This document shows, piece after piece, positions 1 through 64,000 of a stretch of 64,000 nucleotides of DNA (positions are counted from its first letter, which is position 1; each line of letters begins with the position of its first letter). The notes beneath the pieces were generated by a model that was not told the origin of the DNA, made no database searches, and saw nothing but the letters and a program-made list of their open reading frames with translations. Source of the DNA: an uncultured Aurantimonas sp. Its GTDB lineage: Bacteria; Pseudomonadota; Alphaproteobacteria; Rhizobiales; Rhizobiaceae. The DNA is taken from positions 1 through 64,000 of the forward strand of contig CANKZU010000010.1 in assembly GCA_947488615.1 (NCBI GenBank), read 5' to 3'. The translations under genes and the position numbers were made by a program.

Positions 1-101
1 TCGAAGGCTCCGCGCCTCCGCCGGTTGATCAACCCACGCATCAGGGCGTAACAAAAACGACAAAGGCTCTAATCGCCACTGGATGACAGTTCAGTGGCAG
101 G

Positions 102-392
102 TCAATAAAGCCCACGCTGTGTGAGACTATATCCAACCTTGCCCTCGCCCCAAACTACAGAATTTATAAGGCCAGCACGAAGCAGTATTCCGACGTCTCC
201 TCTGAAGTCATTTTCCTCGTAATTGTCCAGCATGAACAGGGCGAAGGACTCAAGATTGTCAGCTTCGACGGGTTCATCGTATTGACCGTTAGCTGTACAG
301 AAAATGTTATGCAGCAGCCAAAAAGCGTTGTTCGTGATTTGCATGAGATTTCTGGACAACTGGCCTGTGAGGAAATGCGAGGCTTTTATCAC
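102..392 (-). CDS. hypothetical protein (weak winged-helix-like C-terminus)
   Basis: 96-aa ORF in a locally lower-GC stretch; no family recognised. Confidence 0.35.
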   Translation of the reverse strand: MIKASHFLTGQLSRNLMQITNNAFWLLHNIFCTANGQYDEPVEADNLESFALFMLDNYEENDFRGDVGILLRAGLINSVVWGEGKVGYSLTQRGLY

Positions 393-484
393 AGTTCCCC
401 TCTAGGCGCGCACAAAAGCGATGCAGAGTTAAACAGCAGTGCAATCATTCTAGGAACCGAATTCTCCCGTTCGCAAGCCCGCTC

Positions 485-582
485 CTACCGCACCAGGAGC
501 AGCCCGCCGGCGAATTCAGCTCGGCAACGCCTCGAAGCAGGATACGCGCGCATCAGGTTCTGCGAGGTTCTCGCTGGAGCCG
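485..582 (-). pseudogene. decayed fragment of a HIG1-like twin-TM protein gene (paralog of 1315..1503)
   Basis: Shares a 23-nt identical block (gcgcgcatcaggttctgcgaggt) and the C-terminal LLL(A/V)R-stop context with 1315..1503; indels break the frame. Confidence 0.6.
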
Positions 583-1033
583 AGCTGGCGGATTGCGGCC
601 CATAGCCAAAAAATTTATCCCCACCCTATTCCCCTCCCGCATACTGCCCTCACCGCCGGCCCACGGAACGGGCGCGAATGATCACCGGGATCGTTCGGGG
701 GCTGGCGGGCGGTGTCCGCGACGGGGCTTCTTCCGGAGAAGGCTCGGCCCGGACGGCCCTTTGCTCCCGCCGGACCGTCCCCCACTACGAGGGGTCTACG
801 GATCGGTCCGCTTGAACGCCCCGCCAAGGGCGTGAAGATCCGGCAGCGCACGCGAACCCATGGAAAAGGCGGGGTTTGCGTGTCGAAGGGTTGGTCAAAC
901 GCCGCGCGGGATGCCGGAGGCGGACCGTATTGACTTAAAACAGTCGGAGGGTTCGCCTCCGGCGTCCCGCCGCTCGCCTCGTCAGAGACGAGACGGAAAC
1001 AGGGGCCCGTCAGTGAGCGGCGAAGCCGCGAAA

Positions 1034-1070
1034 CTTAAGGACGGGACAGAGAATCGACCCCGCCCTTAAG
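1034..1070. repeat. inverted repeat CTTAAGGACGGG...CCCGCCCTTAAG
   Basis: 12-nt arms with one mismatch, 13-nt loop. Confidence 0.5.
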
Positions 1071-1253
1071 CTCCTCGCTAAGCTCGTCGCTGGCGGGGAC
1101 CCCGAGGACGGAGAATGGAAGCAAAGGGAGGCGAAGCGAGTGTGGAGGAATACATACGCCGGCCGTGAACGCGGTGCGGGCGATGCCGCGCGCCCTCTCG
1201 CCCCTTGTGGGAGAGAGGGGCGCCGAGCCCGTGGCCCACCGCCGCGCCCCCCA

Positions 1254-1308
1254 CTCTCCCTCATCCTGAGGCGCGGAGCGAAGCGGAGCCTCGAAGGGCG
1301 AGGGAGAG
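1254..1308. repeat. intergenic palindromic repeat (CTCTCCCTCATCCTGAGG...CCTCGAAGGGCGAGGGAGAG), possible terminator of 1315..1503
   Basis: Complementary ends read directly; resembles dispersed CTCATCCTGAGG...TCGAAGGATGAG elements of Rhizobiales genomes. Confidence 0.55.
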
Positions 1309-1314
1309 AGCCCC

Positions 1315-1503
1315 CTACCGCGCCAGCAGCAGCACAGCGACCAAAACGAGGACGGCCAGGCCCTGCAACAGGATGCGGGCGCGCATCAGGTTCTGCGAGG
1401 TGCTGCTGGAGCCGCCCTTCATCAGGTTGAGGAGGCCCGCGACGAGAACGCCGGCGGTCGCGAGCATGAAGAAGAGGGCAAGGTAGATCATTATATCGGA
1501 CAT
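1315..1503 (-). CDS. twin transmembrane / HIG1 domain-containing protein
   Basis: 62 aa, two hydrophobic helices, MSDIMIYLALFFMLATAGVLVAGLLNLMKGG...SQNLMRARILLQGLAV pattern. Confidence 0.8.
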   Translation of the reverse strand: MSDIMIYLALFFMLATAGVLVAGLLNLMKGGSSSTSQNLMRARILLQGLAVLVLVAVLLLAR

Positions 1504-1610
1504 GCCGGCCTTGTTCGAAGTTCGAGTCGCGGAAAGCGCAATATAGGCGGCGCGGGCGAGCGCGCGAGTCCCCGGTCACCGAGGTGGGATCGCGGGCCCG
1601 AACCGGCGGT

Positions 1611-2501
1611 TCAAAGGCCTGGCGGCACCAGTTTGGCCTTGCGCTTGCGCGTCGCGGCGGCCACGCCGACCCCGGCGATGACGAGGCCGACAAGCTGGAC
1701 CGGCGACAGCGTCTCGCCGAACAGCAGCCAGGCCGTGACGGCGGTGACGCCCGGCACCAGATACATCAGCGAGGCGACCGACGACACCGCGCCCTCGCGG
1801 ATCAGATACAGCATCAGGAACACCGCGCCGATCGACAGGACGAAGACCAGCCAGACCAGCGCGAAGACGAGTTCGCCGGTCCAGTCGAGCACCATCGTCT
1901 CGGTCGAGACGGCGAGGATCAGCGTCGGCACGAGGGCGCCGAAATATTGCAGGGCCGTGCCGGTGCGCAGGTCGACGCCGCCGACGAAGCGCTTCTGCCA
2001 GACCGAGCCGGCGGAGATCGCCAGCGCCGACAGGACCACCGGGCCGAGCGTCAAGAGGCGGTAGTCGCCCGAGCCGTCGAGCTTCGGCAGGATGACCAGG
2101 GCAACGCCCAGAAGGCCCAGCGCCAGGCCGGCGAGATGGCGCGGCTGCACCCGCTCGCCGAGGAAGCTGGCGGCGAGGATGGTGGTCAGCACCGGCTGCA
2201 GCCCGACGATCAGCGCCGCGATGCCGGCGTTGAGCCCGTGGCGGACGGCGAAGAACACGCCGCCAAGATAGACGCCGTGGATCAGGCTGCCCGCGATCAT
2301 CGCGTGCGCCGCCGGCCGCCAGCCCGGCCAGGGCGCCCGCATCAGCAGGACGACCGCGCCGAGGATCAAGAGCGCCAGCGCATAGCGCAGCGACAGGAAG
2401 GTGAACGGCTCGGCATGGGGCATGGCGTAGCGCGCGCCGATGAAGCCGGTCGACCAGAGCAGCACGAAGATCGCCGGGAAGAAGGGCAGCAACCGGTTCA
2501 C
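1611..2501 (-). CDS. EamA/DMT family transporter
   Basis: 296 aa, 10-TM drug/metabolite transporter pattern. Confidence 0.88.
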   Translation of the reverse strand: MNRLLPFFPAIFVLLWSTGFIGARYAMPHAEPFTFLSLRYALALLILGAVVLLMRAPWPGWRPAAHAMIAGSLIHGVYLGGVFFAVRHGLNAGIAALIVGLQPVLTTILAASFLGERVQPRHLAGLALGLLGVALVILPKLDGSGDYRLLTLGPVVLSALAISAGSVWQKRFVGGVDLRTGTALQYFGALVPTLILAVSTETMVLDWTGELVFALVWLVFVLSIGAVFLMLYLIREGAVSSVASLMYLVPGVTAVTAWLLFGETLSPVQLVGLVIAGVGVAAATRKRKAKLVPPGL

Positions 2502-2703
2502 TGGGGACGGCCTTTCGGGATGGACGGGTCGGCGGCCGGGATCGATGGATGGCCGATCGCCAGCGCGCCATTCGATAGCAGGGCTGAGCCCGGGCCGGAA
2601 GCCGGATATCGTCAGTCTGTCTGACGAAATCGGGCCGTGTGCGTTTGCCTTGCAACCCGGCGCGGTCTATCGCCGGGGCTCAGCCCACCGCCCGGCCCCT
2701 GTC

Positions 2704-3663
2704 ATGCAAGACATCCTCAACGTCATCGTCCCGATCTTCAGCCTGATCGCCCTCGGCTTTCTGGCGGCCCGGGCGAAGCTGTTGTCGGACGCGACCGGCG
2801 AGGCGCTGGCCCGCTTCGTCTTCGTCGTCGCGGTGCCGGTGCTGCTGTTCCGCACCCTCGCCACCTCGGCCTTCGGCGATGCCAACCCGCTGTTCCTGTG
2901 GCTGACCTATTTCAGCGCCATCGCCATCGTCTGGACGATCGGCAGCGTCGTGGTCCGGCGGCTCACCCGCGCCGACCGGCGCGCCGGTGCCATCGCCGGC
3001 ATCTCGTCGAGCTTCGCCAACACCGTCTTCGTCGCCATCCCGACCATCCAGCGCGCCTATGGCGACGCCGGCCTGGAGCCGCTGCTCTTGATTCTCGCCA
3101 TCCATCTGCCGGTGATGATGATCGTCGCGACGCTGATCGTCGAGCGCGCGGCTGTCCTCGACGCGCGCGACGCCGGCACCGCGCCGCCGCAGGTCTCGAC
3201 GGCCGCGACGATGAAGCGGGTCCTGAAGAATCTCGCGACCAACGCCATCATCGTCGGCATCCTGTCGGGTGTCGCCTGGCGCGCCACCGGCCTGCCGCTG
3301 GAAAGCCATATCGACGAGGTCACCAAACTGCTCGGCGGCACGGCCGGACCGCTGGCGTTGTTCGCGCTGGGCATGTCGCTGACCCGCTACGGGTTGCGCG
3401 GCGACATCCTGTCGTCGGCGATCGTCGCGACGCTGTCGCTGGTGGTGATGCCCGCGATCGTGTTCTTTCTCGGCACCTGGCTCGCCCTGCCGCCGCTGTG
3501 GCTGAAGGGGGCGGTGCTCACCGCCGCCGCGCCAGCCGGCGTCAACGCCTATCTCTTCGCGGCCTATTTCCAGTCCGGCGAGAAGCTGGCGGCGACGACG
3601 ATCCTGGTTTCGACGGTACTGTCGGTGATCACCCTGAGCGTGTGGCTGACCGTTCTCGGCTGA
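2704..3663 (+). CDS. AEC (auxin efflux carrier) family transporter
   Basis: MQDILNVIVPIFSLIALGFLAARAKLL... typical AEC protein; ORF extends further 5' but this ATG fits the family. Confidence 0.88.
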   Translation: MQDILNVIVPIFSLIALGFLAARAKLLSDATGEALARFVFVVAVPVLLFRTLATSAFGDANPLFLWLTYFSAIAIVWTIGSVVVRRLTRADRRAGAIAGISSSFANTVFVAIPTIQRAYGDAGLEPLLLILAIHLPVMMIVATLIVERAAVLDARDAGTAPPQVSTAATMKRVLKNLATNAIIVGILSGVAWRATGLPLESHIDEVTKLLGGTAGPLALFALGMSLTRYGLRGDILSSAIVATLSLVVMPAIVFFLGTWLALPPLWLKGAVLTAAAPAGVNAYLFAAYFQSGEKLAATTILVSTVLSVITLSVWLTVLG

Positions 3664-4567
3664 AACATTCCGCCGCCGGCCGGCCGGGAAATCCGACCAT
3701 GCGGCGAATGTCCTCGGCGCCGAGACCGGCCTCGCGCAACGCCTTCAGGGAGGTGTCGCGCTGGCTTTTCGACAGCTTGCGACCGTCGGCGCCGAGAATC
3801 AGGTCGTGATGGTGGTAGCGCGGCGCCGGCAGGCCGAGCAGCGCCTGCAACAGCCGATGGACGCTGGTGGCATGGAACAGATCCTGCCCCCTGACGACAT
3901 CGGTGATGGCCTGCAGCGCGTCGTCAACGACGACGGCCAGATGATAGCTCGTCGGCATCTCCATGCGGCCGAGCACGACGTCGCCCCAGTCGAGCGGCCG
4001 CGCGGCGATCTCGCCGCTGGCGCCATCGGGCGAGCGCCCGGTCTCGGTAAAGCGCAGCGCCGACACCCGTTCGACCGCCGCCTCCATATCGAGCCGCCAG
4101 GCGAAGCGCTCGCCGTCGCTCATCTTCCGCTCGCGCTCGCGCGTCGACAGCTTGCGGTCGAGACCGGGATAGAGCGGCGCGCCGTCGGGATCATGCGGCC
4201 AGGGCTGGCCGGTTTCCTCGATGTGGCGCTCAGCATGGGCGCGGATGTCGCCGCGCGACATGAAAGCCGGATAGATCAGTTCCTCGTCGGCCAAGGCTTC
4301 GAGTGCTGCGGCATAGTCGGAAAAATTCTCCGACTGCCGGCGCGGAGTGTCGTCCCAATCGATCCCGAGAAAGTACAGATCCTCCTTGAGCTGCTTTTCA
4401 TAGGTCGTCGTGCAGCGGGCCCGATCGATGTCCTCGATCCGCAAGAGGAAGGCCGCGCCGGCCTCGCGCGCCATCTTGTGGTTGAGCAGCGCCGAATAGG
4501 CGTGGCCGAGATGCAGTTCGCCGTTCGGACTCGGTGCGAATCGGAACACGGCTGGCGTCAAATTCAT
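3629..4567 (-). CDS. gluQ: tRNA glutamyl-Q(34) synthetase GluQRS
   Basis: FRFAPSPNGELHLGHAYSALLN class I GlnRS/GluRS signature, KLSKSQ motif, short form without anticodon-binding domain. Confidence 0.92.
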   Translation of the reverse strand: MNLTPAVFRFAPSPNGELHLGHAYSALLNHKMAREAGAAFLLRIEDIDRARCTTTYEKQLKEDLYFLGIDWDDTPRRQSENFSDYAAALEALADEELIYPAFMSRGDIRAHAERHIEETGQPWPHDPDGAPLYPGLDRKLSTRERERKMSDGERFAWRLDMEAAVERVSALRFTETGRSPDGASGEIAARPLDWGDVVLGRMEMPTSYHLAVVVDDALQAITDVVRGQDLFHATSVHRLLQALLGLPAPRYHHHDLILGADGRKLSKSQRDTSLKALREAGLGAEDIRRMVGFPGRPAAECFSRERSATRSG

Positions 4568-4656
4568 CGAATTGATTCCCCTCGTTTGCCGCCCGCACTA
4601 GACTCCGATTGCGTGAGCAACGTGACAGAGTCGCGGCAAATGAGGAACCAGGCGCC

Positions 4657-5304
4657 ATGATCCGGACTGAAGCCGACATCACCGCGGCCCTTGATGCCCT
4701 GCGCCTCGCGGACGATCGCCTGCATCCGGTGATCGACACGGCGGGCGTTGTGCCGCTGCGCCGTGGCGCCGGCGGGCTTCGGGGTCTCGCCAGCATCATC
4801 GTCGCGCAGCAGGTGTCGAAGGCGAGCGCCGACGCGATTTTCGCACGGTTCACGCAGGAGATCGACGTCGATGACGCCGGGGCGATCCTTGCCGCGCCCG
4901 ACGAGGCCTTCCGCCGCGTCGGCCTGTCGCGCCCAAAACAGCGCACAATGCTGGCCGTTGCCGAAGCCGTCCGGGAGGGCACGGTCAATTTCGCGCGGGT
5001 CGAGGCTGCGCCCCCCGAGGACGCGATCGCCGAGCTCGTCGCCGTGCGGGGCATCGGGGTGTGGACCGCCGAATGCTATCTGTTATTCTGCGCCGGCCAT
5101 CCCGACATCTTTCCCGCCGGGGACCTCGCCTTGCAAGCCGCGCTCGGCCATGCCTTCGACCACGAGGCACGGCCGGCGGCAGCTTCCGTCGCCTTGATCG
5201 CCGAGCGTTGGTCGCCGCACCGTTCGGTCGCCGCACGCCTGTTCTGGTCCTATTACGCGACCGTCACGCGCCGCGACGCGGCTCCGGCGCCCGCCGCCGA
5301 ATGA
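4657..5304 (+). CDS. DNA-3-methyladenine glycosylase (AlkA-type HhH-GPD)
   Basis: LASIIVAQQVSKASADAIF...LVAVRGIGVWTAECYLLF HhH-GPD motif. Confidence 0.88.
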   Translation: MIRTEADITAALDALRLADDRLHPVIDTAGVVPLRRGAGGLRGLASIIVAQQVSKASADAIFARFTQEIDVDDAGAILAAPDEAFRRVGLSRPKQRTMLAVAEAVREGTVNFARVEAAPPEDAIAELVAVRGIGVWTAECYLLFCAGHPDIFPAGDLALQAALGHAFDHEARPAAASVALIAERWSPHRSVAARLFWSYYATVTRRDAAPAPAAE

Positions 5305-5474
5305 CCCCCGCGACATTTATCCACAGAACTTCTCCACGGGTCGACCGCACTGCGGGAAACGGGGGAACCCGTTCACGAAACTCGCTCGCGACCAGGCTTC
5401 ACAAAGGCGACGCGATAGAGCACGATAGTCGCAATAGCTCAGTTCAGATCGTTGGGAGTTAGGGAGAACGACCG

Positions 5475-6035
5475 GTGACGATCGCCGTGAATCAGGACTT
5501 ATCCCCAGCACTCGTTCTGAACGCCGATTTTCGGCCGCTCAGTTATTACCCCCTGTCGCTCTGGTCCTGGCAGGACGCCGTCAAGGCGGTATTCCTCGAC
5601 CGGGTAACGATCCTGGCGGAATACGACCGTGCGGTGCGAAGTCCGACCTATTCGATGCGGCTCCCCTCGGTCGTCTGCCTCAAATCCTACGTCAAGCCGG
5701 CGCGCCATCCCGCCTTCACCCGCTTCAACGTGTTCCTGCGCGATCGCTTCCAGTGCCAGTATTGCGGCTCGCCGCAGGAACTGACCTTCGATCACGTCAT
5801 CCCCCGCTCGCGGGGCGGGTTGACGACGTGGGAGAATGTCGTCGCCGCCTGTTCGCCCTGCAACCTCAAAAAGGGCGGGCTGATGCCGAGGGCGGCCCGC
5901 ATGTTCCCGCATCAAAAGCCCTATCAGCCGAGCGTCCACGACCTGCACAACAACGGCAGGCTGTTTCCGCCGAACTTCCTGCACGAGAGCTGGCTCGATT
6001 ATCTCTACTGGGATTCCGAACTCGATCCCGAATAG
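5475..6035 (+). CDS. HNH endonuclease family protein
   Basis: CQYCGSPQELTFDHVIPRSRGG...NVVAACSPCNLKKG HNH motif; GTG start. Confidence 0.9.
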   Translation: MTIAVNQDLSPALVLNADFRPLSYYPLSLWSWQDAVKAVFLDRVTILAEYDRAVRSPTYSMRLPSVVCLKSYVKPARHPAFTRFNVFLRDRFQCQYCGSPQELTFDHVIPRSRGGLTTWENVVAACSPCNLKKGGLMPRAARMFPHQKPYQPSVHDLHNNGRLFPPNFLHESWLDYLYWDSELDPE

Positions 6036-6210
6036 GCGCACCAATCAGCAGCGCGATTCTCGACCGGCCCGATTGAAACCTTTCGTCCCGTTCGTTCGAA
6101 GCTGCGGCGGCGACGCAGTGAGGCGCACCGCCCGCCACGATCCTTGATGCTGGTGCATCGGACGATAATGGGATGGCCGGCGAAGCGCCTCGCCTGAACC
6201 GGGACGATCG

Positions 6211-7416
6211 ATGGACAATCTGCCGGACAAAGACCGCGCGAAGCCGAATAGCACCGGCCTCGACTTCTACGCGGCGTTGCCGACGTCGGCGGACTTCAGC
6301 CGTCTCGGCGATCCCGCCGCCTATGTGCCGCTGCAGGACGATTGGGTGGTCGGGGTCGCCGACATCGTGCGCTCCACCGCCGCGGTCGAGGCCGGCGGCT
6401 ACAAGCAGGTCAACACGGTGGCCGCGGCGGTGATTGCCGCCATCGCCAACGGCCTTGGCGAGAAGGATTTTCCCTTTGCCTTCGGCGGCGACGGCGCCGG
6501 CTTCGCCCTGCCGGCCGCCGAGGCGGAGCTGGGACGAACCGCGATGGCCGCCGTTGCCGGCTGGGCGCGCGAGGCCTTCGACATGACGCTTCGGATCGCC
6601 ATGGTGCCGGTCGCGACCATCCGCGAAAGCGGCCACGATGTGCGTGTCGCCCGCTTCTCCCCCTCCGCGGACGTCTCCTACGCGATGTTCGACGGCGGCG
6701 GTCTCGCCTGGGCGGAACAGCGCATGAAGGCCGGCGCGTATCAGCTGGAACCGGCAACAGGCGATGCGGCCCGGCCTGACCTGACCGGCCTGACCTGCCG
6801 CTTTTCCGAGATCCCGGCGAGCCGCGGCCTGATCCTGTCGATCATCCTCATGCCGGCCCCAGCAGTCGCTCCAGAACGCTTCACGTCCCTGGCCGGCGAG
6901 ATCCTGGCGCTGGGCGCCGATGGGGTAGAGGTCGGCAGTCCCGTTCCGCCCGAGGGGCCTGAGCAACATTGGCCGCCTGCCGGCTTTCCCATCGAGGCGA
7001 AAGTATGGGCCGCCAAAACCGGCCGGGCCTTGTGGTCCTCCCGGTTATCCGTCCTCCTGCGCTCCTTCCTCGCCCATCTGACGTTCACGACGGGCATCCG
7101 GGTGGGCCGGTTCGATCCCAAGCGCTATCGCGCCGAGCTCGTACGCAACACCGATTTCCGCAAATTCGACGACGGCTTGAGAATGACGCTCGACTGCACG
7201 CCGGCCGTCGCCGATCGGATCGAGCAGCGGCTGCGCCTGGCAGCGGCCGATGGAATCGCGCGCATCGGTACCCACCGCCAGGAGGCGGCGCTGATGACCT
7301 GCTTCGTGCCTTCGGCGAGCCGCAGCGACCACGTGCATTTCGTCGACGGAGCGGCGGGCGGCTATGCCGCGGCTGCGGCGATGCTGCCTGGACGCGACGG
7401 CGAGGGACCGGCCTGA
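6211..7416 (+). CDS. DUF3095 family protein (predicted nucleotide-cyclase-like fold)
   Basis: FPFAFGGDGAGFALP and DVSYAMFDGGGLAWAEQRMKAGAY match DUF3095 proteins as recalled. Confidence 0.8.
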   Translation: MDNLPDKDRAKPNSTGLDFYAALPTSADFSRLGDPAAYVPLQDDWVVGVADIVRSTAAVEAGGYKQVNTVAAAVIAAIANGLGEKDFPFAFGGDGAGFALPAAEAELGRTAMAAVAGWAREAFDMTLRIAMVPVATIRESGHDVRVARFSPSADVSYAMFDGGGLAWAEQRMKAGAYQLEPATGDAARPDLTGLTCRFSEIPASRGLILSIILMPAPAVAPERFTSLAGEILALGADGVEVGSPVPPEGPEQHWPPAGFPIEAKVWAAKTGRALWSSRLSVLLRSFLAHLTFTTGIRVGRFDPKRYRAELVRNTDFRKFDDGLRMTLDCTPAVADRIEQRLRLAAADGIARIGTHRQEAALMTCFVPSASRSDHVHFVDGAAGGYAAAAAMLPGRDGEGPA

Positions 7417-8322
7417 TCAGCCGAACACAGCCAGGACCAGCGGCAGGCTTGCCGCCGCCAGCAGCGTCTGCAGCGTGACCAGCCCGGCCATCAGCGTCGC
7501 GTCGCCCTTGAGCTGGGCCGTCAGCACATAGGCGGTCGGGGCGGTCGGCAGCGCGAAGAACACGACGAGCAACGACGTGTCGAGCGGCGACAGAGCGAAC
7601 CAACGCGCAATCAGGGCGGCCAGGATCGGCATGACCAGAAGCCGGGCCGCGCTGTTGAGAAGAAGCGTCGTGGTCTCGGCCCGCGCGGCCGATAGTTTCA
7701 ACGCCGCCCCAACGCACAGGAGCCCGAGCGGCAAGCTCGCCGCCGCCAACAGGCCGAGCAGGCGGTCCGTTCCGAAGGGAAGCCCAATGCCGGTAAGGGC
7801 AAACGCGGCGCCGGCGGCGCAGGCGAGGATCAGCGGATTGCGCACCAGCGGAATGAGCAATTGACGCGCGCTGGTTTCGCGCTCCGCCGTCAGGGCGATG
7901 ACCGAAAGGACATTCACGGCGGGCACCAGCACGGCGAGGACGACCGCCGCGCGGGCCAGCCCCTCTGGCCCGTAGAGGCTGGCGACGAGGGCAAGCCCCA
8001 GATAGGTGTTGAACCGGACGGTTCCCTGGACCAGCGGCCCGTAGCGCGCGGCCGGCCACCCTCGCCAGCGGCGCAGCAGCGCGAGAACGACGGCGGCCAC
8101 GGCCAGTACGGCCAGAATCGCCGCGGCGAGGCCAAGCAGCGCCGGGTCGGCCAGCGGCGCCTTGGCGAGACTGGCGAACAGCAGCGCGGGAAACAGCACG
8201 AAATAGTTGAGCTTTTCCGCCGCCGGCCAGAAGCTCTCGCCCGGAAAGGCCGACCGCCGGAACACGAGGCCCGCGAGGATCAGGGCAAACAGCGGCCAAA
8301 GGGTCAGGAAGATCGCCTGCAT
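7417..8322 (-). CDS. AEC family transporter
   Basis: 301-aa membrane protein with AEC features (NTYLGLALVASLYGPEGL). Confidence 0.85.
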   Translation of the reverse strand: MQAIFLTLWPLFALILAGLVFRRSAFPGESFWPAAEKLNYFVLFPALLFASLAKAPLADPALLGLAAAILAVLAVAAVVLALLRRWRGWPAARYGPLVQGTVRFNTYLGLALVASLYGPEGLARAAVVLAVLVPAVNVLSVIALTAERETSARQLLIPLVRNPLILACAAGAAFALTGIGLPFGTDRLLGLLAAASLPLGLLCVGAALKLSAARAETTTLLLNSAARLLVMPILAALIARWFALSPLDTSLLVVFFALPTAPTAYVLTAQLKGDATLMAGLVTLQTLLAAASLPLVLAVFG

Positions 8323-8365
8323 CGCCTCGTATCAACCCTCGCCGGGGAGATCGCCACGCTTCTCC

Positions 8366-8908
8366 TCAAGCGAACCGATCGGCCTTGGCGACGGCGCTGC
8401 GCAGCGCCACGGCCGCGAAGAGGGCGGACGCGACGGCGTTCCAGCCGGCGAAGGACAGGCCGAGGAAGCGACCGGCCGCCTCGTCGCAGGAGGGCGGACG
8501 GATGGCGTCGATGGTGGCAAGGAGGTCGCCGCCCATCAGGTCGCTGCCGCCGACCTGTCCGCAATCGGCCGGTCCCGGCCAGAAGCCCCACTCGACGCCC
8601 GAATGGAAGACGCCGAGATAGAGCGAATAGAGCATGATCAGACCGATCGCGAGGAGCAGCGCTCGGGTGAGAACCGCCGGCGCCCGCCCCGCCGCCGCGA
8701 CGAAGGCGACAAGCGCGATGGGGATCGACACGTAATAGGGAATGCGCTGTTCCAGGCAGAGCGCGCAAGGGATGTAGCCGCCGACATGCTGGAAGAGTAG
8801 CGCCGTGCCGACGGTCATCGCCGTTCCAGCAGTGAGGAACCCCGAGGCCAGCGTCTGGCGAAAGCCGGTCGGGCGCTTGAAGCGTTCAGTCAATCCCATC
8901 GAAATCAT
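8366..8908 (-). CDS. disulfide bond formation protein B (DsbB family)
   Basis: PCALCLEQRIPYY motif, four TM helices, periplasmic Cys. Confidence 0.88.
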   Translation of the reverse strand: MISMGLTERFKRPTGFRQTLASGFLTAGTAMTVGTALLFQHVGGYIPCALCLEQRIPYYVSIPIALVAFVAAAGRAPAVLTRALLLAIGLIMLYSLYLGVFHSGVEWGFWPGPADCGQVGGSDLMGGDLLATIDAIRPPSCDEAAGRFLGLSFAGWNAVASALFAAVALRSAVAKADRFA

Positions 8909-8911
8909 CCG

Positions 8912-9493
8912 TTACATCACATACCGCAACACGACGAAGCCGCCGACGAGCAGAACCATGAAGAGGGTGAAGAGCATGCCGAGATTGTTCTCGATGAACC
9001 CTTTGATCGGCGCGCCGTAGCGATTGAGCAGCCAGGCGACGAGGAAGAACCGCACGCCCCGGCCGATGATCGAGACGACGGTAAAGGTCACCAGATTGAG
9101 CCCGGTGACGCCGGAAAAGATCGTCAGAACCTTGTAGGGAAACGGCGTCATCGCTGCGAACAACACCGCCCAGCCGCCCCAGGCATTGTAGCGGGCCGTC
9201 AGTTCGGCGAAAGAGTCCGCCTTGCCGTAGAGCTCGAGAAGCGGTCGGCCGACGAGATCGAAGAACAGGGCGCCGATGGCATAGCCGAGAAACGCCCCGA
9301 GCACCGAAGCGACCGTACAGACCAACGCGATTCGGAACCACTTCGCCCGCTCCGCGATCACCATCGGGATCAACAGCACATCCGGCGGGATCGGGAAAAC
9401 CGAGCTTTCGATGAAGGATACGGCGGCCAGCGCCCGCTCCGCATGGCGGGTCGCGGCCAGTGACATGACCCAATCATAGAGGCGGCGGAGCAT
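8912..9493 (-). CDS. YqaA family (DedA/SNARE-associated-like) membrane protein
   Basis: MLRRLYDWVMSLAATRHAERALAAVSFIESSVFPIPPDVLLIPM...TPFPYKVLTIFSG. Confidence 0.88.
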   Translation of the reverse strand: MLRRLYDWVMSLAATRHAERALAAVSFIESSVFPIPPDVLLIPMVIAERAKWFRIALVCTVASVLGAFLGYAIGALFFDLVGRPLLELYGKADSFAELTARYNAWGGWAVLFAAMTPFPYKVLTIFSGVTGLNLVTFTVVSIIGRGVRFFLVAWLLNRYGAPIKGFIENNLGMLFTLFMVLLVGGFVVLRYVM

Positions 9494-9664
9494 GGCGGGT
9501 TCCAGACCTGGGGTGCGAGACGAGGCCCGCGCACATGGCTGGCGCATAGGACGAACGCGGCGCAAACGCAATTGCCGTTGCCGCATCGCACAGAAGGGAG
9601 AACGCCGGCATTGACCGAGGAACCGTTGCGGCTATAGTCCCGCGTCGAATGGCCGAGGCCGTTC

Positions 9665-9749
9665 GCCCCTGTGGCGGAATTGGTAGACGCGCGCGACTCA
9701 AAATCGCGTTCCGCAAGGAGTGCTGGTTCGATCCCGGCCAGGGGCACCA
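9665..9749 (+). tRNA. tRNA-Leu (anticodon CAA), CCA encoded
   Basis: GCCCCTG/CAGGGGC acceptor stem, CGCGA-CTCAAAA-TCGCG anticodon arm, long variable arm, GCTGG-TTCGATC-CCGGC T arm. Confidence 0.95.
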
Positions 9750-9775
9750 ATGTTCCGGCGCTGTTCTGGAACGAC

Positions 9776-11407
9776 ATGACCACATCATCATCCTATGCCG
9801 ATCTTTATGCCGGCTTCCGCTGGAATCTGCCGGACCGCTTCAACATCGCCGCAGCCTGCGCCGATGTCTGGGCGGCGCGCGAGCCCGACCGGATCTGCCT
9901 GATCGAGGACCGGGGCGGTGATGCAGCGCGAACGCTGACCTACGCCGACCTCTCGCGCCGCTCTGCTCGGCTGGCGGCCAGCTTCGCGGCGCGCGGCGTC
10001 AGGCGCGGCGACCGGGTCGCGATCGTGCTGCCGCAGAGCTTCGAGGCGGCGATCGCGCATCTGGCGGTCTATCGCCTCGGCGCCATCGCCGTGCCGCTGG
10101 CGCTGCGTTTCGGGCCCGAGGCGCTCGGCTTTCGTCTGAAGGCGTCGGGGGCGCGCATGGTGGTGATCGACGCCGCCGGGCTTGCCACGCTCGCCGCTGT
10201 CGACGAGCCGCTGCCGGACCTCGCCGAGATCGTCGCTATCGAGGCCGAAACGCCCGGCATTCTCGACTTCGCAGCGCTTGAAGCGCAAGCGGGTCCGGAC
10301 GCCGGAACCGCCGACACGACGCCCGACGATCCGGCGATGATCATCTTCACTTCCGGCACCACCGGGCCACCGAAGGGCGCGCTGCACGGCCATCGCGTGC
10401 TGCTCGGCCATCTGCCGGGCATGCGCTTCCACCATGAAGGCTTCCCCCAACCCAGCGACCGTCTGTGGACGCCGTCGGACTGGGCCTGGGCCGGCGGCCT
10501 GCTCAACGCGCTCCTGCCCTCGCTGCTCCTCGGCGTGCCGGTCGTCTTCACCAAGGCGCGGTTCGAGGCCGGAGAGGCCTTCGCGCTGATGGCGCGGCAA
10601 AAGGTTCGCAACGCCTTCCTGCCGGCGACGGCGCTGCGCATGATGAAGGGCGCCGCCAGCCCCGACGCGGTCGCCGGGCTCAACCTTCGCACGATCGGTT
10701 CGGCCGGCGAGACGCTGCCGCGCGACACATTCCTGTGGGCGCGGGAGACGCTTGGGCTGACCGTGAACGAGTTCTACGGCCAGACCGAATGCAACATGGT
10801 GCTCGGATCGTCGGCGGCTTATGGCGTGTCGCGTGCCGGGGCGATCGGCAAGGTCGTACCCGGTCACCGCGTCGCCGTCCTCGATTCCGACGGTCGCGAG
10901 ATGGCGCGCGGCGAGACCGGGACGATCGCGGTCAAGGCGCCCGATCCGGTGATGTTTCTCGGCTACTGGCAGGACCCGGCCGCGACGGCGGCAAAGTTTT
11001 CCGGCGACTGGCTGACCACCGGCGACCAGGGCGTCATGGACGAAGAGGATTATGTCACCTTTTTCGGGCGCGACGACGACGTCATCACTTCCGCCGGATA
11101 CCGAATCGGGCCGGGCGAGATCGAGGATTGCCTGCTCGCCCATCCCGGCGTCGCCCTCGCCGCCGTCGTCGGCAAGCCGGACCCGATGCGCACCGAAATC
11201 GTCAAGGCCTATGTGGTGCCAGCCGACGGATTTGCGCCGGATGCCACACTCGCGGCGTCGATCCAGCAATTCGTGCGCGAGCGGCTGTCGGCCCATGAAT
11301 ATCCGCGCGAGGTCGCCTTCGTCGACGAGATGCCGCTGACGACGAGCGGCAAGATCGTGCGCCGGGTGTTTCGGGAGCAAGCGAGGCAAGAGATCGCGGC
11401 GGTTTAG
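9776..11407 (+). CDS. AMP-binding acyl-CoA synthetase
   Basis: IIFTSGTTGPPKGALHGH and EFYGQTECNMV adenylate-forming enzyme motifs. Confidence 0.9.
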   Translation: MTTSSSYADLYAGFRWNLPDRFNIAAACADVWAAREPDRICLIEDRGGDAARTLTYADLSRRSARLAASFAARGVRRGDRVAIVLPQSFEAAIAHLAVYRLGAIAVPLALRFGPEALGFRLKASGARMVVIDAAGLATLAAVDEPLPDLAEIVAIEAETPGILDFAALEAQAGPDAGTADTTPDDPAMIIFTSGTTGPPKGALHGHRVLLGHLPGMRFHHEGFPQPSDRLWTPSDWAWAGGLLNALLPSLLLGVPVVFTKARFEAGEAFALMARQKVRNAFLPATALRMMKGAASPDAVAGLNLRTIGSAGETLPRDTFLWARETLGLTVNEFYGQTECNMVLGSSAAYGVSRAGAIGKVVPGHRVAVLDSDGREMARGETGTIAVKAPDPVMFLGYWQDPAATAAKFSGDWLTTGDQGVMDEEDYVTFFGRDDDVITSAGYRIGPGEIEDCLLAHPGVALAAVVGKPDPMRTEIVKAYVVPADGFAPDATLAASIQQFVRERLSAHEYPREVAFVDEMPLTTSGKIVRRVFREQARQEIAAV

Positions 11408-11595
11408 GAACGTGCCGTCGTAGCCTTGAAAACCGGCAATGAAAGATGCCCCGTTCGTTACCCGGCCACAGAAAGAATAGAGGAAATTGGCGCTCCTCTC
11501 TCGCCGGGCTCTCAAAAATTTGATCGATATGGAACGACTTGGAGGCCGTTTCGTTCGGCAACCGGATACGTCGATCACTTTTAGGAGAGCAGTTC

Positions 11596-11922
11596 ATGAA
11601 ACGGTTGATCATTGTCGCATTTGCGGCCCTTGCCCTCGGGGCCTGCAGCAGCTCCGGCTCGGACGGCAGCGGCGGAACGGGCGGAGGCGGTGGCGGCTTG
11701 GTCAGCGTCAACATTTCCGACGTGCGCGCGGAAATCGCCAAGAACGTCAACGTCTCGCTCGAGGACGTGCCGATCACCATCCAGCTTCCCGTCGACGTCG
11801 CCGCGAATGTCTGCGGCACCAACGTCAATGTGTTGACCCTCCAGATCAACGCCAACGAAAACACCTGCCGCGCGACGACGACATCGGCCGCGCTCGAGCA
11901 GGCGGTGCGCAATCAGATCTAG
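11596..11922 (+). CDS. small lipoprotein with chaplin-like C-terminal core (copy 1)
   Basis: Lipobox LGAC, Gly/Ser linker, PVDVAANVCGTNVNVLTLQINANENTC; RBS aggagag. Confidence 0.85.
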   Translation: MKRLIIVAFAALALGACSSSGSDGSGGTGGGGGGLVSVNISDVRAEIAKNVNVSLEDVPITIQLPVDVAANVCGTNVNVLTLQINANENTCRATTTSAALEQAVRNQI

Positions 11923-12010
11923 GAAGCATTTCCGCGAGCGAACAGGCCGTCCCGCAACGCGGGGCGGCGCCACACCCGCCCGAGGCAGGGCCAGCATTCT
12001 GGAGAATAAA

Positions 12011-12340
12011 ATGCTACGACTTCTACTGGCGCCCGCCGCGGCGTTACTTCTGGCGGGTTGCCAGTCCAGCGGCTCGGATAGTGGCGGGTCGGGCGGCGGC
12101 GGCCTGAGCGGCCTCGTCAACGTCAATCTGGAAGACATTCGCGCCGAGATCGCCAAGAACGTCAATCTCGACCTCGACAGCGTTCCGATCACGATCCAGA
12201 TCCCGATCACGATCGCCGCCAATGTTTGCGGGACCAACGTCAACATCCTGACGGTGCAGATGAACGCCGGCGACAACAACTGCACGGCGAGGGCCTCGAC
12301 CGCCGAACTCGAGCAGGAAGTGATCAATCAGGGCGTCTGA
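12011..12340 (+). CDS. small lipoprotein with chaplin-like C-terminal core (copy 2)
   Basis: Lipobox LAGC, Gly/Ser linker, PITIAANVCGTNVNILTVQMNAGDNNC; RBS ggaga; clear paralog of 11596..11922. Confidence 0.85.
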   Translation: MLRLLLAPAAALLLAGCQSSGSDSGGSGGGGLSGLVNVNLEDIRAEIAKNVNLDLDSVPITIQIPITIAANVCGTNVNILTVQMNAGDNNCTARASTAELEQEVINQGV

Positions 12341-12431
12341 TACACCGACGCCTTCAACGGCGTCCCGCTTTCTCGGGTCGCCCATCGTCGCATGAAACGT
12401 CGCTCCGGGATGGCACAGCCGTCTCGGAGCG

Positions 12432-13715
12432 CTATCCCAGCGACAGCATGGCCCGCAGCCGCTCACGCATCAGGCGGGCGAAATTGCGCGAGCGGTGCAT
12501 CGACGAGAGCCCTTTCGCCGCCGCTTCGACACGCCGCGCGCCATTCGGATTCAAACCGAGAACGATGGTTGCGATCTCAATCCGATCGGACCAGAACCGG
12601 TTCATCACGAAATGGTCCGGCATGGCACAGGAATCGGCGCGCTTGACGGCCGGATCCGCCAGCAAGGCAAGGGTCGCTTCGGCGACGACCTGCTGCCCCG
12701 GCGAGGCGGCCGCGAAGGCTTCGTCATACGCGCTCTTCCAGGCGTAGGCCTCGCCGCGATCGACAAAGGCGACAAGACTGGCCACGGTCCGCGCGCCCAC
12801 CTTGAGCGTGAAGACGCGCACCCGCCCATCGGCGGCCAGAGCATTGACCGCTTCGCGGGCGAAAGCCGCGCGATAGCGGTCGGTAATCAGGGCGCTGCGC
12901 TGCCGGCCCTTCCAGCCGCTGGCCTCCAGAGCGAAAAAATCCTCCAGCGCCAATCGGACATCCTCCCTGGCGCGGGCGACGTCGAAGCTGACCGGACCGG
13001 TGGCTTCCAGAAGACGGCGCTGGCGGGCGCGTTCGCGCCGACGCCGGCCCGAAAGGGCCGACAGAGTGTGAGGGCCGCCGTCCGCGTCCTTGAGCAGCGC
13101 CGCGCGCGTCATGCGGTTGACGCAGGTGGCCGGCAAGCCGCGTTCCTTCGCCACCGCCAGAAGAGTCGTCGCCATCGCGCCATCGATGCGGACATCTGGC
13201 AAGACGAGGACGTCGGGCAGGGCGAATTCAGGCCGCGCGATCGTTTCGAGGAAGCTTGCCAGCGTGTCCGTCGGATCGTCGCCATCGACAGGAATCGTGC
13301 CCAGCGGACCGAACGGATGCGTCCAGGCGCGGATCGTCGCGGGTCCGCCGACGGCCGCGGACCGTTCCAGCGAAAACGGCATCAGGAGGCGCAACCGGCT
13401 GCGCGACCCGGCCTCGTCGCGGACCACCATGAGCCGGACCTTGCGTTCGTCGAGCCGCGGCATGGCGGGCACGAGGAACTGCGGATCAAAGAAGACGTTC
13501 GGCTCGATCGCCCGGCGGGACAGATGCGACAGCTCCTCGACCAGACCGAACGCGGCCATCGGGGCATAGATCGAGAAATGGCGGACAGTATCGCCGCGCG
13601 AAACGGCGATGTCGCGCTCCGGATCGTGGACAAGCTCCGCTCCGCCAGCCAGCGCGATCTCGGGAGCGGCCAGAGGCGGGACGAACAACTCGTCGACAAG
13701 AGGCTTGGCTGCCAT
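12432..13715 (-). CDS. GNAT/FemAB-like (BioF2-type) acetyltransferase
   Basis: C-terminal SFDVARAREDVRLALEDFFALEASGWKGRQRSAL...KSAYDEAFAAASPGQQV as in Acetyltransf_6-type proteins. Confidence 0.75.
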   Translation of the reverse strand: MAAKPLVDELFVPPLAAPEIALAGGAELVHDPERDIAVSRGDTVRHFSIYAPMAAFGLVEELSHLSRRAIEPNVFFDPQFLVPAMPRLDERKVRLMVVRDEAGSRSRLRLLMPFSLERSAAVGGPATIRAWTHPFGPLGTIPVDGDDPTDTLASFLETIARPEFALPDVLVLPDVRIDGAMATTLLAVAKERGLPATCVNRMTRAALLKDADGGPHTLSALSGRRRRERARQRRLLEATGPVSFDVARAREDVRLALEDFFALEASGWKGRQRSALITDRYRAAFAREAVNALAADGRVRVFTLKVGARTVASLVAFVDRGEAYAWKSAYDEAFAAASPGQQVVAEATLALLADPAVKRADSCAMPDHFVMNRFWSDRIEIATIVLGLNPNGARRVEAAAKGLSSMHRSRNFARLMRERLRAMLSLG

Positions 13716-13838
13716 GACTCGATGATCCAAATGCAATCATTCGACGTAATTCGCGCATCTCACGCACGAAGCCGATCGGTTCTCCCGCAAAGATTAGGCC
13801 CATAGCCTTAAGATTCAGTCGCCGATAAGGGTCGGAAT

Positions 13839-14390
13839 TTACCCGGCGAACCCGCCCTCCACGAGAAATTGCCGCTCCGCCTCGCTCGACCGCCGACCAA
13901 GGATGGCGTTCCGATGGGGGAAACGCTGGAACCGCGCGATGATGTCGCGATGCTCTTTCGCGAAAGCAACATTGCTCTCGTCGCCGATCTCGCCCATCCA
14001 CGCGACGCACGCGTCCTGATCCGCCAGGCTCTCCGCATGCATCATCGGCATGGCGAGAAACTGGTTCACGTCCTCCGCGACCGTTCGATGGTCGCCGCGG
14101 GCGAGCGCCTCCCGTGCGATTTCCAGCGCCCGCTCGTCCGTCGCGAAGGCTTTGGGCGTGTTTCGGAACATGTTGCGAGGGAATTGATCGAGCAGAATCA
14201 CCAGCGCCAGCGCTCCCGTCGGGTCCCTCCGCCACGCATCAAGTTCGCCGCGAACCGCCTGCTCGTAGATGTCGCCGAAGCGCCGCAGGATGGCCTCGTC
14301 GAATTCGGCGTCCTTGCCGAACCATCGCTCCGAACCGGCCTCGCGCCAGAAATCGACGATGGTCTGGGGATCGATCGAAACGGTGCTCAT
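13839..14390 (-). CDS. DUF924 family protein
   Basis: IVDFWREAGSERWFGKDAEFDEAI...LVILLDQFPRNMFRNTPKAFATD. Confidence 0.9.
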   Translation of the reverse strand: MSTVSIDPQTIVDFWREAGSERWFGKDAEFDEAILRRFGDIYEQAVRGELDAWRRDPTGALALVILLDQFPRNMFRNTPKAFATDERALEIAREALARGDHRTVAEDVNQFLAMPMMHAESLADQDACVAWMGEIGDESNVAFAKEHRDIIARFQRFPHRNAILGRRSSEAERQFLVEGGFAG

Positions 14391-14445
14391 GCACGACTCC
14401 ATTGGGCAGGCAAGGCGGCGGGAGTGCCGACGGAACGCGGTCCGG

Positions 14446-15636
14446 TCAGCCGAAGCGATGTCCCGGCACCGCCAGCGGGTTGGCTTCGAGGGCGGTCCGG
14501 TCGGGCGCGTCGGTCCGAACCCCGCCGGTGAAGGCGGCGAAGAGATCGCGGACATAGGTCTCGGGAAGCGCTTCGCCGATCAGGACGATCCGCGTTTCCC
14601 GGTTCGCGCCGGCCGGCCAGGCGGGAAGCTGTGCGGGCGGATGCAGATAGCCCTGGACGCCGTGCAGCACGACCGGCCGCTCAGGGTATTCGCTGGTATG
14701 AACGAGCGCCTTCATGCGCAGGATGCGCTGGCCCTGGGTCGAGCGCAGAAGATCGAGAAACCCGTCGATGGAGTCCCAGAGCACCGGTTCGCGGCACACC
14801 AGCGAGAACGAGCGTACCGCGCCGTGGTGCGCGTGCGCGTGATCGTGGTGCGCGTGCGCGTGATGATGTGGCAGCGCGCCATCATCGGCGCCGTGAGCAT
14901 GGTCGCGGGCCGCCGCAGGGTGAGATTCGACGCCGGATTCCAGGCCCAGCCATCGGTGCGGGTCGGCGGTGCCGGAATCCGGATCGTAGACGCCGCAATT
15001 GAGCAGACGCGGTGCCAGCGGGCGCCCGTCGCCCGCGTCGATGACCGGCGCACGCGAATTCAGCGCGGCGATGGCCGCGTCCGGAGACACGGCCCCGGTC
15101 TCCACCGCGAGATCGGACTTGGTGAGGACGATCCGGTCGGCCACCGCCACTTGCCGTTGCGCCTCTTCCCGCTCGGCGAGGTTCCGGGCGCCGGCCAGCC
15201 GGTCGACCACCGCGACGACCCCGTCCAGCGCGTAGGTTTCCAACAGCCCCGGATGGGTCATCAACGAGGCCAGGATGGGAACCGGGTCGGCAAGACCGGT
15301 GGTTTCGATGATCACCCGCTCCAGCGCCGAATTGCCGCTGGAGCGCGGGCGCGTCGCCAGCGTGATGAGGGTTTCGACGAGTTCGCCACGCACGCTGCAG
15401 CACAGGCAGCCGTCCGACAATTCGATGACCCCGTCGCTCGACGCCGTCTCGACGAGGAGCTGGTCGATCCCGGCCTCGCCGAACTCGTTGACGACCACCG
15501 CTGTGTTGGTCACGGCCGACTCGCGCAGCAGACGGTTGAGCAGCGTCGTCTTGCCGGACCCCAGAAACCCGGTGAGGATGGTCAGCCGGATCGGCCGTCG
15601 CACCTGGCCGCTCGGGAACTCAGCTGCGGATGCCAT
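14446..15636 (-). CDS. CobW/COG0523 family GTP-binding metallochaperone with His-rich loop
   Basis: [15 protein letters not shown] Walker [12 protein letters not shown] metal motif, [16 protein letters not shown] stretch. Confidence 0.92.
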
Positions 15637-17135
15637 CAGTTCGCGGCCGGCGGTGGCGGCGCCGGAAACGGGACAGGGCTTCCCGGCTGAAGGGCGAGAG
15701 CCGCATCGCCGCCCTCGCGGTATATGTCGAGCCGCGACGTCTTCCCACGCAGGCCACCCGTCGCGGCCTCGGACGAACGCAGGTCGGATGCCGCAGGATC
15801 ATCGAAGCGGGCATTCCCAACCATTGTCGCTGGCTCGGCAACGGCTTTCTGCGCCGCATCGCCTTCCCCGCCATTCTCCTCGCCATCAATCAGGTCATCC
15901 GTTGCGCCGGCTTCGTTGGTGACCGCTGGCGGTATGAGGTCGTCCACCGTCAGTGGCGGCGTCATCGCCATGTCCTGCGGCCGGGCGGGCCGGGGCGTCG
16001 GCAGCGGGATGCCATAGGCCGATATCAAGGAGATTCCGGGTTCGGCGATCTCATTGCCGGCCGCGCCGCCCAGACTGACCGGAAGGACGACAGGCGAACG
16101 ATTCATGTCGTGAAGATAGGGCGAGCCGTAGGTCTCCTCGCGCTCCTTTTCCTCGACGCGCTCATTGGCGCGGGCCGAGCGGCCCTTGGACGAACAGATG
16201 TAGCCGCTGACGTCGAGCGGTTCGCCGGCGGCGGTCGGCAGTTCGTCGACCGTGGTGTCGATCTTCGCGGGATCGGCCTTGAAACCAGCCTCCAGGATCT
16301 CGGCAGCGTTGCGTTCACGCTCGATCGTGCCGTTGGCGCCAATGACGACGGCGACGAGCGTGCGCCCCTCCCGCGTTGCCGACGACACCAGATTGAACCC
16401 GGAGGCACAAATATAGCCGGTCTTCATGCCGTCGGCCCCGTCGAAGCGGCCGAGCAGCTTGTTGCCGTTCTTCATGACCCTCTTGCCGCTAGAGATCGCC
16501 TCCGTGTTGAAAAAGTCCGAGAACGCCGGAAACTCCCGGCGAATGGCGACACCGAGAATGGCCAGATCCTTGGCACTGGTGTACTGGCCGTCGCCGGGCA
16601 GGCCGTTGGGATTGATGAACCGCGTGTCCAGCATCCCGAGCCGCTTCGCCGTGTCGTTCATCATAGTGACGAACGTCTCCATCGAACCGTCGCCGATCGT
16701 CTGGCCGATGGCAAAGGCGACGTCGTTCGCCGACTTGACCAGCATCATGCGCAAGGCGTTGTCGAGCCGGATGACCGAGCCGGGCTGATACCCCATCTTG
16801 CTGGGCGGCTCGGCCGCCGCGCGGCGGGTCATGACCACCGGCGTATCAAGCGCCGCGCGTTCCTCACGCAGCGCTTTCAGCGCGAGGTAGGCGGTCATCA
16901 GCTTGGTCGTCGAAGCCGGGTAACGGCGCTCCGTCGCCCGATCCTGAGACAGCACTTTACCGGTCTCGACATCGACGACGATCGATGCCATCGGCTGCGC
17001 GGTGTCTTCGGCGGCGATCGCGCGCGAATCGCGTCCCGCGATCGGCATCGCGCCGAGCAACGCCACAGCGAGGCAGGCCGCGGTAAACAATTGAAAATGA
17101 CGGGAGGCGAGCGTCTTCACGCTGGATTCCTTCAT
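15636..17135 (-). CDS. D-alanyl-D-alanine carboxypeptidase (S11)
   Basis: [18 protein letters not shown] SxxK motif, KSANDVA (SxN), [12 protein letters not shown] (KTG). Confidence 0.9.
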
Positions 17136-17284
17136 TGATTGCGGTCAGTCTGCGCGCTTTGCTGAACCTGAACGATTCAACGGGGCGCTTAGCTCCAAGC
17201 TGTGACGCAAGCATGGCGTGTTACAGCTGCCGCCGATGAATGTGCCAGGGTTCTAGCCTGCATCAGGAAAACCGGAAAGCATCG

Positions 17285-18454
17285 ATGCCTGTCAATAATC
17301 GAATTGCCGAAACGCAGACCGAGATCGCGGGATGGCGCCAGCATCTCCATGCCCGCCCGGAGATCCTCTACGACGTGTTCGAGACGGCGGATTTCGTCGC
17401 CGGCAAGCTGCGGGCATTCGGCTGCGACGAGGTCGTCACCGGGATCGGCAAGACCGGCATCGTCGCACTGGTCCATGGCCGCGGCGGCGCCGGTGGCCCG
17501 ATGATCGGGCTGAGGGCCGATATGGACGCGCTGCCGATCGTGGAGGAAACCGGCCTCGCATACGCATCCCGGACGCCGGGGGCCATGCACGCCTGCGGTC
17601 ATGACGGCCACATGGCGATGCTTCTGGGCGCCACCCGCAGCCTTTGCGAGACGCGCGCCTTCGGCGGCACGGTAGCGGTGATCTTCCAACCCGCCGAGGA
17701 AGGCGGGGCCGGCGGCAAGGCGATGCTCGACGATGGCCTCTTCCGGCGTTTTCCGATCGCCAAGATCTACGGCATGCACAACCTGCCGGGCATGCCGGTT
17801 GGCCAGTTCGGCATGCGCCATGGCGCGACCATGGCATCGACCGACGAATTCGCCATCACGATCGAGGGGCGCGGCGGGCACGCCGCCCTGCCCCATCGCA
17901 CGATCGACCCGATTCTCATCGGCGCGGCACTTGTGCAGGGGCTTCAGGCGATCGCCGCCCGCAACGCCGACCCTTTGCAATCGATGGTCGTTTCGGTGAC
18001 GCAGTTTCACGCCGGCTTCGCCCACAACATCATACCGGACACGGCGGTCGTCTCCGGCACGGTACGGGCGCTCGACAAGGATCTGCGAGATTTCGCCGAG
18101 CGGCGCATCCACGAGATCGCGCGCGGCATTTGCGCCGCGCACGGCGCCACGGCCGCAATTGCCTACGATCGCAATTACCCGATCACGGTGAATGATCCGG
18201 CGGAGGCGGATTTCTGCGCCGAAATCGCCGGGGAGATCGTCGGCGCGGACAATGTCGACGCCAATGCGGAGCCGATGATGGCCGGCGAGGACTTTTCCTA
18301 CATGCTGGAGGAAAAGCCGGGGGCTTATGTGTTCATCGGCAACGGCAACAGCGCCAGCCTCCACAATCCCGCCTACGATTTCGCCGACGAGGCGATCGCA
18401 TTCGGCGCAAGCTACTGGCAGCGCCTGGCCGAACGGGCGCTCGATCGGCTGTGA
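17285..18454 (+). CDS. M20 family amidohydrolase (aminoacylase/hippurate hydrolase-like)
   Basis: HARPEILYDVFETADFVA...MHACGHDGHMAMLLGA...MMAGEDFSYML. Confidence 0.92.
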   Translation: MPVNNRIAETQTEIAGWRQHLHARPEILYDVFETADFVAGKLRAFGCDEVVTGIGKTGIVALVHGRGGAGGPMIGLRADMDALPIVEETGLAYASRTPGAMHACGHDGHMAMLLGATRSLCETRAFGGTVAVIFQPAEEGGAGGKAMLDDGLFRRFPIAKIYGMHNLPGMPVGQFGMRHGATMASTDEFAITIEGRGGHAALPHRTIDPILIGAALVQGLQAIAARNADPLQSMVVSVTQFHAGFAHNIIPDTAVVSGTVRALDKDLRDFAERRIHEIARGICAAHGATAAIAYDRNYPITVNDPAEADFCAEIAGEIVGADNVDANAEPMMAGEDFSYMLEEKPGAYVFIGNGNSASLHNPAYDFADEAIAFGASYWQRLAERALDRL

Positions 18455-18585
18455 GGCGGCCTCGCCGTCACGGCTAAGATGTTTGTCGGCACGGGCCCGG
18501 ACCGACCGTGCTAGCTATGGCACCGCTGGCTGCGAAGGCACAGCGCCGGCGTGGATGTTCGGATTTTTGCGGGGAGAAACGACCA

Positions 18586-19344
18586 TTGGCGAATGAGGCA
18601 CAAAAGGCATTGATCCGGCGCCTCGATCTGGTGGCCGCGCTGGACAATGACGATCGTGAGGCGCTGGCCCGGCTGCCGATCCTGGTAAGGGAAGTGGGAG
18701 CGGGGGTCGATATTGTCAGCGAAGGTCAGCACGTCACGCAATGCTGCATCCTGATCGACGGCTTCACCCATCGCTACCGCCACACCTTCGAGGGGAAGCG
18801 GCAGATCATTGCCTTTCACGTCCCTGGGGACATTCCCGACCTCCACAGCCTGCATATCAACATCATGGACCACAGCTTCGCGGCAACGACGCGATCGCTC
18901 ATCGGCTTCGTGCCGCATGAGGCTGTCTGGTCGCTGTGCGTGTCGCGTCCGAACGTCGCGGCCGCGCTATGGCTTGAGACGTTGATCGACGGAGCGATTT
19001 TCCGCGAATGGATCGTGGGACTGGGACGCCTGTCTGGCACAAGCCGTACGGCGCATCTTCTTTGCGAACTCGCGATGCGATTGCGCTCCGTGGGAATGGC
19101 GCCGGAAAATGTCTACCGGATTCCGCTGACCCAGCATGAACTGGCCGACGCGCTTGGCCTGACCGTAGTGACCGTGAACCGCGTGCTGCAGGAACTCAAA
19201 CTCAAAGGTCTGATCGAACGCGAACGCTCGCGCCTGGTGATCAAGAATTGGCCGGCCCTGGCACGGATCGGCGAGTTCGACCCCGATTATCTTCACTTTC
19301 GCACGGGTGTCGACATGATCGGCGGCAGTCCGCCCGCGACCTGA
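18586..19344 (+). CDS. Crp/Fnr family transcriptional regulator
   Basis: cNMP-binding domain plus LTQHELADALGLTVVTVNRVLQELK HTH; likely TTG start after ggggag RBS. Confidence 0.88.
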   Translation: MANEAQKALIRRLDLVAALDNDDREALARLPILVREVGAGVDIVSEGQHVTQCCILIDGFTHRYRHTFEGKRQIIAFHVPGDIPDLHSLHINIMDHSFAATTRSLIGFVPHEAVWSLCVSRPNVAAALWLETLIDGAIFREWIVGLGRLSGTSRTAHLLCELAMRLRSVGMAPENVYRIPLTQHELADALGLTVVTVNRVLQELKLKGLIERERSRLVIKNWPALARIGEFDPDYLHFRTGVDMIGGSPPAT

Positions 19345-19435
19345 GATACAACGGGATGCCATCGGTGGCTGACTGAAGTGGCCCCTCCCCGATACCGCAC
19401 GCTCGATCACGTCGCGGCCCCCGCCCAAAGAAACA

Positions 19436-19470
19436 GGCCGCCGGCCAAAGGGGCGGATTTGCCGGCGGCC
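19436..19470. terminator. strong GC hairpin GGCCGCCGGC...GCCGGCGGCC
   Basis: Perfect 10-bp arms; T-rich tract only on the minus-strand side. Confidence 0.45.
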
Positions 19471-19903
19471 CGTCGGCCCCACTCAAAAACCGAGCCGGCG
19501 GGGAGGAAACGAGAGCGGCGGTCGCTCGGGCGCCGCGAAACGATTCGCCTGATTCGCAGGCGGTCGCGATGCTGCGCCGCACGAAGAGCGCTTAAACGCC
19601 CAAAAATCTTGAATTTTTCGCCAGAACGGTGTAATGTGGAAAAACAGTCGGGCATTGTGGTCGCGAGGCCACGCCATCTCGCCCCGTGGGTCTTTCCGAA
19701 AGGTCGCTCCCTCATCCTCTGGAAAATCACGGCTGCGCAACACCGGATGGTTTGCGCGGCGCCCGTGAGGATGCGAACGGCCTGAACCCAACGACTGCGG
19801 TCCGATCGGTTTCCGAGGGACCCGTGCAATCGGCGACGCCAGCGTCGTCACCCGTGTCTAGCGGCTGTCGCGGCCAGGCACAACAGGGAGTTATAAAAAG
19901 CGT

Positions 19904-20551
19904 ATGAGCAGTCAGAAGAAGACATTTACGCGCCAGGGCTTCAAGACCGGCGAGAGCATCGTCTATCCGGCTCACGGCGTGGGCCAGATCGTCGCGATCG
20001 AGGAACAGGAAGTCGCGGGCATGAAGCTCGAACTGTTCGTCATCGACTTCGAGAAGGATAAGATGCGCCTGAAGGTGCCGGTCGCCAAGGCCGAGTCTGT
20101 CGGCATGCGCAAACTCTCCGAAACGGATTTCGTCGAGCGTTCGCTGAAGGTCGTGCAGGGACGCGCCCGGGTCAAGAAGACCATGTGGAGCCGCCGCGCC
20201 CAGGAATACGATGCGAAGATCAATTCCGGCGATTTGATTCAGATCGCCGAGGTGGTGCGCGATCTCTATCGCGCAGAGAGCCAGCCGGAGCAGTCCTATT
20301 CCGAACGCCAGCTCTATGAGGCCGCGCTCGGCCGGATGGCGCGCGAACTCGCCGCCGTCAACGAGGTGTCCGAGACGGAAGCGGTTCGCCTGATCGAGAC
20401 CAACCTCAACAAGGGTCCGAAGCGTCTCAGCAAGGCGGAAGCGGAGGCCGAAGCCGAAGCGAGCGAGGACGAGTCCGACGCCAATGGAGAGGCCGCAGCA
20501 GCCACTCCGGCGACCGAGACCAGCGAGACCGAGCAGGTAAAGGCCGCCTGA
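19904..20551 (+). CDS. CarD family transcriptional regulator
   Basis: ESIVYPAHGVGQIVAIEEQEVAG...MWSRRAQEYDAKINSGDL. Confidence 0.92.
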   Translation: MSSQKKTFTRQGFKTGESIVYPAHGVGQIVAIEEQEVAGMKLELFVIDFEKDKMRLKVPVAKAESVGMRKLSETDFVERSLKVVQGRARVKKTMWSRRAQEYDAKINSGDLIQIAEVVRDLYRAESQPEQSYSERQLYEAALGRMARELAAVNEVSETEAVRLIETNLNKGPKRLSKAEAEAEAEASEDESDANGEAAAATPATETSETEQVKAA

Positions 20552-20620
20552 CAGGCGCTTTATACGCCTGATCCCGGCACAACGAGGGTTGCACCATCAG
20601 AATCCTGTGCAACATCCAAT

Positions 20621-20652
20621 GAGGCCGGCCACTCGAACAGTGGGCCGGCCTC
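20621..20652 (+). terminator. Rho-independent-like terminator after the CarD gene
   Basis: GAGGCCGGCC-ACT...AGTG-GGCCGGCCTC hairpin followed by tcactccttt. Confidence 0.65.
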
Positions 20653-20978
20653 ACTCCTTTGCGCGACCGCTGGCAAGCGTGTTTGACAAATCCGCTGCGC
20701 GGTCCGTTGTGGCTGCGGAGAAGGGAAGTATTTCGCGATAGCGGCTTGTCAGCGATGGCCCGATTGCGCATGATGGATTAAGGCTGTTCACGATTTGCGA
20801 TTTTGGCTCGCGCATGAGCTTGCCCTTAAACTTTCCTCCTCTACATTCCCGCTAAAAAGTTTTCCCCTCCGGGAACGTTTGCGTGTGGTGCGCGTTTTGC
20901 ACAGACCAGGCGCGGATTCCCAAACAGCTTCGCGCAACAAGGCTCAAAAGCCTCGAAAGCTTGACTGGAGGGTAAGCA

Positions 20979-21845
20979 ATGAAATCCCAATCCGCCGGCC
21001 GCACCTTGATCCGCGCAGCTATGTCCGCGCCGTACCTCCAACGGGAGGAAGAGTACGACCTCGCCGTCCGCTGGAAAGAGCAGCACGATCAGGAAGCGCT
21101 TCACAAGATTACGTCCGCCCACATGCGGTTGGTCATCTCGATGGCCTCGAAATTCCGGCACTTCGGACTTGCCATGAGCGACCTCATCCAGGAAGGCCAT
21201 GTCGGCCTCCTGGAGGCGGCCGCGCGCTTCGAGCCGGAACGCGAAGTCCGTTTTTCCACCTATGCGACATGGTGGATCCGCGCCTCGATCCAGGACTACA
21301 TCCTGCGCAACTGGTCGATTGTCCGCGGCGGCACGTCGTCGGCGCAAAAGGCGCTCTTCTTCAACCTTCGCCGGCTGCGCGCACGGTTGAGCCAAGGCTC
21401 CGAGAGCTTGACCGGCGTCGCCATGTACCGCGAGATCGCGACGGCGCTGAAGGTTTCGGAAGGCGACGTGGCCTTGATGGATTCCCGCCTCTCCGGGCCG
21501 GATTCGTCGCTCAACGCGCCGCTGATGGAGGACGAATCCGGCAGCGCCGATCGTCAGGACTTCCTGGTCTCCAACGACCCCCTTCCCGATCAAATGGTCT
21601 CCGACTCGATCGACGACGAGCGCCGCGTCACATGGCTGAACAGCGCCCTGAATGTTCTGTCCGATCGTGAGCTGAAGATCATTCGCGAGCGCCGCCTGCA
21701 GGATGACGGCGCCACGCTGGAAGCGCTGGGACTGAAATTGGGAATTTCCAAGGAGCGTGTGCGGCAGATCGAGACGCGGGCGTTGGAAAAGCTCAGGGCT
21801 GCGTTGTTGGAGACGAACGCGGACCGGGCCGCCTACGTCAGCTGA
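20979..21845 (+). CDS. rpoH: RNA polymerase sigma-32 factor (RpoH, RpoH2-like)
   Basis: HMRLVISMASKFRHFGLAMSDLIQEGHVGLLEAAARFEP...FSTYATWWIRASIQDYILRNWSIVR. Confidence 0.92.
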   Translation: MKSQSAGRTLIRAAMSAPYLQREEEYDLAVRWKEQHDQEALHKITSAHMRLVISMASKFRHFGLAMSDLIQEGHVGLLEAAARFEPEREVRFSTYATWWIRASIQDYILRNWSIVRGGTSSAQKALFFNLRRLRARLSQGSESLTGVAMYREIATALKVSEGDVALMDSRLSGPDSSLNAPLMEDESGSADRQDFLVSNDPLPDQMVSDSIDDERRVTWLNSALNVLSDRELKIIRERRLQDDGATLEALGLKLGISKERVRQIETRALEKLRAALLETNADRAAYVS

Positions 21846-22074
21846 GCCAGCCCGCCTGACAGACTTGCCGATGGGCCGCCGGAAGGTGGCCCTTTGGTGT
21901 ATTCGGGCTCATACCAACCTGCGTTGCAGGTGGACAGCCCAGCGGCCCAGCGGCCCGAACGGGCCGTAGGCGGCGGGCACGGACGACGATTGCCGCGCCT
22001 CTGTATTTGCGGCTAGGGTTCACGCGATACACTGTCATCTGCTCGACACCAGCCGGACGATATCCAGACGCAAA

Positions 22075-22728
22075 ATGACTGATGCCACGCTCGCCAACCC
22101 ATTGGACGGACCATCCGACGGACGCTCCTCGGCCCCCTCGTTGAGACAATTTCTGCGCTCTGGAACCACCGTTCGACATGCTGCCCTCGACCGATTTTTC
22201 GAGGGCATGACCGACGCCTTGGACCCCGGCCTCTATCAGCGTTTCATAGCCATGAATTTTGCCGCGCATTCGGTCCTGGAACCGCTTCTTGACGGACATG
22301 CGGGGCTCGACGCGACGATCGGCGCAAATCCGCGGACCGTCCTCTTGCCAGCCCTTGCCGCGGACATGCAGCAAATGGGACTTCGCCCGGCCACTCCCAT
22401 CCCCTTCCCTGTTGGACCCGTCGGGCTCCCGGAGGCGGCGGGCATTGCCTATGTGCTCGACGGATCGCGGCTCGGCGCCCGGTTCATCCATCGTGATTTC
22501 GTCGCACGCGGCCTTGCCCGGCGATGGCCGGGCATCTCGTCCGCCTATCTGGAGGCGGCGGCGCTCGCCGACAGTTTCCGAGACCGGATGATCGACCTGT
22601 CGGCCGCCATACGCGGCGCGCCCCATCGCGTCCGCGCGCTCGCGGCGGCCAACGCCGCTTTCGCTCTATTCGAGGCCGCGATCACCCGCGTCTCGCCCCC
22701 ATCCGAATACGGGAACGTCCCATCGTGA
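22075..22728 (+). CDS. biliverdin-producing heme oxygenase
   Basis: TTVRHAALDRFFEGM...GIAYVLDGSRLGARFI; GTGA overlap with the downstream phytochrome gene. Confidence 0.85.
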   Translation: MTDATLANPLDGPSDGRSSAPSLRQFLRSGTTVRHAALDRFFEGMTDALDPGLYQRFIAMNFAAHSVLEPLLDGHAGLDATIGANPRTVLLPALAADMQQMGLRPATPIPFPVGPVGLPEAAGIAYVLDGSRLGARFIHRDFVARGLARRWPGISSAYLEAAALADSFRDRMIDLSAAIRGAPHRVRALAAANAAFALFEAAITRVSPPSEYGNVPS

Positions 22729-25319
22729 ACACCGACGCCGCGCTTGCCTATCAGGTCGATCTGTCGAACTGCGATCGTGAGCCCATTCATCTGCTGGGTC
22801 GCATTCAGGAATTCGGTTTTCTGATCGCGGTCACCTCGGACTGGTTGATCCGGCACGTGTCGGTCAATATCGGCGATTTCGTCGGCAAATCGGCGGACGA
22901 ACTTCTCGGCTCACCGATCGCCGCCATCTTGCCGACATCGACGGTGCATGCCGTCAGGGGGCGCTTGCAGGTGCTGTCGAACAACGACGGTTCGGAGCGG
23001 CTCTTCGCGGTCGATGTGTTTGAGAACGGCCAGTATTTCGACATCGCCATCCACTTGTCCGGCGATTCGATCGTCCTGGAAATGGAGCCGGCCTCCGCGC
23101 GACGCTCGGCCGATTCCGGCGCTCTGGTCAAGGCGATGATATTGCGTATCCAGAAAGCGCCCGATCTGGAAACGCTCTATCGCGAATGCGTGCGGCAATT
23201 GCGGGCCGTGACCGGCTTCGACCGGGTCATGCTCTATCGATTTCATGGCGACGGGGCCGGTGCAGTCATCGCCGAATCCGTGCGCGGCGGCTACGAAACC
23301 TTTCTCGGCCTCAATTATCCGGCGAGCGATATTCCGCAGCAGGCGCGCGCTCTGTACATCCGCAACCAGATCCGGATCATCGCCAATGTCGATGCCGAAC
23401 CGGTCCCCATCACGCCCGCGCTGAGCCCCGACGGGAAACCGCTGGATCTCTCGCTCTCGCTGCTGCGGGCGGTTTCGCCCATTCACGTCGAGTACCTCAA
23501 GAACATGGGGGTTTCTGCCTCGATGTCGATCTCGATCGTGATCGACGGCAAGCTCTGGGGCCTGTTCGCGCTGCATCATTACGCGGCACGGCATTTACCG
23601 ATGGAGTTGCGAAGCGCCATCGAGCTCTTCGGCCAGATGGCCTCCTTCGTCATCGAGGGCCGGATTCACAAGGAGCGTCGTGAGGCAGACGAGACGGCGC
23701 GCAACCTGCACGATCGCTACATCGGCAAACTCGTCGCGACGACGCCATCGGTCGCGGCGCTCGCCGACCATGCCGACGAGTTGCGCGACTTCATCACCTG
23801 CGACGGGTTCGCGGCTTGGGCGGACGACGAGGCCAGAACTTTTGGTCAGTGTCCGAACCAGCAGGAGATCGCCGAACTCGCGCGGTTTCTCAACCGTGCC
23901 TCCGCCAGCAAGGTCTATGCGAGCGACAGGCTGAGCGAGGCCTGTCCGGATGCCGCCGCTTTCCACGATCGGGCCGCCGGCATGTTGGCGATCCCGCTTT
24001 CCCGCATCCCACGGGATTACCTTATGTTCTTCCGCAAGGAGATCGTGCAGACCGTCAGCTGGGCCGGCGACCCCACCAAGAAGCAGTCTGTCATGGGGCC
24101 GAACGGGCCAAGGCTGACGCCACGCGAGAGCTTCGAGGTCTGGAAGGAGACGGTGGTCGGCAGGAGTTATGGCTGGACCGAAGCCGAGATGAAGAGGGCC
24201 GAGGCGTTGCGGGTTTCGCTTCTGGAAGTGCTGTTGCACTTCAACGAAGAGAACGAGCGAACCCGCGATCTCGCCGCCCAGCATCAGGAATTCGTCATCG
24301 CCGAACTCAATCACCGGGTTCGCAACATCCTCAGCCTGATCCGCGCCCTGGTCGGGCAAAGCCAGGCGGGCGCCAGTTCGGTCGACGAGTTCGGCGGCAT
24401 CATCGGTGGGCGCATCCAGGCACTGGCACGGGCGCACGACCAGATCACCCGCCAGACCTATGTCGCCCAAAGCCTGGGCGACATTATCCGGACCGAGTTG
24501 CAGGCCTATGTCGGGCGGAACACCAGCGGCGTTCATCTCGACGGGCCGGACATCTTCATCGAGGCGAACGCCTTTTCCACCCTGGCGCTGGTATTCCACG
24601 AAATGGTCACCAATTCGGCGAAATACGGCGCGCTTGCCGATACGAAGGGTGTCGTGCACGTCGACTGGACGATCGCGGCAGACGGCTCATGCGATATCCG
24701 TTGGCAGGAGAGCGATGGGCCGCCGGTCACCCCGCCCACACGCCGCGGCTTCGGATCGACCATCATCGAGCGCGCGATTCCCCATGACCTCGGCGGCGAA
24801 GCAGAGGTGAATTATCCAAAGTCAGGTCTGATCGCCCGCTTCCTGTTGCCGGCGTCGGCCTTCCACCTGGACAGCGGCGATCAGAAGCGTCCGAATGCAC
24901 AGATGCAGCTCCAGAACACCGTCGCGACGAACGATCCCGTGACATTGACGGGTCTCAGGGGTCTCATCGTCGAGGACAGCGTCATCATCGCGCTCGACAC
25001 TGAGCAATTGCTGCTCGACAACGGCATGGAAAGGGTTTTCACGGCCGCCAACCTTGCCGAGGCCCGCCAGCTCATCGAGAGTGAATCCTTCGACGTGGCG
25101 TTGCTCGACGTCAATCTTGGTACTGAAACCAGCTTTTCCCTGATCGGACCGCTCAACCGTAAGAACGTCCCCTTCGTCTTCGTCACCGGTTACGGTGAGC
25201 GACTGGAAATGCCCGAAGACAACCCTCCCGATGTCGAGGCTATCCGCAAGCCATTTGCCGGACATGAAGTGGTGGAGGCGATCGCGCGGGCCGCAGCGCG
25301 TCGCAAGGGCGAGCGATAA
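22725..25319 (+). CDS. bacteriophytochrome PAS-GAF-PHY-HWE histidine kinase with C-terminal receiver domain
   Basis: N-terminal LSNCDREPIHLLGRIQ biliverdin Cys, YPASDIPQQARALY, PRESFEVWKE PHY tongue, ELNHRVRNILSLIRAL HWE-type H box, receiver ending VFVTGYG...KPF. Confidence 0.92.
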   Translation: MNTDAALAYQVDLSNCDREPIHLLGRIQEFGFLIAVTSDWLIRHVSVNIGDFVGKSADELLGSPIAAILPTSTVHAVRGRLQVLSNNDGSERLFAVDVFENGQYFDIAIHLSGDSIVLEMEPASARRSADSGALVKAMILRIQKAPDLETLYRECVRQLRAVTGFDRVMLYRFHGDGAGAVIAESVRGGYETFLGLNYPASDIPQQARALYIRNQIRIIANVDAEPVPITPALSPDGKPLDLSLSLLRAVSPIHVEYLKNMGVSASMSISIVIDGKLWGLFALHHYAARHLPMELRSAIELFGQMASFVIEGRIHKERREADETARNLHDRYIGKLVATTPSVAALADHADELRDFITCDGFAAWADDEARTFGQCPNQQEIAELARFLNRASASKVYASDRLSEACPDAAAFHDRAAGMLAIPLSRIPRDYLMFFRKEIVQTVSWAGDPTKKQSVMGPNGPRLTPRESFEVWKETVVGRSYGWTEAEMKRAEALRVSLLEVLLHFNEENERTRDLAAQHQEFVIAELNHRVRNILSLIRALVGQSQAGASSVDEFGGIIGGRIQALARAHDQITRQTYVAQSLGDIIRTELQAYVGRNTSGVHLDGPDIFIEANAFSTLALVFHEMVTNSAKYGALADTKGVVHVDWTIAADGSCDIRWQESDGPPVTPPTRRGFGSTIIERAIPHDLGGEAEVNYPKSGLIARFLLPASAFHLDSGDQKRPNAQMQLQNTVATNDPVTLTGLRGLIVEDSVIIALDTEQLLLDNGMERVFTAANLAEARQLIESESFDVALLDVNLGTETSFSLIGPLNRKNVPFVFVTGYGERLEMPEDNPPDVEAIRKPFAGHEVVEAIARAAARRKGER

Positions 25320-25340
25320 ACGCCTCCTGATAGGATGGGG

Positions 25341-25373
25341 ATTGAGTTTTTCCGGGGTATGGAAAAATTCAAT
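25341..25373. repeat. AT-rich inverted repeat upstream of zwf
   Basis: ATTGAGTTTTTCC-ggggtat-GGAAAAATTCAAT, 12/13 complementary. Confidence 0.6.
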
Positions 25374-25436
25374 CGATTAGACTAAGCAGATCGCGTGCGC
25401 GGCCGATGTGGGTCCCCCACGACAGAAAGACGAGCG

Positions 25437-26915
25437 ATGTCCAGCCAGATCATACCCGTCGAGCCATTCGACTACGTCGTCTTCGGCGGCAATGGCGACC
25501 TTGCGGAACGCAAGCTACTGCCGGCACTCTACCATCGCGATCATGATGGCCAGATACCCGACGACTCGCGCATCATCGGCGCGTCCCGCAGCGAGATATC
25601 CGACGAGGATTACCGCGCCTTCGCCCGCCAATCCATCGCCAAGCATGTCGATGCGGCCGACATGCATGAGGTGTCGATCGACCGTTTCCTGTCGCGGCTC
25701 CACTATCGCAAGGTCGACGCGCGCGCCGACGAAGGCTGGGGCGACTTGCGCGCCCTGCTCGACGAGGCGGGAGAAGACCGCGTCCGGGCGTTCTACCTGG
25801 CAGTCGGTCCTTCGTTGTTCGCCGATTTCGCCAGGCAGATCGCGGAAAAGGGCCTGTCGAGTCCGAATATGCGGCTGGTCGTCGAAAAGCCCGTCGGTCG
25901 CGATCTGAAATCGGCCTGCGAGCTCAACCGCATCATCGCCGAACACTTCACCGAGGAGCAGGTCTTCCGCATCGACCACTACCTCGGCAAGGAAACCGTG
26001 CAGAATCTGATGGTGCTGCGCTTCGCCAACGCGCTTTACGAGCCGATCTGGAATTCGGCGCATATCGATCATGTGCAGATCACCGTCGCCGAATCGGTCG
26101 GCCTGGAAGGTCGCGCCGGCTATTACGACAAGTCAGGCGCGTTGCGGGACATGGTGCAGAACCATATCGTCCAGCTGATGTGCCTGGTCGCGCTCGAGCC
26201 GCCCTCGGCCCTCGACGCCGACGCGCTCCGCGACGAAAAGCTGAAGGTGTTGCGCGCGCTGCGTCCGATCGACGCCTCGAATGTCGAAAGCCGCACGGTG
26301 CGGGGCCAGTACAAGGCGGGCGCCTCCGACGGAGGCGCGGTCAAGAGCTATCTCGACGATCTCGGCAACGGCGAGAGCAACACCGAAACCTTCGTCGCGA
26401 TCAAGGCGGAGATCAACAATTGGCGCTGGGCTGGCGTGCCGTTCTATTTGCGCACCGGCAAGCGGCTGTCGGAACGCATGTCGGAGATCGTCGTCACCTT
26501 CCGGCCAATCCCGCATTCGATCTTTGCCGGAGCCGCCGGCAATATCGTCCAGAACCAGCTGGTCATGCGCCTGCAGCCCAACGAGGGCGTCAAGCAATGG
26601 CTGATGATCAAGGACCCGGGTCCCGGCGGCATGCGGCTCCGTCACGTACCGCTCGACATGAGCTTCGCCGAGTCGTTCCGGGTGCGCAATCCAGACGCCT
26701 ATGAGCGCCTGCTGATGGACGTCATCCGCGGCAACCAGACGTTGTTCATGCGGCGCGACGAGGTCGAGGCCGCCTGGAACTGGGTCGACCCGATCCTGGA
26801 GGCTTGGGAGGAGAAGGGCATGAAGCCGCAGGGCTACACCGCCGGCACATGGGGGCCATCCTCCGGCGTCGCGCTGATCGAACGCGACGGACGCACCTGG
26901 CACGAGCCCGATTGA
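25437..26915 (+). CDS. zwf: glucose-6-phosphate 1-dehydrogenase
   Basis: FGGNGDLAERKLLPALY, RIDHYLGKETVQNLMVLRFAN. Confidence 0.96.
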   Translation: MSSQIIPVEPFDYVVFGGNGDLAERKLLPALYHRDHDGQIPDDSRIIGASRSEISDEDYRAFARQSIAKHVDAADMHEVSIDRFLSRLHYRKVDARADEGWGDLRALLDEAGEDRVRAFYLAVGPSLFADFARQIAEKGLSSPNMRLVVEKPVGRDLKSACELNRIIAEHFTEEQVFRIDHYLGKETVQNLMVLRFANALYEPIWNSAHIDHVQITVAESVGLEGRAGYYDKSGALRDMVQNHIVQLMCLVALEPPSALDADALRDEKLKVLRALRPIDASNVESRTVRGQYKAGASDGGAVKSYLDDLGNGESNTETFVAIKAEINNWRWAGVPFYLRTGKRLSERMSEIVVTFRPIPHSIFAGAAGNIVQNQLVMRLQPNEGVKQWLMIKDPGPGGMRLRHVPLDMSFAESFRVRNPDAYERLLMDVIRGNQTLFMRRDEVEAAWNWVDPILEAWEEKGMKPQGYTAGTWGPSSGVALIERDGRTWHEPD

Positions 26916-27631
26916 TGGATGCGATGATCCCCGCCCCCGTCCTGCATCGCTATCAAACGCGCGAGGCGCTCGCCGAAGCGCTGGCCACCGGCGTCGCCGC
27001 CGTGCTCGCCGGCGCGATCGCCACCCGCGGCTCGGCGACGCTGGCGGTCTCCGGCGGCTCGACGCCGAAGCGCTTCTTCGAGCGGCTGGCCGAAGCCGAC
27101 ATCGATTGGTGTAACGTCCGCGTCACGCTGGTCGATGAGCGCTGGGTCCCGGAAACCAACGAGCGGTCGAACGCGGCCATGCTGCGCCGGCACCTGCTCA
27201 AGAACGGCGCGGCGCAAGCTCGTTTCGTGCCGCTCTACCTGGATGCCCCGACACCGGAAGACGCGCTGACCGACCTCGGCGAGCGGTTCCAGCGGCTGGC
27301 CCGTCCCTTCGACGCGGCGATCCTGGGCATGGGCGCCGACGGCCATACCGCCTCGTTCTTCCCGGACGCCGACAATCTGGCCCAGGCGATCGACATGGCG
27401 ACCAACGAGCCGGTCGTTGCGATCCGCGCGCCGGGAGCCGGCGAACCGCGCGTGACCCTGACGCTGCCGCTGCTGGTCGACGCGCGCCTTCTCGCTCTCC
27501 ATATCGAGGGGGAGGAAAAGCTGGCCGTCTACGAGACGGCGCTCAAGGACGGCGCGGCAATGGACCTCCCGGTTCGAGCGGTGCTGCGGGCACCGCGGAG
27601 CGAGCCGCTGAACGTATTCTGGGCGCCCTGA
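26915..27631 (+). CDS. pgl: 6-phosphogluconolactonase
   Basis: VSGGSTPKRFFERL, TLVDERWVPETNERSN, LGMGADGHTASFFP; start overlaps zwf stop. Confidence 0.95.
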   Translation: MDAMIPAPVLHRYQTREALAEALATGVAAVLAGAIATRGSATLAVSGGSTPKRFFERLAEADIDWCNVRVTLVDERWVPETNERSNAAMLRRHLLKNGAAQARFVPLYLDAPTPEDALTDLGERFQRLARPFDAAILGMGADGHTASFFPDADNLAQAIDMATNEPVVAIRAPGAGEPRVTLTLPLLVDARLLALHIEGEEKLAVYETALKDGAAMDLPVRAVLRAPRSEPLNVFWAP

Positions 27632-27658
27632 CTTCCTCTTGCCAAGAAGGTCGACACC

Positions 27659-29476
27659 ATGACCGCAGATCCTCGCATCGAAGCCATCACCGACCGCATC
27701 CGCGAGCGCTCGGCGCCGACCCGCGACGCCTACGTCGCGCGCATCACCGCCAAGGGTGCCGAGGGGCCGAAGCGCTCGACGCTGTCCTGCGGCAATCTCG
27801 CGCACGGCTTCGCCGCCTGCGGTCCGGTGGACAAGGACCGGCTGTCCGACGGCCAGACGCCCAATCTCGGCATCGTCACCGCCTATAACGACATGCTCTC
27901 GGCCCATCAGCCGTTCGAGCGCTTTCCCGAACTGATCCGCGACGCGGCGCGCGAAATGGGCGCCACCGCACAGGTCGCCTCCGGCGTTCCGGCGATGTGC
28001 GACGGCGTCACCCAGGGACAGGGCGGCATGGAGCTGTCGCTGTTTTCGCGCGACGTGATCGCCATGGCCGCGGCGGTCGGCCTCTCGCACGACATGTTCG
28101 ACGCGGCCGTCTATCTCGGCGTCTGCGACAAGATCGTGCCGGGCCTGACCATCGCGGCGCTGACCTTCGGCCATCTGCCGGCGATCTTCGTCCCGGCCGG
28201 GCCGATGACCACCGGGCTTCCGAACGACGAGAAGGCCCGCATCCGTCAGCTCTACGCGGAAGGCAAGGTCGGCCGCGACGAACTGCTCGAGGCCGAGTCC
28301 CAGTCCTACCACGGGCCCGGCACCTGCACCTTCTACGGCACCGCGAACTCCAACCAGATGCTGATGGAGATCATGGGCCTGCACACGCCGGGCTCCTCCT
28401 TCGTCAATCCGAACACGCCGCTGCGCGATGCCCTGACCAGGGAGGCGACGAAGCGGGCGCTTGCCATCACCGCGCTCGGCAACGAATATACGCCGGCCGG
28501 GCTGGTCGTCGACGAGCGCGCCGTGGTCAACGGCGTCGTCGGCCTGCACGCCACCGGCGGCTCGACCAACCACACCATGCATCTCGTCGCGATGGCGGCC
28601 GCGGCCGGGATCAAGCTGACCTGGCAGGACATTTCCGACCTGTCGGACGCAACACCGTTGCTGGCGCGGGTCTACCCGAACGGCCTCGCCGACGTGAACC
28701 ACTTCCAGGCCGCCGGCGGCATGGGCTTCCTGATCCGCGAACTGCTCGGCCGGGGGCTGCTGCACGAGGACGTCCGCACCGCCTGGGGCAACGGCTTGAG
28801 CGCCTACGCCGTCGAGGCCCGGCTCGCCGACGATGGGCAATCGGTGACGCGCGTGGCGGCGACGACGGAGAGCGGCGACCCGAAGGTGCTGACCACCCCC
28901 GATCAGCCGTTTTCATCGAATGGCGGCGTCCGGATGCTGACCGGCAACATGGGCAAGGCCGTGATCAAGGTCTCGGCGGTCAAGCCCGAGCGCCGCCTCG
29001 TCGAGGCGCCGGCCAAGATCTTCCACGACCAGAACGATCTGAAGGCGGCTTTTGACTCCGGCGAGCTCAATCAGGATTTCGTCGCCGTGGTCCGCTTCCA
29101 GGGACCGAAGGCCAACGGTATGCCAGAGCTGCACAAGCTGACGCCTTTTCTGGGCGTGCTCCTGGATCGCGGCCACAAGGTCGCGCTGGTCACCGACGGC
29201 CGGATGTCGGGCGCGTCGGGCAAGGTGCCTGCGGCGATCCATGTGACGCCGGAAGCCAAGGCCGGCGGCGCTATCGCCCGGATCCGGGAAGGCGACATGA
29301 TCCGGCTCGACGGCGAAAACGGCACGCTTGAAATCCTGGTCGACGCGGCGGAACTCGATGCCCGCGAGCCGGCCAAGCCGGATCTGACCGGCAACGAATT
29401 CGGGCTGGGGCGCGAGTTGTTCGCAGCCTTCCGAGCAGCTGTCGGCACCGCCGACAACGGCGCCAGCGTCTTCTGA
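27659..29476 (+). CDS. edd: phosphogluconate dehydratase
   Basis: 605 aa; [51 protein letters not shown]. Confidence 0.95.
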
Positions 29477-29523
29477 CGCGAACAGGGATCGCCGCTTTCG
29501 GCGGTGTCCCTTGTCTGTGACCG

Positions 29524-30636
29524 TCAGGCGGCGACGCGCTGCGGCGCCGTGCGCATCGCCTTGCCGTCCTCGCCGAACAGCCGCATCGCGTCGGGGTCGG
29601 CCGTCAACGCGACGGTGGTCCCACGCTCGATCGTCACCTCCCCCGGCAGTTTGACGACGAAAGGCTCGTCGGTGCGGCCGATGTCGACATAGACCAGCGT
29701 GACTTCGCCGAGCGACTCCGTCAGCAACACCTCGCCGCTGAACGGCGCGTCCGGACTGTCGGACAAAACGAGATTTTCCGGCCGGATGCCGAGATGGCCC
29801 TCGGTGCCCTTCGCGTCTGGCGGCGACGCGATCGGCAGCGTCACCGAGCGGCCGCCCGTCGGCAGCACCCGGGTTTGCTGCCCTGTCTCTTCGATCGTCG
29901 CGGGCAGAATGTTCATCGAGGGCGAGCCGAGGAAGCGGGCGACGAAGAGATTGTCCGGCCGGTTGTAAAGCTCCATCGGCGATCCGACCTGCTCGACATA
30001 ACCCTTGTTGAGAACCACGATCTTGTCGGCGAGGGTCATCGCCTCGACCTGATCATGGGTAACATACACCATCGTCGTGCCGGCCATGCGCTCATGCAGC
30101 CGGGCGATCTCGATCCGGGTCTGGACGCGCAGCGCGGCGTCGAGGTTGGACAGTGGCTCGTCGAACAGGAAGACCTTCGGATTGCGGGTGATCGCCCGCC
30201 CGATGGCGACACGCTGGCGCTGACCGCCCGAAAGCGCCTTGGGCAGCCGGTCGAGATAAGGCTCGATCTGCAGGATCTCCGCGGCCTCGCGAACCCGCCT
30301 GTCGACTTCCTCCTTGGAGTTGTTCTTCTCCAGCTTCAGGCCGAACGCCATGTTGTCGTAGACATTCATGTGCGGGTAGAGCGCGTAGGACTGGAACACC
30401 ATGGCGATGCCGCGCTCCTTCGGGGTCCGGCCGTTGACGACCTCGCCGTCGATCTCGAGCGTCCCGCCGGTGATGTCCTCGAGGCCCGCGATCACCCGCA
30501 AAAGGGTGGATTTGCCGCAGCCGGACGGGCCGACGAAGACGATGAACTCGCCTGGCTCGATATCGAGATCGATACCGTGCAGCACCTGCACCTGTCCGTA
30601 GGCCTTCCTGATGCCGGTGAGCTTGACGTTCGCCAT
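29524..30636 (-). CDS. aglK: sugar ABC transporter ATP-binding protein (AglK/UgpC type)
   Basis: GPSGCGKSTLLRVIAG, LSGGQRQRVAIGRAI, operon context. Confidence 0.88.
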   Translation of the reverse strand: MANVKLTGIRKAYGQVQVLHGIDLDIEPGEFIVFVGPSGCGKSTLLRVIAGLEDITGGTLEIDGEVVNGRTPKERGIAMVFQSYALYPHMNVYDNMAFGLKLEKNNSKEEVDRRVREAAEILQIEPYLDRLPKALSGGQRQRVAIGRAITRNPKVFLFDEPLSNLDAALRVQTRIEIARLHERMAGTTMVYVTHDQVEAMTLADKIVVLNKGYVEQVGSPMELYNRPDNLFVARFLGSPSMNILPATIEETGQQTRVLPTGGRSVTLPIASPPDAKGTEGHLGIRPENLVLSDSPDAPFSGEVLLTESLGEVTLVYVDIGRTDEPFVVKLPGEVTIERGTTVALTADPDAMRLFGEDGKAMRTAPQRVAA

Positions 30637-30670
30637 GGTCCTGTCTCCCTTCCAGCCGCGCGCGCTTGCC

Positions 30671-32368
30671 TCACAGCCTGCCGATAAACCCGTCGAAGCC
30701 GTCGAGGCGAATCATCGCCCCGTCGGCCATCCCTGAAAATCCATGTCCGGACAGCGCGGTCGGAACGGAGTCCGCCGGCAAATTGAACTCCGTCGCGGCG
30801 GCGGCGAAATTGAACGCGCAGACGAGGCGCTCGCCGTCATGCTCGCGCGTGAACGCCAGAACCGCGGGCGGCGACGGCAGAAACGTCATCTGCCCCTTGG
30901 CGAACGCCGGATGGGCACGCCGGAAGCGCAGGAATGCCCGGTAGAAATCGAGCAGCGAGTCCGGCGCCCCTTCCATCAAATCGACAGCGCGGTCCTTGTG
31001 CGCGGCGGCAACGGGCAGCCAGGGCCTGCCGGTCGAAAAGCCGGCATTGGCGGCGTCCGCCTCCCAGACCATCGGCGTGCGGCAGCCGTCGCGCCCTTTC
31101 ACTTCCGGCCAGAAATTGATGCCATAGGGATCGACCAGATCCTCATAGGCGATGTCGGCCTCGACCAGCCCCAGTTCCTCGCCCTGGTAGAGACAGACGG
31201 AGCCGCGCAGCGTCAACAGAATGCCGGCCGCGAGACGCAGAACCTTGTCGGCCTCGTGGTGATCCTCGGCCCAGCGCGTCGCGTGCCGCTCGACATCGTG
31301 ATTGGAAAACGCCCAGCAGGCCCAGCCATCGGCCGCCGCCGCCTCGAAACGCCGCAGCGTGCCGGTCAGATCGTCGACCGCCGGCATACGCCCGGACAGG
31401 AAATCGAAGGCGTAGCACATATGCAGCTTGTCGCCGCCGGCGGTGTATTCGCCCATCAGCTCGGCGCCGTGGATGCGCTCACCGACTTCGCCGACGGAGG
31501 CCGCAGCCGGATATTCGTCGAGCAACGCCCGGAATTCCCTCAAAAAGGTGAGGTTTTCCGGCCGGTTCTTGTCGTAGATATGCGCCTGCCAGTTATAGGG
31601 CTGGTTGCGCGAGGCCATCACCTCGGACTGGAGCGCAGCCTCGAGCGGCGGATTGTCCCGCAATTCGCGGTCGTGAAAATAGAAATTCGCCGTGTCCAGC
31701 CGAAACCCGTCGACGCCGCGATCGAGCCAGAAGCGGACGTCCGCGAGCAGCGCTGCCCGAACATCCGGATTGTGGAAATTGAGATCGGGCTGTGCGGTCA
31801 GAAAATTGTGCAGGTAGTACTGCCGGCGCTTGGAATCCCATTCCCAGGAGGAGCCGCCGAACACCGACAGCCAGTTGGTCGGCGGCGTCCCGTCGGGCTT
31901 CGGATCGGCCCAGACATACCAGTCCGCCTTGGGATTGGCGCGGCTCTGGCGGCTTTCGACGAACCAGGAGTGGCGGTCGGAGGTATGCGACAGCACCTGA
32001 TCGATCACCACCTTCAGATTCAGCCGATGCGCCTCGACGACCAGCGCGTCGAAATCCGCCAGCGTTCCGAACAGCGGATCGACGTCGCGATAGTCGGAGA
32101 TGTCGTAGCCGAAATCCTTCATCGGCGAGGTCATGAAGGGCGACAGCCAGATGCCGTCGACACCGAGCGAGGCGACATAGGCGAGCCGGCGGGTGATGCC
32201 GGGAAGATCGCCGACGCCATCGCCGTCGGAGTCCTGGAACGAGCGCGGATAGATCTGGTAGAGCACTGCGCCGCGCCACCAGTCGCGATCCACCGTGGCG
32301 GCTTGCGGCGAGGCTGTCGACCGGTCGGTGGTCATGGACATATCGTTCGTCTGCCGCATCGTCCGCAT
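30671..32368 (-). CDS. aglA: alpha-glucosidase (GH13)
   Basis: WWRGAVLYQIYPRSFQDSDGDGVGDLPGI, DGFRLDTANFYF, NHDVERHATRW. Confidence 0.93.
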   Translation of the reverse strand: MRTMRQTNDMSMTTDRSTASPQAATVDRDWWRGAVLYQIYPRSFQDSDGDGVGDLPGITRRLAYVASLGVDGIWLSPFMTSPMKDFGYDISDYRDVDPLFGTLADFDALVVEAHRLNLKVVIDQVLSHTSDRHSWFVESRQSRANPKADWYVWADPKPDGTPPTNWLSVFGGSSWEWDSKRRQYYLHNFLTAQPDLNFHNPDVRAALLADVRFWLDRGVDGFRLDTANFYFHDRELRDNPPLEAALQSEVMASRNQPYNWQAHIYDKNRPENLTFLREFRALLDEYPAAASVGEVGERIHGAELMGEYTAGGDKLHMCYAFDFLSGRMPAVDDLTGTLRRFEAAAADGWACWAFSNHDVERHATRWAEDHHEADKVLRLAAGILLTLRGSVCLYQGEELGLVEADIAYEDLVDPYGINFWPEVKGRDGCRTPMVWEADAANAGFSTGRPWLPVAAAHKDRAVDLMEGAPDSLLDFYRAFLRFRRAHPAFAKGQMTFLPSPPAVLAFTREHDGERLVCAFNFAAAATEFNLPADSVPTALSGHGFSGMADGAMIRLDGFDGFIGRL

Positions 32369-32369
32369 G

Positions 32370-33197
<828 letters not shown>

Positions 33198-33198
33198 G

Positions 33199-34212
33199 TC
33201 AGCGTCCTCCCCCGAGATCCAGTCTGGCGACCTTGATGTAGAACAGGGTGATGAAGGCGATCACCAGGAACAACAGCGTCGAGGCCGCCGATCCATAGGC
33301 GAACTTGTCGAACTGGAAGAGGTTTTCCTGGGCGAAGACCGACATCGTCTTGGTATCGGTGTTGTTCGGCGTCAGCACGTAGATGAGGTCGAAGACGCGC
33401 AGCGCGTCCAGCGCGCGGAAGATGACGGCGACGAGGATGGCCGGCCGGATCAGCGGCAGCGTCACCTTCCAGAACACCTTGACCGGGTGCACGCCGTCGA
33501 TCTTCGCGGCCTCGTAGACGTCGCCCGGAACCATCTGCAGGCCGGCGAGGATGAGCAGAGCCATGAACGGCGTCGTCTTCCACACATCGACGATGATCAC
33601 CGCCCACATCGCCGTTTCGGGCGTCGCGGTCCAGGCGACGGGGGCGGACAGGACGCCGATCGCCATCAGCATGTCGTTGAGGATGCCGAACTGATCGTTC
33701 ATCATCCAGGCCCACATCTTCGCCGAGACGATGGTCGGGATCGCCCACGGAATCAGGACCGCGGCGCGCACCAGGGCGCGCCCCTTGAATTCGGCGTTGA
33801 GAATGAGGGCGAAGGCGAGCCCCAGCACGGTCTCGATAGAGACCGATATCACCGAATAGTAGACGGTGTTCCAGACCGAATTCCACCATTGCGGATCGAA
33901 CAGAAGACCGAAATATTCGCCCTCCCCGTCGCCGTAATCGACATATTCCCAATAGTTCCGGAAGCCGACGAACTCGGCCCCCGCGACATTGTCGAGACTG
34001 GCGTTGGTGAAGGAAAACCAGATCGTCTGAAGCAGCGGCCAGCCGGCGACGAGGGCCAGCACGACGAGCATGGGGGTCAAAAACAGCCAGGCCGATTTCA
34101 GCCGTTGGCGGGAGAGATCGGAGCGGACCGCCGCTCCCTGCTCCTCGGCCGCGATCGCCTTGGCTGTCGGCGGCACTCCCAGCGAGACATTGGCCATCGT
34201 CGTCCCTCCCAA
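33199..34212 (-). CDS. aglF: sugar ABC transporter permease
   Basis: MalF-type permease with YEAAKIDGVHPVKVFWKVTLPLIRP EAA loop. Confidence 0.88.
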   Translation of the reverse strand: MGGTTMANVSLGVPPTAKAIAAEEQGAAVRSDLSRQRLKSAWLFLTPMLVVLALVAGWPLLQTIWFSFTNASLDNVAGAEFVGFRNYWEYVDYGDGEGEYFGLLFDPQWWNSVWNTVYYSVISVSIETVLGLAFALILNAEFKGRALVRAAVLIPWAIPTIVSAKMWAWMMNDQFGILNDMLMAIGVLSAPVAWTATPETAMWAVIIVDVWKTTPFMALLILAGLQMVPGDVYEAAKIDGVHPVKVFWKVTLPLIRPAILVAVIFRALDALRVFDLIYVLTPNNTDTKTMSVFAQENLFQFDKFAYGSAASTLLFLVIAFITLFYIKVARLDLGGGR

Positions 34213-34315
34213 TGGACTTTCGATCTGGTCCGCCGGCCGCCGCTTCGCGGTCTATGCCCGCCGGATGACGTAAAGGGGAGGGAGCGCTTCCTCCCCCGAT
34301 AGGTTTAGGGGGACC

Positions 34316-35578
34316 TCACTCCCAGGCGCTGCGCTTCAGCCGGCGCAGGCGCTTTTCCAGCTGATCGAGATTGTCGGCGGCCGAGCCCCGACCGGATATC
34401 GTCTCGTTGACGGCCGTCCAGAATTCCTTCGAGACCTCGTTGTACTGCCGCTTGGTCGGCGCCGAGGGACGCGGCACGGCATTGGTCACGACTTCCTTCC
34501 ATTCGGCCACGATCGGCTGCTTCTCGGCGATCTCCGCATCGTCGTAGAGCGTCGGGATCGTCGGCAAGCGCGACTGATTGACGGCACGCTGCTTCTGCGC
34601 CTTTTCCGAACTCAGGAACTTGACGAGGTCGATCGCCGCCTCCTGGTTCTGCGAGTATTTGGAGACCGCCAGGTTCCAGCCGCCGAGACAAGCGGCCGAC
34701 GAACCACCTTCCGAGGCCGGCAGCGGCACCACGTCGAACTTGCCGGCGACGGCGGAATCGTCGCCGTTCGACAGCGCGTAGGCATAGGGCCAGTTGCGCA
34801 TGAACACGGCGTTGCCGGTCTGCCAGACGCCGCGCGACTCCTCCTCCTTATAGGCGAGGACCCCATCGGGGGCGATCGTGCCGACCCAGCCCTTGGCCCT
34901 TTCGAGCGCGGCGGCGGCCTTCGGATTGTTGATGGTGATCTCGCCGTCCGGCGAGACGATCTGGCCACCGCCGTTGCTCGCCACCCATTCCAGCCCGTCG
35001 CAGGTCAGCCCCTCATAGGGCGCGCCCTGGAAGACGAAGCCGTTCATCTGGCCGTTGCCGGCCTCGCGCTCCTTGTCCTGAATCTCCTTGGCGGTGGCCT
35101 CCAGTTCCGACCATGTCTTGGGCGGCTCCTTGCCATATTTCTCCAGGAGGTCGGTGCGGTAGTAGAGCGCCGGCGCGTCCGTATACATCGGCAAAGCGAC
35201 GAGCTTGCCGTCGACGGTCTGGGATTCGATCATCGAGGGGAAGTGCTGACCGACGATGTCCTTGGCGGCCTCGCTCAGGTCGACGAGACTGCCGGCCAGT
35301 TGCGGCGCCCAGATCACGTCGGTGCGATAGACGTCGATGTCCTCATTGCCGGCCGACAACCACAGCCGGTACTGCCCGAACTGGTCAGTGGTGGAGGCCG
35401 GCATTTCGACGATCTTGACCGTGTGGCCGGATTCCTCCTCGAAATCGTCGAGCTGCGCCCGCAATTCCTCGATGTCCTTGCCGACAGAACCGGAGACCAG
35501 TGACAGTTCGGCGGCGAATGCGCCGCCGGTGAAAAGGGTCGAGGCAGTCAATGCCAAGATCAGCCGCGAAAGCGTCAT
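34316..35578 (-). CDS. aglE: sugar ABC transporter substrate-binding protein
   Basis: Signal peptide and family-1 solute-binding protein; operon context. Confidence 0.88.
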   Translation of the reverse strand: MTLSRLILALTASTLFTGGAFAAELSLVSGSVGKDIEELRAQLDDFEEESGHTVKIVEMPASTTDQFGQYRLWLSAGNEDIDVYRTDVIWAPQLAGSLVDLSEAAKDIVGQHFPSMIESQTVDGKLVALPMYTDAPALYYRTDLLEKYGKEPPKTWSELEATAKEIQDKEREAGNGQMNGFVFQGAPYEGLTCDGLEWVASNGGGQIVSPDGEITINNPKAAAALERAKGWVGTIAPDGVLAYKEEESRGVWQTGNAVFMRNWPYAYALSNGDDSAVAGKFDVVPLPASEGGSSAACLGGWNLAVSKYSQNQEAAIDLVKFLSSEKAQKQRAVNQSRLPTIPTLYDDAEIAEKQPIVAEWKEVVTNAVPRPSAPTKRQYNEVSKEFWTAVNETISGRGSAADNLDQLEKRLRRLKRSAWE

Positions 35579-35747
35579 GAAATTCCTCCCTGGTGTCGCG
35601 TTCGGCTTCAACCGATCGCGGATACACTGCGAACGACCATCCCACCGGCCGCCCGCCACGCCTTCTCCCGAAGCGTTCTTTCAAAGCTAGCTCGGCAGAT
35701 TGCAAACGCAAGGGCGGCGGCGCTCCGTCAAGCGAGCCACCTAACGA

Positions 35748-35762
35748 TACAAGCGCTTTCAA
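35748..35762. promoter_or_regulatory. candidate LacI-family operator upstream of aglE
   Basis: TACAAGCGCTTTCAA; reverse complement TTGAAAGCGCTTGTA resembles the LacI/cre-type consensus. Confidence 0.4.
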
Positions 35763-35829
35763 GAACGGAGCGAAAGTATTTCCGCAGGAAAATCAAAGTG
35801 GGATATGGCCGCAATTTGTTCCGACTTGG

Positions 35830-37914
35830 TCAGCCGGCGTGACGCCGTTCGCGGATTTCGGCGATGTGCCGCTTGACGGCGGCGATGTCGAACTGGAGCC
35901 GCTTGACCTCCGCGTCATCCGTTTCGGCGAGATTGTCCTGCTCGCCGATTTCGGGACGCTCGGCGGCAAGCGCCCGGATGCCATCGCGCAATTCCTCGCG
36001 GCTCTGCGGTTCGCCGTCGACTGGGGCGGCCTCTACCACCGCGTCGGGCGAATCCAGGGAGCCGCTCGTTGGTTGTGGGTCCGCATCCTCTTCGCTGGCC
36101 ACGCGCTCCTCTTCGACCAGGCTCATTTCTGCCAGGCTCGTTTCGGTCGGCTCGTCGGATTCTTGCGGGTCGCCGTCCAGATCACCCGCCGTGTCACTCG
36201 GACGCCGGAGATCCCCCGTCTCGGCATGGACCGCCGGACGAATTCCGACCGCGTCAGCCAGAGCCACCTCGCCAACGGCGGCGGCGGCGTCATCGCTGCC
36301 AGTCTGTCGCGCGTCGCCCATGCCGCCGGAAGCGGCGGAATAGAAGCCGGCAGACGGATAGAATCCGGACGAATAGGGCGAGCGCTCGCGATATCCGGGC
36401 GCCTCGAAGCCGACGGGGACGCGAGCGCCGTCAAAGGCGACACGATCGAGCGGCCGGACTTCCTGGAAGAACCGCACGGCGCCGCGGATGACGGCGATGC
36501 CGATTCCGACGAAAAAGCCGAGAATGGCGCCCAGAAGAACCAGCGTGCGCCGAGACAGACTCGATGGCTCCAGCGGCGGCGTTGCCTCGGAGATGACATG
36601 GACATTGGCGGTATTCAGGCTTTCCTGCTCGCCGGTCTCACGCGCCCGAAGCAGGAACGCCTCGTAGACCGCGCGCGAGGCCTCGACCTCGCGCTCGAGC
36701 TCGCGCAGCTTGACGAAGGATTCGCTGGTCTCCAGCTGCTTGGTCTTCAATGCGGTGATCTGCGTGCTCAGATCGCGATCGGTACGCTCGGCGCGGGCCA
36801 GATCCGTCTGCGCGGCCGCGACGATACGATTGAGTTCGGCGCGGATGGCATTCCTCGCCGAGGCCAGCGCCTCGCGGCTGGCCAGGCGTTGCGGATGCCG
36901 AGGGCCGAGCGTCGTGCTGAGGACGGCCGCCTGCTGCGAAAGTTCAGAATAGGTGTTGCGCAGCCGGGTCAGCGCTTCCGACGTCAACTCCTCGGGGAAG
37001 GAGCCTTTGACGACATCGTCAATACCGACGTTTTTCATCTGCTCGGCGCGCACCCGCAACGCCGCCAGTTCGCCGCGCGTGCGGGCAAGCTGGTCGTTAG
37101 TGCGCAGGATGTAATCGTCGTCGACCAGCCGTCCGCCGACGCCGACGAGCCTGTTCCGGGTCTTGTATTCCTCGACGGCCCGTTCCGCTTCCGCGACGGT
37201 CTGGCGCAGTTCTGCCAGACGCGACGACAGCGCGTCGCTGGCCCGGCGCGCGGTCTGCGACTGCACGCGTCCGAGCTGGTCGATGAAAGTGGCCCCGATC
37301 AGGCGGGACAGCTCGGCGGATTTTTCCGGGTCCCTCGTCTCGACCGAAAGATTGAGGATGAAACTCTTGGCGTCGCGCGTGACGGTCATCGCCTTGCGAA
37401 GGTTCTTCACGGTCACGAGCCGTCGCCGCCCGCTCTGAGCGTCGTCCTCGCGCAAGAAGGACGTCAGATTCGGAAAGATCGAGCCGAAGAACGTTTCGGC
37501 CGTTCCGTTGAATTCCGGGTCGCTTTCGAGCCCGGCCTCGTCGATCACCCGGTTCAGGACATTGTTCGAATAGACGACCGCGATCTGGCTTTCGATCAGC
37601 GCAAGGGTCGCCTCGTTGGGCAGACCGTTCGGCGTGACCTCGTTCTGCACCACCTTGATGTCGCGCGGGTCGACCAGGATCTGAGTGTCGGCGGTGTAGA
37701 GTTTCGGCGTCGATAGGGCCAACAGAATGGCGAGCGCGATGCCGAGAAACGTGGTGAGGGCGATCAGCGGCTTCGACGACCAGACATGGCGGAAAATGTA
37801 GACCGGGTCGATCAGCGAAGCCTGCCCGGAACGCTCGACGACCGTCACATGCGAGCGTGTTCGGGCGCTTGCCGTCGGATTTGTCGCTGAGGATGTCGAG
37901 AACATGGGCGTCAC
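35830..37914 (-). CDS. Wzz/GumC-type polysaccharide chain-length/export protein (no tyrosine-kinase domain)
   Basis: N-terminal Wzz domain (YIFRHVWSSKPLIALTTFLG), GNVR-type coiled coil, second TM, acidic disordered C-terminus. Confidence 0.85.
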   Translation of the reverse strand: MTPMFSTSSATNPTASARTRSHVTVVERSGQASLIDPVYIFRHVWSSKPLIALTTFLGIALAILLALSTPKLYTADTQILVDPRDIKVVQNEVTPNGLPNEATLALIESQIAVVYSNNVLNRVIDEAGLESDPEFNGTAETFFGSIFPNLTSFLREDDAQSGRRRLVTVKNLRKAMTVTRDAKSFILNLSVETRDPEKSAELSRLIGATFIDQLGRVQSQTARRASDALSSRLAELRQTVAEAERAVEEYKTRNRLVGVGGRLVDDDYILRTNDQLARTRGELAALRVRAEQMKNVGIDDVVKGSFPEELTSEALTRLRNTYSELSQQAAVLSTTLGPRHPQRLASREALASARNAIRAELNRIVAAAQTDLARAERTDRDLSTQITALKTKQLETSESFVKLRELEREVEASRAVYEAFLLRARETGEQESLNTANVHVISEATPPLEPSSLSRRTLVLLGAILGFFVGIGIAVIRGAVRFFQEVRPLDRVAFDGARVPVGFEAPGYRERSPYSSGFYPSAGFYSAASGGMGDARQTGSDDAAAAVGEVALADAVGIRPAVHAETGDLRRPSDTAGDLDGDPQESDEPTETSLAEMSLVEEERVASEEDADPQPTSGSLDSPDAVVEAAPVDGEPQSREELRDGIRALAAERPEIGEQDNLAETDDAEVKRLQFDIAAVKRHIAEIRERRHAG

Positions 37915-38022
37915 CGAATTGCCGGAGCCGAACGTCTGTCGCGGACCCTGATCCGTCGAAAATGCGGTTTTATGCTCAAGAAACGGTTAACGCGGGGACG
38001 ACGACGGCCTTTTCACATTGCG

Positions 38023-39195
38023 TCAGATCGATCGTAGACGCTGCCGCAGGAGGGCCATCCAGCGCTTCGGGGCCATGTCCCGATCAAGCGGCAACGGGCG
38101 GCTCGGATGCCCGTCCGGGCGGGGAAGCACGTCCGAAACCCAGCTATAGCGGTCGCTGACGCCCCACACGATCACCGATTCCGGCGCCTTGAAGGCAAAG
38201 ACGCCGTCGAGGAGATCGGCCACCAGCCGTTGCGCCGTCGCATCCTGGGGTTCGGCACCGGGCACGCTCTCCCAGTCGATCACATCCAGCTCGGTCACCA
38301 GGAGGCCGACTCCCAAGCCATCGAGCGTGCGATGGAACGTCTCCAGCGCGTCCTTGTCGATCGTCCGGTCGGCGTAAAGATGCCCCTGGATGCCGACGCC
38401 GGTGACCGCCACGTTGCGGTCCAGAAGCTGGCGGACGATGGTCAGCATCACCTCGCGGCGGGCATCGTAGCGGGGCCCGACGAATTCGAGATCATAGTCG
38501 TTGATCACCAGCCGCGCGCCCGGATCCGCCCGCGCCGTCGCCTCGAAGGCGATCGGGATATGCCGCGGCCCGAGTTTTTTAAGCCAGGCGGTTCGGCGCA
38601 GCGGACCCTCGCTGATCGGATTATTCGAGATCACCTCGTTGACGACGTCCCAGCCGGTCAGCTTGCCCTTGTAGCGATCGCCGACCCGTTCGATGTGCTC
38701 GATGAGCGCCGCCTCTGCTTCCTTCGCCGTCTCGATCCGCTCGACCCATTCCGGCGTCGAATTCCACCAGACGTGGCAGGTCCCGCGGGTCAAGCGGCCG
38801 TGGGAAAGGGCAAACTCCACCAGCCGGTCGGCGGGCTCGAAATTCCAGCTGTCGCGGGTCGGCCGGATTTGATCGAATTTCAGTTCGTTCATCGGCATGA
38901 TCAGGTCGAAATACTCGGCCGCTGCGTTTCTGTAGGCTGGATCGGCGTCGAGATACTCGGCCTGGATCGCGCAGCCGAGAGGCACCGGGCCGGAACGGGA
39001 CGCCCCATGCCGCTCGGCCCTCGCAGACGCGACTGTCCCCGGGATCAGCGCCAGTCCAGCGCCCGCGGCCAGCAGAGAACGGCGCGTTAAGGTTCCCGCG
39101 CTATTTGAAAGGTTGGACAAAGACCCATCCGCCGCGTCCCGGTGCGGGACGGCGAATGCGGATTGTGCGGCTCGACGGCGGTGAAGTATCGTCAT
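38023..39195 (-). CDS. GH10 endo-1,4-beta-xylanase family glycanase, Tat-like signal
   Basis: TRRSLLAAGAGLAL signal, GWDVVNEVI acid/base, LLVTELDVIDWE nucleophile; alternative start at 39225. Confidence 0.85.
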   Translation of the reverse strand: MTILHRRRAAQSAFAVPHRDAADGSLSNLSNSAGTLTRRSLLAAGAGLALIPGTVASARAERHGASRSGPVPLGCAIQAEYLDADPAYRNAAAEYFDLIMPMNELKFDQIRPTRDSWNFEPADRLVEFALSHGRLTRGTCHVWWNSTPEWVERIETAKEAEAALIEHIERVGDRYKGKLTGWDVVNEVISNNPISEGPLRRTAWLKKLGPRHIPIAFEATARADPGARLVINDYDLEFVGPRYDARREVMLTIVRQLLDRNVAVTGVGIQGHLYADRTIDKDALETFHRTLDGLGVGLLVTELDVIDWESVPGAEPQDATAQRLVADLLDGVFAFKAPESVIVWGVSDRYSWVSDVLPRPDGHPSRPLPLDRDMAPKRWMALLRQRLRSI

Positions 39196-39223
39196 CTGCC
39201 CCTCGGCTCCAAGGTTGTCGATC

Positions 39224-40537
39224 ATGCAACGTTTCGCAGTCTGGATCGAAAGGCTTAAAGGCAACCTAAACCTCCTGCGGGACTATGCCTCGTTGCTCGG
39301 CGGATCGGCCGGGCGCCTCGTCCTGTCGCTCGCCTATTTCGTCTCCATCGCCAATGGGCTGTCGGTTGGCGATTTCGGCCTGTTCGCCACGGCGTCGGCA
39401 ACCGGGATCGTTCTGTCGCGCATCGCCGGCTTTGGCTTCGTTTCGCCACTCTATCGCGTCGCGACGGTGCGCCGGCGCCTGGTGGGAACCTACACCGCCG
39501 GGCTGATTGTCGCCTTTATCCTGTCGCTGCCGTTGGTGGCGATCGCGGCGGCGGGCTTCTATGTCGCGTTCTTCGAGGGCGAGATGAGCATCGGCGCCTT
39601 CGCTGCCGTGGTCCTGGCGGAGGTCGTGTTCTGGCGCGCCCTCGAGGTCGTGGTCATTGTGAACAACGGCCTCGAACGCTTTATGCGCGGGGCGATCATC
39701 GTCATCGCCGGCTCCGCGATCCGGGCCGTAGCGGCCGTCGGTTTCGTGATGATCGGCGACGGCTCGTTGGTGCAGTGGGCGCTCGCCTATGCCGGCGCGA
39801 ACGCTATTGCCGCGGGCTTTGCCGTTATCGCCTATTATCCCCGGCAGCGTCTGCACCTGCGTCCGACTCTCTATCTGGCCAGGTGGCGGGACAGCGTGTC
39901 CGTCGCCAGCGCCGAGATCATCTTCTATCTCCAGTCCGAGCTCGACAAGCTGTTGGTCCTGTCGCTCGGCGGGCCGCAAATGGCCGGCATCTACGCGATC
40001 TTGATGCGGCTCATCGATCTCACCGCCCTGCCGATCCGTTCGTTCAACACGATGGTCGTCCAGAAGCTGATGCGCACGCCCGAATGGCTGACACAATGGC
40101 GAATCCGTTGGGGCATCGAGGCCGCTGTCGCGGCCGTGTCCGTCGCCGGCCTCGCCTTTCTCGGCGGATTTCTGCATGTCTTCCCGACAGCGCTCGGCAA
40201 AAATGTCGCCGAGGCCGCGCCCTTGGTGCTGCTCGCGCTGTTGGTGCCGGCCTTCCGCAATCTGGTTGAATATGAGAGCGAGCTTCTCTACGCCCGTGGC
40301 AGAACCGGGATACGCGCAATGATCTTGGCGGTCGTTGGCCTCATCAAGGCGGCGCTTCTCATCGTTCTGCTACGCGCGGCGCCGCAGACGGAGACCTGGA
40401 TTTTCGGCCTGAACGGGTTGTTCCTGGTGCTCTGGATCGTGTCCGCCGCCGCGACCTATGCAGCGTTCGACTGGACCGGCCCTCGGGTCGCGCGCTCGGC
40501 GGCGCGTCTCACGCCAGCCCAGCAGCCCGGCGAATGA
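39224..40537 (+). CDS. polysaccharide flippase (Wzx/MATE-like)
   Basis: Multi-TM oligosaccharide flippase: YASLLGGSAGRLVLSLAYFVSIANGLSVGDFGLFATASA. Confidence 0.82.
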   Translation: MQRFAVWIERLKGNLNLLRDYASLLGGSAGRLVLSLAYFVSIANGLSVGDFGLFATASATGIVLSRIAGFGFVSPLYRVATVRRRLVGTYTAGLIVAFILSLPLVAIAAAGFYVAFFEGEMSIGAFAAVVLAEVVFWRALEVVVIVNNGLERFMRGAIIVIAGSAIRAVAAVGFVMIGDGSLVQWALAYAGANAIAAGFAVIAYYPRQRLHLRPTLYLARWRDSVSVASAEIIFYLQSELDKLLVLSLGGPQMAGIYAILMRLIDLTALPIRSFNTMVVQKLMRTPEWLTQWRIRWGIEAAVAAVSVAGLAFLGGFLHVFPTALGKNVAEAAPLVLLALLVPAFRNLVEYESELLYARGRTGIRAMILAVVGLIKAALLIVLLRAAPQTETWIFGLNGLFLVLWIVSAAATYAAFDWTGPRVARSAARLTPAQQPGE

Positions 40538-41432
40538 GGTCGGGATCGGTGCCGGTGAATGACTGGATGCCGGCCGCGACCTGATGCGGCTCCAGCCCCG
40601 CGGCGAAATCCGTCAGTTCGCGTGAGCCGAGGGCCGCGCCGTTCCAGTAGACCTGACACAATTCCAGATCGCTCGACGCGTGGCGATCGGGCCGATCTTC
40701 GCACTCGTCGACGAAGCGCCCGTAGATCGTACATTCCGACAGGCTGCGCGAGGCCGCGATGGCCGCGAGCCAAGGCTTGCCCATCCGGGTTTCGACGCGC
40801 CGCCGCAGGTCGCGAACCGTGTCCGTGCGCCAGGCCAAAAGCGTGGTGATGTAGGCCGTATCGGTCCAGGGTGGTGCCGCAATGCCCAGCAATTCGCCGG
40901 CCCGTCGCGACCATTCGCGGTGTTCGTCGCGCGCGGCGGGGTCGATGGTCGCAACCGCGCCCTTGCGACGGAAGAAACGAACCTTGCCGTTGCTCGACAG
41001 GCTGCCTAGGTCAAATTCCCGCAGAAAGACCACGTCCGAATCCACGGAGAGCATCAGCTCGTCCTCAATCGTCGCGGCGATCGCCAGCCGCCGCAATTGC
41101 TGGACATGCCAGCCGCGCAGAGGCGGACCGTAAGCCGACAGCCAAATTCGCCGACGGCCGAAGGACAACGGGTCCGGGAACGGGCGCAACCAACGCGGCA
41201 GCAATTGGCGCTCGTCGATGATCTCCCGCTTCGGCCCGGCCAGTTGCTGGAACAGCGCGAGGTCGCCGGCCTCGACCAGAATCAGATGGCGCGTAAAGCC
41301 GGTCACGCGGCGATCGATGCTTTCGCAGAGCAACCGGCATCGCTCGAAATCGCCGCGATAACTCGCGGTCACGATCGCCGATCGCATGGGCCGCCCTTTG
41401 CCGGCGCCCTGCCTTGGCGCGGCGTCAGACAT
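40509..41432 (-). CDS. DUF6492-like protein (putative glycosyltransferase)
   Basis: MRSAIVTASYRGDFERCRLLCESIDRR...ELMLSVDSDVVFLR. Confidence 0.75.
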   Translation of the reverse strand: MSDAAPRQGAGKGRPMRSAIVTASYRGDFERCRLLCESIDRRVTGFTRHLILVEAGDLALFQQLAGPKREIIDERQLLPRWLRPFPDPLSFGRRRIWLSAYGPPLRGWHVQQLRRLAIAATIEDELMLSVDSDVVFLREFDLGSLSSNGKVRFFRRKGAVATIDPAARDEHREWSRRAGELLGIAAPPWTDTAYITTLLAWRTDTVRDLRRRVETRMGKPWLAAIAASRSLSECTIYGRFVDECEDRPDRHASSDLELCQVYWNGAALGSRELTDFAAGLEPHQVAAGIQSFTGTDPDLIRRAAGLA

Positions 41433-42222
41433 CGGCCCGCTCCCGCCGCGACCGATCGCGCAGGATGCCGAGGAGAAAGAGTGGATTGCCGAGAATATAG
41501 CGGCGCCAGAGTCGGCCCGGCTCGAGCGCCAGACGCCAAGCCCATTCCATACGCAGGCGTCGAATAGCGAGCGGCGCCCGCGCGACGTTGCCGGCGAGAA
41601 AATCGAAAAGCGCGCCGACGCCGACGAAGAGCCGGCCGTGGCGCTCGCCCAAATGATCGGCGATGAAGAGTTCCTGGGCCGGAACGCCCATGGCGACAAG
41701 GACGATGTCGGGCTTGGCCGCGGCGAGGTCCTTCAGGACGCCGGCACAGGCTTCGCGGTCGAAGAACCCGTCCGACACCACGAGATAATCATGCGCCGGA
41801 ACCTCGGCGGCGAGCCGGGTCGCCGCTCGCTCGGCGATGCCCGGCGCGCCCCCGATCAGGGCGACACGCAGGCGACCGTCGAGCGAGGCGAGAAGGCGGG
41901 GCAGGAAATCGGTGCCGTTGAGGTTCTCGGTGAACGGTTTGCCGTAGAGCATCCGCGCCGCGATATCGACACCGATCCCGTCGGGGATCACCAGAAATCG
42001 CTCCAGAGCGCGTTTGTAGGCTGCGTCCCGGCGGGCGAGATTGACGCAATGGGCGTTGAGGAAGGCGAGCCGTGTGGTCCGGCCGGCCGCAAGCGCGTCC
42101 GCCAGCACCGCGATGACCGCCGCGCCCGAGCGGTCGGCGACCGCGATACCGGCGATGTCACAGCTGACGACGGCTTCGTCTGGCGAGGAACCCGCCGGCC
42201 AGATGGCGCTCGCTTCCATCAT
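41425..42222 (-). CDS. WecG/TagA/CpsF family glycosyltransferase
   Basis: FLNAHCVNLARRDAAYKRAL...IPDGIGVDIAARML...NGTDFLPRLL...GVGALFDFLAGNVARAP. Confidence 0.93.
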   Translation of the reverse strand: MMEASAIWPAGSSPDEAVVSCDIAGIAVADRSGAAVIAVLADALAAGRTTRLAFLNAHCVNLARRDAAYKRALERFLVIPDGIGVDIAARMLYGKPFTENLNGTDFLPRLLASLDGRLRVALIGGAPGIAERAATRLAAEVPAHDYLVVSDGFFDREACAGVLKDLAAAKPDIVLVAMGVPAQELFIADHLGERHGRLFVGVGALFDFLAGNVARAPLAIRRLRMEWAWRLALEPGRLWRRYILGNPLFLLGILRDRSRRERADV

Positions 42223-43463
42223 CGTCCGGCGGCCCCGTCGGCGAGCCGAGACGTGACGATTGTATCCGGATCAACCGGTGCAACCAGAGCCTGAGACGTA
42301 TTGATGGCCCTGGTGAACCGTTCCAGACCGGCGGCAATGCCGGCCTCAAGCGCGGTCGCCTGGGAGCGCGCGAAGGCGGCGCCGTCGAGGCGAAGCGACT
42401 GGCCGCCCCTTTCTGCAGCGACGAGTTCGACGATCCGGTCGGCGAAGTCCCGCGGAGTATCCGCGACCCGCACATTGGCGGGAACGCTGTCGACGCCGCG
42501 CAGGGCCTGCGGCGTCGCGACCGCCGGCATCCCCTCCTCGAAGGTTTCGATCGTCTTCAACTGAACGCCGGTGCCGCCCTTGGTCGCCAGAGCGAGCACG
42601 CGCGAGGCGCCGACGAACCGCTGGGCGTCCTCGACGCGGCCGAGAAAAGTGACATTCGCGGGGGCGGCGGGTGGCACGCCATCGAAGCGCCCGGCCACCG
42701 CGATGGACATATCGGAAGGAAGCAGCGGCACGACCGCGTCGACGAACCAGTCGAGGCCGACCCGGTTCGGCGCCCAGCTCCAGGTGCCGATCAGTCCGAC
42801 ATCATGGGTTCGCTCGCCCGCGTCGGCAACGTTCGGGCGCCCGACGGTCAGCGCCAGCGGCACGCATTTGTCGGATCCGGCAAGGCCGAGCCCGGCCCGG
42901 TCATCCTCGCTCAGCGTATGGACGACCGCCGCGTCCCGGCAGATCGTTGCCTCGGCGCGCTCGAGCAGCGCCGCCTCGCGGCCGAAGAGAAGCCGGGTGT
43001 GGAGACCGCCAGCATTGCGGGCGTTTTCGCGGGCGGAGCGATGCTCGACATTGTGGGCGATGAAGATCGACGGTTTTTCGCGCGCCAGGAAGGAATAGGC
43101 TGCCGGCATTTGCACGGAACTGAGAACATATCCGCCCACCGGCCCCGCTTCGGCGAGACGCCCGAGAAGTTCGGCGCGGCCTAGCCCGGCCACTTTCGCG
43201 GCTCCGACTGGCAGGTTGCGAGCGAACGCTTCGCCGACCCAAGCCGCCTTCCGAAGCGTCGATGCCCCGGAATTTTCGATCGCCAGTTCGCCGAGGCAGA
43301 TTTCGTCCGCCTTGGCGGGCCGCGACCCCGGTCGACGGAAGCCGACAAAGGTCAGTTGCACGCCATGGTGGCGGTACGCCGCGACGATGGCGCGGTTCGC
43401 GATCTCGAAGCCGGTCGATGGATCGTCGTCGGGAAGGAGCGATGAAACGAACAGAAGATGCAT
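42219..43463 (-). CDS. glycosyltransferase (group 1/GT4-like)
   Basis: MHLLFVSSLLPDDDPSTGFEIANRAI...ATKGGTGVQLKTIETFEEGMPAVATP. Confidence 0.85.
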   Translation of the reverse strand: MHLLFVSSLLPDDDPSTGFEIANRAIVAAYRHHGVQLTFVGFRRPGSRPAKADEICLGELAIENSGASTLRKAAWVGEAFARNLPVGAAKVAGLGRAELLGRLAEAGPVGGYVLSSVQMPAAYSFLAREKPSIFIAHNVEHRSARENARNAGGLHTRLLFGREAALLERAEATICRDAAVVHTLSEDDRAGLGLAGSDKCVPLALTVGRPNVADAGERTHDVGLIGTWSWAPNRVGLDWFVDAVVPLLPSDMSIAVAGRFDGVPPAAPANVTFLGRVEDAQRFVGASRVLALATKGGTGVQLKTIETFEEGMPAVATPQALRGVDSVPANVRVADTPRDFADRIVELVAAERGGQSLRLDGAAFARSQATALEAGIAAGLERFTRAINTSQALVAPVDPDTIVTSRLADGAAGR

Positions 43464-43772
43464 TCCGACCGGACCACTCCGCGCATTGCAGGAAAATCCG
43501 ATTGTCGCAGCCGGGCGTTGAAATTGCCCTAATGCCGCCGGCACGTTTCGGCGGCTTGATCGCCGCGCGACGTCGTGGAGCACGTCGAGACGCCATGCGG
43601 AGGCATCGGAAAGAACGTCGCCGGCCCCGCCGCCCGTTTGTCGTGCAAGGCTCGCAACCGAATTTCGCGGGTTTTGAGGGCCGCGTCGAGACTTCGTTCA
43701 TCTTCTTCTGATTTTGTTCAGGGACCTGCATCGACCCATCTTCAGTTACGCGACCCGATCGAACGACGCCCT

Positions 43773-44753
43773 ATGACTGACGCCATCACTATCGAGTGTA
43801 TCTCGCCGGACCTCGATTTCGGGCGGTACGAGGTCGTCGTCACCCTGCCGACCTTCCGCCGGCCGGAACATCTTTTGAAGACGCTTCATTCGCTCGCCGC
43901 CCAAAAGACCGAAAGGCGATTCGCGGTCATCGTGATGGAGAACGATGCCGAAGGCCGCGAGGGACTGACCGCCGCCGCCGACTTGTTCGAAATCGGCCGG
44001 ATTCCGGGAATGATCCTGATCGCCCATCAGCGCGGCAACTGCGCGGCCTACAATGCCGGGTGGCAAACGGCCCTCGAGCGCTTCCCGGCGATGCGGTATC
44101 TTCTGGTGATCGACGACGACGAGATTGCCAGCGAAAGCTGGATCGAGCAGCTCGCGACAACCGCCGAAACACTCGCCGTCGACATCGTCGGAGCCGCGCA
44201 AATCCCGATTTTCGAGGGCAACGGACAGGCGCGCTATGCCCGCCACCCCGTGTTCACACCTCATTACGCCCGAACCGGTCCCGTACCGATTCTCTATTCT
44301 TCCGGCAACGTTCTGATCCGGCGCCGTGTCCTGGAAGCGGTCGGCGCCCCCTATCTCGATACCGCCTTCAACTTCATCGGCGGCGGCGACAGCGACTTCT
44401 ATTCGCGCTGCCGCGAAAAGGGCTTCACCTTCGGATGGTGCGCCGAGGCGCCCGTCCATGAAACGACGCCGGCCCGCCGCACCGAATTCTCGTGGCTGAA
44501 CGCGCGGGCACTGCGCAACGGCGCCATCTCCTCGATCATCGAGCGCCGCCGTCGCGGCGGTCCTGCCGACCGGCTGCGCCGCCTCTCCAAGAGCGCCGCC
44601 TTGCTGGCCGCCTCACCGTTCCGATCGGCACGGCTGGCCTTCGACACCAAGTCGCCTGTCATCGGGCTTTATCACATGCAGGTCGCCGTCGGCCGCCTGC
44701 TCGCCGAATTCGGCCTCGTCAATGAACAATATCGTCGTCCCGAACAGAACTGA
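43773..44753 (+). CDS. glycosyltransferase family 2 protein
   Basis: VVVTLPTFRRPEHLLKTLHSLAAQ, LLVIDDDEIASESW. Confidence 0.9.
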   Translation: MTDAITIECISPDLDFGRYEVVVTLPTFRRPEHLLKTLHSLAAQKTERRFAVIVMENDAEGREGLTAAADLFEIGRIPGMILIAHQRGNCAAYNAGWQTALERFPAMRYLLVIDDDEIASESWIEQLATTAETLAVDIVGAAQIPIFEGNGQARYARHPVFTPHYARTGPVPILYSSGNVLIRRRVLEAVGAPYLDTAFNFIGGGDSDFYSRCREKGFTFGWCAEAPVHETTPARRTEFSWLNARALRNGAISSIIERRRRGGPADRLRRLSKSAALLAASPFRSARLAFDTKSPVIGLYHMQVAVGRLLAEFGLVNEQYRRPEQN

Positions 44754-46014
44754 CGCCGTCGGCGTCCATACCCCGATCAGGACGCTTCGGCTCGTCTTCG
44801 CGGCGACGATCCTGACGTTTCTGCTCGTCTCCTTCACGCCCTTCGTGCTGGAATACGAGACCGACGTTCAGAGCAATATCGTCAATCAACTCGGATACAG
44901 TGCGCTCGCTCTCGTCGCGATCGTCGGCCACCTCCTGTTCACGGACCGGGCCGTCGCGCTCTCGCTGCTGCGGCCGGTCTGGCTTTTGACGGTCGCCCTG
45001 CTGGCCTTTTCCGTCCTGCAATCCGCGTCGCCGGGAGCCGCGATCCGCGCGATCCTGTTCACCCTGACCGCAATGCTCGCCATGACCGGCGCGCTCAGCC
45101 TGCCACCCTCGATCCGCGACTTCCGGCTGGCGCTCGCCATTGCCGCGCTCGTCGTTCTCGGGCTCTCCTATCTGGGACTTCTCGTCTTTCCCGGATTGGC
45201 TATCCACGGATCGGACGGGTTCGAGCCGCAGCATGCCGGGTTGTGGCGCGGCATCTACAGCCACAAGAACGTCGCCGGTCCGATCATGGCGATGCTGTTT
45301 TTCGCCGGGCTCTACCTGATGCGCTGCGGCGAGCGTTGGTCCGGCCTCGTCATCGCGGTGCTGGCGGCGATCTTCGTCTACAAGACCGGTTCCAAGACCA
45401 CCCTGGCTCTGGTTCCGCTCGTCGCCCTCCTCGTCACCGGCGGCCGGATATTCGGCGGCCGGCTCCTGCCGATCGCGGTGCTTCTCCTCGCCATCATCAT
45501 GACCGCGCTGTTGACGCTGGGAGCGGCGATATCGCCCGCGCTCGACGTCGTGCTGCAGGCGGTTCTGCCCGGCACGACCTTCACCGGTCGCCTGGATCTA
45601 TGGCGTTTCACCCTCGATTTGATGGGCCATCACCAATGGACGGGCTTCGGGTTCGAAACCTTCTGGAACACCAGCATCGTCTACAAAGCCGAGGCTCCAT
45701 TCGAGCTGTCCTGGGATCCGCGCCTTATCGTCAACGCCCATAACGGCTATCTGGACATCGCCATCTGGGGCGGATGGCCAACACTGGCGGTCGCGGCCGT
45801 GATGCTGGTGTTGCTGCCGTTCAAGGATTATCTGACGACACAGCCCACCGTGGAAAACCGCCGCCTGGCGGATTTTCTCCTGATGATCCTCGCGTTCGCC
45901 CTGTTGAATTCCTTCTTCGAGAGCTATTTCTTCAGTCGCGGCAACCCGGTCTGGCTGATGACCTGGCTCGCCATCGTCGGGCTCTGGCTTTGCAGCCGCT
46001 TCCGGCTTGAATAA
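44722..46014 (+). CDS. O-antigen ligase/Wzy-like polymerase (ExoQ type)
   Basis: Multi-TM; RGIYSHKNVAGPIMAMLFFAG...HNGYLDIAIWGG. Confidence 0.9.
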   Translation: MNNIVVPNRTDAVGVHTPIRTLRLVFAATILTFLLVSFTPFVLEYETDVQSNIVNQLGYSALALVAIVGHLLFTDRAVALSLLRPVWLLTVALLAFSVLQSASPGAAIRAILFTLTAMLAMTGALSLPPSIRDFRLALAIAALVVLGLSYLGLLVFPGLAIHGSDGFEPQHAGLWRGIYSHKNVAGPIMAMLFFAGLYLMRCGERWSGLVIAVLAAIFVYKTGSKTTLALVPLVALLVTGGRIFGGRLLPIAVLLLAIIMTALLTLGAAISPALDVVLQAVLPGTTFTGRLDLWRFTLDLMGHHQWTGFGFETFWNTSIVYKAEAPFELSWDPRLIVNAHNGYLDIAIWGGWPTLAVAAVMLVLLPFKDYLTTQPTVENRRLADFLLMILAFALLNSFFESYFFSRGNPVWLMTWLAIVGLWLCSRFRLE

Positions 46015-46140
46015 TCGCGTTCCAACGCCGTCGTGATCCGGACGACGGGATAACCATTCCATTTCAGCGCCGCTGGCCTAGTTTGCGGTGCAGTAACCCA
46101 TTCAGCCAGCCCGTTCAGACAGAAAGCAACGCTCATCACG

Positions 46141-46608
46141 ATGGACCGCCTGCGCCTCCTTGCCGTCGATACCGACGATCTCGCCATCCTGTCGGCCTAT
46201 TGCCAGGATGCCGTCGTCACATTGCGGGACTGTCGCTACCGGGCCGCTGAGCAGCAGTTCGTCGTCGAGATGAACCGCTTCGTCTGGGAGACCGCCGAGG
46301 GGATTTCGCGCTTTCGCCTGTTCCGCAAGGCGGAATACGAGCGGCGGCGCGCCGTCCTGCATTTCGATCGGGTACAAAGTGTCAAACGGATGGGCCTGGA
46401 CGCGGCCGCCGGCGATCAGGTGCTGGTGCTGCTGGCCATCCGCTTTACCCCCGCCGATGCCCCCTCCGGGATCGTCGAACTTGTCTTCGCCGGCGGCTCC
46501 GCGATAAGGCTGGACGTCGAGGTGATCGAAGCGCAACTCAGCGACGTCGGCGGCGCCTGGAGCACGTCGGCCCGGCCGGAGCACGACCGTTCCGATCCGT
46601 CGGCCTGA
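46141..46608 (+). CDS. DUF2948 family protein
   Basis: RLRLLAVDTDDLAILSAYCQDAVV; adjacent to hisD. Confidence 0.88.
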   Translation: MDRLRLLAVDTDDLAILSAYCQDAVVTLRDCRYRAAEQQFVVEMNRFVWETAEGISRFRLFRKAEYERRRAVLHFDRVQSVKRMGLDAAAGDQVLVLLAIRFTPADAPSGIVELVFAGGSAIRLDVEVIEAQLSDVGGAWSTSARPEHDRSDPSA

Positions 46609-46671
46609 TCGAGGCAGTTCGGCGCGTCGCCGGTCGCCACACCGCCGCAGTTCAAGAGGGGAATTGCCACA

Positions 46672-47964
46672 GTGCCGTCGAGGCTTACCAGCACGGACGC
46701 CGATTTCGAGGCGAAGTTCCGGGCGCTGCTCGGCGCCAAACGCGAATCCGCCGCCGACGTCGATGACGCGGTACGCGCGATCGTCGCCCGTGTGCGCGCC
46801 GAGGGCGACGCGGCGCTGATCGAGCTGACCCGGCGTTTCGACGGCCTCGACCTGACGGTGGAGACATTGCGGGTCGAATCCGACGAAATCGACGCCGCCT
46901 TCGCGGCAACCGCTCCGGAGACGCTTCAAGCGCTGCGGATCGCCCATGAGCGCATTACCAGCCATCACGAACGTCAGCGGCCGAAGGACGATCGCTATGT
47001 CGACGCGCTCGGCGTCGAACTCGGCAGCCGCTGGACCGCCGTCGAATCGGTCGGCCTCTATGTTCCTGGCGGTCAGGCGAGCTACCCCTCCTCGGTCTTG
47101 ATGAACGCGGTTCCCGCCAAGGTTGCCGGCGTGGAGCGCATCGCCATGACCGTGCCGGCGATGCGCGGCGCGCTAAATCCGCTGGTGCTTGCAGCCGCGA
47201 AGATCTGCGGCATCGACGAGATCTACCGCCTCGGCGGCGCCCAGGCCGTCGCGGCCTTCGCCTACGGCACCGGAACGATCCCGCCGGTCGCCAAGATCGT
47301 TGGCCCCGGTAATGCCTATGTCGCCGCCGCCAAGCGCCAGGTATTCGGCACGGTCGGCATCGACATGATCGCCGGTCCGTCCGAGATTTTGGTGATCGCC
47401 GACGGCGCCAACGATCCGGACTGGATCGCCGCCGATCTGCTCAGTCAAGCCGAGCACGACGCGGCGGCGCAGTCGATCCTGATCACCGACGACAGCGATT
47501 TCGCCGACGCGGTCGAAGCAGCCGTCGAGCGGCAGCTGCGGCTTCTATCGCGCGGCGAGACCGCTACCGCCAGCTGGCGCGACCACGGCGCCATCATCCG
47601 CGTGGCATCGCTCGACGAGGCCCCGGCCCTGTCGGACCGCATCGCGCCCGAACATCTGGAACTCGCCGTCGAAGACCCCGAGGAGCTGTTCGCCAGGGTG
47701 CGCAACGCCGGTGCGGTGTTTCTCGGCCGCCATACGCCGGAGGTCATCGGCGACTATGTCGGCGGCTCGAATCACGTCTTGCCGACCGCCCGCTCGGCTC
47801 GTTTCTCGTCGGGATTGTCGGTTCTCGACTTCGTAAAGCGCACGTCGATCCTTAAGCTCGGGCCGGAGCAGTTGCGGGCCCTCGGCCCCACGGCCATCGA
47901 ACTGGCCCGCGTCGAAGGCCTCGACGCTCACGGCCGGTCCGTGGCGATCCGGCTGAACCTTTGA
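46672..47964 (+). CDS. hisD: histidinol dehydrogenase
   Basis: [37 protein letters not shown]. Confidence 0.96.
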
Positions 47965-47971
47965 TCGCGCG

Positions 47972-48460
47972 ATGACCGACGGCGGCGACCAGAAGAGCGG
48001 CAGGCTCATCGACATCGAGCTCGACGAGACCATCGGCCGGGCAACGCCGGACGTCGAGCACGAGCGCGCGGTGGCGATCTTCGATCTCATCGAGGAAAAC
48101 GTCTTCGATCCGGCCGGCGCTCCCGAGGGCGGCAGCTTCAAGCTCAAGCTCTCGCTGGCCGACAAACGCCTGGTCTTCGACATTCGGGACGAGGCCGATG
48201 AACCGATCGTCGCCCATATCCTCTCGCTCACGCCTTTCCGCCGTGTGATCAAGGATTATTTCCTGATCTGCGACAGCTATTACGAGGCGATTCGCAGCGC
48301 GACGCCGCAGCAGATCGAGGCGATCGACATGGGCCGACGGGGCATCCACAATGACGGATCGCAGACGCTGATGGACCGCCTGAAAGGCAAGATCGTCGTC
48401 GATCTCGATACGGCGCGCCGGCTGTTCACGCTGATCTGCGTTCTGCACTGGCGGAACTGA
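47972..48460 (+). CDS. UPF0262 family protein
   Basis: [33 protein letters not shown]. Confidence 0.92.
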
Positions 48461-48568
48461 GCCCACGATGGCGCCGCGAACGAAACCGGCAATCGGCACA
48501 ATGTCTGGCGTATCGTGCGACGACCGAGGCGGTGGATTCCACTTTGTCGACGCAGTGGGGGCGGGCCA

Positions 48569-49027
48569 ATGACGACGGCGGCCGACCCCACCGGCAAGGC
48601 CGCGGTCTCGTCCCTCTTGTTCGTCTGCGGCATGAATGCGATCCGCTCGCCGATCGCCGAGGCGATCGCCCGTTCGATCCTCCCCGCCTCGGTCTACATC
48701 GCCTCGGCCGGCGTCCGCAGCGGACAGCGCGATCCCTTCGTCGACATCGTTTTGGCCGAGCGGGGCCTCAGCCTCGGCGACTATAGGCCGAAGCGCTTCG
48801 AGGAACTGCAAGACGGCTATTTCGACCTGATCGTCACCATGGCGCCGGAAGCTCACCACACCGCCCTCGACGCCACGGGAACGGCCTCGGTCGATGTCGA
48901 ATTCTGGCCGATGCCGGACCCCTCCGTGGCGGACGGCAGCCGGGAGCAGATTCTCGACGCCTATCGCGAAGTCTGCGACCGGATCGAGGCGCATATCCGC
49001 AGGCGGCTGCTGAAAAAAGACGGCTGA
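48569..49027 (+). CDS. low-molecular-weight protein tyrosine phosphatase family protein
   Basis: LLFVCGMNAIRSPIAEAIAR P-loop (C-x5-R-S), conserved downstream of hisD. Confidence 0.88.
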   Translation: MTTAADPTGKAAVSSLLFVCGMNAIRSPIAEAIARSILPASVYIASAGVRSGQRDPFVDIVLAERGLSLGDYRPKRFEELQDGYFDLIVTMAPEAHHTALDATGTASVDVEFWPMPDPSVADGSREQILDAYREVCDRIEAHIRRRLLKKDG

Positions 49028-49133
49028 AGGTGCTTCGATGGTTGGTCGACAAGGCATGCTCCGACAAAAACGACGCCGTATTGCTCTCGCTCGATCCGGC
49101 GCTTAGCTTCGCTGTGTGACCCCGGAGACGCCC

Positions 49134-49361
49134 ATGCCCGACCCAGCATGCACTACCAGCCTCGCGATCGACCCGACACTCTTTGCGGAAGCGAAGGCTC
49201 TGAAGATCGACCTTGCGAAAGCGGCAGAGGACGGGATCTCCAAGGCCGTTCGCGCCGTCCATGCCGCGCAATGGCAGGAGGCGAACAAAGACGCCCTGGC
49301 CAGTTCCAATCGCTATGTCGAGACCGAGGGCATTCCGCTGGCGAAGCACCGCCAGTTTTAG
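49134..49361 (+). CDS. ccdA: type II antitoxin, CcdA family
   Basis: Small protein ending SSNRYVETEGIPLAKHRQF; start follows an upstream in-frame ATG at 49116. Confidence 0.85.
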   Translation: MPDPACTTSLAIDPTLFAEAKALKIDLAKAAEDGISKAVRAVHAAQWQEANKDALASSNRYVETEGIPLAKHRQF

Positions 49362-49661
49362 ATGGCGCGCCATGACGTTCACGCCCTGAGTGACGGGCGC
49401 GGCCTTGTTCTGAATGTGCAGGCGGACATCCTCGATGCCCTCAACACGCGGGTCGTCGTTCTGCTTCTGCCGATTGCGCAGGCGCCGAAGCCGGCAAAGC
49501 GTCTCAATCCCGTCTTCGAGATCGGCGGGATGAAAACGGTCATGGCGACGCAGTTCCTCTCCGCCATACCGCTCTCCGCGCTCGGCGAACGCGTCGCAAA
49601 CCTTTCGCCGGAGCACGATGCCATCGTCGCTGCGCTCGACATGGTCTTCCAGGGGTTCTGA
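49362..49661 (+). CDS. ccdB: CcdB family toxin
   Basis: LNVQADILDALNTRVVVLLLP...LNPVFEIGGMKTVMATQFLSAIPLSALG. Confidence 0.88.
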   Translation: MARHDVHALSDGRGLVLNVQADILDALNTRVVVLLLPIAQAPKPAKRLNPVFEIGGMKTVMATQFLSAIPLSALGERVANLSPEHDAIVAALDMVFQGF

Positions 49662-49673
49662 TGTCTTTCGCGC

Positions 49674-50351
49674 TCAGTCCGCCAGCGACTGGATTTCCGC
49701 CTTGAGATCGTCCAGCCCAACGCCCTTTTCCGACGACGTCGACAGGATCCGCGGAAACGCCGCCGGCCGTTTGGCGATCGCGGCCGCGGTCGCCTCGACC
49801 AGCTTGGGAACGGCCGGCGCCTTGATCTTGTCGATCTTGGTCAGGACGATCTGGTAGGAGACGGCGGCCTTGTCCAATAGGCCCATCACCTCTGCGTCGT
49901 TGGTCTTGATCCCGTGCCGCGCGTCGATGAGCAGGAAGACACGCTTGAGGCTCACCCGTCCGCGCAGATAGGAAAACACCAGCCGCGTCCAGGCGTCGAC
50001 CTGATCCTTCGGCGCCTTGGCGTAGCCATAGCCGGGCATATCGACCAGGGCGATGGGCGGCAGCTCCGTCGTCTCCCCGCCATAGCCATCCGGCACGAAG
50101 AAATTCAACTCCTGCGTGCGTCCCGGCGTGTTCGAGGTTCTGGCCAGGCCCTTGCGGCCGAGCAGCGCGTTGATCAGCGAGGATTTGCCGACATTCGAGC
50201 GGCCGGCAAAGGCGATCTCGGGTGGGCCTTCCGGCGGCAGGAACTTCATCGCCGGGGCGCCGCGCACGAATATCCAGGGCCGCGCGAAGAAGCGCGGGTC
50301 CGCCGCTTCCGGAAGCGTCTCGCCCTGGTCGGTTTCGTCAGCCATGGTCAT
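49674..50351 (-). CDS. engB: ribosome biogenesis GTP-binding protein YihA/YsxC
   Basis: [41 protein letters not shown]. Confidence 0.95.
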
Positions 50352-50986
50352 TGCGCCTTCTCAAGCTCATCGATATCGGCACCCCGGATCGCGCCGAGAT
50401 TGCAAGTGATCTTGTCGATCGGCCAATCCCACCAGGCAAGCCGCAGCAGCCGCGCGATAACCTTCTCGGAAAACCGCAAGCGGATGACCCGAGCCGGGTT
50501 GCCGCCGACGATGCCATAGGCCGGCACGTCCCCGGTCACGACCGACCGCGCGGCGACGATCGCCCCATCGCCGATCGTCGCCCCCGGCATGATCGTCGCG
50601 CCCTCACCGATCCAGACATCGTTGCCGATGATCGTGTCACCCTTCATGCCGGCGAGGATGGTCGCGAAATCGAACCCCTCTTCCCAGCCATGGCCGAAGA
50701 TATTGAAGGGATAGGTCGAGATGCCGGTCATCGCGTGGTTCGCGCCGTTCATCACGAAGGACACATCGGCCGCGATGGCGCAGAAACGGCCGATCACCAG
50801 ACGATCTCCGAGAAACGGATAGAGATGACCCACGCAGCGCTCGACGAAGTGTTCCGGTCCCGCCGGGTCGTCGTAATAGGTGTATGCGCCGATTTCGATC
50901 TGCGGATGATCGACGATCGGCTTCAGGAAACCGACCCGTGGATGCCCCTCCACCGGGTGGGGATCGTCCGGATTGGGTCCATGCAT
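50348..50986 (-). CDS. CatB/Vat-like xenobiotic O-acetyltransferase (hexapeptide)
   Basis: [12 protein letters not shown]...[15 protein letters not shown]...[49 protein letters not shown]. Confidence 0.9.
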
Positions 50987-51020
50987 CGTCGGCCCCTCGC
51001 CTCTATCCGTCGATGCCGGC

Positions 51021-52838
51021 TCAGCTTTCGGACGGCTTTTCCCGTCGCCGGAACAGGCCGCGCATATTGTCCCACAGCTCGATCTTGGTGCCGTTGCGCT
51101 TCATGATCACGCTCTGCTGGATGATCGACAGGAAGTTGTTCCACGTCCAGTAGATGACGAGGCCGGCCGGGAACGAGGCCAGCATGAAGGTGAAGATCAC
51201 CGGCATCCAGGTGAAGATCATCTGCTGGGTGGGGTCCGGCGGGGTCGGGTTGAGCCGCATCTGGATGAACATCGTGATGCCCATGAGGATCGGCCAGACG
51301 CCGACCAGCAGAAGGCTCGGCAGATCGATCGGAATCAGGCCGAAGAGATTGAAGATGCTCGTCGGATCAGGCGCCGCGAGATCCTGGATCCAGCCGAAGA
51401 ACGGCGCATGCCGCATTTCGATGGTCACATAGAGGACCTTGTAGAGCGCGAAGAAGACCGGAATCTGGATCAGGATGGGCCAGCAACCGGCCGCCGGATT
51501 GATCTTCTCCTCCTTGTAGATCCGCATCATCTCCTGCTGCTGCTTCTGCTTGTCGTCCTTGAAGCGTTCGCGCAGTTCGGTGATCTTGGGCTGCATGTTT
51601 TTCATGCGCGCCATGGATTTGTACGACTTGTTGGCGAGGGGAAAGAAGATCAGCTTGAGGACGACAGTGACCGCCAGGATCGCCAGGCCGAAATTGCCGA
51701 TGAAGCGATAGAACCAGTCGAGCGCGTGGAACATCGGCCGGGTGATGAAATAGAACCAGCCCCAGTCGATCAGCTGGCCGAACTGGCGGATGTCCAGCGT
51801 TTCCTCGTAGCCGTCGATGACGTCGACCACCTTGGCCCCGGCGAAGGTGCGGTTGGTCGCGGTCGCCATGGCGCCCGGAGCCAGCGTCATCGGATCGGCG
51901 ACATATTCGGTCTGGTAACGCTGCCGGTTGCCGGTCAGATAGAGGAAGCGCGACTGGAATGGTTGTCCCGCATCGGGAATCAGCGTCGTCGCCCAGTATT
52001 TGTCGGTAATGCCGAGCCAGCCGCTGGCGACCTTCGGCGGGACGTAGCGCAGATCATCCTCGATCGCGGAATATTTGACTTCGGAGAGCCCGTCCTCGCC
52101 GAACACCCCGATCAGACCCTCGAACAGGACGTAGACGGAGGCCACTTCCGGCTTAGAGTAGCGGGTGACACGCCCGTAGGACGACAGGGTGACCGGCTGC
52201 GCGCCGTCGTTGCGCACCGTGTCTTCCACGGAGAACATGAAATTGTCATCGACGGAAATTTGCCGCGAGAAAGTCACGCCCGCGCCGTTCGTCGTGGTCA
52301 GCGTCACCGGCGTTTCCGGCGTCAGGCTCTGGTTGCCCTCGGCTTGCCAGACGGTCGTCGGACCCGGTAGATCGCCGGCATTCTGCCCGATATAGCCGAA
52401 CTCGGCGAAATAGCCGGTCGGTAGGTTCTCGGGCGACAGAAGCACGATCGTCGGCGAGGTATCCTTGACGGTCTCATGGTAATTCTTGAGCCGCAGATCG
52501 TCGAGGCGGGCGCCGGTCAGGTTGATCGAGCCCGACAACGCCGGCGTGTCGATCGGGATGCGCGCACCGGAGGCGACGGCTTCCTCGCGTGTTGCCGGAA
52601 CCGCGGCGACGGAACCCTCGCTCGGCACGACGCTCTCGCGCCCGGCCGGCGCGACGACATTGTCCTGGGGGGTGCCGGCCGGCGTCTGCGGGGTCTGCAA
52701 CGAACCGTCGTTCTGAACCGTCTCCGCAGCCTGCCTCTGCGCGTCCATGCGCGGGCTGACAACCAGAAACTGCCAGCCGACGAGGACCGCGATGGACAGC
52801 GCCATGGCAATCAGAAAGTTGCGGTTGTTTTCCATCAA
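51021..52838 (-). CDS. yidC: membrane protein insertase YidC
   Basis: [35 protein letters not shown]-terminal 60KD_IMP domain. Confidence 0.96.
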
Positions 52839-53224
52839 TCAGACCCCGATGGACGCCCTGGCGGACGCCGCTTCACTATGGTCGGCTCGCGATCCGGCCG
52901 CTTCGCACGCGCAAACCGTCGGGACAGCTCGTCCTTCAGGGCGGCGAAGGGCATGGCCAGCACCTCGCGCCGCGCGACGATCACATAATCGATGCCGGGC
53001 GCCATGTCAGCCTCGGCGTCGAGGCGGATCGCCTCGCGCAGCCGGCGGCGGATGCGATTGCGCACCACGGCGTTGCCGACCTTCTTGGTCACGGTCAGAC
53101 CGACGCGGGGAGCCTCGCCATCGCCCCGATCGAGGGCTTCGACAAAGAAAAACGGGCCGTTCAAGCGACGGCCCTTGCGCGCGGCCAGAAACTCCGCACG
53201 ATTTTTCATTCTGCCGACGGCCAT
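52835..53224 (-). CDS. rnpA: ribonuclease P protein component
   Basis: [28 protein letters not shown]. Confidence 0.95.
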
Positions 53225-53254
53225 CGGAGATCGTCCGGCGGCCGCGACGCGACT

Positions 53255-53356
53255 AGAGCGCCGTGCGTCCATTCGGACGCACAAAGGCCGCTCTAACACT
53301 TTGACTGAGCATCGGAATGATCCAAAAACCGGATTCCACTTTTTGGTCCGATGCTC
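53255..53356. repeat. composite rhizobial-type palindromic (RIME/REP-like) element
   Basis: Two adjacent palindromes: agagcg...cgctct (53255-53294) and gagcatcgga...tccgatgctc (53307-53356). Confidence 0.75.
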
Positions 53357-53490
53357 TAGGCCGAGAGCCGCTTACGGCCCTTGGCGCGACGCGCCGCGAT
53401 GACCTTCTGGCCACCGTTGGTCGCCATGCGCGAGCGGAAGCCATGACGGCGTTTACGGACGAGCCGGGACGGCTGATAGGTACGCTTCAT
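53356..53490 (-). CDS. rpmH: 50S ribosomal protein L34
   Basis: Reverse-complement translation [44 protein letters not shown]; too short for the ORF track. Confidence 0.97.
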
Positions 53491-53724
53491 CGTATCAATC
53501 CCGCGCTCGGATGCGCGGACCCTTCATGTGTTCCGAAATCTGGGTACGGAGCGGGAGGAAAGCGCACAACAACCCGTCGCGCGGAACGCCGCCCGCTCGT
53601 GTGGGCGCTTATAGGAAGGGTGGGGGGCAAAAGTCAATCGGCCGATGGCGCCTTCAAAGCGCGTTCGTGCAACACCGCCGACTCGATGCCCCGGGGCTTC
53701 ACGGCGACTGCGTCCCACCCGACA

Positions 53725-55281
53725 CTATTCCGTGACGATCTTGTAGCGCCCGCCGGCACGAACCTCTTCCCTGCCGTCGAGGCCGTTCAAAAGACGGAAC
53801 ATCTGCGATTTGCGGTCGACGCCGACCATGCGGGCCGCAAGCCTTTCGGCTGTGTCTGCAGCCGCAGCCGTCACGATCCGAATTCGCAGGGGCTTGAGCG
53901 CGGCCTTTTCCGAGGCGCTGAGCAGACGGAACGAACTGGCGACGCGATCGGCGATGGTGCCGACGGAACCTGCGGACGCGGCCTGGACCGCCGTCAAGAA
54001 CCGGTAGACCTGGCCGCCCACGCGGATGATCGTCACATCGAAGGCGTACTCGCCCCCACGCGCCCGCGCCGAAACCGCGTCCAGATTGCCGATCCGCCGT
54101 TTGCGGATGGTCGATGGATCAAGTCCACCGATCCAGCCGCTGTTGACGTAATCGACGAGGCTGGTGGTTGCCGGCAGGGCCACACCATCGAACCGAATCG
54201 CGGTATCGCCGGGCCCGGTAGCCAGAACGGCTTCGGCGGTGTTGTCGATAAGGAAGCCATCGGGCACCTCGAAGGTGATGCCGAGGCCGGGATGGTAGAA
54301 ACGCCGCTCGCGCACGTAGCCTTCGGCGGCGGAGTCCCCGAACAGCATCCCGTCGATGCCCGACAGATAGCGGTCACGGTCGGTCGCGCCGGTACCGGAT
54401 GGGCCATATTGGCGGGCGTGGCGCACGGCGAGGTCGATGCGCTGCGGCGCCGACGGATGCGAGGCGAGAAAATCGAGATTGGGATCGTTGGCCTGAAAAG
54501 CATTCCGAATTCTGGAATAGGAATCCATCGCACCCAGGAAGCGCGAAGCCGCAAACGGGTCGTAGCCGGCGCGGGCGACGTGGCGGATACCGAGCACATC
54601 GGCCTGCAATTCCTGCTTGCGCGAGAACTGGGCGAGATTCAGCCGGTTGCGGGCGAGTGCGATCTCCCCGGCCGGCTCGCTGGCCAGAACTTCGTTCACG
54701 ACACGGCTGGCGATCTCGGCCGCCTGCTCGCGCTGCTGGCGCTCGATGCCGTGATTGGCGGTGACATGGCCCATCTCGTGACCGATCACGGCGGCCACTT
54801 CGGCGGAATCGTTGGCGAGCGCAAGCAGGCCGCGGGTCACATAGACGTAGCCGCCCGGCAACGCGAAGGCATTGACGTTCGGAGAATTCAGAACGGTGAT
54901 CCGGTAGGCGCGGTTCGGATCTTCCGTTACCGTCTGAAGCTTGCCGACGACTGTCGCCAGGGTTCGTTCGAGTTTCGGGTCGGAATAGGTGCCACCATAG
55001 GCCGCCAGGATCTTCGGATGCTGCGCCCGTCCGATGACCGACTGCGGGTCGCCCTGCTGGATGTTTTCGAAGGTAATCGGCTGGCGCGTCGCCACATAGC
55101 CCGACTTGGCGTCGCGGCCGACATCGCCGGCCAGACCGTCCAGGCTCGCCTCCAACGAGGTACACGCGCCAACCGCCATGAGCGCGGCCAGCGCCGCGCC
55201 GCGAAGCGCCGCGCGTGTCACACGCCTTGTGGACCAGACCCCGGACATGATTTCCATCGGTGCGATCACCGCCCCCGCCAA
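53725..55281 (-). CDS. M48 family metalloprotease (lipoprotein-like N-terminus)
   Basis: AAVIGHEMGHVTANHGIERQQRE zinc motif; VGAC lipobox. Confidence 0.9.
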   Translation of the reverse strand: MAGAVIAPMEIMSGVWSTRRVTRAALRGAALAALMAVGACTSLEASLDGLAGDVGRDAKSGYVATRQPITFENIQQGDPQSVIGRAQHPKILAAYGGTYSDPKLERTLATVVGKLQTVTEDPNRAYRITVLNSPNVNAFALPGGYVYVTRGLLALANDSAEVAAVIGHEMGHVTANHGIERQQREQAAEIASRVVNEVLASEPAGEIALARNRLNLAQFSRKQELQADVLGIRHVARAGYDPFAASRFLGAMDSYSRIRNAFQANDPNLDFLASHPSAPQRIDLAVRHARQYGPSGTGATDRDRYLSGIDGMLFGDSAAEGYVRERRFYHPGLGITFEVPDGFLIDNTAEAVLATGPGDTAIRFDGVALPATTSLVDYVNSGWIGGLDPSTIRKRRIGNLDAVSARARGGEYAFDVTIIRVGGQVYRFLTAVQAASAGSVGTIADRVASSFRLLSASEKAALKPLRIRIVTAAAADTAERLAARMVGVDRKSQMFRLLNGLDGREEVRAGGRYKIVTE

Positions 55282-55442
55282 TATGCCGCAGAAATTCAGC
55301 TCTGCCCTGTTCGCACAAGACCCTTAGCCGAAACGCGACGCTCCGCGGAAGGATCGATCCGCAACACGGCGTCGCAAATCCGCGGCGCGTCCCCTCATCT
55401 CGGATAACTTCCCGGCTAACAAGCAATTTCGCCGGAAATACG

Positions 55443-56180
55443 TCATGAACCAGAATCCTGTGTGCCCAGATAACGAGCGACACGTGGATCGGTCTGGCCC
55501 GACAGGATCGCGCGCGTCGGCCCGACCGCGAGCACGACGCCGCGATCGAGGAATGCGACGCGATCGGCGTGATCGGCCGCGTCGTCCGGATGATGGGTCA
55601 CCATCACCACGCTCATGGGGCGCTCTGCGCGTGCCGCGCGAAGCGCCTTCAGCATCTCCAGCATCTCCTTGCGCAGCGCCGGCCCCAGCGCCGCGAAGGG
55701 CTCGTCGAGGAGCAGCAGCGGCCGATTGCGGAGGAAAGCGCGCGCCAAGGCGACGCGCTGGCGTTCGCCACCGGACATCGTGGCGGGACGGCGGGCCTCG
55801 AAACCCGCGAGCCCCACGGCCTCCAGCGCCTCCAAGACGCGGCGCCGGTCGCCGCCGGACAGACGAAGATTCGGGGCGATGCCGAGCGCGACGTTACGAA
55901 ACACGTCGAGATGGGGAAACAGATTGTTTTCCTGGAAAACGATGCTGAGCGGGCGTTCGGCGGGGGCGATCCCGCGCATATCTGCGCCGGCGATGACGAC
56001 CCGCCCCGAATCGGGCGTCGCGAAACCGGCCGCCAGATCGAGGAGGGTCGACTTTCCGGCGCCGCTCGGCCCGATCACCGCCAGCCATTCGCCCTCGATC
56101 ACCGCGAGATCGAACCGCATGTCGCTGCCCTCATAGGCGAGCCGAACATCTTCGAAGGACAAGGCCGGCACACCGCTCAT
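55443..56180 (-). CDS. thiQ: thiamine ABC transporter ATP-binding protein
   Basis: GPSGAGKSTLLDLAAGF, MSGGERQRVALARAF; downstream of thiP. Confidence 0.92.
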   Translation of the reverse strand: MSGVPALSFEDVRLAYEGSDMRFDLAVIEGEWLAVIGPSGAGKSTLLDLAAGFATPDSGRVVIAGADMRGIAPAERPLSIVFQENNLFPHLDVFRNVALGIAPNLRLSGGDRRRVLEALEAVGLAGFEARRPATMSGGERQRVALARAFLRNRPLLLLDEPFAALGPALRKEMLEMLKALRAARAERPMSVVMVTHHPDDAADHADRVAFLDRGVVLAVGPTRAILSGQTDPRVARYLGTQDSGS

Positions 56181-57802
56181 GGCTTTTCTCCCGCGCCTGC
56201 CAGCCCGCGCTCGGCCAGCGCCATCAGGCCGAGGCACAGGATTCCGAGGATCAGCGCCAGTCCGGCCGCGTCGCTGGTGCGATAGCTGCCCATGCGCTGC
56301 AACAGCAGATAGGGCAGCGTGACGAGGTCCTGGTTGCCGAACAGGGCGATTGCCCCGAGATCGCCCAGCGAGATTGCCAGCGCGAAGGCGAAGGCGAGGC
56401 CGAGCGCCGGGCGCATGGCCGGCCAATCGACGACGCGCAGCCGCGGCAGGCCGGCGAGCCCCAGACTGTCGGCCAGTCGCCCGGTCGCCTGATGGGCGGC
56501 GGCCAGCGCCGGCCCGACGATCCGCACGATGAACGGCACCGCCATGGCGGCGTTGGTAGCGACGACGACATAGGGCGCCGCGGCAAAAACGTCGGTGACC
56601 TGCCGCAGCGCCAGAAACCAGCCGGCCCCGACGACGATCGGCGGCACCACGAGGACGAGACTGGCAGCCGTCTCCAGCCCCTTGCGTGCCGTATCACGGC
56701 CACGACGCACCCCGGACGGCGCGCCGCGCAACGCTTCGAGGGCGAGGATCACCAAAATCGAGACGAGAAGCGCCAGCGACGCCGCGGCAAGGGCGATGAC
56801 CAGGCTGGTCAACGCCGCGCGGCTGACCGCCGGATCGATGGCGAGCGAGACGAGGTCGGCCTGCAACCCGCGCACCAGAACCGCGACGAAAGGCGAAAGG
56901 ACGAAGGCTACTCCGAGCGACAGGATCGCGGCATCCATCGCCGCCCTTGCCCGGCTGGGGCGGTCGTAGCGCAGCGCCCGCCCGCCGAGGCCGAACCCGG
57001 CCGCGACATCGCCGCCGAGCCGTGTCGCCAGCCACAGGATGATGCCGGTCAGGGCGATCTGCAGAAGCGACAGGGCGATCGCCCGGCCGGGATCGAACTC
57101 ATAGCGCAGCGCCTGATAGATCGCGACTTCCAGCGTCGTCGCACCGGGCCCGCCGCCGAGGACCAGTACCAGCGTGAAACTTGTCACGCAAAGCATGAAG
57201 ACGAGGCTCGCCGCCGCCGGAAGGCTGGCGCGGATCGCCGGCCATTCGAGCAGGCGGAAGGTGGCGAGCGGCGTCAGGGACAATTGCCCGGCGAGCTTCC
57301 AGCTTTCGGCAGGAACCCGATCCAGCGCCGCCACCATCAGCCGTGCGGCCAGCGGCAGGTTGAAGAAGACATGGGCGATCAGGATGCCGGCCAGGCCATA
57401 GACGTCGAGCCGCGGCAGCCCGATCGCCGCGAAGGCGCTGGACAGCACGCCGTTGCGACCCCAGATCGTGATGATGGCCAGCGCCCCGACGAGAACCGGC
57501 AAAGCCTGCGGCAAGAGAAACAGCCGCAGCACGACCCGGCGTCCGGGAAAGCGGGCGCGGTGGAGCGCGACGGCCAGCGGCACCGCGCCGGCAAGCGACA
57601 ACAGCGTCGACAGCGCCGCCTGCTCCAGCGTGAAAAGCACGACGCCCCGGATATAGCGGTCGGCGAAGAGCGCCGGCAGATCGGGCGCGGCACCCGTCGC
57701 CACTAACAGGAACACGAACGCGCCGCCGAGAAAGGCGATCAGGATCGCGGCGGCGAAAAAGCCGAGGCCGATGCGCAGGGTCCGGTCGGTGGCGCCGGTC
57801 AT
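56177..57802 (-). CDS. thiP: thiamine/TPP ABC transporter permease
   Basis: 541-aa fused double permease, operon context. Confidence 0.92.
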   Translation of the reverse strand: MTGATDRTLRIGLGFFAAAILIAFLGGAFVFLLVATGAAPDLPALFADRYIRGVVLFTLEQAALSTLLSLAGAVPLAVALHRARFPGRRVVLRLFLLPQALPVLVGALAIITIWGRNGVLSSAFAAIGLPRLDVYGLAGILIAHVFFNLPLAARLMVAALDRVPAESWKLAGQLSLTPLATFRLLEWPAIRASLPAAASLVFMLCVTSFTLVLVLGGGPGATTLEVAIYQALRYEFDPGRAIALSLLQIALTGIILWLATRLGGDVAAGFGLGGRALRYDRPSRARAAMDAAILSLGVAFVLSPFVAVLVRGLQADLVSLAIDPAVSRAALTSLVIALAAASLALLVSILVILALEALRGAPSGVRRGRDTARKGLETAASLVLVVPPIVVGAGWFLALRQVTDVFAAAPYVVVATNAAMAVPFIVRIVGPALAAAHQATGRLADSLGLAGLPRLRVVDWPAMRPALGLAFAFALAISLGDLGAIALFGNQDLVTLPYLLLQRMGSYRTSDAAGLALILGILCLGLMALAERGLAGAGEKP

Positions 57803-57857
57803 GACCGCGCGGGCAGCCGAGCCCCGCCGCGCCGTCCAACGCGAACGACGAGGCGCA

Positions 57858-58880
57858 TCAGCGGCCGATCGCCTCGAGCCATTCCTGCGTCCAGGCCTTG
57901 CGGTTTGCGGCGACCGTCTCGGGATCGATGAACAGCGACGTCTCCACCTTGACCAAGCGGTCGAATGCCTCCGGCATTTCGATGCCGTCGATCACCGGCA
58001 GCGTCCAATTGGTGGTCGGGATGATCGACTGGAATTCGGCGGTCAGCATGAATTTTAGGAATTGCCGGGCCAGATCCGGCTGATCGGCGTTCTTGAGCAG
58101 GCCCGCGACCTCGATCTGGAGATACTGGCCTTCCGAAAAGGCGGCGGCCTGATAGCGCTCGGTGCCTTCCTCGACCATGTGATAGGCCGGCGACGTCGTG
58201 TAGCTCAGCACCAGCGGCACTTCGCCGTTGGTGAACAGGCCATAGGCTTCGCTCCAGCCGGGGGTGACGGTCAGGATGCGGTCGGAGAGCTTCGCCCACT
58301 TGGCCTTCGCCTCCTCGCCATAGACCGCCTTCATCCATAAAAGCAGGCCGAGCCCCGGCGTCGAGGTGCGCGCGTCCTCAATGGCGATCTTCTGCTCGGG
58401 ATCGCCGGAGACGAGGTCGTCGAGGCTCTTGGGTGGATTGTCGATGGCCTGGGTGTCGTAGACGACGGCGAGATAGGAATAGTCGTAGGGCACGAAGACC
58501 GGATCGGAAAAGCCCGTCGGCACCGTCAGCTTGGACAGATCGACGTTGCTGTCGGCGAACAGGCCCGTCGCCTTGGCCTCGGGGATCAGATCGGAGGTCA
58601 GGCCGAGCGCGATGTCGGCGTCGCTCGTTTCGCCTTCCAGCTTCAGCCGATTGAGGATCGCGACGCCGTCCTCCAGGCCGACGAATCTCAGGTCGCAGTC
58701 GCAGACCGCCTCGAACGCCGTCTCGATCTTCGGCCCCGGACCCCATTCGGGCGTGAAGCTCTCATAGGTATAGACGGTGAGCGTCGGCTTGCCGTCCTGC
58801 GCCACAGCGGTAGCGGCGAAGGCGGACAGCGCGGCGACGACAGTCGCGCCGGACAAAAGCTGCGGTGGGATAGGAATCAT
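57858..58880 (-). CDS. thiB: thiamine ABC transporter substrate-binding protein
   Basis: KPTLTVYTYESFTPEWGPGPKIETAFEAVCDC typical ThiB. Confidence 0.93.
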   Translation of the reverse strand: MIPIPPQLLSGATVVAALSAFAATAVAQDGKPTLTVYTYESFTPEWGPGPKIETAFEAVCDCDLRFVGLEDGVAILNRLKLEGETSDADIALGLTSDLIPEAKATGLFADSNVDLSKLTVPTGFSDPVFVPYDYSYLAVVYDTQAIDNPPKSLDDLVSGDPEQKIAIEDARTSTPGLGLLLWMKAVYGEEAKAKWAKLSDRILTVTPGWSEAYGLFTNGEVPLVLSYTTSPAYHMVEEGTERYQAAAFSEGQYLQIEVAGLLKNADQPDLARQFLKFMLTAEFQSIIPTTNWTLPVIDGIEMPEAFDRLVKVETSLFIDPETVAANRKAWTQEWLEAIGR

Positions 58881-58939
58881 AAAGGGCCTCTCGATGCAGC
58901 GACGTCGGAAGAGCCGCGCCGCGAGGACCCCGCGAACGC

Positions 58940-59025
58940 CCGCAATCCCTCCGCCGGTACGATCCGGATCAGGTTCGACGGGTTGGCGTGACGCCTCTCA
59001 GCCCGAAGGCACCCCGTGTGAGCTG
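58940..59025 (-). promoter_or_regulatory. TPP (THI-box) riboswitch upstream of thiBPQ
   Basis: Minus strand: GGGGTGCCTTCGGGCTGAGAGGCGTCACGCCAACCCGTCGAACCTGATCCGGATCGTACCGGCGGAGGGA, conserved CTGAGA and ACCTGATC...GTACCGGCGGAGGGA. Confidence 0.95.
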
Positions 59026-59147
59026 CGGAAGATTTAGCGGCAAGCGGCGCCACCGGCAAGGGCAACCAGCCCATCACCCGCCACTTTGAGCGGGCCAAGA
59101 CGTTTTCCCCTCCCCTTCGCGGCTTCCCCGCGCTAGATCACGGCGCC

Positions 59148-59786
59148 ATGCGCTTCACCATCCTTCTTGCCGGCCGCGTCGATCCGACCCCTGCCCTGAT
59201 CGCAGCAGTGGCGGACACCCGGGTAATCGCCGCCGACGACGGAATTCGCCATGCCGCCGCACTCGGCGTGACGCCGGAGCTGTGGGTCGGCGACTTCGAC
59301 TCCAGTCACGCACTCCCTGCAATCCAGGCCACAAGCACGCCCCGCGAGACCTTCCCGACCGACAAGGATCAGACCGACGGCGAACTCGCCATCGACGCGG
59401 CGATCAGCCGGGGTGCGACGCAGCTGCTGCTCGTCGGCGCACTCGGCGGTCCGCGCAGCGACCATGCCTTCGCCCATCTCATCCTGGCGCTGCGCTTTGC
59501 CGCGCACGGCCTCGACGTCGAGCTGTTCGACGGTTACGAGCACGCTTGGCCGCTGTCTGCGAACCCGCGCCGCTTCGCGCTCGCGGCCGGGACGCAGTTC
59601 TCGATTTTGAAGTTCTCGGATCTATCGGGGTTGTCGGTCGCGGACGCGAAATGGCCACTCGCCGATGTCGAGGTGCCGTTCCACTCCATCCTGACCCAGT
59701 CGAACGAGGCGCTCGGCCCGGTCACGGTTCGAGTCCGCGAGGGCGTCGCGATGCTGATCGCCCAGGCCGACCCGACGGTGCGGTGA
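59148..59786 (+). CDS. thiamine diphosphokinase
   Basis: VIAADDGIRHAAALGVTPELWVGDFDSS, TDKDQTDGELAI. Confidence 0.92.
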   Translation: MRFTILLAGRVDPTPALIAAVADTRVIAADDGIRHAAALGVTPELWVGDFDSSHALPAIQATSTPRETFPTDKDQTDGELAIDAAISRGATQLLLVGALGGPRSDHAFAHLILALRFAAHGLDVELFDGYEHAWPLSANPRRFALAAGTQFSILKFSDLSGLSVADAKWPLADVEVPFHSILTQSNEALGPVTVRVREGVAMLIAQADPTVR

Positions 59787-59802
59787 AGTGACGCCGAGCG
59801 GT

Positions 59803-61158
59803 TCAATCCTCCCGGAAGGCCCTTGAGAAACTGTCGGTGATGGGCTTGGCGAGATATTCCAGGAAGCTGCGTTCGCCGGTGGCGATATAGGCCTCCACCG
59901 GCATGCCCGGATAGATCTGGTCGCGGCTGATCTCGGGTGGCAGGTCGTCGATCATGCTGAGCCGGGCGGTGTAATAGGGCTGCTGGGTCGTCTGGTCGAT
60001 CAGCCGGTCGGCGGAAAGATAGGTGACCTTCGCCTCCACGGTCGGCGTGGTGCGGGTATTGAGCGCGCTGAACCGCAGCCGGGCCCCTTGTCCGAGCGAG
60101 ATGACATCGACATCCTGCGGCGAGACGCGCGCCTCGATCAGGAGGTCTTCGCCGGTCGGCAGGAGTTCGAGCAGCTGATCGCCGGGCCGCACCACGCTGC
60201 CGGAGGCATTCACGCTCATCTTGATGATGATCCCATCGCTCGGCGAACGGACGATGATGCGATCGAGCACATCCTCGGCCGCCCTCAGCTGCTCTTCGGT
60301 ATCGGAGACCTGCGCCCGAATTTCGTTGAGCCGCGTCACCGCGGTCTCGACGCGCTGCGTTTCGAGACGCGCCAGCTGCGCCTGCGCTTCGGCGATCTGG
60401 GTTTTCGCCGACAGAATGCTGGAAACGCTCTGTCCGACCTGACCGACCAGATCCGCCTCGCTGCGAAGCAACGCGGTATATTCCGAACGATTGGTCAGAC
60501 CCTTGTCCAGCAGCGTGCGTTTGCGCGACACTTCCTCCCGGACGACTTCGAGTTGACGCTCGATCGCCGTCTGTTGCGCGGTCATCCCCTCGATCTGCTC
60601 GCGGAGGGCAAGGACCCGTTGGCCCATGATCACCTGTTCCTGGTGGTGACGGTCCAGACGGGCGGTGAACTCGCGTTCCTGCTCGATGAGAAGGTCGCCG
60701 ATGCCTTCCGTCGCGGCCAGTTCGCGCAACACCAGCGGAAACGACAGCACGTCCAGCCCATCGCGCTCGGAAGTCAGTCGCTCGATTCGTGCTTCCAGGC
60801 CGACCTTCTGTTTCTGCAGACGATTGCGTTGCGCCTCGGGAGCCGTCGGATCAAGGGCGAACAGCGCCTGGCCCGCCTTGATACGCTCGCCCTCGCGCAC
60901 CAGAATGGTCCGCACGATCCCACCTTCCAGATGCTGAACCCGCTGGTTCTTGCCTGCCGCCGCCACGACACCCGGCGCGACCGCGGCGCTCGCCAGTGGC
61001 GCCAGCGCGGCCCAGGCGCCGAAGCCCAACAGGAAGATCGCCGAGAGAGCGACTCCGGTCACGGTGATCAGGCGTATGCCGGTCTTGACGTCACGGGCCC
61101 AGCCGTCGTCGTTTTTCGTCATGGGTATCCGCTCCATTGTCGGCGACCGCGCCATCAA
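59803..61158 (-). CDS. HlyD family type I secretion membrane fusion protein (PrsE-like)
   Basis: Coiled-coil adaptor, VAAAGKNQRVQHLEGGIVRTILVREGERIKAGQ. Confidence 0.92.
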   Translation of the reverse strand: MMARSPTMERIPMTKNDDGWARDVKTGIRLITVTGVALSAIFLLGFGAWAALAPLASAAVAPGVVAAAGKNQRVQHLEGGIVRTILVREGERIKAGQALFALDPTAPEAQRNRLQKQKVGLEARIERLTSERDGLDVLSFPLVLRELAATEGIGDLLIEQEREFTARLDRHHQEQVIMGQRVLALREQIEGMTAQQTAIERQLEVVREEVSRKRTLLDKGLTNRSEYTALLRSEADLVGQVGQSVSSILSAKTQIAEAQAQLARLETQRVETAVTRLNEIRAQVSDTEEQLRAAEDVLDRIIVRSPSDGIIIKMSVNASGSVVRPGDQLLELLPTGEDLLIEARVSPQDVDVISLGQGARLRFSALNTRTTPTVEAKVTYLSADRLIDQTTQQPYYTARLSMIDDLPPEISRDQIYPGMPVEAYIATGERSFLEYLAKPITDSFSRAFRED

Positions 61159-61166
61159 GCCGGTGC

Positions 61167-62969
61167 TCAGCTGTCAGCCTTTTCGGGGTTCCACCCGCCG
61201 GTGACCACTGTCGGAAAGCGTCCCGTGACGATCGGGAACGGCGCCGGCGTGGCTTGCGCCCGATCGTTGGCAGCCGCGCGCGCGGCCTCCTGGGCCGCCT
61301 TCGCCTTCTGGACCTGGCGCGCGAGCACCTCCTGCCGCGGCCCGAAATCCTGCACGGCTCCTTCGCGCAGGATCATGATCTTGTCGGCTCGTTCGGCAAC
61401 CGGCCGGCGCTGGGTCACCAGAAGTACCGTCACCTTCGCCTCGCGGGCCGATGCAAGCGCCTTGTCCAGCGCCATCTCGCCTTCGGTGTCGAGATTGGCG
61501 TTCGGCTCGTCGAGAACGAGCAGCTTCGGCGATCCATAAAATGCCCGCGCCAGACCGACGCGCTGACGCTGTCCGCCGGACAATTGCTGGCCCGCCGGCC
61601 CGATGATCGTGTCGTAGCCCTTCGGCAATCGCTGGATCAGGTCGTGAACCTCGGCTTTCCTCGCCGCATCGATGATCGCCTCGTCATGCGCGTCGGGATC
61701 GAATCGGGCAATGTTCTGCGCGATCGTCCCCGGCAGGAGTTCGACGTCCTGGGCCAGATAACCGACATGGCGACCGAGATTCTCCCGGTCCCAGTTGCGG
61801 ATATCGGCCCCATCGACACGAATGGCACCCGAACGGATGTCGAAGCCCCCGACGATGGCGCGCATGAGCGTCGACTTGCCGGCGCCGGAAGGACCGACCA
61901 CCACGACGCAGTCACCGGCCGGAATCTCTGCCGAGATTCGTTTGAGCAGCGGATCGGCGTTCGCTGCATTGGGCGGAAACACGACGACGTTCTCGAGCGA
62001 CAGCCGCCCGACAGGATCGGGCAAATCGGTCGCGGCCGGCCTGGCTCCGAGGGCGGCGAGGAGCGCGCTCAGCCGTCCCCAGGCTTTGCGGGCATCGACG
62101 GCGGGCTTCCACCCCGCGATGACCTGGTCGATCGGCTGGAGTCCGCGACCGGAAATCAGCGAGGAGGCGAAGATCATCCCGGCGGTCATTTCCCCGGCCA
62201 GCACCAGATAGCCGCCATAGCCGAGAATCGCGATCTGCAACCCGATTCGAAGCGTGCGGGAGACACCGGCATAGATCGCATTGATGCGGTTCAGCCGGTC
62301 CTGCGCGTCGAGCGACCGCGCTTCCTGCCCGCCCCATGCTCCCACGACGTTACCCACCATGCCCATCGCCGCGATACTTTCGGCGCCGCGGGCAAAGGAC
62401 TGCGCCGCAAGCATCGCGGCCATCGCCTGCTCGCCGGCTTCGCCGACCGAGCGCTGCATCGCGTGCTGATTGGCCCAGGCGAGCAGAGCCAGGACGGTCG
62501 CGCCACCCAGCGTCAACCAGAAAAGATGCGGGTGGACGAAATAGAGAATGCCGATGAAGAACGGAACAAAGGGCAGGTCGAAATAGGCCAGCAGGGCGCG
62601 GCCTGATATGAATGCGCGGACCGTGGCGAGATCGCGGAGCGGTTGGACGTCGCCCAGCGAGGCCCGCGGACCGCGCATCGCGCCGACGAGCGCCCGGGCG
62701 CCGGTCCCAGCCTCGAGCCGCGCGGCGATCCGGCCGCAGATCATCGAACGGATCGCGTCGATCGCGCCGAGCAGCACCAGCGCCGCCACTGCGATGACGG
62801 AAATGAACGCCAATGTCTCGACGGAGGCCGACGACAGCACGCGGTCATAGACCTGCAGCAGATAAATCGGTTGAACCAGAAGCAGAATGTTGATGACGAA
62901 GCTGAAGACGATCAGCGCGACGAAGCCGCCGGTGAGATCAAGGCCGAAACGTCGGTCATGTCCGGTCAA
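61167..62969 (-). CDS. type I secretion system permease/ATPase (PrsD-like)
   Basis: ABC TM domain plus GPSGAGKSTLMRAIVG and LSGGQRQRVGLARAF. Confidence 0.92.
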   Translation of the reverse strand: MTGHDRRFGLDLTGGFVALIVFSFVINILLLVQPIYLLQVYDRVLSSASVETLAFISVIAVAALVLLGAIDAIRSMICGRIAARLEAGTGARALVGAMRGPRASLGDVQPLRDLATVRAFISGRALLAYFDLPFVPFFIGILYFVHPHLFWLTLGGATVLALLAWANQHAMQRSVGEAGEQAMAAMLAAQSFARGAESIAAMGMVGNVVGAWGGQEARSLDAQDRLNRINAIYAGVSRTLRIGLQIAILGYGGYLVLAGEMTAGMIFASSLISGRGLQPIDQVIAGWKPAVDARKAWGRLSALLAALGARPAATDLPDPVGRLSLENVVVFPPNAANADPLLKRISAEIPAGDCVVVVGPSGAGKSTLMRAIVGGFDIRSGAIRVDGADIRNWDRENLGRHVGYLAQDVELLPGTIAQNIARFDPDAHDEAIIDAARKAEVHDLIQRLPKGYDTIIGPAGQQLSGGQRQRVGLARAFYGSPKLLVLDEPNANLDTEGEMALDKALASAREAKVTVLLVTQRRPVAERADKIMILREGAVQDFGPRQEVLARQVQKAKAAQEAARAAANDRAQATPAPFPIVTGRFPTVVTGGWNPEKADS

Positions 62970-63274
62970 TTCAATCCCGCCCCGCCCCGGTTCTCATCAA
63001 TGAAGTGACTCGCGATAGCACGAGACGAGCGAAACCCCGACCCAAATCGTCGATCACGCGACAGTGGTCGGAAGCCAGCCCCTACGAGACTTGCCTTATT
63101 TCATTCAAACGCAATTATCGGGCAACGACAAGACGATTGCCGTTGGGCGCGCCATGCGCAGGCACGGAACAGGATTTGTCCGGCGATCCCGATGGGCGGC
63201 GTGGTCCTCGACGCCCGGCGCTATCGAACAAGGCTTGGCGCCGGCGGCGGGATTCGCTTATGGTGCGCCCGCGT

Positions 63275-63351
63275 GGTCCCGTAGCTCAGCAGGATAGAGC
63301 ATCAGATTCCTAATCTGAGGGTCACTGGTTCGAATCCAGTCGGGATCACCA
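63275..63351 (+). tRNA. tRNA-Arg (anticodon CCT), CCA encoded
   Basis: GGTCCCG/CGGGATC acceptor, TCAGA-TTCCTAA-TCTGA anticodon arm, CTGG-TTCGAAT-CCAG T arm. Confidence 0.94.
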
Positions 63352-64000
63352 TTTTGATTTCATCGCAGCGATCTCCCCGCGATACCCGACGAACGGTCCC
63401 CGAAATCGTCATCCCCGCGGAAGCTAAGGTCGCCCCCCGGGTGATGCAGCTGGGCGGTCATGGCGGGTTCGGCGGTAGCTGGAACTGCTGACGGCCACCA
63501 GAACCGAGGACTGATCGCGATGACCAAACCCATGATAGATCTGCGCGATCTGGACAAGAAGAGCAACCAGAGGCTGGCAGACCTCACGCTGGATCTTGAG
63601 GGAGCGAAGCAGGACATCCGCGCTGTGAAAGCGTCGGAGGATGGATATCGGAAGCGGCAGAGCAAGCCGCGGCACGGCTGGAAGCGCGGGGCCCTGCTGA
63701 CGAAGTTGCGAGTGTCGACGCATCACACCGACAATGAGGACAGCCTGGCAGGCCGGATGGACGAATCCTGCGGGAGCAAAACCGGCGGCGGCATTCGTCG
63801 CCACTTCCGCCCCCCCGAACGCCTCCGGGCGGCTAGAAGATCCGTGCCACCGTGGCGGATCCGCCGACCGATCCGGGCCGGATCGTCTGCGCCGACAGGG
63901 CATGTCCGTCATCGACAAATGACCGCGTTGCGGAGGTCTATTTCTGATACACTGTAGAGACAGCCGAGCCGATGAGGGCTCTTTTCACAATCAGCGGGGA

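Follow-up and report, generated by a model that had tools for sequence, protein, structure and literature searches.

The stretch of DNA analysed here (the window, 64,000 nucleotides of an uncultured Aurantimonas sp.) carries two small genes arranged in tandem on the plus strand with 88 bases between them, positioned between a gene for an acyl-CoA synthetase (AMP-binding, plus strand) and a gene for a GNAT-type acyltransferase (minus strand). Each of the two encodes a short signal peptide with a lipobox, a Gly/Ser linker of approximately 16 residues and a domain of approximately 75 residues with two cysteines, and each is preceded by a purine-rich stretch resembling a ribosome-binding site (AGGAGA for copy 1, GGAGA for copy 2). 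The features of the locus are:

11392..12441, no strand assigned: inserted stretch carrying the pair, approximately 1.05 kb, ends approximate (blastn of 8000-16500 versus syntenic loci)
11596..11922, plus strand: copy 1, chaplin-related lipoprotein, 108 aa (open reading frame; PF03777 E 1.9e-6, 28.0 bits)
11596..11646, plus strand: copy 1 signal peptide and lipobox LGAC, with lipid-carrying Cys17 and Ser at +2 (read from sequence)
11647..11694, plus strand: copy 1 Gly/Ser-rich linker, residues 18-33, predicted disordered (sequence; AlphaFold pLDDT <50 at residues 26-32)
11767..11868, plus strand: copy 1 chaplin-like core VPITIQLPVDVAANVCGTNVNVLTLQINANENTC, residues 58-91, with Cys73 and Cys91 (PF03777 positions 25-55; chaplin HMM alignment)
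12011..12340, plus strand: copy 2, chaplin-related lipoprotein, 109 aa (open reading frame; PF03777 E 7.9e-5, 22.9 bits)
12011..12061, plus strand: copy 2 signal peptide and lipobox LAGC, with Cys17 and Gln at +2 (read from sequence)
12182..12283, plus strand: copy 2 chaplin-like core VPITIQIPITIAANVCGTNVNILTVQMNAGDNNC, with Cys73 and Cys91 (PF03777 positions 25-56; chaplin HMM alignment)

Anchoring, selection and genomic setting of the pair

The initial annotation described tandem small lipoproteins of 108 and 109 residues in an alphaproteobacterium, and in this it was right: both open reading frames are present as described, with lipoboxes LGAC and LAGC as read from the sequence, the cores quoted for the two copies are exact, and the host belongs to Aurantimonas. 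Both copies carry a lipobox of the pattern [LVI][ASTVI][GAS]C at the end of the signal peptide, with Cys17 in each, the Gly at the second place of the copy 1 lipobox being a common variant; the Pfam lipoprotein models LPAM_1 (15.7 bits on copy 1, under the cut-off of 20) and LPAM_MltD (12.5 bits on copy 2, under its cut-off) add matches below cut-off only. Matches to NCBIfam NGK_0946 and similar models involve the signal peptide only, below cut-off, and were discarded. The Gly/Ser linker matches linkers in engineered proteins and can thereby mislead automatic annotation; a phmmer search of PDB with the product of 11596-11919 returned spurious linker matches, the best of them (E 1.4e-4, query residues 16-73) to an entry annotated as BRCA1.

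The copies share 60% amino acid identity, and over the domain alone they are separated by a dS of 0.73 and a dN of 0.27, the dN/dS of approximately 0.37 indicating that, as judged from sequence divergence, both are real genes with purifying selection acting on them.

The flanking synthetase and acyltransferase genes are syntenic in all eight of the other Aurantimonas genomes compared, in which the alignments of the two flanks lie approximately 70-185 bases apart, versus approximately 1.05 kb here, and the pair is absent from this spacer in all eight. In the closest genome (G007), the acyltransferase is 96% identical and the pair is missing. The GC content of the inserted stretch is 61.6%, versus 65.2% for the window, and at the junction the synthetase gene has a divergent 3' end. 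The conserved synteny, along with the empty spacer in the eight other genomes, points to an insertion of the pair into this lineage, repeated loss being the less simple alternative. The long direct repeats in the region correspond to the tandem duplication itself and to nothing else. A tree built on few usable columns joins the two copies as sister sequences (support 99/99) and places the pair with Chelativorans and with a genome of the same family, G492 (88/85), apart from the resident Aurantimonas paralogues. Among 12 loci inspected by eye, with unannotated and mechanically chosen open reading frames, no neighbour was recognised as conserved, and none that would point to a surface system. 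Farther upstream, a tRNA-Leu gene (anticodon CAA) is located at 9665-9749; it overlaps the 5' end of a 578-aa open reading frame at 9671, so the start of the acyl-CoA synthetase must lie further downstream.

The chaplin-like core

As to the resemblance to the chaplins, the coat-forming amyloid proteins of Streptomyces, recognized in the initial annotation from the letters along with a spacing of 18 residues between the cysteines, it is upheld by Pfam, by reciprocal HMM searches and by profile-profile comparison, and Cys73 and Cys91 are indeed 18 residues apart in both copies, equal to the spacing in the Streptomyces chaplins compared. PF03777 (ChpA-C, formerly DUF320), a profile of 57 positions with a curated gathering cut-off of 21 bits, matches both copies above this cut-off (28.0 and 22.9 bits), yet over positions 25-56 only, and in a scan of 296 genomes of the class, matches over the cut-off came from this genome alone. 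An HMM built from ten streptomycete chaplin sequences scores 21.7 and 20.5 bits on the copies; when the domains of the copies were shuffled approximately 10,000 times, the highest score was 13.4 bits. When the 34-aa core was compared by tblastn to 72,556 plasmids, ten records were returned, nine streptomycete and one from Gemmatirosa (best identity 61%), with most matches falling under genes annotated as chaplin; as the best E was only 0.08, the value of this search is in its specificity and not in significance. We reject a chance match or a linker artefact, since the PF03777 match, at residues 61-91, is clear of the Gly/Ser linker, and shuffles fail to reproduce it.

Another identity that was weighed is that of UrcA-like secreted proteins (TIGR04433), a small two-cysteine proteobacterial family with a similar pattern, AAxVC...CxA...ALxxAV. 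Weak matches to TIGR04433 occur in 4 of 24 members of the family to which the copies belong (best E 0.0077), but neither copy is matched at E up to 10, none are found in this genome or in 60 relatives, and PF03777 scores far higher. We thus reject this identity as extremely improbable.

Convergence of secreted, beta-prone proteins on a short pattern, VxVPVxVxxNVCGxxVNV, with no common descent, was also weighed, as the match spans only approximately 33 residues, the N-terminal half of the chaplin domain and its GN motifs are missing from the copies, and some relatives, such as those from Aurantimonas (L058) and Ramlibacter (L065), produce no PF03777 match at all. The reciprocal searches argue against it. 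A family HMM built without chaplins and without the two copies places the chaplins directly behind and in between the most distant of its relatives (best E 2.7e-5), before any unrelated reading frame in a set of 11,648 ORFs, and the chaplin HMM, in reverse, recovers family members as well as both copies, so that each group is found by a profile that excludes it. A further chaplin-free profile, A5, assembled from 18 repeats of Actinomycetota and Chloroflexota, produced 21 matches over nine streptomycete records (approximately 11.9 Mb); nine stretches covering ten of these were read directly, and all carry the chaplin pattern SPGVxSGN...CGN, the remaining matches being on ORFs already recognised as chaplins or on genes with a chaplin annotation, bringing the assignment to 21 of 21. 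Comparison of profiles by hhalign gives P values versus chaplins of 4.5e-7 for a proteobacterial set and 7.5e-7 for a short-repeat set, and these scores were reached by none of 120 control profiles for each set, of which 60 were shuffled completely and 60 with the hydrophobic pattern and the cysteines preserved. The identical spacing of the cysteines, and actinobacterial relatives (L079 and L080) with PF03777 scores of 28.5 and 29.1 bits that bridge the two groups, also speak against convergence, which we consider quite improbable; homology of the approximately 33-residue core to chaplins is well supported by these comparisons.

Distribution of the wider family

All nine Aurantimonas genomes examined contain relatives of the copies, as do 18 of the 249 genomes sampled from the same bacterial family. 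A scan of the GTDB genome set with one narrow motif revealed 31 loci, in Aurantimonas, Chelativorans, Mesorhizobium, Profundibacterium, Sphingomonas, Brevundimonas, Ramlibacter, Burkholderiaceae, Leptolyngbya, Chloroflexota, and several Actinomycetota, a distribution that must be taken as a lower bound because a single motif was scanned; more generally, the counts of relatives depend on narrow scans. An additional member is found on the megaplasmid of Gemmatirosa kalamazoonensis (Gemmatimonadota; L089, around 2791-3147). The copies belong to a sparse, mostly Sec-secreted family represented in Alpha- and Betaproteobacteria, Cyanobacteria, Chloroflexota, Gemmatimonadota, and Actinomycetota. The initial annotation had envisaged an alphaproteobacterial family of lipoproteins, which now requires revision on two points: the range extends well beyond the Alphaproteobacteria, into several phyla, and no lipobox was recognised by eye in any of the relatives read, which carry ordinary Sec signal peptides instead. 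The lipoprotein form of the domain was seen in this pair only.

The closest comparison within the genus is with the resident secreted paralogues (G000 C8:107579-107959; L005, L007), which possess the same domain layout, are 25-37% identical to copy 2 and retain both cysteines, but have a signal peptide ending in AQ, with no lipobox, and are found at loci different from that of the pair. A second secreted subfamily (L012, L013, L016-L018, L041, L042, L045-L054), with the signature VSLGDW..VKT..A..L...PLTV.V....A..VCP...DL.QQ...TRTCAAK, is spread through the bacterial family of this genome; its domain layout is the same, but the chaplin-like VNVL stretch has been lost. L044 and L055, which are nearest to the pair among its relatives, possess long Asp/Gly/Thr-rich C-terminal tails, with the open frame ending near 304 aa and 251 aa, respectively.

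Several members from Actinomycetota and Chloroflexota are built of two to four tandem repeats, the unit being approximately 45 aa with two cysteines (L077, L078, L079, L080, L064, L071, L072). The secreted proteins of these phyla (L077, L079, and L080, for example), following the pattern GLVNVNxxDxTVQVPIxVAANVCGVTVNVLA...C, are clearly of the same family as the copies (hhalign probability 99.8%), but they consist of one to four short repeats, lack both the helical insertion and the C-terminal helix, and are Sec-secreted non-lipoproteins. No family model of their own was found among the models searched, and of all members the repeat proteins seem best suited to bridge the gap to chaplins.

As to mobile elements, a single-protein scan of viral and plasmid collections found no member, and relative L044 had no match among plasmids by tblastn. 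An alignment scan of the viral and plasmid collections did reveal one IMG/VR contig (L117, 1-357) with an Aurantimonas-type member, near a small gene that resembles a phage terminase small subunit; this contig is probably host DNA beside a prophage.

Chaplin-like genes have been described within Actinomycetota, and chaplins have been treated as an innovation presumably gained by horizontal transfer (PMC4255298). Targeted searches of the open-access literature found no report of the family outside Actinomycetota, and the family, thinly scattered over several bacterial phyla, is apparently undescribed. Members in other phyla provide outgroups for the question of chaplin origin, and they allow one to ask which features (GN turns, cysteines, or repeats) make a secreted domain amyloid.

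Possible role and comparison with known systems

Sequence comparison establishes what the pair most probably is, namely real genes under purifying selection that share an approximately 33-residue homologous core with chaplins, belong to a broader secreted family and were inserted locally. The role that we favour, with a probability of roughly 0.5, is that of recently acquired, duplicated and probably outer-membrane lipoproteins that act as structural, adhesive or wettability-changing proteins of the envelope. Under the general rule of lipoprotein sorting in E. coli, the Ser (copy 1) and Gln (copy 2) at +2 would direct both proteins to the outer membrane. Each would then display a single two-cysteine chaplin-core domain on a flexible Gly/Ser tether, with a putative Cys73-Cys91 disulfide, and the amphipathic VxVPVxV segment may mediate association of the tethered domains, either among themselves or with a surface. 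A bolder version, in which the chaplin core is an old, mobile secreted domain spread across diderm and monoderm phyla, and the lipid-anchored outer-membrane pair builds a chaplin-like amphipathic or amyloid layer, appears rather unlikely.

What speaks most against a simple amyloid reading is the predicted structure. The initial annotation had proposed an AlphaFold comparison with the beta-structures of chaplins, and strands are indeed predicted, but so are helices within the core: the elements are a strand at 35-39, a helix at 44-51, a strand at 61-65, helices at 66-73 and 77-85, a strand at 90-92 and a helix at 98-107, of which helices 66-73 and 77-85 fall inside the chaplin-like core, a region reported as beta in chaplins. 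The domain is, with moderate confidence, predicted to be mixed alpha/beta and not an all-beta amyloid core (mean pLDDT 75, with 10-residue blocks across the domain between 74 and 90; pTM 0.53).

This model is at the basis of an alternative reading, that the domain is a globular, disulfide-stabilised periplasmic one that shares an ancestor with chaplins and does not self-assemble, serving as a soluble or tethered envelope accessory, for example in binding a partner or in stabilising the outer membrane, the amyloid of chaplins being then a specialisation within Actinomycetota. The compact beta-alpha-beta-alpha-alpha-beta-alpha arrangement is consistent with it, as are the extra conserved helices that proteobacterial members carry before and after the core, the predominance of members with a signal peptide and with neither an anchor nor a visible export system, and the lower overall hydrophobicity of the mature copies (GRAVY approximately 0.1, compared to 0.18-0.85 for chaplin domains). 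However, the alignment behind the model is shallow (38 sequences), a fold search of PDB with the model returned no matching structure, functional amyloids are poorly served by AlphaFold, and for the actinobacterial repeat form it produced an unusable model with a pLDDT of 50 only. A phmmer search of PDB with a hand-written chaplin-like consensus domain likewise found no chain. We hold a globular accessory domain to be a tangible possibility, albeit one short of even odds. As a small and genetically simple system, the pair lends itself to asking whether a chaplin-type core alters the surface of a Gram-negative cell.

Among the known systems, the rodlins (RdlA/RdlB), surface proteins of Streptomyces that work alongside chaplins and are encoded beside them on plasmids, are the more distant comparison, no sequence match to the copies having been seen. 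The comparison with the Streptomyces chaplins (ChpA-H) is closer. The two groups have in common the core [IV]Q[VLI]P[VI]x[VI]xxN[VI]CGxxVN[VI] and two cysteines exactly 18 residues apart, as well as secretion, the occurrence of tethered or free forms, and several paralogues per genome. The cysteines of chaplins are dispensable for fibrils in vitro and matter in vivo (PMC3079736), and thus their conservation alone is no predictor of amyloid. The differences are as evident. Chaplins are defined by three GN motifs 12-13 residues apart along with two cysteines, their domains being described as beta-sheets with GN turns (PMC13251363; further chaplin features compared here are from PMC5618241). Each of ten chaplin domains possesses three to four GN motifs, whereas neither copy has any, and the SPGVLSGN half of the approximately 40-residue chaplin domain is absent from both, only the C-terminal 33 residues or so being alignable. 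In the AlphaFold prediction, the copies have additional elements on both sides of the core, a strand and a helix on the N-terminal side and a helix on the C-terminal side. Their host, unlike Streptomyces, is Gram-negative, and their anchor is a lipobox, with no sortase signal, whereas chaplins exist as a free short form or as a sortase-anchored long form. Under the definition of PMC13251363, neither copy qualifies as a chaplin in the strict sense, and a more fitting name for the two is lipid-anchored members of a wider chaplin-core superfamily. In the favoured role, the pair would be comparable to the long chaplins, themselves anchored and co-assembling, but would have a lipid anchor where these have a sortase anchor.
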